From Candidatus Aceula meridiana (GTDB lineage Bacteria > Omnitrophota > Gorgyraeia > Zapsychrales > Aceulaceae): DNA of 42,974 bases. A program made the position numbers and the translations under genes. A model generated the notes under the pieces. That model had not been told where the DNA came from, searched no databases, and saw nothing but the letters and a program-made list of their open reading frames with translations. Where the stretch lies: positions 1 through 42,974 of the forward strand of contig JAVCDE010000024.1 of assembly GCA_030765185.1 (NCBI GenBank). The letters run 5' to 3'. Below are positions 1 to 42,974 of the stretch, piece after piece. The stretch's first letter is position 1. Each line of letters opens with the position of its first letter.

Positions 1-2115
1 AGACAGATAACCAGTTAATACCCTGGTCACTCATAGAGTTAATGTCAGCCCAATCAATGCCCTGAACACTCATATCATAAAGAGATAGCCAGTTAATACC
101 CTGGTCACTCATAGAGTTAATGTCTGCCCAATCAATCGATGCCTCAGAAAGGGTTTGGATGTCTGTCCAATTGACAGATGCTTCAGAAAGATTTTGGATG
201 TCTGTCCAATTGATTGAAGCTGCAGATAATACCTGGATGTCGTTCCAATTGACACCTTTTTTAGATAAGGAGTCAACATCGATCCAATTGATGCCTTGTG
301 CACTCATATCATAAAGAGACAACCAGTTAATGCCCTGGTCGCTCAGGGAGTTAATGTCCTCCCAATCAATACCCTGGATGCTCATGTCATAGAGAGATAG
401 CCAGTTAATACCCTGACTGCTCATAGAGTCAATGTCCTCCCAAACAATGCCCTTACTACTCATGTCATAAAGAGATAGCCAGTTAATGCCCTGGCTGCTC
501 ATAGCGTCAATGTCCTCCCAAACAATGCCCTGGCTACTCATGTCATAAAGAGATAACCAGTTAATGCCCTGGTCACTCATAGAGTTAATGTCAGCCCAAT
601 CAATCGATGCCTCAGAGATTGTCTGGATATCTGTCCAATTGACAGATGCTTCAGAAAGGGTTTGGATGTCTGTCCAATTGACAGATGCTTCAGAAAGATT
701 CTGGATGTCTGTCCAATTGATAGATGCCTTAGAAAGGTTCTGGATGTCGTTCCAATTGACACCTTTTTTAGACAAGGAGTCAACGTCGATCCAATTGATG
801 CCTTGTGCACTCATGTCATAAAGCGATAACCAGTTAATACCCTGGTCACTCATGGAGTTAATGTCAGCCCAATCAATGCCCTGAACACTCATATCATAGA
901 GCGATAGCCAGTTAATACCCTGGCTGCTCATAGAGTTAATGTCTGCCCAATCAATCGATGCCTCAGAAAGGTTCTGGATGTCCGTCCAATTGATACCCTG
1001 TTCTGCCATGTCATAAATATCTGACCAGCTAATTCCAGCGTTTGACATAAAAGAAATGTCAAGCCAATCAACACCCTGATTCGCAATATCATAAATAGCA
1101 AGCCAATTAATACCCTGATCACTCATGGTGCTGATGTCAGTCCAACAAATACCCTGGCTGGTCATAGAGCTGATATCGGCCCAATCAATAGATGCCTCAG
1201 AAAGGTTTTGGATGTCTGTCCAATTGATAGATGCCTCAGAACGATTTTGGATGTCTGTCCAATTGATAGATGCCTCAGAAAGATTTTGGATGTCTATCCA
1301 ATTGATAGATGCCTCAGAAAGGTTCTGGATGTCTGTCCAATTGATACCGGTCTTGGACAAAGAATCAATGTCGGCCCAATCAATGCCCTTGCTGCTCATG
1401 TCATAGAGAGATAACCAATTAATGCCTTGATCACTCATGGAGTTAATGTCCTCCCAATCAATGCCCTGAACACTCATGTCATAGAGCGATAGCCAGTTAA
1501 TGCCCTGGTCGCTCATGGAGTTGATGTCCGCCCAATCAATGCCCTGAATGCTCATATCATAGAGCGATAGCCAGTTAATGCCCTGACTGCTCATAGAGTC
1601 AATGTCCGCCCAAACAATGCCCTGGCTGCTCATATCATAGAGCGATAGCCAGTTAATGCCCTGATCACTCATGGAGTTAACATCATCCCAATCAATGCCT
1701 TGAATGCTCATGTCATAGAGAGACAGCCAGTTGATGCCCCGGGTTGTCAGATTGTTTAAGTCTGACCAGTTGATACCTGTTCTGCTAATCTGATAAATAT
1801 CTACCCAATTGATACCGGTCTTACTTATATTGTCGATATCACTCCAATTAACACCTCGAGAGCTCATATCATAGACTGAGAGCCAATTAACACCCGCGGA
1901 TGTCATATAATCTAAATCAGTCCAGTTAAGGCCTTGATCTGCCATCACTTCAAGATCTGTCCAGTTAACACCGGCTGTGGTGAGTTCTGCCAAATTGTCC
2001 CAGTTAACCGTTTCGGTCCAATCCACCCCCGCACCTGTCATATAAGCTAAGTCGTTCCAATTAACTCCTGCATCAGACATGCGACTTATATCCGTCCAAT
2101 TAATGCTGGCGGCGG
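1..2115 (-). repeat. 39-bp tandem array (13-aa units), C-terminal side
   Basis: About 54 consecutive units of 39 bp, recognisable on the plus strand by the invariant CCA (Trp codon) within words such as CCAATCAAT, CCAGTTAAT and CCAATTGAT, each 39 bp apart (for example 51 and 90). Main unit types: GINWLSLYDMSxQ, GIDWADINSMSDQ, SINWTDIQNLSEA, GINWIDVDSLSKK, GIVWEDIDSMSSQ. The first two alternate as a 26-residue pair. One shortened unit (GVDWTE joined to TVNWDNL) occurs near 2010-2035. The array continues past position 1. Confidence 0.95.
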
Positions 2116-4846
2116 CCATGGTGGCAACGCCACCAAAATCTATGCCCGCCTCTGTAAGATCTTGCAGGCCTGTCCAATTAATGCCAGCTGCCGCAAAACT
2201 TTCAAGCGCATTCCAATCTGCGGTGTTCCAGTTAGCGTTGCCATAGCCTGTGACAAAACTATTAAAATATGCCCAATCAACAGAGTCATCGGCACCACCT
2301 GCGACAATGGCCTGAGCAACAGACCCGAGGCTATTCCATTTTGTGGAAGAGAATGTAGAGTCAGCATAATCATCTGCGAGTTTTTGAATATCATTCCAGC
2401 AGACACCTTCCGTATGAATCTGGTCAAGGAACTCCGTAAGAAAATCCCATGCATCTTCATTCATATAATCATCCATGTAACCAAGCTGTTGAGCTAAATA
2501 ATTAAAACTCGTGCTGCTTAACGAAGAATCCGCATAATCATCAACCATTTTTTGCAAATCATTGAAGCATACGGTTTCGGTTGTGATATCGGCAATAATG
2601 GACTCCAAATTATTCCAATCTGTGGAATCTATGCCGGAATCATATAATCGTTTCATTGCCGTAATGGCATTGCTTCCTCCGCTCGTGTGAAAAACAGTTG
2701 CCATTGTGCCTAAAGCGTTCCAAGTATCAGAGCTCCAAGATGTTGCCTCAGAGTAGTCGTCGACAAGCTTGTCAAGCCCTGCCCAATTAGTATTGTTTGT
2801 AAGACTCATTAAGGCCTCCCAATCATCAACGCTCCAGTCTGCAGCTGCTGAAACTGTTGTTACAGCCTCTAACGATTCCCAATCTGCAGAATCCCAGCCA
2901 GCTGCCGAATAATCATCAACCAAGTCTTGCAGGCCTATCCAATTAATGCTGGCGCCTGTAAGATTCAGTAAGGCGTCCCAATCGCTAACGTCCCAGGCTG
3001 CACCTGAAAAAACTGCTGTTACAGTCTCTAGCGCTTCCCAATCTGCAGAATTCCAGCCAGCTGCAGAATAATCATCAACCAAGTCTTGCAGGCCTGTCCA
3101 ATTAATGCTGGCGTTACTCATGGTGGCAACATCACCAAAATCTATGCCGGCCTCTGTAAGGTCTTGCAGGCCTGTCCAATTAATCGAAGAAGTGCTCATG
3201 GTGGCAATATCACCAAAATCTATGCCGGCCTCTGTAAGGTCTTGCAGGCCTGTCCAATTAATGCCAGCTGCTGCAAAACTTTCGAGTGCATTCCAATCTG
3301 CAGTATCCCAGCCGGCGTTGCCATAGCCTGTGACAAAGCTTTCTAAATAATTCCAATCTGCAGTATCCCAGCCGGCGTTGCCATAGCCTGCGGCTAAACT
3401 TTCCAAAGAATTCCAATCGCTTGTAGAAAGCGTTGCGTTGGTAAGCTGTTCGAGATAATACCAGTCTGTGCTGGACCAATTACTACCTGCGTAATTACCG
3501 GCCATCCTATTAATGTTTTCCCATATTGTGCCGTCAAGCTCTGTAAGATTGTAGTCAGCTAAAAGCTGACTAAGCTGTCTCCACCGCTCTCCATCAAAAG
3601 TTGACCCGGCGGCGTAGTCAATGGTGAGTTTCTGTAAGCCCGCCCAATCAATATCTGCCCTGCTCATATCGCTAATGCTTGTCCAATTAACCCCCGCATC
3701 TGTTAAGGCGTAGAGATCCATCCAATTTATGCCTTTTGAGGTCAGGTCATAAATGGATGTCCAATTAATAGCGGATTTGCTCTCTCGTGCGATATCAGTC
3801 CAGTTGATATCTGCGGCTGTCATTTTATCAACTTCTGATTTGATAACACCGACATCGAGCCAATTGATGGTGCGGGTATCTTCGACAATCTCATCAATGG
3901 CGGTCCAGTTAATCGTATCGGTCTTGGCTTTAATAGCGGTGATGTCTGTCCAGTTAATGGTGTCTGTGGAGGCTTGGATGGTGTCAAGGGTGTCAATAGC
4001 CACAATGTCTTTTAGGTCAAAAACCTTCTGTTGTGTAATACCTTGGCCTGGGAGCCAGGCGCTTGAAATAAACAATGTTACTTTATACACGGCGTCTAAA
4101 TCGGTAGGAATCCATCCTAAATACCGCCCAACCCCGTTGTTAGCGTCAATACCAAGGGACTCTGCTGAACAAGGTCCTCCGCAACCGGTGTCGAAGGTAA
4201 AATTTGTTCCATCATACTTGTATATGCTTATGTTTGAATACATAATGCTTGCATACCAATCGGCCATATTAGGAGTTCGATCTTTATCCCCAACAGGTAC
4301 ACCTGTAATAAGATAGTCATCTTGTGTCTCATCATAGGAAACCACAATTTCATATTCAAGCCCAAATTCACGCAAATTAAACGTGTTAGATGTCCCATCG
4401 ATGTCTGTCTCTGATTGCAAAATTGCTTTTAAGGTGTATAGGTTTCCAGGCCTTGAAATCAATAAATCGTTATCATTGGAACCATAGTTTACCACTCCAG
4501 ATGCAAAATTATCGGTGACTGTTCCTTTGAGCGTACCATTTCCTGTATTATTGTAAATGGAAACCACGACCTCATCATCCGCCCAGGTGCCAGAAGAAAC
4601 AGTCTGTCCGGCCCCATTTACCAGGGTTAGTGTCGGTTGGTTTGCAAATGGTATTGAAGCAACATCATCATACATAGTTGAGAATGTGATATACGCATGG
4701 GCCATCATGTCGGCATCGGCAGAGACATCGCCGGCACCGTTGCCGCCTTGATAGTAGGTCGCGTGGGCGCTCGGACACAGTACGAGCGCCCCCAAAAGAA
4801 GACAAAAACTGACACAGAGAACCCTTGAGCACGTTGAAAAATTCAC
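1..4846 (-). CDS. Giant secreted 13-residue-repeat protein (3' end off window)
   Basis: An open frame with no stop runs from 4846 off the left edge; 1615 codons are visible. The GTG at 4846 puts a good Sec signal peptide at the N-terminus (MNFSTCSRVL, a hydrophobic core, cleavage near PSAHA, about residue 29). Residues 30 to about 290 form a Thr/Gly/Asn-rich, apparently beta-rich head with a CGGPC motif. The rest is repeats: a first block with TDTINW motifs, a middle block with 20- to 26-residue Trp units, then a long array of 13-residue units G-I-[ND]-W-x-[DS]-[IL]-x-x-[LM]-S-x-x. I recognise no family; an exported surface or filament-like protein is inference. There is no Shine-Dalgarno (SD) site before the GTG. 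The frame stays open upstream through ATG codons at 4978 and 5128, so the start is uncertain. The export-type operon at 9579-5218 lies just upstream on the same strand, so its product could be a substrate. Confidence 0.85.
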   Translation of the reverse strand, partial: MNFSTCSRVLCVSFCLLLGALVLCPSAHATYYQGGNGAGDVSADADMMAHAYITFSTMYDDVASIPFANQPTLTLVNGAGQTVSSGTWADDEVVVSIYNNTGNGTLKGTVTDNFASGVVNYGSNDNDLLISRPGNLYTLKAILQSETDIDGTSNTFNLREFGLEYEIVVSYDETQDDYLITGVPVGDKDRTPNMADWYASIMYSNISIYKYDGTNFTFDTGCGGPCSAESLGIDANNGVGRYLGWIPTDLDAVYKVTLFISSAWLPGQGITQQKVFDLKDIVAIDTLDTIQASTDTINWTDITAIKAKTDTINWTAIDEIVEDTRTINWLDVGVIKSEVDKMTAADINWTDIARESKSAINWTSIYDLTSKGINWMDLYALTDAGVNWTSISDMSRADIDWAGLQKLTIDYAAGSTFDGERWRQLSQLLADYNLTELDGTIWENINRMAGNYAGSNWSSTDWYYLEQLTNATLSTSDWNSLESLAAGYGNAGWDTADWNYLESFVTGYGNAGWDTADWNALESFAAAGINWTGLQDLTEAGIDFGDIATMSTSSINWTGLQDLTEAGIDFGDVATMSNASINWTGLQDLVDDYSAAGWNSADWEALETVTAVFSGAAWDVSDWDALLNLTGASINWIGLQDLVDDYSAAGWDSADWESLEAVTTVSAAADWSVDDWEALMSLTNNTNWAGLDKLVDDYSEATSWSSDTWNALGTMATVFHTSGGSNAITAMKRLYDSGIDSTDWNNLESIIADITTETVCFNDLQKMVDDYADSSLSSTSFNYLAQQLGYMDDYMNEDAWDFLTEFLDQIHTEGVCWNDIQKLADDYADSTFSSTKWNSLGSVAQAIVAGGADDSVDWAYFNSFVTGYGNANWNTADWNALESFAAAGINWTGLQDLTEAGIDFGGVATMAAASINWTDISRMSDAGVNWNDLAYMTGAGVDWTETVNWDNLAELTTAGVNWTDLEVMADQGLNWTDLDYMTSAGVNWLSVYDMSSRGVNWSDIDNISKTGINWVDIYQISRTGINWSDLNNLTTRGINWLSLYDMSIQGIDWDDVNSMSDQGINWLSLYDMSSQGIVWADIDSMSSQGINWLSLYDMSIQGIDWADINSMSDQGINWLSLYDMSVQGIDWEDINSMSDQGINWLSLYDMSSKGIDWADIDSLSKTGINWTDIQNLSEASINWIDIQNLSEASINWTDIQNRSEASINWTDIQNLSEASIDWADISSMTSQGICWTDISTMSDQGINWLAIYDIANQGVDWLDISFMSNAGISWSDIYDMAEQGINWTDIQNLSEASIDWADINSMSSQGINWLSLYDMSVQGIDWADINSMSDQGINWLSLYDMSAQGINWIDVDSLSKKGVNWNDIQNLSKASINWTDIQNLSEASVNWTDIQTLSEASVNWTDIQTISEASIDWADINSMSDQGINWLSLYDMSSQGIVWEDIDAMSSQGINWLSLYDMSSKGIVWEDIDSMSSQGINWLSLYDMSIQGIDWEDINSLSDQGINWLSLYDMSAQGINWIDVDSLSKKGVNWNDIQVLSAASINWTDIQNLSEASVNWTDIQTLSEASIDWADINSMSDQGINWLSLYDMSVQGIDWADINSMSDQGINWLSV
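124..1410 (-). repeat. Higher-order repeat blocks made of whole 39-bp units
   Basis: A cassette (GIDWADIxSMS, several SxNWTDIQxLSEA units, GxNWIDVDSLSKK, then GINWLSLYDMS pairs) occurs three times. The word ATCAATCGAT or ATCAATAGAT marks one edge at 131, 599 and 1184: spacings of 468 and 585 bp, 12 and 15 units. Another landmark, TGGATGTCGTTCC, is at 234 and 741: 507 bp, 13 units. The spacings are exact multiples of 39 bp, as expected for unequal exchange or slippage by whole units. Confidence 0.85.
2116..3600 (-). repeat. Middle repeat block with 60-, 78- and 159-bp periods
   Basis: Within the same frame the 13-residue rhythm gives way to longer Trp units. A 20-residue unit (GWDTADWNxLESFxxGYGNA) is repeated 60 bp apart (CAGTATCCCA at 3301 and 3361). 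A 26-residue unit containing INWTGLQDLTEAGIDFGD is repeated 78 bp apart (GTCTTGCAGG at 3083, 3161, 3239). A 53-residue unit is repeated 159 bp apart (ATCTGCAGAA at 2882 and 3041). Copies are more diverged than in the array at 1-2115. Confidence 0.8.
3624..4000 (-). repeat. N-terminal repeat block with TDTINW motifs
   Basis: The first repeats after the head domain have 15-residue spacing (TINWTDITAIKAKTD, TINWTAIDEIVEDTR, then TINWLDV), followed by units of 13 residues (INWTSIYDLTSKG, INWMDLYALTDAG, VNWTSISDMSRAD). The charged spacing and the I/L/W pattern suggest an amphipathic helical stretch; this is inference from the sequence. Confidence 0.7.
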
Positions 4847-4860
4847 TGCTGTACTTGCAC

Positions 4861-4927
4861 TGCTCGCTTTGCTCGCTGTGTTAGCTTCGCGCGTTACGCG
4901 TGCGAAGCGCACTTCGTGCGTCTTTTT
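4861..4927. repeat. GC-rich nested palindromic element
   Basis: GCTTCGC (4884-4890) pairs with GCGAAGC (4902-4908) around GCGTTACGC, and CGCAC (4908-4912) pairs with GTGCG (4916-4920), followed on the plus strand by TCTTTTTT. Its GC content is far above its surroundings. It could be a dispersed REP/MITE-like element or a plus-strand terminator-like hairpin. It lies between possible starts of the giant gene. Confidence 0.55.
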
Positions 4928-5155
4928 TGGGGAAGTTGGGCAGGAATAATGTTGAGAATAATAACGTTTTATATACATATACCCTTTTATAATATAAAAA
5001 AAATAATGCCCTGCATCGCGTTTTCTAAACAAAATAATATTCGCGATGGGGTGTTCGCAAAAAAACGAAGCACCGCACTTCCGTATAAAAGTATAAACGA
5101 TAAAATGGGCTTTTTCAATGTAAGTCATTGAAGCAACTAACTTTGTAATTTTTTT

Positions 5156-5183
5156 AAAAGAAAGCGCTTACACTTTCTTTTTT
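5156..5183 (-). terminator. Hairpin terminator after the secretin/TPR operon
   Basis: AAAGAAAG (5157-5164) and CTTTCTTT (5173-5180) form an 8-bp stem with an 8-nt loop, with T-rich runs on both sides. It lies 35-60 bp past the TPR gene stop, so it probably ends that operon; it may work in both directions. Confidence 0.6.
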
Positions 5184-5217
5184 GTGTTAACTCTATATCC
5201 TAAGACAAGATACAAAA

Positions 5218-6228
5218 CTATTCATATTCATAGGGCTTATCACGTTCTAAAAGCGAATCTATTTTTGACTTCATTTCAATTTTTAATTCCGAAATCTTAT
5301 TTTTAATAAGAATTGTATCCGATGCATTAGGCTCTAATTGTACATATCTTGTATAATGCAAAAGGGCGGATTGCTTGTCATTTAAATAATTTTCGCAAAC
5401 AAATGCCAAGTTGTAATGAGTTGCCGCATCTTGCGGCATCAAGTTTGATACACGTTTGTATTCGGCAGCGGCCATCTCGTATTTGCCTTGTTCAAAAAAT
5501 AAATTCGCTAAATTGTAATGCAGCTTAATCGTGTCTTTTTTAAGAACTTGATTCTCGGCAATAAGCTCGGCCATACCTTTATCCATTTCTTCGATTGCGT
5601 CGGTGTCTTGCAAAACAACAACTTGGGCCGCGGAAGGCTTAGCCGTGGATGATGCTCTCTCTCCTGCCGGCACGACTTGCCCTGTAATATCCGGAGCAGA
5701 TTGATCGCCGATGACTGTTACCGGTTGCCCGGTTTCTTGTAATAGGTCGCGAATATGCTTGGCCTCCTGATACTCAGGGGTTTGCATTTTTAATTCCAGC
5801 TCATCTTTGAGGCCCTTAATCTGCTTTTCGTAATCTTGCTTAATTTGTTCAATCTCTGCACTCTTTTTCAAAAGCCTCTCACGTTCGCCGACTAAGGCAT
5901 TCAAACGATTATCTTGTATCGCTCTTTCTCCGCGCAAGGTATTAAGTTCTTCTTCGGTTTTGTCATTATCCCCTAACAATTTTTGATTTTCGTCGATTAA
6001 GTGCTTGAGACTTTTATTTATCTGCGTCATCTGCTCATCGCTTTGTGAAAGCTGTGCCACAGGCTGCCCTTGCATTTGTTGACTTGGCCTGCTCAAGAAA
6101 TTGCTGGCATCGATATCAGTTTCGATAAATTCACCTGGTTCTTGTTGCGGCGCTTGCGTAAAACCAGCCGGAGCGAATACAATCCCCATCAAGCAAAAAA
6201 TTGCAAAAAGAAAAAAAAGTTTTTTCAT
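5218..6228 (-). CDS. Secreted coiled-coil and TPR protein
   Basis: 336 residues. Start chosen at ATG 6228 because GAGG lies about 7 nt upstream and the protein then opens with a signal peptide (MKKLFFLFAIFCLMG, cleavage near residue 25); an upstream in-frame ATG at 6288 would bury the signal. Residues 60-150 are Glu/Lys/Leu-rich and likely coiled coil, 165-205 a Pro/Ser/Ala-rich linker, and 233-302 contain two tetratricopeptide repeats (LHYNLANLFFEQGKYEMAAAEY and a second copy with HYNLAFVCEN). It is the last gene of the ATPase-GspC-secretin operon. A periplasmic scaffold or pilotin-like role for the secretin is inferred from context; I do not recognise a named family. Confidence 0.85.
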   Translation of the reverse strand: MKKLFFLFAIFCLMGIVFAPAGFTQAPQQEPGEFIETDIDASNFLSRPSQQMQGQPVAQLSQSDEQMTQINKSLKHLIDENQKLLGDNDKTEEELNTLRGERAIQDNRLNALVGERERLLKKSAEIEQIKQDYEKQIKGLKDELELKMQTPEYQEAKHIRDLLQETGQPVTVIGDQSAPDITGQVVPAGERASSTAKPSAAQVVVLQDTDAIEEMDKGMAELIAENQVLKKDTIKLHYNLANLFFEQGKYEMAAAEYKRVSNLMPQDAATHYNLAFVCENYLNDKQSALLHYTRYVQLEPNASDTILIKNKISELKIEMKSKIDSLLERDKPYEYE

Positions 6229-6368
6229 ATTTGACCTCATCGGTTTTGTTGTGACGTTTATGTTATTAATATTAAATACTTTTATCATTTTATTAGTTTA
6301 ATGAAGTCCCTTTAAGCCTTTCGGGCTTAGGACAATCAGTCAAACAAATAAAAAAATTGCTTGATTGA

Positions 6369-7979
6369 TTAGTTTATATATTCCTTGTACGGCTTAATTG
6401 TTCCTTTAGAATCTTCATAATGTTCGTCACCGGTTACAATATAAGGCGTAATTAAAATAACAATTTCAGTTGTTGTAATCTCGTCTTTCGTAGAGCTAAA
6501 CAACGAACCTACCCAAGGCAAATCCATTAAAAGAGGAAAACCTTTTTTGACATGTTTTTTGTCATCTTTTTTAAGGCCACCCATAATAATTGTTGTGCCG
6601 TCTTTAACAATGACGCTGGTTTCAAGCTCGGTCTTATTAACCTGTGGAATACCTCCGCTTTGAGAAGTAATCGTACCAACAACACTTGAAATCTCAGGCC
6701 TAATTTTCATAGTCACAAACCCATCGTCATTGATAACGGCAGAGAGACTAATTTTTAAACCAACATCAACAAAGCGAACATCTTCGGATGTGATTGCGTT
6801 ATCGCCTGTTCCCGACGTTGTTGAAACAATGTAGGGCACGGTATCACCGATGTGAATACGAGCCTCTTCGTTGTTGACAACAAGAAGTTTTGGACTTGAA
6901 AGAATCTTAGTGTCCGAAACTTGTTTTAACGCGCGCACTGCCATAGTAAAGTGATCTGCTCCTACGCTGCCAATTCCAATCTTGGCAAATTTAGAAAACA
7001 GGTTATCGCTTGAGGTAAGACCGCTTTCATCCAAAAAGACATTGTCAAAAGAAAGCTTGGCGATTTCGGGGTCGGTGCTACCTAAGAAATCCAATGACCA
7101 GTCAACACCAAAATCATATTCGGGCTTAAAGATAACCTGCAAAATTTGCATATGAACTAAAACTTCTTTGGTCTGCACATCAAGGCTTTTGACAACCTCC
7201 ATGATTTCTTTGCGGCGATCGGGAAGCGCGCGTACAATAATTTTGTTCGAGCGTACATCGGCTGTGATCGAGCCTACTGCGTTTTCGGCTAGCCGTGCAT
7301 TAAGTTGCTCAACAACTGTGGCGGCCTTAGAATACTGCAAATTGTACACATAGCTCTGCATGGGTTGCTCAATCTCTTTGATCGCATTGAGCATTTTTTC
7401 AATTGCCTCCGGCGTATCAATCATAACAACGGTGCCTGTGTCCTCATCAATAACAATTTTTCCTAGGCTACTTTTGATACTCTCTAAAGTCGACAAAGCA
7501 TAGCCTGGCTTGGAATAATTGAGATGAATGGTTTTTACAATGCTTTGGTCGTTAAATTTCCGCCCGTGAGCGCCTTGAAACTCTGACTCACTCATAACAT
7601 GAACAATTTCGTTTGTGACTTCATAGGCTAAATTATTTGAAATCAAAATAATATCTAAGGCATCTTGGATAGAAACACTTTTTAAATAAAGTGTGACACG
7701 CCCCTCTACGCTTTTACTTGTCACAACATTGAAATCGCCTTTAATTGCTAAAAATTTAATAACATCGATAATGTTCATGTCGCGGACGTCAAGTGTAATT
7801 TTACGATTAATACGGTCGACTAAAGGCTCAGAAATTTCATTGGTCAATATCGGTTTTGGAGAATCATACGGCCCAATGGCAAAACTTGATGATGGCGCAA
7901 GCATCGTATATATGCCGGCGCACATTAAGCTGACTAAAAAAACAAGAAAAATTGCAATCATTTTTTTGCAAGGTTTCAT
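6369..7979 (-). CDS. Secretin (GspD/PilQ-type outer-membrane channel)
   Basis: 536 residues with an N-terminal signal segment (cleavage near residue 34, SSSFA). Residues about 55-125 match the N0/STN domain (LDVRDMNIIDVIKFLAIKG, then VTLYLKSVSIQDALDIIL). Two N1-like secretin_N modules follow (KPGYALSTLESIKSSLGKIV and SKAATVVEQLNARL). The C-terminal secretin core has the expected features: ILSSPKLLVVNNEEA, IGDTVPY, VGLKISLSAVI, ETSVIVKDGTTIIMGGL, and PWVGSLFS followed by EIVILITPYIV. It would form the gated outer-membrane ring of a type II secretion or type IV pilus related machine. It is shorter than many GspD (about 650) because it has fewer N modules. It overlaps the upstream GspC-like gene by 4 bp. 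Confidence 0.93.
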   Translation of the reverse strand: MKPCKKMIAIFLVFLVSLMCAGIYTMLAPSSSFAIGPYDSPKPILTNEISEPLVDRINRKITLDVRDMNIIDVIKFLAIKGDFNVVTSKSVEGRVTLYLKSVSIQDALDIILISNNLAYEVTNEIVHVMSESEFQGAHGRKFNDQSIVKTIHLNYSKPGYALSTLESIKSSLGKIVIDEDTGTVVMIDTPEAIEKMLNAIKEIEQPMQSYVYNLQYSKAATVVEQLNARLAENAVGSITADVRSNKIIVRALPDRRKEIMEVVKSLDVQTKEVLVHMQILQVIFKPEYDFGVDWSLDFLGSTDPEIAKLSFDNVFLDESGLTSSDNLFSKFAKIGIGSVGADHFTMAVRALKQVSDTKILSSPKLLVVNNEEARIHIGDTVPYIVSTTSGTGDNAITSEDVRFVDVGLKISLSAVINDDGFVTMKIRPEISSVVGTITSQSGGIPQVNKTELETSVIVKDGTTIIMGGLKKDDKKHVKKGFPLLMDLPWVGSLFSSTKDEITTTEIVILITPYIVTGDEHYEDSKGTIKPYKEYIN

Positions 7980-8695
7980 AGGCGCACTTCCATTTCTTCA
8001 GTTTGATAGCCGAAAATAACGCGATCGGCATAAATGATTTTTACGGTAATCTCATCAAAGCTTTCGCCTTGTTTTAAAAAATATGTCATTCCTGTCTCGG
8101 TTTGCTCAACCATGACCGAGGCGGTATCGGGTGAGTCTAGCCAAGAAATTCCAACAAGTTTTAATTTTTGTAATTTTTCAGAGAGGAGCTGCGTTCCCAA
8201 AGGGACGTTGCTTGCTTTATCGCCTTGCTTTTTCTCGTAGGGACGAAAAATATTGCGTTGCAAAACATATTCTAAGAAACTATCGACATTTTCATATTGC
8301 GGCATAACGCTTGAGGCAAATTGCAATCCCTTGGCTTTGACATCGGAAGCAAAATCAAGCCCACTCTTTAACTGGCTCATTCCGCTTTTGTAAATGCCGG
8401 CCAAAAAAATGACGCAAATAATAATTAAAACACCCATGATCATATTGATTTGCTTAATCCCAAATGATTGTCCTTTAGGAAAAATTCCTTGGAGGCCTTG
8501 CAAAAGCCCGCCAATATTTAGAGCAATCGGCGGGATCGTAATGCCCGGGCCTTTAACAGCAGCGGCAACGGATTGCGCTGTGCCTACAGCCGTAGCTGAG
8601 GCTGCTGCGACTTGCCCTGTTGGCTCGCCAGATTCCTTAGCGCCTTCTTCGATGATGCGTAATAATTTTTGTTCAGCAGTTTCTTTTTTTGCCAT
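7976..8695 (-). CDS. GspC/PilP-like inner-membrane protein
   Basis: 239 residues. A cytoplasmic Ala/Gly-rich N-terminus is followed by one membrane helix at about 84-103 (MIMGVLIIICVIFLAGIY), then a periplasmic part. The last 65 residues (LKLVGISWLDSPDTASVMVE, then TYFLKQGESFDEITVKII) have the beta-sandwich pattern of the GspC homology region / PilP domain, which contacts the secretin N0 domain. Translation is probably coupled to the secretin, whose start overlaps this stop by 4 bp. The N-terminal cytoplasmic stretch of about 80 residues is longer than in typical GspC. GspC versus PilP cannot be settled by eye. Confidence 0.75.
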   Translation of the reverse strand: MAKKETAEQKLLRIIEEGAKESGEPTGQVAAASATAVGTAQSVAAAVKGPGITIPPIALNIGGLLQGLQGIFPKGQSFGIKQINMIMGVLIIICVIFLAGIYKSGMSQLKSGLDFASDVKAKGLQFASSVMPQYENVDSFLEYVLQRNIFRPYEKKQGDKASNVPLGTQLLSEKLQKLKLVGISWLDSPDTASVMVEQTETGMTYFLKQGESFDEITVKIIYADRVIFGYQTEEMEVRL

Positions 8696-8706
8696 GACTA
8701 TTTTTT

Positions 8707-9579
8707 TTACATTGATTTTGAAATGCGGCGAAATGATTCAGCTCGGCCCCATCCCTGATTTTCTTTGGACAACACATCTAAAACAATTTGACGGTCAACA
8801 ACTTCTTTGTTTTGAAGGATAAGCTCCTTAAGTGTTTTGTGGCAAAGCATGGTAATGTGGCGTGGGTATCCTCTGGAATAATTATAAATCTCGCTCATGG
8901 CCTCATCATTAAAAAGCTCCATACGTCCCTGATATCCGGCTTGATTAATTCGGTATTTAATCAGCTCTCTGGTTTCCTGAATATCTAAAGGATTTAACGT
9001 ATATTTAAAACTGACACGATCAATAAAATTCGGCATCGCGACAAGCTTAGAATAAAGTTCAAGCTGCCCTAAAAGGACAAGTTGAATAAGTTTGTACTCA
9101 TTAGTTTCAAAATTTAATAAAACACGCAGTACCTCAAGGGTCACCATGTCAAGCTTTTGGGCTTCATCGATAATGAGCGTGATGGTTTGCTTCTCTTCGT
9201 TTTTTTGGATTAGAAATTTCTCAACCGCATCACGAAGCTCTAAAATGTCAACGGCCCCTGGCTGGCCCTGAGGAAAGTCTACATTAAAATTACGTAAAAG
9301 TGATGTGAGGAATTGTTCTTCGGTTTCAAAATCGGGATTTAGAATAATATGAAATATAATATTGCCGCGGTCTTTAAGCTCTTGAACAAGCTTTCGCGAA
9401 AGGGTTGTTTTGCCAGTACCAATATCCCCTAAAACAACGGCGAGTCCACGGCGCAGGCGCGTCTCGATAAGGATGCTGGTCATGGCCATATCATGTTCTT
9501 TAGTAAGATAAAAAAATTGAGGGTCTGGGCTCGTCGAGAAAGGCTCTTTTTGAAATCCTAGTAGGGTATGATATGCCAT
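8707..9579 (-). CDS. ExeA/GspA-like AAA ATPase
   Basis: 290 residues. It opens with the family signature YHTLLGFQKEPFSTSPDPQFFY, then Walker A GDIGTGKTT (51-59), Walker B LIIDEA (135-140) and the helical C-terminal region with YSRGYPRHITMLCH. ExeA/GspA ATPases work with GspB in placing secretins through peptidoglycan, and similar MSHA-type ATPases occur in pilus loci. Here it lacks the C-terminal peptidoglycan-binding domain of Aeromonas ExeA, so only the ATPase part is present. It is first in the operon; no SD site is seen before ATG 9579, but a promoter-like pair lies at 9640-9667. Confidence 0.88.
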   Translation of the reverse strand: MAYHTLLGFQKEPFSTSPDPQFFYLTKEHDMAMTSILIETRLRRGLAVVLGDIGTGKTTLSRKLVQELKDRGNIIFHIILNPDFETEEQFLTSLLRNFNVDFPQGQPGAVDILELRDAVEKFLIQKNEEKQTITLIIDEAQKLDMVTLEVLRVLLNFETNEYKLIQLVLLGQLELYSKLVAMPNFIDRVSFKYTLNPLDIQETRELIKYRINQAGYQGRMELFNDEAMSEIYNYSRGYPRHITMLCHKTLKELILQNKEVVDRQIVLDVLSKENQGWGRAESFRRISKSM

Positions 9580-9639
9580 ATCTATATAACTTAAGATGAA
9601 TAATAATAAATAAAATAATATTAATATATATGTATGCTT

Positions 9640-9667
9640 ATATTATCATAAGTTACTTATATTGCAA
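9640..9667 (-). promoter_or_regulatory. Candidate promoter of the secretin operon
   Basis: On the minus strand TTGCAA (9667-9662) and TAATAT (9645-9640) are 16 bp apart in AT-rich DNA, about 60 bp before ATG 9579. A sigma-70-like reading is plausible but the boxes are not perfect. Confidence 0.4.
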
Positions 9668-9729
9668 ACACTTATTGCTCTTTTCAAGCCCAGAGTTTGT
9701 ATTCAAAATCCGCCTGCAGAGCCACAGCA

Positions 9730-9809
9730 TCGCAACATGTTGCGAGTTGCGGGGTCAACTCCGCCAAAGGCGTTTGAATTTGGATCTTTTTTAAAACATC
9801 CAAATTCAA
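9730..9809. repeat. Cluster of palindromes after the glycosyltransferase operon
   Basis: TCGCAACA/TGTTGCGA is a perfect 16-bp palindrome (9730-9745). GAGTTG and CAACTC (9744-9761) form a second hairpin. CGCC AAA GGCG is a third small hairpin. TTGAATTTGGAT (9774-9785) pairs perfectly with 9798-9809 around a 12-nt loop. The last hairpin starts 2 nt after the stop of the GT2 gene and may protect or end its message. The whole set looks like a dispersed intergenic element. Confidence 0.6.
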
Positions 9810-9811
9810 TT

Positions 9812-10801
9812 TTAGAATCTAAACACTTTGGAAGGTAAAAAGAAGGTAAAACCCACGAGGAACCCCGTTGTGCGGGCAAAGGCACGCAAAAACATAACCA
9901 TAGCAAAAAATACGCCCTTTGTAAATTGGCGCATAATCATAAATCCATAAGAAACTTCTAAAAAGATTAAGCCGAACAAGCATGACGCATGCAATGATGG
10001 GCCTAAATTCCAACCAGCCAAAGAAAAACATAAAAAAAGAAAAATCAAAATAACCAAAGGTGGCTCAACAATATCTTTCCAAAATGTATAGTCGTCTCCT
10101 ATGGCCATCTTAGGATAATTAAAATAAACTTTAACACGCCAGAATCCATGACGGAATTGTTCCCTGAGGTACTGAAAGATATGCGTCGGAAAATAATGCT
10201 TAACGAGGCTCTCTTTGTTAAAAAATATTTTCGATCCCAAAAGAAGAATTTTATAGCTTAGGTCGTTGTCCTCTCCGCTAGGATATCGATAACCGGTATT
10301 AAATCCACCTAAAGATTCAAGAATGTTACGGCGTATCGCGACATTATAGCTGCCAAAGGCTTTTGGAAATGCCGGCATCAACTTCGTGTGTCGGAATAAA
10401 ATTTCCCGATAGATGCTCATAGCTAGCGGGTCTTGTGGATTGGCAATGTCATAGCTTCCAGAAACGGCCGCAATCTTTTTATCTGTAAAACTTGCCACAG
10501 AGCGCTCAATCCAATCTTCATGCGGAATACAATCCGAATCAGTAAAAAATATAATCTCGGAAGTTGAAGATTTAAACCCTGTATTGCGTGTCGTAGCCGG
10601 ACCGGCGTTATCTTGACGCACATAAAGAACTTCTTCAAACGATTTAACAATCTGAGATGTTTGATCGGTTGACCCATCGTCAACAACAATAATCTCAATA
10701 GGGCCGCGATATGTCTGTCGACGCAGCGCACCAAGAGTTTGTGCAATCGTTTTGGAACAATTAAAAGCCGGAATAACAACGGCAACAGATGGATTTTCCA
10801 T
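9812..10801 (-). CDS. GT2 family glycosyltransferase with C-terminal membrane segments
   Basis: 329 residues from ATG 10801 (MENPSVAVVIPAFNCSKTIA); the frame is open further upstream but that would overlap the preceding gene by 40 bp. GT-A fold marks: VVIPAFN, VVDDGSTD, the DxD-type metal motif TDSDC, and GEDNDL. The last 90 residues contain two or three hydrophobic segments, so the enzyme is membrane bound. It probably transfers a sugar from a nucleotide-sugar to a lipid-linked or polysaccharide acceptor. It is last in the operon 13507-9812, 7 bp after the DUF2304 gene. Substrate unknown. Confidence 0.88.
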   Translation of the reverse strand: MENPSVAVVIPAFNCSKTIAQTLGALRRQTYRGPIEIIVVDDGSTDQTSQIVKSFEEVLYVRQDNAGPATTRNTGFKSSTSEIIFFTDSDCIPHEDWIERSVASFTDKKIAAVSGSYDIANPQDPLAMSIYREILFRHTKLMPAFPKAFGSYNVAIRRNILESLGGFNTGYRYPSGEDNDLSYKILLLGSKIFFNKESLVKHYFPTHIFQYLREQFRHGFWRVKVYFNYPKMAIGDDYTFWKDIVEPPLVILIFLFLCFSLAGWNLGPSLHASCLFGLIFLEVSYGFMIMRQFTKGVFFAMVMFLRAFARTTGFLVGFTFFLPSKVFRF

Positions 10802-10808
10802 ATTTTTT

Positions 10809-11153
10809 TTAATGATTGTGGATTTTAAGATCGTCCTCAAGCTGTGCAATTTTTTGAGCCATCAGGTCATTGCGTTTATTTTGCTGGCATAAAAAAACTG
10901 TGAGCATAAGGCTTAAAAAAATAAAAAAACAAAAAAGGCCAAAGAAAATAAAATTGCTCATCAATGTAAACCCGCAAGCATCAGCTAAGGCAAAAAGAAA
11001 TTTATCAAAGATGGCAAACCCTGCGCCAAAAACACAAAATAAAAGCCATCCGGCCGAATACTTAAACGTTAATTTTCCTCTGCGGGCAAGCTCTAAAATC
11101 AGTGCGAAAATAAGGAACGCCAAAATAACCGTAATGAGTTTAATCGTGAACAT
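10809..11153 (-). CDS. DUF2304-family small membrane protein
   Basis: 114 residues from ATG 11153, which has AGGAG 8 nt upstream. Three hydrophobic helices (MFTIKLITVILAFLIFALIL; GWLLFCVFGAGFAIF; FIFFGLFCFFIFLSLMLTVFL) are followed by a short charged tail with coiled-coil character (QNKRNDLMAQKIAQLEDDLK). This layout and the ARRGKLTFKYSAGWLL region fit DUF2304, which is regularly found beside dolichyl-phosphate-mannose-synthase-like GT2 enzymes, as here. Its start overlaps the end of that gene by 14 bp. It probably anchors or assists the glycosyltransferase. Confidence 0.8.
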   Translation of the reverse strand: MFTIKLITVILAFLIFALILELARRGKLTFKYSAGWLLFCVFGAGFAIFDKFLFALADACGFTLMSNFIFFGLFCFFIFLSLMLTVFLCQQNKRNDLMAQKIAQLEDDLKIHNH

Positions 11154-11865
11154 CGCATTTCTCCTTTTGTGTTTTGATTCTTCGAAGAAGAATAGCACAC
11201 GTAACCTTAATCATATAGTAAAACGTTTTAAAATATCGAATGGACGAAAGACCCGTAAGGCGCTGACGCATTTGGACCGGGACTTCCAAAATACGAGCTT
11301 TTGCACATGAAGCGGTGACAATAGCCTCCGGCTCTGGAAAATCCAAAGGATAATCCTGGGCAAAAATACCTATTAACTTTTTATTAACAGCGCGAAAACC
11401 GCTGGTTGGGTCCGTTACTCTCTGTCCTATTAAAAAACTAATCAGGTTTGCAAAAAATCCAATCCCAATGCGACGTATCATCGATGAGCGGTATCCTAAA
11501 TAAGGGGGTAAAAAACGACTGCCTATGGCCATATCACAAAGGTTGTTTTTAATCGGAGTTACCAGGCTTTCTAAAAATTTTACGTCATGCTGGCCGTCGC
11601 CATCAATTTGCAGAGCAATATCATATCCTTTAGCCATTGCATATTGATACCCGGTCTGCACGGCACCGCCGATGCCAAGATTAAACGGTAGATTTAAAAC
11701 TTTTGCACCAGCTCTATGCGCACAAGCCTCAGTTCTATCTTTCGAATTGTCATTGACAACAACAATATCTACGCCGGATGCAAGCGCTGTGATTTCTTTG
11801 ACAACATTTTCGATGTTCCCCTCTTCGTTAAACGCAGGGATAATGGCTAATATTTTAATTTCCAT
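11140..11865 (-). CDS. GT2 glycosyltransferase, DPM1/polyprenyl-phosphate type
   Basis: 241 residues with no C-terminal membrane helices. Motifs: ILAIIPAFNEEGNIENVV, VVVNDNSKDRT, the DxD metal site QIDGDGQHD, AIGSRFL and the GFRAVNKK region. These are typical of short soluble polyprenyl-phosphate mannose or glucose synthases, which load a sugar onto a lipid carrier on the cytoplasmic face. Pairing with the downstream DUF2304 protein supports this. The start overlaps the end of the upstream OSCP-like gene by 11 bp, so translation is likely coupled. Confidence 0.88.
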   Translation of the reverse strand: MEIKILAIIPAFNEEGNIENVVKEITALASGVDIVVVNDNSKDRTEACAHRAGAKVLNLPFNLGIGGAVQTGYQYAMAKGYDIALQIDGDGQHDVKFLESLVTPIKNNLCDMAIGSRFLPPYLGYRSSMIRRIGIGFFANLISFLIGQRVTDPTSGFRAVNKKLIGIFAQDYPLDFPEPEAIVTASCAKARILEVPVQMRQRLTGLSSIRYFKTFYYMIKVTCAILLRRIKTQKEKCDVHD

Positions 11866-12238
11866 GATTTATTTCTGATCTTAGAATACGCCCTTCCCTC
11901 AAACGGCCGGTTACGCTGTAATCAATAACGATGCTATTAAGCTTGATCACAATTCCGCCACGCAATGTTTTATCCTTTTTGACAAACAATTGCATTTGGC
12001 GATTAAATTTCTTTTCTGCGCTTTGGCTTAAACGTTCTTGAACTGATGGCTTTAGAGGCGCTGTTGCCAAAACAATAATGCCGTTTAATTTTTGGTCTTC
12101 AGCGCCTAGCTTACAAGCTTCAAACTTTTTGACCGCAATCTCAACAAGCTGATGATCAAGCATTTTTTTCAAAACAAAGACAACCACCGCGGCAACAGCT
12201 AATTGCATTAAAAACAATTTTAAAAAAATAAGTAACAT
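11855..12238 (-). CDS. Membrane-anchored ATP-synthase delta/OSCP C-terminal-like protein
   Basis: 127 residues. An N-terminal membrane helix (about 3-24) and a short charged stretch are followed by a region matching the C-terminal half of F-ATPase delta (AtpH): IIVLATAPLKPSVQERL, then LRGGIVIKLNSIVIDYSVTGRL, which closely follows the delta signature. The usual N-terminal six-helix domain of delta is missing, and no other atp gene is visible nearby. GAGGAG sits just before ATG 12238, giving a firm start. It could be a b/delta-like hybrid stalk subunit or a domain reused for another role; its neighbours are an S41 protein and glycosyltransferases. Confidence 0.7.
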   Translation of the reverse strand: MLLIFLKLFLMQLAVAAVVVFVLKKMLDHQLVEIAVKKFEACKLGAEDQKLNGIIVLATAPLKPSVQERLSQSAEKKFNRQMQLFVKKDKTLRGGIVIKLNSIVIDYSVTGRLREGRILRSEINHGN

Positions 12239-12247
12239 TCTCTCCTC

Positions 12248-13507
12248 TTATTTCTTTTGATCTCTAATTTTAGTCAAAAGATAACCGGCAGCTAAAGAAA
12301 CCAGGTCTCCTTCATCTTCCCGCGTTTGAACTTGAGGCGTAATACCATCAAAACTAAAGACCTCACCATCAGGATAATGCCCTCGTGCGGTAACTAAAAG
12401 CAACATGGCTTGACTATCAAGATGAAACATACTTTTTAAGAATACCTGGCCGGCGGTGTTGGTTCCCATCAAAGTTGCACGGCCTTGCTTTTGCATCGTT
12501 CCGGAAAAAAGCTCAGAGGCGGAACCGCTTTTCTTGTTAACCAAGATAACAATCGGACCTGAATAGCGATATTGATTCGGAATAGCCGGAACGTCCAAAG
12601 AATTTTTTTCATCCCCTTTGCGCTGAAAATAAACAAATTCATCTTGTGGCGGTAAAAAGAAAGATGCGATTTCTCGCGCGGCCAATGGCGGACCACCGGG
12701 GTTTCCGCGCAGATCCAAAATGAGGCCGGATGGGTCTTGACGATTAATCAGCGATAAAAAGTTAAACATATCTTCAGATGTCTTTCGGTTAAACTGGCGA
12801 ATTTCAAGACAAAAAACATTATCCACGGCAACCGGAACAGGAAAAACAGTTTGGTGAAAATATTCTTGGCTTAAAAGCTCCAAATCTTTTTGAACTTGTT
12901 TTTGAATATCAAAATAGCTAACGCGAACCAGGATCCCCTCTTTCGGGGTTAAAAGTTCACTGATCTTTTCTTCGGTTAAATTCTTTAATGCAATATCATC
13001 AACAGAATAAATAATATCATTAGGGCGGATTCCTTTTTGATAAGCATCCGAACGCGGCTCGACATCTTCAAGCAAATAACCATCATTTGTCAAAATTCCT
13101 TTTAGTCCTAAATCGGTTCTTTTCCCTAAGGCTTCTTTTTCAAATTCCTCGGCAGCCTTTGGTGGAAAAAGCGCAGAAAATCTATCCTCTTTTTTTCTTA
13201 AAAATTCAACAAGATACGCGCCTGAACGCATCCTCACAAATTCATCAATTTGCTTTCGGTTGTTTACTTTTGGATAAATCTCAGTATCAAATTTACGAAT
13301 AAAATTATTAAAATCTTGGCGCCTAAGAGTGTAATAATAATTTTCACCCATCACACGATAAATTTCTTCAAAAAAATCAAGATATTGTTGGTGAACTTGG
13401 GCCTCGGCTGTAGGCGGAGGATCTTGTGCGATTGAGCATGCTACAGGAAACAAAAATAAGAAACAAAAAAATGCAAGGATTGGCGCGGCGAGAAACTGCT
13501 TTTTCAT
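12248..13507 (-). CDS. S41 (CtpA/tail-specific protease)-like PDZ protein, catalytic Lys apparently missing
   Basis: 419 residues with a signal sequence (hydrophobic 5-23, Cys24 in a weak lipobox-like PVAC). The N-terminal helical region (about 35-130) is followed by a PDZ domain (about 133-210, GYLLEDVEPRSDAYQKGIRPNDII) and the S41 core (DLRGNPGG at 265-272, nucleophile region SGSASELFSG with Ser329). In CtpA/CtpB/Prc the lysine of the Ser-Lys dyad lies 25 residues after the serine in TFGKG; here the same place reads TAGQV, with Gln354, and a Lys lies at 358. It may be inactive, use another base, or be a scaffold. First gene of its operon. Confidence 0.88.
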   Translation of the reverse strand: MKKQFLAAPILAFFCFLFLFPVACSIAQDPPPTAEAQVHQQYLDFFEEIYRVMGENYYYTLRRQDFNNFIRKFDTEIYPKVNNRKQIDEFVRMRSGAYLVEFLRKKEDRFSALFPPKAAEEFEKEALGKRTDLGLKGILTNDGYLLEDVEPRSDAYQKGIRPNDIIYSVDDIALKNLTEEKISELLTPKEGILVRVSYFDIQKQVQKDLELLSQEYFHQTVFPVPVAVDNVFCLEIRQFNRKTSEDMFNFLSLINRQDPSGLILDLRGNPGGPPLAAREIASFFLPPQDEFVYFQRKGDEKNSLDVPAIPNQYRYSGPIVILVNKKSGSASELFSGTMQKQGRATLMGTNTAGQVFLKSMFHLDSQAMLLLVTARGHYPDGEVFSFDGITPQVQTREDEGDLVSLAAGYLLTKIRDQKK

Positions 13508-13513
13508 GACCCT

Positions 13514-13519
13514 ATTATA
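13514..13519 (-). promoter_or_regulatory. -10-like TATAAT directly before the S41 gene
   Basis: A perfect TATAAT on the minus strand ends 6 nt before ATG 13507, which would place transcription start at or next to the start codon (a leaderless message). The -35 region (TATTTA at 17-bp spacing) is poor and the area is generally AT-rich, so this is tentative. Confidence 0.3.
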
Positions 13520-13562
13520 TCATATATATATATTTATAAATAAAATTTGGGTTTTTTTTAGA

Positions 13563-13600
13563 GTATAAAAAGGGCCCGCTTTAATCTTTAAACGGGCCCG
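13563..13600 (-). terminator. Rho-independent terminator of the EF-hand gene
   Basis: GGGCCCG and CGGGCCC form a perfect GC stem, extended inside by TTTAA/TTAAA; on the minus strand the stem is followed by CCCTTTTTA. It lies about 30 bp past the EF-hand gene stop. Confidence 0.85.
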
Positions 13601-13625
13601 TTAAAATTCTACTTATAATGAAATG

Positions 13626-14039
13626 CTAAAGAACGTCTCGTCGAATCTTTTTTGCCTCGGTTTTGGTAAGGACACCATCACTGTTGACATCATACTCTTT
13701 TAAGAGGTCTGAACGGGAAGTAATCTTTCCCTTTTTTTCAATAGTTACTAGCAAACGCCTTAAGTAAACCTTTGATTCTGCCGGTTGAAAATAACCATCG
13801 CGGTTAACATCATAACGCCTCTCATCTCGGGTTCTGACCTTCGGTTCTTCTTTCATCCATTGCGGCAAATCATCCTTAGTCATTTCTTTTACCGTTCCGG
13901 AATCTTGAGACTCGTCCATTTGTCGTTCTTTTAAATAACGGTTGCGCCTTTCCCAATCAATTAAACCAGCAAACGCATCAGCACAAAACGCTGCAACAGT
14001 TAACGTGATAATTGAAACAATAAAAATCTTTTTTCTCAT
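13626..14039 (-). CDS. Small secreted protein with two EF-hand calcium loops
   Basis: 137 residues. Signal peptide MRKKIFIVSIITLTVAAFCA, cleavage near residue 24 (DAFA). A basic and acidic middle is followed by two canonical calcium loops, D77-V-N-R-D-G-Y-F-Q-P-A-E88 and D117-V-N-S-D-G-V-L-T-K-T-E128, about 40 residues apart, which resembles bacterial EF-hand pairs. AGGAGG 5 nt before ATG 14039 fixes the start. It stands alone between its own strong promoter and terminator, so it is a single-gene unit. Calcium binding outside the cytoplasm is likely; the biological role is unknown. Confidence 0.88.
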   Translation of the reverse strand: MRKKIFIVSIITLTVAAFCADAFAGLIDWERRNRYLKERQMDESQDSGTVKEMTKDDLPQWMKEEPKVRTRDERRYDVNRDGYFQPAESKVYLRRLLVTIEKKGKITSRSDLLKEYDVNSDGVLTKTEAKKIRRDVL

Positions 14040-14095
14040 CTATGCCTCCTTACATCACCAGTAAGACATCTTTAATAGCTTCCTATCTAGTTGCT

Positions 14096-14123
14096 ATTAT
14101 ATAATTTCGGAAAATAATGTCAA
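14096..14123 (-). promoter_or_regulatory. Consensus sigma-70 promoter of the EF-hand gene
   Basis: Perfect TTGACA (14123-14118) and perfect TATAAT (14101-14096) on the minus strand with a 16-bp spacer, 57 bp before ATG 14039. It implies vegetative sigma-70-type transcription and probably strong expression. Confidence 0.8.
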
Positions 14124-14156
14124 CCTTTTTGCACAAAAAAGAAAACAATATTCTTC

Positions 14157-14855
14157 CTATTTTGAAAGAATTTCTGCAAGACACTTACGTTCTTTTTCAC
14201 TCATCGCTTCTTTAAAGACTGTGATATCAAAACCCTGTGCGATGCCTTGCTCAATATCCTTACGATTTAGCGAAATATTAGTTAAAAAATCTCTATGACC
14301 TCTTTCTCGTCGGTATTCCGGAAACTTCTGCGGAATAGGCAAATACTTCTCAACCAATGAAAGGTCAAAGTTGTAAAGAATTGTCCCATGATGAAGAATA
14401 AAATTTCTTCCCCTTTTTTGTGCATTGCCGGAGAATTTCTTTTGATTTTCTGCTAAGGCAATGTCTGATGGCGGGAAGAATTCTGCATTCACACAAAGCA
14501 AGCGCAGACCGCTAATAACCTTGGTAGAAATAAAACTATAAGACGCTGGGATCTCTTGCAACGCCCTGTCTGAGGTCTTTGAAATGATAAGTGAATAATT
14601 AAGGCATCCCGGCCCCTGGATGACCGTTCCCCCTCCGGAAGACCTTCTTAAGATGGGAACATTATCCTCTTTAGCCTTCGTTAAAAAAACATCATCTTGA
14701 GCTTTTGAAGTTTTTCCAAGAACAATAAAAATGGAAGACGATTCCCAAAAGCGTAGAACTTCCGGACCATTGTTTTCTTCGGCGATTTTTAAAAGGGCGT
14801 CATCCAGATAAAGATTTTCTTTTGGAGTAGAAAGAAAAATATTCTTGCAGATCAT
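14157..14855 (-). CDS. lplA: Lipoate-protein ligase A family enzyme
   Basis: 232 residues of the BPL/LplA/LipB catalytic fold: RRSSGGGTVIQGPGCLNYSL (lipoate/ATP binding), KFSGNAQKRGRN (lysine of the adenylate site) and ILHHGTILYNFD. It attaches lipoate, or transfers lipoyl or octanoyl groups, to the lysine of lipoyl domains; here the obvious client is GcvH, encoded in the same operon. It is shorter than E. coli LplA (338) because the C-terminal accessory domain is missing, as in many split or LipM/LplA2-like proteins, so activation or amidotransfer by a partner is possible. It follows gcvPB by 5 bp. Confidence 0.88.
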   Translation of the reverse strand: MICKNIFLSTPKENLYLDDALLKIAEENNGPEVLRFWESSSIFIVLGKTSKAQDDVFLTKAKEDNVPILRRSSGGGTVIQGPGCLNYSLIISKTSDRALQEIPASYSFISTKVISGLRLLCVNAEFFPPSDIALAENQKKFSGNAQKRGRNFILHHGTILYNFDLSLVEKYLPIPQKFPEYRRERGHRDFLTNISLNRKDIEQGIAQGFDITVFKEAMSEKERKCLAEILSK

Positions 14856-14860
14856 GGACG

Positions 14861-16309
14861 TTAGGACTTTGCAAAATAATTTGTTTTAATATCTTTAGCT
14901 GCCTTCACTTCATCAGGACGTGTAATCGAAGTTGTTTTTGGAAGGCTTTTAAAGCTTTCGGGATTTTCTTGTGCTGCTTTCGCGGCCTTTTTCATAACCT
15001 CAATAAAATCATCAATATCTTTTTTAGATTCTGTCTCAGTGGGTTCGATCATAATCGCTTCTTTCACAATCAGAGGAAAATAAACCGTTGGAGGGTGCAT
15101 CCCTTCATCTATAAGAAATTTTGCAATATCAATTGCATGCACACCTTTTTTTTCTTGTCGTGAGGCTGAAAAAACACATTCATGCATACAGCGACGAGGA
15201 AAAGCAAGATCATAATCATCTTTCAAACATTCCATAACATAATTCGCATTCAAGACAGCCTGATCAGCAGCCTCTTTAAGGCCCTCGGCTCCTAGCATTA
15301 AAATATAAGCATAAGCTTTTAAAATAACAGAAAAATTTCCATAAAAAGCTGCGATATAGCCAATAGAATCCGGATAATCATAATTTAAAGCATAAAAGCC
15401 ATCTTGTTTTTTAATAACCCTAGAAATAGGTAAAAACTTAGATAGCTGTTTTTTGACCCCCACGGGCCCGGAACCAGGCCCTCCTCCTCCATGCGGCGTT
15501 GCAAAAGTTTTATGCAAGTTAACATGAACAATGTCAAACCCTAAGTCTCCTGGACGCGCGCGTCCCATTAACGCGTTTAAATTTGCGCCATCATAATAAA
15601 CAAGCCCATCAACCTTATGCACACACTCTGCCACCTTATCAATGTCGCTATTAAAAATACCTAACGTATTTGGGCATGTCAGCATAACACCTGCACACTC
15701 GTCGGTAATCTTTGACTTCATTTCCTCAAGGTCAACAACACCGCTTTTATCTGTCGCAACCGTTACAATCTCATACCCAGCAATTGCCGCAGAGGCCGGG
15801 TTGGTTCCATGGGCAGAATCCGGAATAATAATAAATTTCTTCTTGTTTCCTTTTTTACGATGATAGGCCGCCATAAGCATTGTTCCTGTAAGCTCGCCAT
15901 GCGCCCCAGCCAAAGGCTGCATTGTAAAATCATCCATTCCTGTTATCTCGCTTAAGATGCGGTCCATCTGGTAGAGAACTTCTAGGGCCCCTTGAACAAG
16001 CGTGCTATCAAGCTGCGGCAGAAGTGGATGCAAATTCGCAAATCCTTCCATGCCCGCTGCAACCTCAGTAAACTTTGGATTGTATTTCATCGTGCATGAC
16101 CCTAATGGATAAAAATTTGTATCCACAGAATAATTTAAACGAGAAAGCTGTGTAAAATGACGAACGACATCCAGCTCAGAGACCTCCGGCCACGGGCAGT
16201 CTGCCTTCCTTATATAAGGAGCCTTCATATTCACTTTGACAAGAATGTCAGTTTTTGGAATATGATAACCTCTTCGGCCTTCTCTGCTTTTTTCGAAAAT
16301 TAATTCCAC
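14861..16309 (-). CDS. gcvPB: Glycine dehydrogenase (decarboxylating) subunit 2
   Basis: 482 residues from GTG 16309. This start is preferred because GAGGA lies 7 nt upstream and the protein then begins MELIFEKSREGRRGY like other GcvPB; the frame is open further to a TTG at 16342. The PLP lysine is K267 in HVNLHKTFATPHGGGGPG. Other marks: PLGSCTMKYNPK, DSAHGTNPASA, YYDGANLNA. With GcvPA it forms the two-subunit P-protein that decarboxylates glycine and loads the aminomethyl group on lipoyl-GcvH. Its start overlaps the gcvPA stop by 10 bp. Confidence 0.96.
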   Translation of the reverse strand: MELIFEKSREGRRGYHIPKTDILVKVNMKAPYIRKADCPWPEVSELDVVRHFTQLSRLNYSVDTNFYPLGSCTMKYNPKFTEVAAGMEGFANLHPLLPQLDSTLVQGALEVLYQMDRILSEITGMDDFTMQPLAGAHGELTGTMLMAAYHRKKGNKKKFIIIPDSAHGTNPASAAIAGYEIVTVATDKSGVVDLEEMKSKITDECAGVMLTCPNTLGIFNSDIDKVAECVHKVDGLVYYDGANLNALMGRARPGDLGFDIVHVNLHKTFATPHGGGGPGSGPVGVKKQLSKFLPISRVIKKQDGFYALNYDYPDSIGYIAAFYGNFSVILKAYAYILMLGAEGLKEAADQAVLNANYVMECLKDDYDLAFPRRCMHECVFSASRQEKKGVHAIDIAKFLIDEGMHPPTVYFPLIVKEAIMIEPTETESKKDIDDFIEVMKKAAKAAQENPESFKSLPKTTSITRPDEVKAAKDIKTNYFAKS

Positions 16310-17640
16310 AAAACATCCTCTAGCGCTTTGACGTAATCGCAAATTTCCTGCCTTGTCCTCTTTTCGGTGATTGCAATCAAAAGGTATTTTTCCATATTTG
16401 GATAATATCGGGCCAGCGGAAAACCTGCGGCAAAACCTTTGACAACCATTGCATCGATAACTTCTTGAGCATCTTTAGGCAAACAAACCGTAAATTCATT
16501 AAACGTTGGCGAGCTTCTTTTTACCTCAACTCCTTTAATCTTTTCAAGCTCCTGACGTGCAAATTCGGCTTTATCAAGATTTAGCTGTGCCAATTCTTTT
16601 AATCCTTGTCTACCTAAAAGCGACATATAAACCGCTGACTGAATCGCGCAAAGCGCAACATTGGTGCAGATATTCGATGTGGCTTTCTCTCGACGAATAT
16701 GCTGCTCGCGCGCCTGAAGCGTATTCACAAAACATCTTTTTCCATTTAAATCCTGTGTTTGTCCAACAATGCGTCCCGGCATTTTGCGAACATATTTCTT
16801 TTTTGTTGCCATAAATCCTAAATAAGGGCCACCAAAATTAAGCGATAGCCCTAGACTCTGCCCTTCTCCGGTAACAATGTCGGCTCCCATTTCTCCCGGA
16901 GTTTTTAAAACACCTAAGGAAATCGGATAAACACTCTCAATGACAAGAACACCTTGGCTGTGCGCCTTTTCAACAACATCGCTATGATCATCAACAGCAC
17001 CGAAGAAATTTGGATTCTGTAAAATAATTGCCGCGGTTTGTTTGTCGATGACCTTTTCAATTTGTTTTCTGTCGCTTTGGCCATGGACAACCGGAGTTTC
17101 CTGAAATTCAATATCTAAATTGCTGGTATATGTCTTAATAATCTTTCGGTAGATCGGGCTAACTCCGCCATCCATAACAATTTTCTTGCGTCCTGTGACA
17201 CGTATTGCCATCATCATCGCCTCATAAAGAGCTGTTCCCCCGTCATAAAGCGAGGCATTGGCGATATCCATATCCGTTAATGCACAAATCATACTTTGAA
17301 ATTCAAAAAGAGATTGCAAGGTCCCCTGAGAACATTCCGGCTGATACGGCGTATAAGCTGTATAAAATTCTCCTCTGGACATTAGACTACTCACAGCCGC
17401 AGGAACATAATGGTCATAAAGTCCTGCCCCTAAAAAAGACACAAGGTCGGAGGCGTTATTTTTTGCAATCTGCCGAATATGCTCTATAACTTCAAATTCT
17501 GATCTTCCTTCCTCAAGGTCGAATGACTTAATTTCATGGCGAGGTTTGATATCAGAAAAAAGATCATCGATTGTTTTGGCCCCGATAATCTTGAGCATCT
17601 CTTTAACATCTTTATCTGTGTTGGCAATAAACCAGCTCAA
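16300..17640 (-). CDS. gcvPA: Glycine dehydrogenase (decarboxylating) subunit 1
   Basis: 446 residues, normal length for GcvPA. Recognised by FLGAGLYDHYVPAAVSSLMS, FYTAYTPYQPECSQGTLQ, ASLYDGGTALYEAMMMA and the C-terminal ARYYPNMEKYLLIAITEKRT. It forms the alpha part of the heterotetrameric P-protein, the split form found in many bacteria and archaea instead of the single 950-residue GcvP. Its ATG overlaps the gcvH stop by 4 bp, so the two are translationally coupled. Confidence 0.96.
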   Translation of the reverse strand: MSWFIANTDKDVKEMLKIIGAKTIDDLFSDIKPRHEIKSFDLEEGRSEFEVIEHIRQIAKNNASDLVSFLGAGLYDHYVPAAVSSLMSRGEFYTAYTPYQPECSQGTLQSLFEFQSMICALTDMDIANASLYDGGTALYEAMMMAIRVTGRKKIVMDGGVSPIYRKIIKTYTSNLDIEFQETPVVHGQSDRKQIEKVIDKQTAAIILQNPNFFGAVDDHSDVVEKAHSQGVLVIESVYPISLGVLKTPGEMGADIVTGEGQSLGLSLNFGGPYLGFMATKKKYVRKMPGRIVGQTQDLNGKRCFVNTLQAREQHIRREKATSNICTNVALCAIQSAVYMSLLGRQGLKELAQLNLDKAEFARQELEKIKGVEVKRSSPTFNEFTVCLPKDAQEVIDAMVVKGFAAGFPLARYYPNMEKYLLIAITEKRTRQEICDYVKALEDVLWN

Positions 17641-18026
17641 GTATCCAGCCCTTCTAAGAACTTTTCATATTCTTCAAAAGTCATTAAATTACCTTTTTCA
17701 TTTAAGTCAGAAGGTTCGATTTTCGCAACCCACCCTTTTTCATAGCAAAACTTATTCATCAATTCCGGCTTAGATTCAAGTTCGCCATTAACCTCAATAA
17801 CTTTTCCGGATAATGGCGAAAAAATATCGCTCGCGGCTTTAACAGACTCTAGAGATGCCAATGGCCCAAACTGCTCAACTTCATCTCCTCCTTGCGGAAG
17901 CTCGATATACGTAATGTCCCCGAGTGCATTTTGCGCATATTCGGCAATGCCGATTATCGCAATATTATCATCAAGGCAAACCCATTCATGTTCTTTTGTG
18001 TAAAGATATTCCTCTTCGTTTCCCAT
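17637..18026 (-). CDS. gcvH: Glycine cleavage system H protein
   Basis: 129 residues. The lipoyl-domain hairpin with the modified lysine K63 (LASLESVKAASDIFSPLSG) and the typical opening YTKEHEWV and ALGDITYIELPQ identify it. It shuttles the aminomethyl group between P, T and L proteins. AAGGAG precedes ATG 18026. The lipoate ligase two genes downstream can lipoylate it. The L protein (dihydrolipoyl dehydrogenase) is not in this operon. Confidence 0.97.
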   Translation of the reverse strand: MGNEEEYLYTKEHEWVCLDDNIAIIGIAEYAQNALGDITYIELPQGGDEVEQFGPLASLESVKAASDIFSPLSGKVIEVNGELESKPELMNKFCYEKGWVAKIEPSDLNEKGNLMTFEEYEKFLEGLDT

Positions 18027-18049
18027 AGATTTCTCCTTTTAATCCTTTT

Positions 18050-19150
18050 CTAAATTTTGTAAGAGCCTTTTTTGTAAAATGGCTTTTGATATTTTGTTGC
18101 TGCAAAATACTTTTTACTGTCACCGAAAAGCATTTTATCACTTTCTTCTATGCCTGCGCAAGAGACAAGCGCAATGCCAATCCCCTTTTGAAATTCCGGA
18201 GAAAATGTCCCGCTTGTGATGTACCCAATTTCTTTGTTTTCTTGCGTAAAAACTTTTTGACCTTGGCGTGGAGCGCGACGAGTGTCAGAGACAAGATAAA
18301 TAATCTTACGACGCGGAGTTTTACCTGTTTGGACTCTAAGTGCTTCCTTACCAACGAACTCTTTGCTAAAATCAACAAACTTCTCCAATCCTGATTCTAT
18401 CGGCGATATTTCATCGTTGATTTCATGGCCATAAAGGCTGTAGCCCATTTCAATGCGCAGAACATCGCGTGCGCCCAATCCTGCAGATTTTACGTTATCA
18501 TTTTCTAAAAGTTTTTCCCACATCTTTTTTGTTTTTTCTGAAGGAAGAAAAATCTCATAACCAAGCTCACCGGTGTATCCTGTCCGGCTAACAATACAAG
18601 ACTCACCTTCAATATCAAAAAGATCAAATTGATAATACTTTAACTTTTCAATACCCGGAATGATAATTTCCAAAACTTCTCGAGAAACCGGCCCTTGTAA
18701 ATCGATCTTTCCTGTTTGCGTTGATTTATCTTTGATGTCGGCTTCCAGGGATAAATATTTCTTAAGATGTGCAAAATCTTTATCAATGTTTGCAGCATTA
18801 ACCACAAGCCAATATTCTTTTTCAGAAAGTCGAAAAACAATCAAATCGTCGATAACACCACCTTGCTCGTTTAGCATAAGTCCGTAACGGCACGTTTTGA
18901 TTTTCATATTATCAAGGGTGCAAGTCATAACGCGGTTAAGTCCGCTTGTCTCAAGGTCGCCGGTCAGTAAAAATTCTCCCATGTGGCAAATATCAAACAC
19001 AGCGGCCTTTTTACGACAAGCTAAATACTCGGCAATGATGCCATCATATTGCACAGGCATTTGCCATCCGCAAAAATTAACCATACGGGCATTCTGCGCT
19101 ATATGATTTTGATAAAGAGGTGTTTTATATAAAAGGGCTGGTACTTCCAT
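18050..19150 (-). CDS. gcvT: Aminomethyltransferase (T protein)
   Basis: 366 residues, usual length. Key regions: LYQNHIAQNARMVNFCGWQM, FDICHMGEFLLTG, DDLIVFRL, SRTGYTGELGYEIFLP, GLGARDVLRIEMGYSLYGHE (folate-binding Arg/Glu region) and GYITSGTFSP. It releases ammonia and passes the one-carbon unit to tetrahydrofolate. First gene of the gcv operon, with AAGGAAGG before ATG 19150 and a good promoter 30-55 bp upstream; the leader of about 20 nt leaves no room for a glycine riboswitch. Confidence 0.97.
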   Translation of the reverse strand: MEVPALLYKTPLYQNHIAQNARMVNFCGWQMPVQYDGIIAEYLACRKKAAVFDICHMGEFLLTGDLETSGLNRVMTCTLDNMKIKTCRYGLMLNEQGGVIDDLIVFRLSEKEYWLVVNAANIDKDFAHLKKYLSLEADIKDKSTQTGKIDLQGPVSREVLEIIIPGIEKLKYYQFDLFDIEGESCIVSRTGYTGELGYEIFLPSEKTKKMWEKLLENDNVKSAGLGARDVLRIEMGYSLYGHEINDEISPIESGLEKFVDFSKEFVGKEALRVQTGKTPRRKIIYLVSDTRRAPRQGQKVFTQENKEIGYITSGTFSPEFQKGIGIALVSCAGIEESDKMLFGDSKKYFAATKYQKPFYKKGSYKI

Positions 19151-19178
19151 GACGACCTTCCTTTAAATGAATGGTTTC

Positions 19179-19207
19179 ATCATATAAAAATCACTGTGGT
19201 TTGTAAA
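19179..19207 (-). promoter_or_regulatory. Promoter of the glycine cleavage operon
   Basis: TTTACA (19207-19202) and TATGAT (19184-19179) on the minus strand, with the ideal 17-bp spacer, 29 bp before the gcvT start. Confidence 0.65.
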
Positions 19208-19245
19208 GATGATTTGTAAATCTTTTGAGTAGACTCTGAGGACTG

Positions 19246-19277
19246 GAAGGGCCTCCCTTTTTTAAGGGAGGCCCTTC
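19246..19277. terminator. 14-bp perfect hairpin between tRNA-Arg and gcvT
   Basis: GAAGGGCCTCCCTT and its exact complement (19264-19277) enclose a TTTT loop. It lies 10 nt past the tRNA 3' end on the minus strand. The stem is very strong, but no clear T-run follows on the minus strand, so it may be a factor-assisted terminator or a processing signal. Confidence 0.55.
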
Positions 19278-19287
19278 TTAAAATCAA

Positions 19288-19361
19288 CGCGCCTAGGAGG
19301 ACTCGAACCCCCAACCCTCTGCTCCGAAGGCAGATGCTCTATCCAATTGAGCTATAGGCGC
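19288..19361 (-). tRNA. tRNA-Arg (anticodon TCG)
   Basis: 74-nt cloverleaf on the minus strand: acceptor GCGCCTA/TAGGCGC, D arm GCTC-AATTGGATA-GAGC, anticodon stem TCTGC/GCAGA with loop CTTCGGA (anticodon TCG, reading CGA-type arginine codons), T arm with GGTTCGAGTCC, discriminator G. The 3' CCA is not encoded and must be added. Confidence 0.95.
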
Positions 19362-19460
19362 ACTTATCTTAAATTTAAATAGCGGGATGTGCGTGTTCTT
19401 CTAAAAAGCGATTTATTTATAGCAGAATTCGCAACCCCTGTAAAGACTAACCGCTTTAAC

Positions 19461-19489
19461 TTGTTTTTGAATATACTTTACGTTATAAT
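19461..19489 (+). promoter_or_regulatory. Candidate promoter of the plus-strand pair
   Basis: TTGTTT (19461-19466), 17-bp spacer, perfect TATAAT (19484-19489), 40 bp before ATG 19530. The -10 box is perfect and the -35 box weak. Confidence 0.5.
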
Positions 19490-19529
19490 AACGCCAAGTT
19501 CAAGTTGTGCTTAATCTCTTTTATAGAAA

Positions 19530-19955
19530 ATGAAAATATCTAACTTCCTTAATCACCCATACCTACGTTTGTTCTTTATCGCTCTCTTTTGCATTCTCAT
19601 TGCGATAAATTTCTTCACAATCAGCACAAAAACTGTTGAACAGGTCAAAAATCTTGATAAAAAATTCTTAGAGCCTGGTTTTGAATTTGCTGGATTGAGA
19701 AAAGACTTAAAGGGAATTCCTAAGGCCGGATATCTTAGCGAAAAGAATCAAACTGCAGAAAATCAAGACGGACGTTTTATGATGGCCCAATACATGCTTG
19801 CCCCGACGGTGCTGGATTTAAACAACCCCAACCATCGATACCTTATTTTGGATTGTACACAGCCGAAGGCTGCTATTTATCTTTTGGAAAAAACAAATGC
19901 TAAACCCATTGCAGTAACCCCTTTTGGAAAAATCCTAGCGGAAAGGAAACCATGA
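19530..19955 (+). CDS. Small membrane-anchored protein of unknown function
   Basis: 141 residues: a short cytoplasmic start, one membrane helix at about 13-31 (LFFIALFCILIAINFFTIS), then an extracytoplasmic region of about 110 residues with YLILDCTQPKAAIYLLEKTN near the end. I do not recognise a family. Its stop overlaps the start of the following multi-pass GT-C-like protein by 4 bp, so the two are probably made together and may act together. They are the only genes on the plus strand in the window. Confidence 0.75.
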   Translation: MKISNFLNHPYLRLFFIALFCILIAINFFTISTKTVEQVKNLDKKFLEPGFEFAGLRKDLKGIPKAGYLSEKNQTAENQDGRFMMAQYMLAPTVLDLNNPNHRYLILDCTQPKAAIYLLEKTNAKPIAVTPFGKILAERKP

Positions 19956-21313
19956 TTAATCTTTTCATCTATGCGATTTCTTTCTTTATTGGATTCCTAA
20001 TTATTCGATCATTAAAGATTACCAAAATCCTATCGATGCCTTTATGTCTCGCGCTTTCAATAGGCTTGGGACTCGCAACTTGCGCAATTGTCCTTTTTTT
20101 CTTCCTTTGTATTTATGGACAATTTCATCAAGGGTTTATTATTAGTTTAAATCTATTATTGCTGCTTACCCTTTCGATTATCCATATTTTCTATCCTCCC
20201 AAACAAATATCCGAAGTCTCTTTTACGCCACCGGCACTCATACACCCTGTCCGTTTTTATATGATTGCCGTGTCGCTTTGGATAATCTTTCTTTCGATTA
20301 TCGCGATTTTAGCCCAACAATATCCTTACGGTGGATGGGATGCTTGGGGGCTTTACAATATGAAGGCAAAATTCATTCTTTACGGAGAAATGTTTTGGAA
20401 GAGCCTGGCAACCGAACTTCACTGGCACACGCAACCAAGCTATCCGATTCTTCTGCCGCTTATCAATAGCTGGATCTTCTCTGTTTTTCAAACCAACCTT
20501 ATTCGCGTGGCATCAATGACCGCTATTGTTTTTTGTGCCGCAACAGGCTTTTTAATGTACGGAGGTCTATCCCGCTTTATCAGAAAAGAGCTTGCCCTTC
20601 TTGGCTCAATTCTTTTAATGTCGAATCATTGGTGGATTTTTTGGTCCACGACGCAATATTCAGATATTTTACTAGGATATTTCTTGCTAGCTAATTTTAT
20701 TTTGCTCACTCTTTTATTTAAAGAAAAGAATAAAAACTTATCTTTTTTTACCGGAATTTTCTTAGGGCTAATGACCTTTGCTAAAAACGAAGGCATTGTT
20801 ATCCTGATTCTTCTCTCTAGCCTTTCTAGTGTTTATCTATTTCTGGATAAAACTCTCAGCCGTCAGCGTTCATCTCAATTGATTAGGTGGCTCTTAGGAG
20901 GAGCTGTTGTCGGATCGGTTGCGACTCTCGTTTTCAAATTAACAATGGCTCCGACAACACGAGAAGTCCTTTTCAATCCCTTTACCCATGAATTAAAATA
21001 CTTTAACAGTAGCGGAATTTTGTTAACAACAAAATTCTACTGCGTTCAATTTTTAAGTCGTGATTGGAATTTTATTTGGATAGCGCTTGGGCTAGTAGGG
21101 ATATTACAATTTCCAAAATTCTTTCAAAAGGAGTGCAAAGTCTTTGCAATATTCTTTATTCTTTATGCATTCATACTGATTTATGTCTACATCTCAACCG
21201 CCCATTTTAGCCTTCTTTGGCGGTTATCGTGCACGGCAAGCCGTATTGTTGCAAACCTTCTTCCCTCTTTAATTTTCTTTACTTTCTATACAATCTGGCG
21301 CAAAGACGATTAG
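19952..21313 (+). CDS. Multi-pass membrane protein, GT-C glycosyltransferase-like
   Basis: 453 residues with about eleven hydrophobic segments. The first large external loop contains QQYPYGGWDAWGLYNMKAKF, an acidic-aromatic loop (D near the end of the first long TM block) of the type seen in GT-C polyprenyl-phosphate-sugar transferases (ArnT/PMT-like families). GIFLGLMTFAKNEGIVILIL is another pattern seen in these proteins. It would use a lipid-linked sugar on the periplasmic side. Coupled to the upstream small gene by a 4-bp overlap. Exact substrate and family unknown. Confidence 0.75.
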   Translation: MINLFIYAISFFIGFLIIRSLKITKILSMPLCLALSIGLGLATCAIVLFFFLCIYGQFHQGFIISLNLLLLLTLSIIHIFYPPKQISEVSFTPPALIHPVRFYMIAVSLWIIFLSIIAILAQQYPYGGWDAWGLYNMKAKFILYGEMFWKSLATELHWHTQPSYPILLPLINSWIFSVFQTNLIRVASMTAIVFCAATGFLMYGGLSRFIRKELALLGSILLMSNHWWIFWSTTQYSDILLGYFLLANFILLTLLFKEKNKNLSFFTGIFLGLMTFAKNEGIVILILLSSLSSVYLFLDKTLSRQRSSQLIRWLLGGAVVGSVATLVFKLTMAPTTREVLFNPFTHELKYFNSSGILLTTKFYCVQFLSRDWNFIWIALGLVGILQFPKFFQKECKVFAIFFILYAFILIYVYISTAHFSLLWRLSCTASRIVANLLPSLIFFTFYTIWRKDD

Positions 21314-21331
21314 CGCTTAAAGTTCTTATTC

Positions 21332-23155
21332 CTAAGGCTGATCAATTTTATTCTTAAACCCTTTTTCTTTCAGAAGCTTCATAAAAGCCTGCCCGGAATG
21401 ATACACCTTATCAATAGAAAAACCTCCTAAAAATAGTTGTGCGCTTTTATTGCCGCTAGAAAGGCTTTCGATAATTCGATCATGAGGCCCGATCGGAAAA
21501 AGCGGATGAACGATAAAAGGTGTTTTAACGCCAATCCAAATAATCTTACGGATATTCAAGTTTTGAATTCCGTCAAAATTTTTAATATTCCCATAAGTAC
21601 AAGGAAAAAGAAAAATCATTACATCCAGCTGTTTATTAACAAAGCCGATCTCAGGAAATCCATACATCTGTGCAAAATTAAACGGAGCCGCAATGGTAAA
21701 ATTTGAATACTTGTCTTCAATCAATTTTCCAAGGCGAATATGAAGACGAATATCGTTGCGATACTCAAGACTACGCTCAGCAATAGCGTAATCTTGAATT
21801 GTAATAGCTTTATAAACAAGCCCATAAGACGATAAAAACGAAAATAAAATAAGTGCAATGAGCACACGCGTAAAAACTTTTTCACTCTTGATAAAAAACC
21901 TTGCACAGCCAAAAACAACAATTAAAAGAGAAGGTAAAAGGATGAGCGTGTATCGTGGCGCAATCCAAGCCGAATTTAAGAATAGTGCAAACCATCCCGC
22001 GCAGACCAACACCATCGTGGAAACAAGATAATTTTCTTGAATAAAAATAATAAAACCTTTAAAAAACGACAACGACCGCCGCTTAATAAAACGAAAAGCA
22101 ACTCCAAGATAAACGCCCAGGCTTATTAAGTACACATAGGTGACTGGAAATTTCTTAATCAGGTGCCATCCTTGAAAAAACCCAATCTTGTCAGCCTTTC
22201 CGATCCCTGTGTTAATAAGAAAAAAAAGTGTGTATGCGCCAAAGGCGGCAAACATCAACGCAAAAAACCCTGACAAAAGAGTTTTTATTTTTCGTTTCTC
22301 TCCTGTAAAGAATTCAAAAAGGCTTACAATGAAAACAGAGATCCCCATATACACTGCATACACCTTTATTAAACCCGCTAATCCGGCAGTCCAAGCCGAA
22401 TAGAAAAACCGCTTTTGCCCCAAATAATAAAAAGAAAGAATTAGAAAAATAAGGATCGGGATTTCCATGTTGATTTGCTCAGATTGACTTTGATAAATCG
22501 GAAGCGCCATAAAAAAGATAGCGATCAGAAGCGATTCTTTTTTTGAAAAAAGTTGTTCGGCAATTTTACGAAAGACAACAATAATTACAGTCGATAAAAC
22601 CATGGTAATGAGATGATTGACGATAAGAAAAATCTTTGAACCAGGAAGAATCTTCATTAAGAGCGCTAAATAGGTCGGGTACAAAGATGTTAAATAAGCC
22701 TTTGGCCCACCGTGAACAAAAAGAGCCTCTCTGTGAAGGGCAAAATAATTAAAATTATTGCGCAAAAGCCAAACCGCCTCCATGCATGGACCACTGGCAG
22801 AGTCACCATATGGCGGAAAAAGAAAGGTATCAAATTTTGTTATTAAAAAATATGCAAAGACCGTTACCCCAAACCACGGGGGTGAAAGCTTTTTTCGATA
22901 GCGCAAACAAATAAGCAAAAAAAGGAATCCTGCGCAAAAAATAGATAGTGGGCCAAAAATGATATCTTCAAACTGCCCTAAATAAAATTCCTTGGCGCAA
23001 ATCGTTTGACATCCGGCGACGGCGTTTAAGGGTGTAAAGTTTTTGCTATCAAAAAGTGCTGAAACCCACGCTAGGCCAATAAATTTCGAGGCAATGAACC
23101 CTAGCCCCAAAAGTCCTATGGATGTCCAGAAGAGAAGTTTTTTTTTATTTTTCAT
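21332..23155 (-). CDS. Large GT-C-like membrane glycosyltransferase
   Basis: 607 residues with about twelve membrane segments. An early external loop has FPPYGDSASGPCMEAVWLLRNNF, an Asp-bearing loop like the catalytic loop of GT-C enzymes, followed by HGGPKAYLTSLYPTYLALLM. A C-terminal soluble part of about 150 residues follows the last helix. It probably transfers a sugar from a polyprenyl-phosphate donor outside the membrane. It is the last gene of the glycan run, 5 bp after the radical SAM gene, and converges on the plus-strand GT-C gene, from which it is separated by only 18 bp. Confidence 0.78.
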   Translation of the reverse strand: MKNKKKLLFWTSIGLLGLGFIASKFIGLAWVSALFDSKNFTPLNAVAGCQTICAKEFYLGQFEDIIFGPLSIFCAGFLFLLICLRYRKKLSPPWFGVTVFAYFLITKFDTFLFPPYGDSASGPCMEAVWLLRNNFNYFALHREALFVHGGPKAYLTSLYPTYLALLMKILPGSKIFLIVNHLITMVLSTVIIVVFRKIAEQLFSKKESLLIAIFFMALPIYQSQSEQINMEIPILIFLILSFYYLGQKRFFYSAWTAGLAGLIKVYAVYMGISVFIVSLFEFFTGEKRKIKTLLSGFFALMFAAFGAYTLFFLINTGIGKADKIGFFQGWHLIKKFPVTYVYLISLGVYLGVAFRFIKRRSLSFFKGFIIFIQENYLVSTMVLVCAGWFALFLNSAWIAPRYTLILLPSLLIVVFGCARFFIKSEKVFTRVLIALILFSFLSSYGLVYKAITIQDYAIAERSLEYRNDIRLHIRLGKLIEDKYSNFTIAAPFNFAQMYGFPEIGFVNKQLDVMIFLFPCTYGNIKNFDGIQNLNIRKIIWIGVKTPFIVHPLFPIGPHDRIIESLSSGNKSAQLFLGGFSIDKVYHSGQAFMKLLKEKGFKNKIDQP

Positions 23156-23160
23156 AAGTT

Positions 23161-24609
23161 TTATGTAGTTTTTGGTAGAAACGACTTTCTTATTTTAACT
23201 AAAATCGGATTAATTCCAAAAACTTTTACATGAATCAAGAATTGGATAAAAGAGACATGCTCAAAAGCAAGAACATAATAAGTAAAATGGCACATGAAAA
23301 TGAAATCGAATAAAAGCGGAATACGAAACTTTGTAAGCCATAAAAAAAACACCTTAGTCCATGGAAAACGCATACATAGAAAATATACTTTTTTTAAATT
23401 CGCAAGCCTTACCCCCTCCTCGCTTTTGAGGCACATATTGTGATGAACCGTCGAGGCAAATCCGCCCTCTTGCTGAAGAAGCTCTTGAACCTCATTAGAC
23501 TGTGTCAGCTTCAATCCCGGATAGGGTTGAAAAAATGCAGTCCAGGTATAAGAAGGATTTAATTTCTTATAAAAATCAAGACGATTGATGTGATCGGAGA
23601 CAGTGTCTCCGGGAAGCCCAAACATGGCACTCGAGACAAAACGGATTCGGTATTTGTGCAGCCATTCGGCAAGCTTAAAAATATACTTATCTTTAACTTT
23701 TTTATTTAAAAACCCTAGGCGCTGATTCTCATCAGCTGTCTCAACGGCAAAAATAACACTACTGACGCCGGCATCTTTAAAAAGCCTAATGTCCTCTTCT
23801 TCAATTGGAGAAAAATGAAAATTTGCACTAAAAGGTATCCGAATATGCTCTTTATAGAGCATTAAAAACTCCCTTAGCCATTCTTTGTTCAGCCATAAAA
23901 CTTCATCTGTAAAAAAAATAAAATTAACACGCTTACGTCTTTGCAAATGATAATTTAATTCTTCAATGGCACGCTTAGGTGTTTGCTTTCGAAGATAACG
24001 GCTGCCGCCATAATGCTCCCGCAAATAAGAATTATGACAAAAAGAACAACTGCCCGGACAACCTCTCCCTAAGGACACACGCAAATATCGACTATGGCGA
24101 AAAAACGCATACTTATCATAAAGTGCACGGTCATGAAACGGCAGGCCTTCAACATCGACAAGGTCTTGAGGCATTTCATTCTTAATAATGCCTTCACTTG
24201 TTTTTATCCAAAGTCCTTTAATCTCATGATAATCTTTCCCCTCGTCAAGCCGCTGACACAACTCTTTTAAAACATATTCCCCTTCACAACGGCAAATCAT
24301 ATCAACCCCGTCATCTTTAAGAATGTCGGAATTTAAAAGAACGTGAATATTTCCAAAAATTGTAATGGCGGAAGTCTGCTTCTTGATTTCCTTCGCAAGT
24401 GCAAGCATGAAACCTTCGCTAGGAGTTAAAACAGAAAAGCCAACAATTTGTGGTTGAAATTTTTCAACCTCTGAAAGAACCTTATCTCGGTTGAACTCAT
24501 CACAGTAAAAAACATCAACGTTATGCCCTTCTTTTTTCAAAACAGCCGAGATATACATATATCCCAGGCTTTCGACCATGACGTTTTGAATTAAGGCAAC
24601 TTTTGCCAT
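23161..24609 (-). CDS. B12-binding-domain radical SAM protein
   Basis: 482 residues. Residues 1-125 look like a cobalamin-binding Rossmann domain (VALIQNVMVESLGYMYISAVLKKEG, then QIVGFSVLT), but the classical DxHxxG His motif is not seen. The radical SAM core has C184-x3-C188-x2-C191 (GRGCPGSCSFC) for the [4Fe-4S] cluster, followed by FTDEVLWLN, FAVETADENQ and FGLPGDT. The C-terminus has hydrophobic stretches, so it may sit at the membrane. It probably modifies a lipid or glycan component, given the GT2 and GT-C neighbours; the reaction (methylation, rearrangement) cannot be deduced from sequence. Confidence 0.85.
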   Translation of the reverse strand: MAKVALIQNVMVESLGYMYISAVLKKEGHNVDVFYCDEFNRDKVLSEVEKFQPQIVGFSVLTPSEGFMLALAKEIKKQTSAITIFGNIHVLLNSDILKDDGVDMICRCEGEYVLKELCQRLDEGKDYHEIKGLWIKTSEGIIKNEMPQDLVDVEGLPFHDRALYDKYAFFRHSRYLRVSLGRGCPGSCSFCHNSYLREHYGGSRYLRKQTPKRAIEELNYHLQRRKRVNFIFFTDEVLWLNKEWLREFLMLYKEHIRIPFSANFHFSPIEEEDIRLFKDAGVSSVIFAVETADENQRLGFLNKKVKDKYIFKLAEWLHKYRIRFVSSAMFGLPGDTVSDHINRLDFYKKLNPSYTWTAFFQPYPGLKLTQSNEVQELLQQEGGFASTVHHNMCLKSEEGVRLANLKKVYFLCMRFPWTKVFFLWLTKFRIPLLFDFIFMCHFTYYVLAFEHVSFIQFLIHVKVFGINPILVKIRKSFLPKTT

Positions 24610-24621
24610 AGAGTTTTCTTT

Positions 24622-25560
24622 TTAGGTGGAGGTTGCGTCGATACCTTTGGTATATTCGACAACAAATTGGGGACGTTTGCGTGACTCATCGAACGTGCGC
24701 CAGATATACTCTCCCAAGAGTCCCAACATCATCATCTGAATGCCGCCAAGAACAAAAATTGCGACAATCAAAGAAGGCCAGCCTTGCCCTGGAATTCCAA
24801 AAAAGAAATATCGGAAAACGATACAAAGAGCATACACAAAACCGGCGAGGGCCATCAAGAAGCCAAAAATGCTCATAGCGCGAATAAAGACATCACTAAA
24901 CGACAATAAAGAATCAATAACAAGTTTTATCTTCTTGGCAAGAGTCCACTTGGACTGGCCGTGCTGACGAGATTCTTTAACATAATCAATAGACCCTTGT
25001 GGAAATCCAAGCCAAGCAATTGCCATGTAGGCAGAACTATGCTTTTCCGGCATTTTCTTAAAAGCCTCAAGAACCACACGGTCTGCTAAAAAAACATCCG
25101 CGCCGAGACGTGGCATTTTAATATTTGTAAAACGGTTAATTAATCCGTAGTAAATTTTTGAGAATATTCTCACAGAAAGGCTCTCGCCTTCTCGCTTTGA
25201 ACGAACAGCCCAAACAACCTTAGAGCCGGTGGCCCATTGATCTAGTAATGGATTAATCAGCTCAGGAGGATCCTGTAAATCACAGGCTAGTGTGATGGCG
25301 CAATCGCCAGCGCAAAAATGCAATCCGGCAGATAAAGCCGCATGGCCTCCGCAGTTACGGGCAAAACGAATAATTTTAACACGGTTATCTTTGGAATGAA
25401 GATTTTGTAAAATATTCGGCGTGTCATCGACGGAACCATCATCAACAAAAATAAACTCAAATTCACGCTGTCGAATATTGTCTGCGACGGCTTTAAGCCT
25501 TTGATAAAAAATCCCTAAATTATCCTGCTCATTAAACGTCGGAATAATAATTGAGACCAT
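24622..25560 (-). CDS. GT2 polyprenyl-phosphate glycosyltransferase (ArnC/GtrB-like)
   Basis: 312 residues. GT-A motifs: VSIIIPTFNEQDNLG, FIFVDDGSVDDTP, RNCGGHAALSAGL, the metal site ACDLQDPPE, and KSRQHGQSKW-type SxW region (ESRQHGQSKWTLAKKIKL). Two C-terminal membrane helices (about 228-250 and 265-288) end in LLGEYIWRTFDESRKRP, a hallmark of ArnC/GtrB/YfdH enzymes that load a sugar onto undecaprenyl phosphate. AAGGAGC precedes ATG 25560. The GT-C genes nearby are natural users of its product. Confidence 0.93.
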   Translation of the reverse strand: MVSIIIPTFNEQDNLGIFYQRLKAVADNIRQREFEFIFVDDGSVDDTPNILQNLHSKDNRVKIIRFARNCGGHAALSAGLHFCAGDCAITLACDLQDPPELINPLLDQWATGSKVVWAVRSKREGESLSVRIFSKIYYGLINRFTNIKMPRLGADVFLADRVVLEAFKKMPEKHSSAYMAIAWLGFPQGSIDYVKESRQHGQSKWTLAKKIKLVIDSLLSFSDVFIRAMSIFGFLMALAGFVYALCIVFRYFFFGIPGQGWPSLIVAIFVLGGIQMMMLGLLGEYIWRTFDESRKRPQFVVEYTKGIDATST

Positions 25561-25595
25561 GCTACTAGCTCCTTAGCTTAAAACGATTCTCGTGT

Positions 25596-26249
25596 TTATT
25601 TATTTTTGCGTAAAACTTTTGCTGGATTACCAACGGCAACGACTCCAGGCTCAAGACTAGAGACAACATTTGCTCCAATGCCAACCAAACTTTGCGCGCC
25701 AACGGTAACGCCCTCTTTTATGCTTACCCTCGAACCAATATAGGATTCCGTCTCTATTTTAACAGTTCCAGAAAGAACAACATTTGCACCCAAGCAACAA
25801 TACTCGCCAATTTCTGCATCATGCGAAATAACCGTATTTGATAAAATGATACAATGATTTCCGATAACGGCTTTGCTACTTATAAAACAATGAGGCGCAA
25901 CAAAAGCATTATAACCGATTCTGGCATCCCTAGAAACAACGCTCGATGGATGAATAATGGTCGCAAAACGCGCTACATTAAGCGATAGCCCAGCAATAAT
26001 ATCTTTTCTCTTTAGATAGTCCTTTGGATGAGCCGGCAGTGCCAGCACCATTTCATCTTCAAATTGTTCGAAAACTTCTTTGCCGCCAAGGACTTTAACA
26101 CCGCAACAATCTTGCCCCTTTTTTTGGGAATCGTCATCTATAAAGCCTACGACATCCCATTGTTTTTTTAATTCATCGCTAGACAAAATAGCCACAAGAG
26201 CTTCTCGGGCACTTCCTCCAAATGGAAATAAAAAAAGTTTTTTAGACAT
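25596..26249 (-). CDS. Sugar O/N-acetyltransferase, NeuD/PglD-like
   Basis: 217 residues. An N-terminal Rossmann-like part (LFLFPFGGSAREALVAIL, then GFIDDDSQKKG) precedes a left-handed beta-helix of hexapeptide repeats (IGYNAFVAPHCFISSKAVIG and following), with SHDAEIGEYCCLGANVVLSG carrying the family catalytic His, and the closing VVAVGNPAKVLRK. It acetylates an amino or hydroxyl group of a nucleotide sugar. Overlaps the upstream DegT aminotransferase by 8 bp, so the natural pairing is amination followed by N-acetylation, as in bacillosamine-type pathways. Confidence 0.9.
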   Translation of the reverse strand: MSKKLFLFPFGGSAREALVAILSSDELKKQWDVVGFIDDDSQKKGQDCCGVKVLGGKEVFEQFEDEMVLALPAHPKDYLKRKDIIAGLSLNVARFATIIHPSSVVSRDARIGYNAFVAPHCFISSKAVIGNHCIILSNTVISHDAEIGEYCCLGANVVLSGTVKIETESYIGSRVSIKEGVTVGAQSLVGIGANVVSSLEPGVVAVGNPAKVLRKNK

Positions 26250-27480
26250 TTTTTAACACCTCGACGACTTTGTTCATTTCTTTATCGGTTATCTGAGGAA
26301 ATATCGGCAATAAAATTGTCAAATCCCTCGCCCTTTCTGTCTCAGGTAAATTCCATAACGATGATTGATATGGCACCTGGCGATGGCTATTCATCACGCC
26401 AGGACGAGTCGAAATTCCTTGATCTAATAGATGTTGCATCAATTCTTTTTGCTTTAAAGGTGCATCCGAAGAGATACGAACCGGATAATTTGACCAATTG
26501 TATTTTATTGAAGAATTTTCTTTCGGAAGCTCTAACCAGGCGATATTCTTTAGCGAACGCTGATAAAACTCAGCGGCTTTACGCCGTTTTGAAAGCATCT
26601 CTGAAATCTTCTTAAGCTGCACACATCCGACAGCAGCTTGAATATCGGTCATACGGTAGTTAAAGGCAGTTTCAATATAATCTTCAAAAACAATTTGCGA
26701 AGATTTATGTCGGGTAAGGTCAGAAACATTCATTCCTTGATGACGCAGAAGGCGAAACCGCTTATCGTAATCTGCGTTAGATGTTGTTAACATTCCCCCT
26801 TCGCCTGTGACCACCATTTTTCGGGGATGAAACGAAAAACAAGCGATGTCACCGTGTGGAGCGCCAATCTTTTTAAATGTTTGTCCGCCGTCAAGAGAAG
26901 CCTTGCTTCCAATCGCATAAGCAGCATCTTCGATGATTGGAAGTCCAAACTGTTTTGCTATAGGTAAGATTTTTGCTAAATTACAAGGAAAACCTAATTG
27001 ATGAACAACAATAATCGCGGCAATGCGCCCAAAATTCTTTTCATTTTGAAAATAACCTAAAGGAGATTCTTCACGGATAAGCTTTGTGGCATCACGATGA
27101 TAAAGCTTCCCGTCTCTTTTCTCGCATTGTTGATCTAAAAATTCCGCAAGAGACTCTGGCGAAATATTATATCCACCAGGCTCAACATCCACAAAAACAG
27201 GCTCTGCTAAGCAATAACGTGCGCAACTTGCTGTTGCGATAAAAGAATGGCTTACGGTAATAACGATATCTCCGGGCCTGACCCCAACAGCCAAAAGCGC
27301 TAAATGAAGCGCTGTGGTACAGCTTGTTGTAGCGCATGCATAAGGCGCATCAACGTATCGCGCGAAGACATCTTCAAATTCTTTTACGCGAGGTCCTTGT
27401 GTCACCCATCCAGAGGCAATGGTAGCCGCTGCAGCTTTGCCCTCTTCTTCGCCGAGAAATGGTTTTGTTAAAGGGATCAT
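26242..27480 (-). CDS. DegT/DnrJ/EryC1/StrS sugar aminotransferase
   Basis: 412 residues, normal for the family. PLP lysine in CFSFHPRKMVVTGEGGML, cofactor contacts in ATTSCTTALHLAL and PIIEDAAYAIGS, substrate region HQGMNVSD and FNYRMTDIQAAVG. It transfers an amino group from glutamate to a keto-sugar nucleotide. A small insertion (about residues 110-135, LAEFLDQQCEKRDGKLYHRD) is longer than in the shortest members. It overlaps the epimerase gene by 4 bp and the acetyltransferase gene by 8 bp, forming one biosynthetic unit. Confidence 0.94.
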   Translation of the reverse strand: MIPLTKPFLGEEEGKAAAATIASGWVTQGPRVKEFEDVFARYVDAPYACATTSCTTALHLALLAVGVRPGDIVITVSHSFIATASCARYCLAEPVFVDVEPGGYNISPESLAEFLDQQCEKRDGKLYHRDATKLIREESPLGYFQNEKNFGRIAAIIVVHQLGFPCNLAKILPIAKQFGLPIIEDAAYAIGSKASLDGGQTFKKIGAPHGDIACFSFHPRKMVVTGEGGMLTTSNADYDKRFRLLRHQGMNVSDLTRHKSSQIVFEDYIETAFNYRMTDIQAAVGCVQLKKISEMLSKRRKAAEFYQRSLKNIAWLELPKENSSIKYNWSNYPVRISSDAPLKQKELMQHLLDQGISTRPGVMNSHRQVPYQSSLWNLPETERARDLTILLPIFPQITDKEMNKVVEVLKNV

Positions 27481-28448
27481 TTATTCCTTTCATCAAGCCA
27501 CTGGACTAAATTTAAAAGTCCTTGCTTCATTTCAACTTTTGCCTCAAAACCAATTTGTGATTTTATTTTGCTCATATCTGCAAGTCGGCGGTAAACTTCA
27601 ATTTTCTGCCTGCTTTCCGGAATCGGCATATACTGAGGCTCCAGAGAGGAACTCATAACCTTAAGAAGTAATTTACAAAGTTCACTTAATGACGTCTCCT
27701 TGCCACTGGCGCAATTAAAAACTTCCCCACTGACGTCTGACTTTAACGCCTCCACAGTTGCCCGTGCAACATCTTCAACATAAATAAAATCCATTGTTTG
27801 TTTTCCATCTCCAAAAATAAGGGGAGACTTCTCCTGCTTAATTAAATCATACCACCGAATCAAGACTTCGGTGTATTTACCAAACGCATCCATCCTTGGA
27901 CCGAAAACATTAAAATAACGTAGCACATTATATTTTAATCCATGCATGTGACAAAATGACCGGCACATCAATTCTCCGCACATCTTAAGCGCTCCGTAAA
28001 GCGTATAGTTGTTATACGGATGATGATCCTCATTAGTCGGAAAAATATCTGCTTGTCCATAAATTGATGCTGTTGAGGCAAAAACCATTTTCTTAACTTT
28101 ATTTTCTGCACAGCACTCTAAAACATTATACGTCCCTTGCGCATTGGCTTCAAAGGCATGTCGTGGCTCTTTTGCGCATTGAATAATCTTTAAAGATGCG
28201 AGATGAAAACAATAATCTATTCCTTTAAATAATTTGTCTAGCGTTTCTCTATCGCGAATATCCCCTTCAACAAAAGTAACACGTTTTGTTTTTGATGCCT
28301 CCTCAAGGTTTTCGCGTGAGCCTCGATTAAAATTATCGATAACGACAACTTCTTGAGCCCCGAGGGCCAAAACTTGATCAACAACAAAGGAGCCTATGCA
28401 TCCTGCCCCGCCTGTTACTAAAACTCTTGTACCTTTAAAATTTTCCAT
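27477..28448 (-). CDS. NAD-dependent nucleotide-sugar epimerase/dehydratase
   Basis: 323 residues of the extended SDR family. NAD site TGGAGCIGSFVVDQV (about 12-26), catalytic YGALK (Y-x-x-x-K) with the upstream STASIYG serine, and the substrate-side RYFNVFGPRMD and DFIYVEDVARA. It interconverts or oxidises a UDP- or dTDP-sugar (UDP-glucose 4-epimerase/UDP-GlcNAc 4-epimerase type). It begins 17 bp after the ftsA stop, in the position where ftsZ is commonly found. Downstream aminotransferase and acetyltransferase likely use its product. Confidence 0.92.
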   Translation of the reverse strand: MENFKGTRVLVTGGAGCIGSFVVDQVLALGAQEVVVIDNFNRGSRENLEEASKTKRVTFVEGDIRDRETLDKLFKGIDYCFHLASLKIIQCAKEPRHAFEANAQGTYNVLECCAENKVKKMVFASTASIYGQADIFPTNEDHHPYNNYTLYGALKMCGELMCRSFCHMHGLKYNVLRYFNVFGPRMDAFGKYTEVLIRWYDLIKQEKSPLIFGDGKQTMDFIYVEDVARATVEALKSDVSGEVFNCASGKETSLSELCKLLLKVMSSSLEPQYMPIPESRQKIEVYRRLADMSKIKSQIGFEAKVEMKQGLLNLVQWLDERNK

Positions 28449-28465
28449 AGATACCTTTTTAAAAT

Positions 28466-29695
28466 TTAAAAATATTCTTGATAAAACTCTTTCACTCGAT
28501 TGGTAAACCGTATAATCGGCGCCCCGTCTTTATTTGTCGAGAAAAGACTCGGCGCTTTATGGCAAGTAATTTGCTGAGCCAACCCAAGAGAAGCCGCATA
28601 AAATGAAGGGTTACTGATGCGCTTTGATTCCAAAGAAATTTTTCCCATGCGCGTCGGAAGATTAACAGCCTTTTCGATATATTCAATTAACCCGGTTAAA
28701 AGGGCTCCACCCCCACTGACAACAATGCCAGCGTTTAAGAAATTTGCCATTTGAGCCTGTTCAAAACCTTGTTGAATTTGCACGATGAACTCTTTTACAG
28801 TCGGCATAATAGCCTGACAAACCTCACTTTGCTCAATAGGCACATACCCTTTATCACGCTTGACAAGAATCTCACCCTTGACAACACTTTCTTCAGATAG
28901 CGCAACCTGCGCATAAGAACGCTTAATATCTTCCGCCAAATCAAACGGCAAATGAAGCTGAGTGCTAATTTTCATCGTAAGATGATCACCACCATAAGGA
29001 ATAACAACAATATCTTTCAATAATCCTTCTTTAAAGAATATTAAGTCTGACGAACTTGCTCCAATGCTTAAAAAAGCACAGCCATCTTTTTTTTCTTTCT
29101 CTGAAAGGCAGGCCTCCGCCGCACAAAGACTCGAAAAACTCGTCGATTCCACCTCAAAGCCAGAATGATTAACAGCCTTAATAATATTGTTGATAAGATT
29201 ATTCTTTGCCACAACAAGAAGCATATCTACCTCGAATTTATGTCCATATAGTCCTAAAGGATTTATCGCGACATTAAAACCGTCGACAACATAGCGTGTT
29301 GGAAAATGGTGAAATAATTTCTCATCTAGATTCACACCCAAAAGGCATGCCTGCTGATTAATTTTCTTAATATCAAAACGGGTGATCGCCTTGCTCCCTT
29401 TATCCATCAAAGGAATTAGCGCAGCGCTTGTTCTTTTTTCAATCAAGTGCCCGCCTAATCCTAAGCTAATATTTTTAAATTTAGCATCCGCTTTCTTAAT
29501 AAGCCCTGTCAAAATATTATGAATACAGTCGGAGAGCTCTCCTAAATCGCTCACCGAAGATTCTTGGACACCGCGCGTATCAAGCTGCGCAACGCCAATA
29601 ACCTGAGGAGGCAGTCCTCTGGATACCTTAAGGAGGCTAGCCTTAATGCGCTGCGACCCTATATCGAGGCCGCAAAAAACCTTTTCTTTAATCAT
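28466..29695 (-). CDS. ftsA: Cell division protein FtsA
   Basis: 409 residues of the actin fold: phosphate-1 loop CGLDIGSQRIKASLLKV at the N-terminus, the SHS2 insertion (1C domain) near residues 85-160, SIGASSSDLIFFKEG (phosphate 2) and VVSGGGALLTGLIEY (adenosine site). The C-terminus RFTNRVKEFYQEYF is amphipathic and fits the membrane-targeting helix that tethers FtsZ filaments. It overlaps ftsQ by 8 bp. No ftsZ follows within the window. Confidence 0.95.
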   Translation of the reverse strand: MIKEKVFCGLDIGSQRIKASLLKVSRGLPPQVIGVAQLDTRGVQESSVSDLGELSDCIHNILTGLIKKADAKFKNISLGLGGHLIEKRTSAALIPLMDKGSKAITRFDIKKINQQACLLGVNLDEKLFHHFPTRYVVDGFNVAINPLGLYGHKFEVDMLLVVAKNNLINNIIKAVNHSGFEVESTSFSSLCAAEACLSEKEKKDGCAFLSIGASSSDLIFFKEGLLKDIVVIPYGGDHLTMKISTQLHLPFDLAEDIKRSYAQVALSEESVVKGEILVKRDKGYVPIEQSEVCQAIMPTVKEFIVQIQQGFEQAQMANFLNAGIVVSGGGALLTGLIEYIEKAVNLPTRMGKISLESKRISNPSFYAASLGLAQQITCHKAPSLFSTNKDGAPIIRFTNRVKEFYQEYF

Positions 29696-30467
29696 TTGTC
29701 TTAATAACCGGCTCCTTAAACCTTATGTCGATATAGCAAATTTTCTCAATATCCAATTTTGCCCTAGACAATACAGCGCTTAAAAGATGGAGTTTTTCTA
29801 CAATATTATCCTGGTCTAAAATAATATTAAACTTCTGCGTTAAATAAAAATTAATTTTTGATAAATTCTTAACATCAATCTTTTGTATCTGATAACTGCT
29901 TAAAGCACCAATGCGATTAAATTCTGAAACGATCTTAATGGCCACTTTAAGTGCTTGAGAAGAAATTGCACTGCCGACCTTGATGTCTTTTTCCGAGACA
30001 GAAAATCCTACAATAATCGGCAAGGAGTCCTGGCCATCAATACTCTTTGAAATGACATATCCTTTGGAATCAATGGTACCGTTTACCCCCTGCATCGCAA
30101 AGCGAGCAAAAGGCATACGTGTTTCAAGTTCAATAACGATTTGGCTTGGAAACCTTCGGGCAACACGAATTTGAGCCGCTTGTGGGTACGCCCACTGCAA
30201 CTCTTTCTGAACTTCGGCCAAATTGACTTTAAAAATACTCTTTCCTCGAAGATACGAAAATTTCTTTACATAATCAAATTGCGTATCTGAAGCGCACACA
30301 ATCTCCTTCACCTTAAAATAATGAGCGTTTTGAATTAGCCCAAGAATTTTTCGTCCGGAGACAAACAGCAAAAACCCGACTAAAAGGAGCACAACAAAAT
30401 ACCGAAAAACCGGCACCCGAGGCGATGATACTTTTTTCTTTCTTCTTTTTTTATTATTTCGTGCCAT
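29688..30467 (-). CDS. ftsQ: Cell division protein FtsQ/DivIB
   Basis: 259 residues. A very basic cytoplasmic tail (NNKKRRKKK), one membrane helix at about 21-43, a POTRA domain (HYFKVKEIVCASDTQFDYVKKF to ARRFPSQIVIELETRMPFARF, about 50-120), and the FtsQ beta domain with IDSKGYVI and LPIIVGF. It links the early ring to FtsW/FtsI in the divisome. Overlaps ddl by 14 bp and ftsA by 8 bp. Confidence 0.92.
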   Translation of the reverse strand: MARNNKKRRKKKVSSPRVPVFRYFVVLLLVGFLLFVSGRKILGLIQNAHYFKVKEIVCASDTQFDYVKKFSYLRGKSIFKVNLAEVQKELQWAYPQAAQIRVARRFPSQIVIELETRMPFARFAMQGVNGTIDSKGYVISKSIDGQDSLPIIVGFSVSEKDIKVGSAISSQALKVAIKIVSEFNRIGALSSYQIQKIDVKNLSKINFYLTQKFNIILDQDNIVEKLHLLSAVLSRAKLDIEKICYIDIRFKEPVIKTND

Positions 30468-31404
30468 AAGCTAACTCAACGATGATTAAACATAAACTTG
30501 TAAAATCAATCCCTTCGGCCTTCGCAGCCTTAGGTAACAAGCTCGTTGCCGTAAATCCTGGAATAGTATTAATTTCAAGAACGTACGGTATATTCTTTTC
30601 ATCCAAAATAATATCTACCCGTGAAAAATGACGACACCCCATAACTTTATGAACACAAAGCCCAATATCCTGGACTTGCTTCGTGAGCTCAGACTCAATA
30701 GGGGCCGGAACAACATAATCCGTCATTCCACTCTGATATTTTGCTGCAAAATCAAAGAATTCTTTTTTAGGGCGGATTTCAACAACTGGTAAAAGTTTAT
30801 TCTCCAAAATCCCGACTGTCAATTCTTTTCCAGGAATATATCGCTCGATAAGAATCATATCATCATATTGAAATGCCACATCTACTGCATCAGCTAAATT
30901 TTCTTCTTTAAAAACAAGAGTAATTCCAATACTCGAGCCTTCTGAACAAGGTTTAACAACTAACGGCAAACTTAACTTGTTTTTTATTGCTTGCTGCCAC
31001 TCCTGCCCTTTTTGAACAACGGCATAAGGCGGAATACAAATTCCAGCCTCTTCTAATTGCTGGTAGGTCAAAACTTTATTAATGGCAATGCGATTTGCCT
31101 CAACCCCTGAGCCCGTATAAGGAATGTTATTTTTCTCAAAAATCTCTTGGATGCGTCCGTCCTCGCCAAGATGTCCGTGTAGTGCCACAAAAGCTAAATC
31201 GATTTGAGCTTGATTAATTTGATCAGAAATCTCCTGATCCTGATCACTTATAACATCAATTTCAACAACTTGGTATCCACCGTTTGCGAGTGCCTCGACA
31301 ACAGCTCTTCCGGACTTCAAAGAAATCTCCCTCTCTGAAGAATATCCTCCCATTATCACGCCAATTCTAAGTGGTGCTCCATTCTTTGTCTTAATCTCTA
31401 TCAT
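30454..31404 (-). CDS. ddl: D-alanine--D-alanine ligase
   Basis: 316 residues of the ATP-grasp fold. Opening GVIMGGYSSEREISLKSG, VALHGHLGEDGRIQ (family HGxxGEDG), CSEGSSIGI (ATP loop), KELTVGILE, and VLEINTIPGFTATSLLP at the metal site. Makes the D-Ala-D-Ala dipeptide used by MurF. It lies directly after murC; murB, which often stands between them, is missing here. Confidence 0.96.
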   Translation of the reverse strand: MIEIKTKNGAPLRIGVIMGGYSSEREISLKSGRAVVEALANGGYQVVEIDVISDQDQEISDQINQAQIDLAFVALHGHLGEDGRIQEIFEKNNIPYTGSGVEANRIAINKVLTYQQLEEAGICIPPYAVVQKGQEWQQAIKNKLSLPLVVKPCSEGSSIGITLVFKEENLADAVDVAFQYDDMILIERYIPGKELTVGILENKLLPVVEIRPKKEFFDFAAKYQSGMTDYVVPAPIESELTKQVQDIGLCVHKVMGCRHFSRVDIILDEKNIPYVLEINTIPGFTATSLLPKAAKAEGIDFTSLCLIIVELAYGTK

Positions 31405-31405
31405 A

Positions 31406-32770
31406 TCAAGAAAACCTTTTTTTCAATTTTTCCGCTAAAGGGCCGATAATCTGGTGAATGTCACCAGCTCCTAGAACTAAAATGAGGTCTTTTGGTTGTA
31501 CGATTTTCAAGACATGATCAACAATATTCTCCATCTTGAGAAACACGCAAGGAACAGGCTTTTTCTGTTTAAGGCGATCAATAATTTCCATTGCGCAAAC
31601 ATCCTTTTGTTCTTTTTCGCTTGCAGCATAAATATCGGTTAAAATAAAATATTCACAGTCCTCAAAGCTATCAGAAAACTCCTGCATTAAAAACTTTGTC
31701 CGCGTATATCGGTGAGGCTGAAAAACAACAACTCTGCGAAATCCATCAAAGGCCTTCGCAGCTTCCAGTGTTGCCGCAATCTCCGTCGGATGATGTCCAT
31801 AATCTTCAATGAGCAAAACATCTTTATTTTGGAGCCGAGGCGTAAACCGTCTTTGAACGCCTTGATAGCTTAAAAAACTTTCCTGGATAATCTTAAAATC
31901 AATATCAAGCTCTATGGCTAACGCTACAGCAGCAAGAGCGTTTAAAATATTATGTTTGCCCGGAATATTTAATGAAATCTTTCCAAGCACTTCTTCTTTA
32001 AAAATGCATTCAAATGTTGAACAAAAACCATCATGGGTAACCGAGCTCGCCTTGAAAACATTATCATCCCTAAAACCGTAAGTCGTGTATCGTTTCCCAC
32101 TTTCTTTAAGCAGGTACTGAATGTTTTCGTCATCCCCAAAAGCGACGATGCATCCACCCTCTTTCGTATTCATAAAATATTGACGATAGGCCTTTAGAAT
32201 ATTTTCCCAATTCTGGTAAAAATCAATATGCTCAAAATCAATATTTGTCAAAACAGAATACTGCGGCGCAAAACATAAAAAAGAACCATCACTCTCATCG
32301 ACTTCAGCAACAAAATATTCGCCGCCGCCGGTGTTAGCGCTATAAAGCCCATTATTAACAACACCTCCAATGGCAATGCTTGGATGCAGGCCAGCTGTCT
32401 TTAAGATATGCGCGATCATGGAACTCGCTGTTGTCTTTCCATGAGCCCCAGCCACAGCAATACCTTTTTTCTCTGCCATAAGAGATGCCAAAACTTCTGC
32501 CCTTTTTAAAATGGGAATCTTTTTGCTCTTCGCAATTTTTATCTCTGGATTGTCTGACTTAACGGCTGAAGAATAGACAACACAATCCGGAGTATCGACA
32601 TTCTCGGCATGATGACCGATAACAACACGCGCTCCTTTTTCGATAAGTTGTGCGGTCATTAAATTTCCTTTGAGATCCGATCCGGTAACAATACAGCCTT
32701 GATCTAACAAAAGAGAAGCAAGCGTCCCCATTCCAATTCCGCCAATGCCAATAAAGTGATAATTTTTCAT
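31406..32770 (-). CDS. murC: UDP-N-acetylmuramate--L-alanine ligase
   Basis: 454 residues. Begins FIGIGGIGMGTLASLL (UDP-MurNAc binding), P-loop GAHGKTTASSMIAH, NIDFEHIDFY, GKHNILNALAAVALA, EDYGHHPTEI (family HHPTE) and VFQPHRYTRT. Adds L-Ala as first residue of the stem peptide. Its start overlaps the last base of the stop of the upstream metallopeptidase gene, so it is probably coupled to it. Confidence 0.97.
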   Translation of the reverse strand: MKNYHFIGIGGIGMGTLASLLLDQGCIVTGSDLKGNLMTAQLIEKGARVVIGHHAENVDTPDCVVYSSAVKSDNPEIKIAKSKKIPILKRAEVLASLMAEKKGIAVAGAHGKTTASSMIAHILKTAGLHPSIAIGGVVNNGLYSANTGGGEYFVAEVDESDGSFLCFAPQYSVLTNIDFEHIDFYQNWENILKAYRQYFMNTKEGGCIVAFGDDENIQYLLKESGKRYTTYGFRDDNVFKASSVTHDGFCSTFECIFKEEVLGKISLNIPGKHNILNALAAVALAIELDIDFKIIQESFLSYQGVQRRFTPRLQNKDVLLIEDYGHHPTEIAATLEAAKAFDGFRRVVVFQPHRYTRTKFLMQEFSDSFEDCEYFILTDIYAASEKEQKDVCAMEIIDRLKQKKPVPCVFLKMENIVDHVLKIVQPKDLILVLGAGDIHQIIGPLAEKLKKRFS

Positions 32771-33549
32771 TATTTTAGATAATTAACCCATGCCCGGTTA
32801 AGGTCGTCTGTGTCCTTAAAGCGTCCGTAGGCTTTGTGTAATGACTGTTCAAACGAATTCCCTTGTTTCAAATTTCGGCAAAAACTCATAAAACGAAAAC
32901 GCCCCTGGTCAGCGATCAAAAAATAAACAATGCTAGCTGCTTCCGCATAAAACAAATCAACTGCCGCTCGACTGCTAGAACGCGTTAAACGCATTTTTGA
33001 AAGCTTGCTAATCGGAATAAAAGTTTCGTTCTCCAATGCCCGTTTAACCTCACCATTAACCCCAAAACGTTTTGCCTTCTCCTGATACATCGCCACACCC
33101 TCATCCATCCAAAGAGGTATCTTGGTTTTAAATCCAACGTATTCACGAAAAATAATATGGCCAAGTTCATGAGGAAGCACTGAGTCAAAAAAACCATGTG
33201 CCGACGGAAAAGTTCGAATTATTTTTGATCCTAAAATAGTTGATCCACTCGACCAACGTGCCTGCCGCGCAGAATCAACATAATGATCAGAATCATCATA
33301 GATATAAATTCTTGCTCTATCGTCGAATGACCATATTTGGTCCCGGGAAAACCCTAAATTATCAGTAATCTCATAGTAATAATCCTCAGCAGCCTCATCA
33401 ACGGTCTTAATGAAATCAAAAGGAGCTTTCTGGTAATAAACGATAAAATGACGGCTCTTATGCTCTTTCCACTTTTCTTTGGCAAAAAGATTTGTACTAA
33501 AACAAAGGAAACTTAAGAGTACTGCTAAAAATAAGATTTTTCTTCTCAT
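32770..33549 (-). CDS. Secreted HELGH metallopeptidase (peptidase MA-like)
   Basis: 259 residues. Signal peptide MRRKILFLAVLLSFLCFSTN with cleavage near residue 23. Opening SRHFIVYYQ and the zinc motif H127-E-L-G-H131 with WMDEGVAMY (Glu150 as third ligand) match the MA/gluzincin peptidase group (DUF1570/peptidase_MA type). It would act in the periplasm. Unusual place: between murG and murC, overlapping both neighbours (4 bp and 1 bp), so it is made together with wall-synthesis enzymes. A role in processing a wall or division protein is inference. GAGGGGG precedes ATG 33549. Confidence 0.88.
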   Translation of the reverse strand: MRRKILFLAVLLSFLCFSTNLFAKEKWKEHKSRHFIVYYQKAPFDFIKTVDEAAEDYYYEITDNLGFSRDQIWSFDDRARIYIYDDSDHYVDSARQARWSSGSTILGSKIIRTFPSAHGFFDSVLPHELGHIIFREYVGFKTKIPLWMDEGVAMYQEKAKRFGVNGEVKRALENETFIPISKLSKMRLTRSSSRAAVDLFYAEAASIVYFLIADQGRFRFMSFCRNLKQGNSFEQSLHKAYGRFKDTDDLNRAWVNYLK

Positions 33550-34619
33550 GCCGCCCCCTCAATTACATCCGCAAGAAGCTGCGATGCGTTCGGGAAGGAA
33601 TATGGTTTTATTCTTTGCAAAACTTCCTTTTTATTTATTTCTTGCACAATCATTTTTTGAATTTCATTCTTAAGCCTTGATGCCGACAAATCTTGGTCTT
33701 CAATTATCTTAGCTAGGCCTACCTCCACTAAAATATTAGCATTCTCTTTTTGATGTGCGCCGGCAAAAGGATACGGAACGACAATCGCTTTCTTACAAAA
33801 ACGCATCAGTTCAAAAATTGTCACAGCTCCGGCACGACAAATAACCAAATCAGCAAGCTGATAAGCTTTGTCGATTTCATCTAGGAACGGCAGGACACAA
33901 TAGGGTTGTTTTATGTCCTGATATCTTCCCTTAACGGCCCCATAGTCTTTTTCTCCGCACAAATGAATAAGCTGAAAATCAAAACCCCCTTGCAAGAGGT
34001 CCACTGCCCGTGAAAACTCCTCATTAATTTTTTGGCTTCCCTGGCTCCCCCCTAAAACTAAAATCGTTGGCCGGCTAGCCAAAAGTCCTAATTCTTGATA
34101 CATTCCCTCATTATTATTTTCGTCCAAAGGTTCCCGACACGGACACCCTGTCATGGTAATCTTCTTATTAGAAAAATATTTCTTCGTCTGCGGAAAGCTA
34201 GCCGCAATATTTTTAACAAATTTTGATGCCCAGCGATTGGCTCGGCCAGGGACAACATTTTGCTCGTGGAGGATAACAGGACGATTCTGAAAATACGAAA
34301 CAATGACAGCTGGAAATGCCACATACCCACCAAATCCGGCAACAACATCCGGAGAAATCTCTTTTATTAATCGCGAAGCCTGTCCAATAGCTTTTATCAT
34401 TGCCAGCACGGATTTAATAAAAAAGGCAGGCGACGACAAAGACATTCCCTTTGCGCAAAGGACATGAGCTTTAAAATCATTTTTCAAAACAAGCCTTTCC
34501 GGCAGACCTTGTGTTGTCAGAAAAACTACATCATGGCCTCGGGCTTTTAGCTGTTTAGCAGTATAAATTGCCGGAAAAACATGACCACCGCTTCCTCCGG
34601 CTGCGATTACAATTTTCAT
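33546..34619 (-). CDS. murG: UDP-GlcNAc:lipid I N-acetylglucosaminyltransferase
   Basis: 357 residues of GT28 type: IAAGGSGGHVFPA (Gly-rich loop 1), HEQNVVPGRANRWA, LVLGGSQGSQKINE (loop 3), VICRAGAVTIFELM and PYPFAGAHQKENA. Converts lipid I to lipid II at the inner face of the membrane. It follows ftsW by 3 bp and overlaps the metallopeptidase gene by 4 bp. Confidence 0.97.
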   Translation of the reverse strand: MKIVIAAGGSGGHVFPAIYTAKQLKARGHDVVFLTTQGLPERLVLKNDFKAHVLCAKGMSLSSPAFFIKSVLAMIKAIGQASRLIKEISPDVVAGFGGYVAFPAVIVSYFQNRPVILHEQNVVPGRANRWASKFVKNIAASFPQTKKYFSNKKITMTGCPCREPLDENNNEGMYQELGLLASRPTILVLGGSQGSQKINEEFSRAVDLLQGGFDFQLIHLCGEKDYGAVKGRYQDIKQPYCVLPFLDEIDKAYQLADLVICRAGAVTIFELMRFCKKAIVVPYPFAGAHQKENANILVEVGLAKIIEDQDLSASRLKNEIQKMIVQEINKKEVLQRIKPYSFPNASQLLADVIEGAA

Positions 34620-34622
34620 TTT

Positions 34623-35714
34623 TTATAATAAATCCTGTGTCCGTGAAATGTTTAATAAAATTCCAACACTTATTAGCTGGGCAATTAGGGCTGATCCTCC
34701 GTAGCTAATAAATGGCAAAGGCAATCCCTTTGTCGGAAAAGCTCCGATGCTTACCCCAATATTGACAATAGCTTGCAAGCCAATCATGGCCACAATACCG
34801 ACAGCCAAAAAATAACCAAAAGAATCTTCTGTCCGCTTTGCAATTCTCGCCCCTTGCCAGACAAAAAGCGCAAAAAGAATAATTACGGTAAGCGTCCCAA
34901 TAAGCCCTAATTCTTCCCCAATAATCGAAAAAACAAAATCTGTATGCGCTGCCGGTAAATAAAAAAGTTTCTGCAAGCTTTTTCCAAGTCCGATACCAAA
35001 AATCCCGCCCGAACCAAGAGCAATCTGAGACTGAACAAGCTGAAACCCAGCCCCCTGACTATCTTTCCAAGGATCTAAAAATGCTTGAATACGACGCATA
35101 CGGTATGGAACACGGATAACTAAAAAATAAGCTGCCGGCAAGCTTAAAAAACCAATAAGCACCAAATAAAAAAGCGGCATTCCAGCTACAAAAAACATAA
35201 TCAAGGAAGCAGAGCTGATGAGGAGAGTTGTCCCCAAATCAGGTTGTTTCAAGATTAACAAACAAGTAACTCCAAGGGCGATCATCGCAGGTAAAAACCC
35301 ATGAACAAAATTTTTAATCTTATCTTTCTTCCGGGATAAAAAATCAGCCATATAAATCAAAATCGCTAATTTAGCAAATTCCGAGGGCTGAAAACCAAAA
35401 CCAAAAAGACGAAACCAACGCCTCGCTCCATAAATTTCTTTTCCAATCCCGGGAATCAAAACTAAAACTAATAAAAAAATAGCGAACAATAATATTGGCT
35501 TTGCAAATTTTGAAAGAACGCGATAATCAAAAGCCATCGCCGCAAACATCAGTACCAAGCCTATGGCTAAATAAGAAAGATGTCGCTTTAAAAAATAAGA
35601 ACTTGAACCTAGCTCTTTTGCCGCATAAACTCCGCTTGATGAAAAAATCATCACAACCCCTAAGCAGATCAGGATTGTTATAATAATGGCAACCGATATT
35701 CGGATATCACGCAT
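34623..35714 (-). CDS. ftsW: FtsW, SEDS-family lipid II polymerase
   Basis: 363 residues from ATG 35714 (MRDIRISVAIIITILICLGV), which begins 1 nt after the murD stop; further upstream in the frame would lie inside murD. About ten membrane helices. SEDS marks: FQPSEFAKLAILIYMADFLS, KQPDLGTTLLI, AHTDFVFSIIGEELG and LPFISYGGSALIAQL. It polymerises septal peptidoglycan together with FtsI. Confidence 0.95.
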   Translation of the reverse strand: MRDIRISVAIIITILICLGVVMIFSSSGVYAAKELGSSSYFLKRHLSYLAIGLVLMFAAMAFDYRVLSKFAKPILLFAIFLLVLVLIPGIGKEIYGARRWFRLFGFGFQPSEFAKLAILIYMADFLSRKKDKIKNFVHGFLPAMIALGVTCLLILKQPDLGTTLLISSASLIMFFVAGMPLFYLVLIGFLSLPAAYFLVIRVPYRMRRIQAFLDPWKDSQGAGFQLVQSQIALGSGGIFGIGLGKSLQKLFYLPAAHTDFVFSIIGEELGLIGTLTVIILFALFVWQGARIAKRTEDSFGYFLAVGIVAMIGLQAIVNIGVSIGAFPTKGLPLPFISYGGSALIAQLISVGILLNISRTQDLL

Positions 35715-35715
35715 T

Positions 35716-36978
35716 TTATAATTGATTAACGATTTCTTTAAAAACTTTTCCGCGTTCTTCAAAATTCTTAAACATGTCAAAACTTGTACACATCGGTGAT
35801 AGTAATACGCAATCACCTTGTTCGGCTTTTTGCTTTGCCTTCTTAACTGCATCGCAAAGGGAATCAGCCTCTTCGATATCAATAAGGCTTGCAAAAGCCT
35901 TCTTGATTTTTTTTCTGGCCTCACCTATAATAATCATAAATTTTACTTTTTCAATCACGATCTCGCTTAAAACAGAAAAATCAATATTTTTATCTCTGCC
36001 TCCGCAAATCATAACAACTGGCCTTTGCATCGCCCGTAACGCCCATTGCCCTGCTTCTGCAGTTGTTGCTTTAGAATCATTAATAAAATCAACTTTGTCT
36101 AACGTACGCACCCACTCAAGACGGTGTTCAACTCCTCGAAAATCCTGAAAAACTTTATTAATAACATCGTCAGGCACACCAAAAACATGCGCGACTTTGC
36201 GTGCCGCAAGAAAATTTAGATTTTCCCCTGCATAACTCTTTTGCTCATGAGGGCCGTTAAAATAAGAAACTTTCGCTTTTAACTGAGATTTAAGATTGCG
36301 TGTTTTCTCATCATTAAAGTTTAAAATCGCAAAATCATCAACATCCTGATTCTTAAAGATTTGTGTTTTCGCTAGAAAATATTCCTCCATGTCATTGTGC
36401 CGATCAAGATGATTCTGTGTGCAATTCAGCAAAACTGAAACATGCGGGCGAAATGTGCTTGTGGACTCTAGCTGAAAGGAGCTTACTTCTAAAACAACAA
36501 TTTCCTCGCTTGACAGATCAAGAACATGTCCAATAAAAGGCGAGCCTATGTTTCCGCACAAGCACGCTTTTTTTCCGGATTTTTCTAAAATGGCATGAAT
36601 AAGTGTTGAGACTGTTGTTTTTCCGTTGCTCCCGGTAATAGCCACAATCGGATTTCGACAAAAAAACCAAGCGAGCTCGATTTCCCCTAAAACCGGAATA
36701 TTGTTCTCTTTAGCCCATTGAATAGGCAAGGCATCGCGTCGAACTCCCGGGCTTATCACAACAGCATCGCTGTCTAAAATAAAATCCTTAGTATGAGCGT
36801 CTGCTTCCCATTTAACTTGACTTTCTAGGCCTGCCGCGCAAATAGTCTCAGCGATAATCTCTTTTGGCGCGGAATCAGAAATTCTTGGCTCTCCCCCTAG
36901 GCGCAGGACAAATTTTGCAAGACTTGCGCCGCTTAGGCCTAGGCCGATAATAATAATTCTTTTGCCGCGAATATCCAC
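35716..36978 (-). CDS. murD: UDP-N-acetylmuramoylalanine--D-glutamate ligase
   Basis: 420 residues. N-terminal Rossmann part IIIGLGLSGASLAKFVL, P-loop AITGSNGKTTVSTLIH, LEVSSFQLE, LNCTQNHLDRH, GVEHRLEWV, NDSKATTAEA and ICGGRDKNIDF. Adds D-Glu to UDP-MurNAc-L-Ala. It lies 9 bp after mraY and 1 bp before ftsW. Confidence 0.97.
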   Translation of the reverse strand: MDIRGKRIIIIGLGLSGASLAKFVLRLGGEPRISDSAPKEIIAETICAAGLESQVKWEADAHTKDFILDSDAVVISPGVRRDALPIQWAKENNIPVLGEIELAWFFCRNPIVAITGSNGKTTVSTLIHAILEKSGKKACLCGNIGSPFIGHVLDLSSEEIVVLEVSSFQLESTSTFRPHVSVLLNCTQNHLDRHNDMEEYFLAKTQIFKNQDVDDFAILNFNDEKTRNLKSQLKAKVSYFNGPHEQKSYAGENLNFLAARKVAHVFGVPDDVINKVFQDFRGVEHRLEWVRTLDKVDFINDSKATTAEAGQWALRAMQRPVVMICGGRDKNIDFSVLSEIVIEKVKFMIIIGEARKKIKKAFASLIDIEEADSLCDAVKKAKQKAEQGDCVLLSPMCTSFDMFKNFEERGKVFKEIVNQL

Positions 36979-36987
36979 TTACGCTCG

Positions 36988-38073
36988 CTACCTAACTTTA
37001 AGAGTTGCCAATGTCAAAAGTGCTAAAATAATAGCAATAATCCATAGACGTATTGTTACTTTTGATTCTTCCCAGCCGATGAGTTGTAAATGGTGATGAA
37101 AAGGTGCACATTTAAAAATCCGTTTTCCGCGTAATTTAAAAGAGCCAACTTGCAGAATAACCGACAAAACTTCCCAGACGAAAACTCCCCCAAGTAAAAC
37201 AAGCAAAAATTCCTTTTTGATAAATATCGCAATGACGCCCAGAGTTCCGCCTAGGGGCAGAGACCCAACATCTCCCATAAAAATACTTGCCGGATAGCAA
37301 TTGAACCACAAAAATCCTAACCCTGCCCCAAAAATAGCAGCGCAAAAAACCGTCAGCTCTCCTGCCCCAGAGATATAGGGCAAAAATAAATATTCTGCAA
37401 ATTGCATATGGCCAGAAATATAACTTAAAATACTTAATCCAAAGGCAACAATAAGAACGCATCCGACGGCAAGGCCATCGAGCCCATCGGTAAAATTTAC
37501 TGCGTTTGAGCTTCCCGCGATGATAATTGCTGCAAAAATAATATAAAAAGCTCCTAAATGAAAAATCAAGTTTTTAAAGAATGGGATATCTAAGCGTGTT
37601 GAAAAATTTGGATAAGCAAAAACAAAATAACCAATGACCAGCCCCAAGAGAACCTGCCAAGAGAGCTTTGTCCAAGCGTTGAGGCCTCTATGCGCAGACT
37701 GCTTCAATTTCAGCGTGTCGTCAATTAGCCCAAGAACAAAAAGCCACAAACATGTCACAATTGTTAAAATAATATAAAAATTTGTCAAATTCGCCCATAG
37801 AGCCACAGAAATTAAAATACTGCTAATAATAAAAACCCCTCCCATTGTCGGTGTTTCTTTCTTGGAAAGGTGCAATTTTGATAGATTATCGCAATGATCA
37901 CGCTCATTATCATCACAAATCTTTCTCTCCTTCAATTTTGCGATAATAATCGGTCCTAAAATCATGCAAAGAAAAAAAGATGTGACAGAAGCTGCCGCGG
38001 CACGAAAAGTAATATATCGAAAAAGATTAAGCTGAGGAAAGAATTCGCTTAGGGTTGACAAATAGTAAAACAT
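36988..38073 (-). CDS. mraY: Phospho-N-acetylmuramoyl-pentapeptide-transferase
   Basis: 361 residues with about ten membrane helices. Motifs: KKETPTMGGVFI, GLIDDTLKLK, SSNAVNFTDGLDGLAVG (catalytic Asp cluster), FMGDVGSLPLGG, and HHHLQLIGWEE. Transfers phospho-MurNAc-pentapeptide onto undecaprenyl phosphate to form lipid I. AGGAG precedes ATG 38073 by about 6 nt. It follows an 85-bp gap with its own promoter, the largest break in the cluster. Confidence 0.97.
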   Translation of the reverse strand: MFYYLSTLSEFFPQLNLFRYITFRAAAASVTSFFLCMILGPIIIAKLKERKICDDNERDHCDNLSKLHLSKKETPTMGGVFIISSILISVALWANLTNFYIILTIVTCLWLFVLGLIDDTLKLKQSAHRGLNAWTKLSWQVLLGLVIGYFVFAYPNFSTRLDIPFFKNLIFHLGAFYIIFAAIIIAGSSNAVNFTDGLDGLAVGCVLIVAFGLSILSYISGHMQFAEYLFLPYISGAGELTVFCAAIFGAGLGFLWFNCYPASIFMGDVGSLPLGGTLGVIAIFIKKEFLLVLLGGVFVWEVLSVILQVGSFKLRGKRIFKCAPFHHHLQLIGWEESKVTIRLWIIAIILALLTLATLKVR

Positions 38074-38102
38074 AAAATCTCCTAAATATATATATTTATC
38101 AT

Positions 38103-38130
38103 ATTATATATACTTTTTTAAAAATGTAAA
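38103..38130 (-). promoter_or_regulatory. Internal promoter before mraY
   Basis: TTTACA (38130-38125), 16-bp spacer, perfect TATAAT (38108-38103) on the minus strand, 30 bp before ATG 38073, in the only sizeable gap of the dcw cluster. A short GGCG/CGCC hairpin at about 38139-38151 precedes it, right after murF. Confidence 0.6.
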
Positions 38131-38158
38131 AGGTTTTTGGCGCTTCACGCCTCGAATT

Positions 38159-39511
38159 TTAGGAAAGAATCCTGATAAGAATTTCTTCGATACGCATTGC
38201 CCGCGAACCCTTTGCCAAAAGAACATCCCCTCTTTTGAGCATAGGCTTAAGCTTACGGACAACATCATGCCTTTGGCGGCAAGATAATACCGTGACTTCA
38301 GTATTTCTTAACTTTGACGCGCAATGTGCGGATAAAGAACCAACTGTCACAAGAACATCAACACTACTCTCTCTAACCAATCGACTAAGAAGCTGATGCT
38401 CTTTGCGAGAATTTCTTCCAAGCTCAAGCATGTCTCCTAAAATGAAGAATCTCCTGCCCTTAGTCGGAAAAGACTTCAAGGATTGAAGAGCGGCTTCGAC
38501 CGAAAGTGGATTGGCATTATAGGTATCATCAATAATCCAGCATCCTTTTTTCTGATATATTTTTTGGCGTCCAAAAAAATGTTTGGTAGATTTCAAAGCT
38601 TTTTGGGCATCGGAAACTCTTACATCGAAAAGACGCCCACAACTAATCGCTGCTAACGCATTATAAACATGTTGAGGTGTTGATGCCGGCATCAGAAAAC
38701 GATTTTTTTTTACAAAAAAACTTATTTTTGTATCCTTCGTGCGGTTGACTTTGGTAGCCCTATAATCAGATTTTTCATTTATGCTAAAACTAATTTTCTT
38801 ATGCGGTAATTTTTGAATCTTAATTCGGCAAAGCTTTTCATCATCAGCATTAAAAATGATGGTGCCACCCGGTTTCATGCTTTTATAGATAGAGGATTTT
38901 TCACGAAAAACGCCGGATAAATTCTTTAGAAATTCAAGATGGGATTTGCCAATATTCAAAAGAATCGCGACGGTTGGCTGTGCCATCAGTGTAAGATTTC
39001 GCATCTCCCCAAAATGATTTGTCCCAAGCTCTAAAACAGCAATCTGATGCAATGCCTTAAGCTGTAAAAGCGTTTTAGCTACGCCAATCTCATTATTCTC
39101 AGTCGAGTAATTCTTTAATACCTTGTACTTGCGTGACAACACCGAAGCGATCATTTCTTTCGTGGTTGTTTTTCCTGCGCTGGCTGTAATCGCCACAACA
39201 GGAATTTTAAAACGGCTTCGGTGAAAACGGGCAATATCTCCTAAAGCCTTGGTCGTGTTGGCGACACGAATAACCGCAACAGTCTTTGAACGAATCTTTA
39301 TCTTCTTGCTGACAACAGCAGCCTTAGCGCCTTTTAAAATGGCTTGCGAAATAAATCGATGCCCATCAAAATTCTTTCCCTTAATGGCAACAAACAATTC
39401 ATTCTTTTTGATACTTCTCGAATCAATCGCCACCGAGCAAATCTTTTCCCCAAGATCACCCTGAAGAACCCGGCCTCCTGTTGCGTCTTGAATATCTTGA
39501 ATGCTTAGCAT
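38159..39511 (-). CDS. murF: UDP-MurNAc-tripeptide--D-alanyl-D-alanine ligase
   Basis: 450 residues. Opening LSIQDIQDATGGRVLQGD, SRSIKKNELFVAIKGKNFDGH, P-loop AITASAGKTTTKEMIA, ELGTNHFGEM, NIGKSHLEF, DDTYNANPLSVEAAL and FILGDMLELG. Adds D-Ala-D-Ala to finish the pentapeptide. It overlaps murE by 7 bp. Several Lys/Arg-rich stretches near residues 230-270 make it basic, otherwise typical. Confidence 0.97.
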   Translation of the reverse strand: MLSIQDIQDATGGRVLQGDLGEKICSVAIDSRSIKKNELFVAIKGKNFDGHRFISQAILKGAKAAVVSKKIKIRSKTVAVIRVANTTKALGDIARFHRSRFKIPVVAITASAGKTTTKEMIASVLSRKYKVLKNYSTENNEIGVAKTLLQLKALHQIAVLELGTNHFGEMRNLTLMAQPTVAILLNIGKSHLEFLKNLSGVFREKSSIYKSMKPGGTIIFNADDEKLCRIKIQKLPHKKISFSINEKSDYRATKVNRTKDTKISFFVKKNRFLMPASTPQHVYNALAAISCGRLFDVRVSDAQKALKSTKHFFGRQKIYQKKGCWIIDDTYNANPLSVEAALQSLKSFPTKGRRFFILGDMLELGRNSRKEHQLLSRLVRESSVDVLVTVGSLSAHCASKLRNTEVTVLSCRQRHDVVRKLKPMLKRGDVLLAKGSRAMRIEEILIRILS

Positions 39512-40962
39512 GATATAATTTCTCGAATGATTTGCTTATCGTCAAACGGAACAATTTTTCCTCTTAAAATTTGATAATTTTCATGGCCCTTACCAGCCAC
39601 TAAAACAAGGTCGCCTTTTTTCGCAAGACCTAAAACACGCTCAATGGCCTGCCTTCGTTCAAGAACAATAAGATAATTCTTCTTTTCAAATCCAGAAGCA
39701 ATCTTATAAACTATCTCATCGGGATCTTCACCGCGAGGATTATCATTCGTCAAAATAGTAAAATCAGCTAGATCACTTGCGACTTTTCCCATCTTAACTC
39801 TTTTTGTTTTATCGCGGTCTCCTCCACAGCCAAAGACAAGAAGAATGCGTCCTAGATGAACTTGCCTCAAACTGCTTAAGACGTTTTTAAGCGCATCGTC
39901 AGTATGTGCATAGTCTACAAAAATTTTAAAATCTTTTATGCTTTCAACTCTCTCAAGTCGTCCTGGAACACAAACCAAGTTTTCAACACCTTGTTTAATT
40001 TGTTCAATATCAATGCCAAAAGCATGCGCTACGGCTGCGGCTGCTAGAATATTATAAATATTATGAGAACCGATTAACGATGTCTCAATTTCACATTCCT
40101 CTTCTTCCATTGACAAAACAAAATGGGCTCCGCTAAGACTTAAGTGAGAATTTTTTGCTGTAACATTGTTCTGACTCTCAAAGCCATAAGACACAACCTT
40201 CGCCGAAGTGTGCTCTGCTATTTTTTTCCCATGGGCATCGTCGCCGTTAATAATCGCAGTTGCTGTCTCATCTAGCATTTCAAAAAGCTTAGCCTTAGCT
40301 AAAAAATATTCCTCGATGGTGTGATGATAGTCGAGGTGATCCTGAGTCAAATTTGTAAAAACAGCTACCTTAAATTTTAATCCTGACACCCGCCCTTGAT
40401 CGAGCGCATGGGAGGAAACTTCCATGGCACAATGGGTCACCCTGGAATCCCGCATCTTTGCCAGGCACTCGGTTATCTCAAGAATATCTGGCGTCGTGTT
40501 GTTCAGCACGATAGCCTGTTCGGCAAAATGACAATTAATTGTTCCAATAATGCCGCATTTTTCTTGAGCCGCACGAAAAATTGACTCAACCAAATAAGAA
40601 ACTGTTGTTTTTCCATTCGTTCCGGTAATGCCGATACATTGGACTTCTTTAATGGGATCATTATAAAAACGGCGAGCAATTTTAGCTAAAAAATCATGAG
40701 GATTCTCTACCCCAAGCATACAAATATTTTGATTAAAAGAATTAACCCCTCTCCCTTTCTCGTGAACAACACAAATAGCCCCCTTCTCAATGGCCTGTAA
40801 AATATAATCTAATCCGTCTTGTTGAGTGCCCCTCAAAGCTACAAAAAGACTTCCATTCTGAATCTTGCGAGAGTCTAGCTCAATAGATTTAATCGCATAC
40901 TGCATAAATGGATCTGAAACTTTTTCTAAATAAATACCTTCAATGAGATCTTTTAGCTGCAT
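39505..40962 (-). CDS. murE: UDP-MurNAc-L-Ala-D-Glu--meso-diaminopimelate ligase
   Basis: 485 residues. SIELDSRKIQNGSLFVALRG, P-loop GITGTNGKTTVSYLVE, NTTPDILEI, MEVSSHALDQGRV, NLTQDHLDYH, VDYAHTDDALKNVL and TNDNPRGEDP near residue 400. The DNPR motif is the specificity mark for meso-diaminopimelate (lysine enzymes differ here), which indicates a DAP-type peptidoglycan. It starts 1 bp after the ftsI stop. Confidence 0.97.
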   Translation of the reverse strand: MQLKDLIEGIYLEKVSDPFMQYAIKSIELDSRKIQNGSLFVALRGTQQDGLDYILQAIEKGAICVVHEKGRGVNSFNQNICMLGVENPHDFLAKIARRFYNDPIKEVQCIGITGTNGKTTVSYLVESIFRAAQEKCGIIGTINCHFAEQAIVLNNTTPDILEITECLAKMRDSRVTHCAMEVSSHALDQGRVSGLKFKVAVFTNLTQDHLDYHHTIEEYFLAKAKLFEMLDETATAIINGDDAHGKKIAEHTSAKVVSYGFESQNNVTAKNSHLSLSGAHFVLSMEEEECEIETSLIGSHNIYNILAAAAVAHAFGIDIEQIKQGVENLVCVPGRLERVESIKDFKIFVDYAHTDDALKNVLSSLRQVHLGRILLVFGCGGDRDKTKRVKMGKVASDLADFTILTNDNPRGEDPDEIVYKIASGFEKKNYLIVLERRQAIERVLGLAKKGDLVLVAGKGHENYQILRGKIVPFDDKQIIREIISC

Positions 40963-40963
40963 C

Positions 40964-42661
40964 TTATTCCTCTGTCGATTTTATTACTGCTTCAGCTTCA
41001 AGGTATTTTAGCACACTTTCAGCAACTTCTCGAAAAACAGGAGCAGAGACTGTTCCACCATAATGGCTCGGATGCGGCTCATCAAACATAATCGCCATGG
41101 CGATTAAGGGATCATCTGCCGGAGCAAAACCAATAAACGTTGCATAAAACTTGCTATGTGAATAAACCCTGTTTACAATCTTTTGCGCGGTGCCCGTCTT
41201 CCCTGCTACTTTAACATTCTTAATGCGGGCGCGTCTCCCTGTTCCGCTCTCAACAACACCAACGAGAATATCTGTTAAACGTTTTGCGGTTTCTTCGCTA
41301 ATAACTTGCGCAACCGGCTTAGGATAAAATTCATTAATAATTTCCCCTTTTCGATCTTTAACATATTTGACAACATAAGGCTTCATATAAATACCCTTAT
41401 TGGCAATAGCAGCTACCGCGCATGCAAGTTGCAGAGCAGTAACTCCAACTTCATGCCCAATAGGAACAGCGCCAATACTTGTCTTAGACCACTGAGAAAC
41501 AGGCTTTAAAACACCAGAGACCTCTCCAGGTAAATCAATTCCTGTCCTACGGCCAAATCGATACCTTGTGGCATATTTATTAACTATTTCCCCTCCTAAA
41601 AGCTGTGCAATTTTAACAGTGCCGATATTGCTTGACTGCTCAATTATTTCACGGAATGTCAAAGTTCCGTGAGGATGATGATCGTGAAGAATATGATTCG
41701 AAACACGATATTCTCCATTTTCGCAGAAAAATTTGTCATCTTCAAAAACAATCCCCTCTTCCATTGCAGCGGATGCTGTCACGATTTTAAAAACTGAACC
41801 CGGCTCATACATATCGCTAACAGCTCGGTTACGACGACTATCAGTGCTACTTAATGAAATCTGACTCAAATCATAAGTCGGACGGTTGACCATCGCTAAA
41901 ATTTCTCCAGTCTTTGGATTAATCAAAACAAGGCTCGCTCCAATGGCATTGTGCTTATCAAAAGCCTTATCCATGGCGCGTTCGACGATATATTGGATAG
42001 TCTGGTCGATTGTCAAAACAAGGTCAAATCCATCCTGGGGAAGAAGAAAACTTTTTTCAATCAAAAGTTCCTTCTGCCTAGCATCCCTTAATATTCGTGC
42101 TAATCCAAAGTGACCGTGCAAAGACTCGTTATACTTAAGCTCTAATCCCTCAAGGCCATGATTATCTGTTCCGGCAAACCCGATAACATGTGCCGCTAGC
42201 GATTGGCTTGGATAATTACGCTTACTTTCCTTAATAAAATTCAATCCCTTTAGCTTCTTGTTTTCAATTCTGACCATCTCCTCCGGAGATAATTTTCGTA
42301 AAAGCCAAATAAAGCTCTTATCCCTGTTTAATCGTTCCGTCAAGAATTCCACAGAAATATCGGCAATCCTCGGAAGCTCTTTTAAGACTTTCTCTTTTTG
42401 AAAGGCTGTCATCGTGCGTGGTGACGCATACAAAGAATAAGCGGGCACATTAACCGCTAAAGGACGCATTCTTCTGTCGTAAATAGTTCCTCTTTTTGGC
42501 TCAATCTTTATGGTATGACTATGTTGTTTATCCGCACGACTGGAAAGGTATTCAAATTTAAAAACCTGAATAAGGACAAGTTTAACGGCAAAAAACAAAA
42601 GAAGGAAAACAAATGCGAAAAACAGGGAAATGAATCGAAGGGAATATCGTCTTTTATGCAC
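40964..42661 (-). CDS. ftsI: Division transpeptidase PBP3 (FtsI)
   Basis: 565 residues from GTG 42661. Basic N-terminus, one membrane helix (about 9-33), dimerisation domain beginning RGTIYDRRMRPLAV, and the transpeptidase domain with S289-V-F-K292, S343-S-N345 and K488-T-G490. No PASTA repeats at the C-terminus. It cross-links septal peptidoglycan with FtsW. Position at the head of mur genes and next to an FtsL-like fragment supports FtsI rather than PBP2. Confidence 0.95.
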   Translation of the reverse strand: MHKRRYSLRFISLFFAFVFLLLFFAVKLVLIQVFKFEYLSSRADKQHSHTIKIEPKRGTIYDRRMRPLAVNVPAYSLYASPRTMTAFQKEKVLKELPRIADISVEFLTERLNRDKSFIWLLRKLSPEEMVRIENKKLKGLNFIKESKRNYPSQSLAAHVIGFAGTDNHGLEGLELKYNESLHGHFGLARILRDARQKELLIEKSFLLPQDGFDLVLTIDQTIQYIVERAMDKAFDKHNAIGASLVLINPKTGEILAMVNRPTYDLSQISLSSTDSRRNRAVSDMYEPGSVFKIVTASAAMEEGIVFEDDKFFCENGEYRVSNHILHDHHPHGTLTFREIIEQSSNIGTVKIAQLLGGEIVNKYATRYRFGRRTGIDLPGEVSGVLKPVSQWSKTSIGAVPIGHEVGVTALQLACAVAAIANKGIYMKPYVVKYVKDRKGEIINEFYPKPVAQVISEETAKRLTDILVGVVESGTGRRARIKNVKVAGKTGTAQKIVNRVYSHSKFYATFIGFAPADDPLIAMAIMFDEPHPSHYGGTVSAPVFREVAESVLKYLEAEAVIKSTEE

Positions 42662-42684
42662 AGGCGCTTTTTTTATATTTTATA

Positions 42685-42974
42685 TTATCGTATGGGACGC
42701 GCTTCGGCTTCAGACTTTAAAGAAAAAATGCTTGCTAACAGGTTCCATCTTAATTTTGGGGCAACGGAGGCAACCTGTGCCTCTGTGCTTAAGGATGCCG
42801 GAGTTTCTAGACGTACAATATTCTCGTTGTCTAGAAAATCTACATCCTCTTGCTCTGTTAAAAGTTCAAGGCCGAGACTATTCGCTGATTTAAGCTTAGC
42901 AACATTATACGCAACATAACTGTTCTCATCAGCGAGTTTAAAGACTTCATTTTCTTTTTCTTTCCCGTTGTAGG
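42685..42974 (-). CDS. C-terminal part of an FtsL-like protein (5' end off window)
   Basis: An open minus frame from the right edge to TAA at 42685-42687 gives 96 residues. It contains ENSYVAYNVAKLKSANSLG and then VDFLDNENIVRLETPASL, a spacing reminiscent of FtsL (helix, then a short C-terminal strand), and ends in an Ala/Ser/Glu-rich tail. Its place immediately before ftsI (24 bp) is the usual FtsL position. The membrane helix expected for FtsL would lie outside the window, so the call rests mostly on context. Confidence 0.45.
   Translation of the reverse strand, partial: YNGKEKENEVFKLADENSYVAYNVAKLKSANSLGLELLTEQEDVDFLDNENIVRLETPASLSTEAQVASVAPKLRWNLLASIFSLKSEAEARPIR

Follow-up and report, generated by a model that had tools for sequence, protein, structure and literature searches.

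A giant gene at the end of a contig of Candidatus Aceula meridiana, a member of the almost uncultured phylum Omnitrophota, encodes a signal peptide, a head and a long array of Trp repeats, and is embedded in a conserved cluster with genes for an F-type ATPase. We see about an even chance that the giant is exported and forms the filament of a surface apparatus conserved in Omnitrophota, and we infer its attachment and its coupling to the ATPase. The window, the whole stretch of 42,974 nucleotides analyzed here (G000:C32:1-42974), belongs to a 1.9-Mb genome of 33 contigs, and window base 1 is the contig end.

The 5' part of the giant gene (2..5128, minus strand), supported by homologues, is an open frame of 1709 codons from 5128 to 2 that runs off the window edge. 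The original prediction of an unbroken minus frame of at least 1615 codons is borne out; that count starts from 4846. The true start is uncertain and lies between 5128 and about 4846. A hairpin-forming stretch (GAAGTGCGCTTCGCACGC) is located at 4870-5060, upstream of the signal peptide, and is perhaps a small inserted element obscuring the true start codon. The signal peptide (approximately 4757..4846, minus) is recognized, as predicted, from a hydrophobic segment with a core at about residues 97-124 and from a similar layout in relatives. The giant has no other TM segment, which supports its predicted secretion as far as these two observations go. The head (about 270-290 residues; 3959..4756, minus) is defined by the layout in relatives and agrees with the predicted length of roughly 290 residues, the first [IV]NW, at residue 390, being preceded by about 270 residues outside the repeat. 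It has no Pfam match, and a profile search against Pfam finds no known adhesive domain in it. Spacing analysis divides the remainder into an irregular Trp-repeat region with varied unit lengths (2012..3958, minus; Trp spacings of, e.g., 5, 15, 20, and 26 residues) and a phased array of 52 Trp residues spaced exactly 13 residues apart, which extends past the contig end (2..2011, minus). The original rule of one Trp every 13 residues therefore holds for the phased part of the array only.

The C-terminus was expected to lie outside the window. Elsewhere in the window genome, the giant repeat is matched at the very end of contig C29, where a minus-strand frame (L007:17844-14944) encodes 966 residues with 53 phased Trp residues, the C-terminal domain, and a stop codon. 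This frame is likely the 3' part of the window giant. The ends of C29 and C32 do not overlap and the contigs are not joined by sequence, so that further repeats are missing and the junction is an inferred one. Counted from the first ATG, the visible total of about 2,675 residues (5.1 kb plus 2.9 kb) is a minimum. The junction is supported by synteny with the related genome G017, in which one 104-kb contig carries the gene order of C29 and C32 placed end to end. The G017 giant is unbroken, with an ORF of 32.9 kb, beyond the 20 kb that marks the giant ORFs of Omnitrophota, encoding 10,962 residues (about 1.20 MDa; pI 4.05; 0.0% Cys; 0.2% Pro) and about 797 units, 787 of which are in one register. 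As to the C-terminal anchor or sorting domain considered in the original prediction, no known one is recognized; what is found is a conserved C-terminal helical domain that ends at about VVVK[TS]WFES and lies on C29 in the window genome.

The repeat consensus is G-[IV]-N-W-x-D-[ILV]-x-x-[LMI]-[ST]-x-[TSAQ]. Besides Trp, strong conservation is found at Gly (first position) and Asn (third position); among the G017 units, Trp (by construction) and Asn reach about 100%, Asp 93%, and Gly 83%. Exact 13-residue spacing between Trp residues occurs 112 times in the repeat region (60 in the window part and 52 in the C29 part), compared with a mean of 4.5 and a maximum of 11 in shuffled sequences. The variable positions have no clear periodicity in G017 and follow a 26-residue (two-unit) pattern in the window and several relatives. 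In G017, 741 of 797 39-mers are distinct and the codons of the invariant residues vary freely, indicating that the repetition is selected and not an artefact. On this sequence evidence, the array is an old, selected repetition. Contigs break in the array in the window genome and most relatives, and local 78-bp duplications are found in it, as would be the case for an assembly artefact or for open, non-selected satellite DNA. That explanation is extremely unlikely in view of the unbroken 10,962-codon frame in G017, the distinct 39-mers and varied codons of invariant residues, and the presence of the repeat in 54 of the 384 genomes sampled across Omnitrophota. The repeat, for which an artefact had originally been considered, is real.

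As its first description suggested, the repeat appears not to belong to any described family. Searches of the repeats against Pfam, NCBIfam, PHROGs, and the PDB give no credible match, and no known repeat family (TPR, Sel1, LRR, pentapeptide, or other Pfam) scores over its cut-off across the repeats. The Lysostaphin N-terminal repeat (Lysostaphin_N, PF25533) resembles the array in its tandem repeats and gives a local profile match, but the score is under the cut-off (51.2 versus 60 bits), and the match is judged to reflect the repeat period, not homology. DUF6990, DMC1, and other weak family matches to the giant are under their cut-offs, and weak PDB matches (CLEC4M, flagellin, LDL receptor, and coiled coils) are not credible. 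A tblastn match in Mesomycoplasma hyorhinis (20% identity) lies among variable lipoproteins, on the strand that does not encode the annotated protein, and is judged spurious. Phage tape measure proteins (PMC3271669) likewise have extended, uniform repeats in which aromatic residues occupy set positions, and the array differs in length between species; the giant might accordingly be a length ruler, its array setting the length of another structure. This role is very improbable for a protein with a signal peptide that matches no phage record, gives sub-threshold PHROGs matches only, and has no recognized tail-like structural genes among its scanned neighbours.

AlphaFold2 predicts one helix of 8-9 residues per unit for 24 units (312 aa) with 113 ungapped phased segments, at low confidence (pLDDT 45; pTM 0.21). 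For 600 aa with 22 relatives it gives helical periodicity and no reliable tertiary fold, and for the C-terminal domain long helices with pLDDT blocks up to 79. A long fibrous or solenoid protein, as first proposed, fits the 787 phased units, but the AlphaFold2 confidence is too low to assign the fold. The Gly-Ile-Asn segment may serve as a helix-capping turn, with Trp, Ile, and Leu forming one buried face.

The original prediction did not include the gene context, a phylum-wide cluster of type II secretion system (T2SS)-type genes and an F-type ATPase. Read in transcriptional order, the locus encodes an ExeA-like ATPase, a GspC-like protein, a secretin, a TPR protein, the giant, a 440-470-aa protein, the F-type ATPase, and Gsp proteins. 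The window carries, all on the minus strand, the ExeA-like AAA ATPase (8707..9579; AAA_22 over cut-off, conserved position), the GspC-like inner-membrane protein (7976..8695; a weak sub-cut-off NF041515 match, one TM segment, conserved position), the secretin of the GspD/PilQ type (6369..7979; Pfam Secretin, Secretin_N, and STN), and the TPR protein with an N-terminal hydrophobic segment (5218..6288; Pfam TPR over cut-off). The 440-470-aa neighbour of the giant has a signal peptide, a conserved periplasmic part, and a C-terminal TM segment followed by a charged tail. Many relatives have an exported protein with an FGE-sulfatase domain, or two of them, ahead of the giant (e.g. L096:12779-16050); they are not found there in the window genome.

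The ATPase block is arranged as alpha, epsilon, two small two-TM proteins (73 and 80 aa), a b-delta fusion, gamma, and beta. The small pair is located at L007:11006-11476 on C29, and the 80-aa member, a diverged companion of the other, is retained by many relatives. The 73-aa protein has the marks of a c subunit: an RNP loop, and a TM2 Glu that is present in all aligned homologues reaching it. For subunit a, no PF00119 match is found in the window genome (about 95% complete), and the cluster contains no such gene. Alpha scores over the AtpA cut-off and under the cut-offs of the gliding families. A further ATPase gene pair lies on C7, its V/A type being judged solely from frame lengths.

On C29, as in relatives, beta is directly followed by GspE, placing the F-type ATPase <10 kb from type-IV-filament-type genes. 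The downstream block encodes GspE with a PilZ domain, GspF, GspG, further pseudopilins (GspJ named), GspK, and a PilM/PilN-type GspL. The major pilin-like protein passes the curated GspG cut-off (138 versus 88.85 bits); GspE and the secretin score about equally with T2SS and pilus families, under both cut-offs. The PilT genes of the window genome lie on other contigs, C7 and C15. The cluster GspE (L007:5529-7748, C29) carries an MshEN domain besides its C-terminal PilZ domain, a combination that suggests cyclic-di-GMP control. The 1.9-Mb window genome encodes six secretins and many GspE/PilT-type ATPases, on contigs C4, C12, C15, C20, and C32.

The repeat and the ATPase occur together. Among 54 relatives within the order, scored at E <= 1e-30 for the repeat and >= 62% identity for ATPase alpha, 31 have both, 18 have neither, two have the ATPase only (G041 and G049), and three have the repeat only (G001, G006, and G043; Fisher p = 2e-9, uncorrected for kinship). 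All five discordant genomes have a contig end at or close to the position of the array. Outside the order, the expected flanks are found in 12 genomes (G115, G102, G062, G058, G100, G221, G236, G139, G150, G088, G073, and G085), and in G359 the giant is present with the 440-aa gene not adjacent. A scan of 84,980 named genomes for the 440-aa family finds 20 loci, 19 of them titled Omnitrophota, Omnitrophica, Omnitrophus, or Ca. Aceula and one titled 'bacterium' only. The alpha of genome G012 is diverged (47% identity), and its contig C25 (L112 and L172) holds a different giant frame of 4,694 aa nearly devoid of NW repeats, with the 440-aa domain fused at the C-terminus. In G012, a giant plus ATPase persists with another architecture.

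In the filament reading, the giant would cross the inner membrane by Sec and exit through the co-encoded secretin. Each repeat would form a helix of about 8 residues, with the Gly-[Ile/Val]-Asn turn joining the units and the Trp, Ile, and Leu positions stacking so as to build a long, acidic fibre free of cysteine. The head would face outward and touch other cells or surfaces, while the C-terminal domain would remain cell-bound through the adjacent inner-membrane protein of 440 residues. The cytosolic tail of that protein may link the base of the fibre to the ATPase, such that ATP hydrolysis would extend, turn, or pull the fibre. The signal peptide, fixed gene order, co-occurrence with the ATPase, and 787-unit register with free synonymous codons argue for the filament, as do the low-confidence helix per unit, the layout of the 440-aa partner, the GspG score over cut-off, and the attachment role in PMC10066038. 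The AlphaFold2 fold that is not confident, the head with no known adhesive domain, the arrangement in G359, and the unjoined contigs argue against it. A role in contact or adhesion, or as a sheath, as first suggested, may be envisaged for the giant.

Some of the same features allow two other placements of the giant, each of which we hold to be unlikely. It could remain within the cell as a periplasmic or envelope-spanning spacer, or as a force-transmitting element of the same machine, consistent with a signal peptide unaccompanied by a recognized surface-sorting domain and with neighbours that are envelope proteins; up to 10,962 residues, however, seems far beyond the needs of a periplasm, and a secretin is co-encoded. 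Alternatively, the giant could be secreted as a passive coat or sheath, shed or covering the cell, with the ATPase serving the secretion machine instead of moving a fibre. Its very regular, acidic, Cys-free composition would suit a coat, and passages of PMC10066038 propose one for the giant of Velamenicoccus archaeovorus, but the conserved C-terminal domain and the partner gene suggest anchoring, and a coat by itself leaves the tight linkage to the F-type ATPase unexplained.

The cluster is almost certainly the locus described in passages of Seymour et al. 2023 (PMC10066038), where a non-respiratory F-type ATPase adjoining genes of a type-4a pilus forms a 'symbiotic' cluster of Omnitrophota for which attachment and motility on host cells are proposed. 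Phylum and the ATPase beside type-IV-filament-type genes agree; the published cluster is assigned to a type-4a pilus, whereas the major pseudopilin found here, GspG, is of T2SS type, subunit a is missing, and PilT is encoded elsewhere. The same work separately reports giant ORFs, such as a 39,678-aa protein of Velamenicoccus archaeovorus, and in those passages neither a giant gene in the cluster nor a Trp repeat is mentioned. The published giants are likewise very long and exported-looking, but their descriptions list few domains and, often, numerous TM helices, whereas the present giant shows just a signal peptide and one type of repeat, 13 residues long. Our literature search finds no published link between giant ORFs and the ATPase-pilus cluster and no description of the repeat, although an earlier one may exist.

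Compared with a type II secretion system, the cluster shares the secretin and GspE, F, G, J, K, and L-type genes and differs in having the F-type ATPase and giant genes inside it. Compared with a complete FoF1 ATP synthase, it retains the c-subunit marks (TM2 carboxylate and polar loop), and subunit a is not found. The F1-like ATPases of Mycoplasma (types 2 and 3, including the M. mobile gliding motor; PMC3369863, PMC11864180) also have extra membrane proteins in their clusters and a proposed link to surface attachment and motion. Against those gliding families, however, alpha and beta reach 416.5 versus 600 and 417.3 versus 850 bits and are closer to ordinary AtpA/AtpD, and here b-delta and c are present and the cluster includes secretion genes of the double-membrane kind. 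Novelty appears to lie in the family of repeats, in its constant position within the cluster, in machinery of T2SS character, and in the lack of subunit a. It is possible, though rather doubtful, that the whole is a new machine, a T2SS-type apparatus coupled to a rotary F-type ATPase lacking an ion channel that works a megadalton filament of a new 13-residue Trp repeat, with which other cells would be reached, held, or moved upon.

Two puzzles of Omnitrophota, the giant proteins and the F-type ATPase beside filament genes, are hereby joined into one testable machine, with the giant as the candidate fibre and the 440-aa protein as the candidate linker. Should the fibre indeed be worked by the ATPase, double-membrane bacteria would offer a case of rotary ATPases put to a new use.
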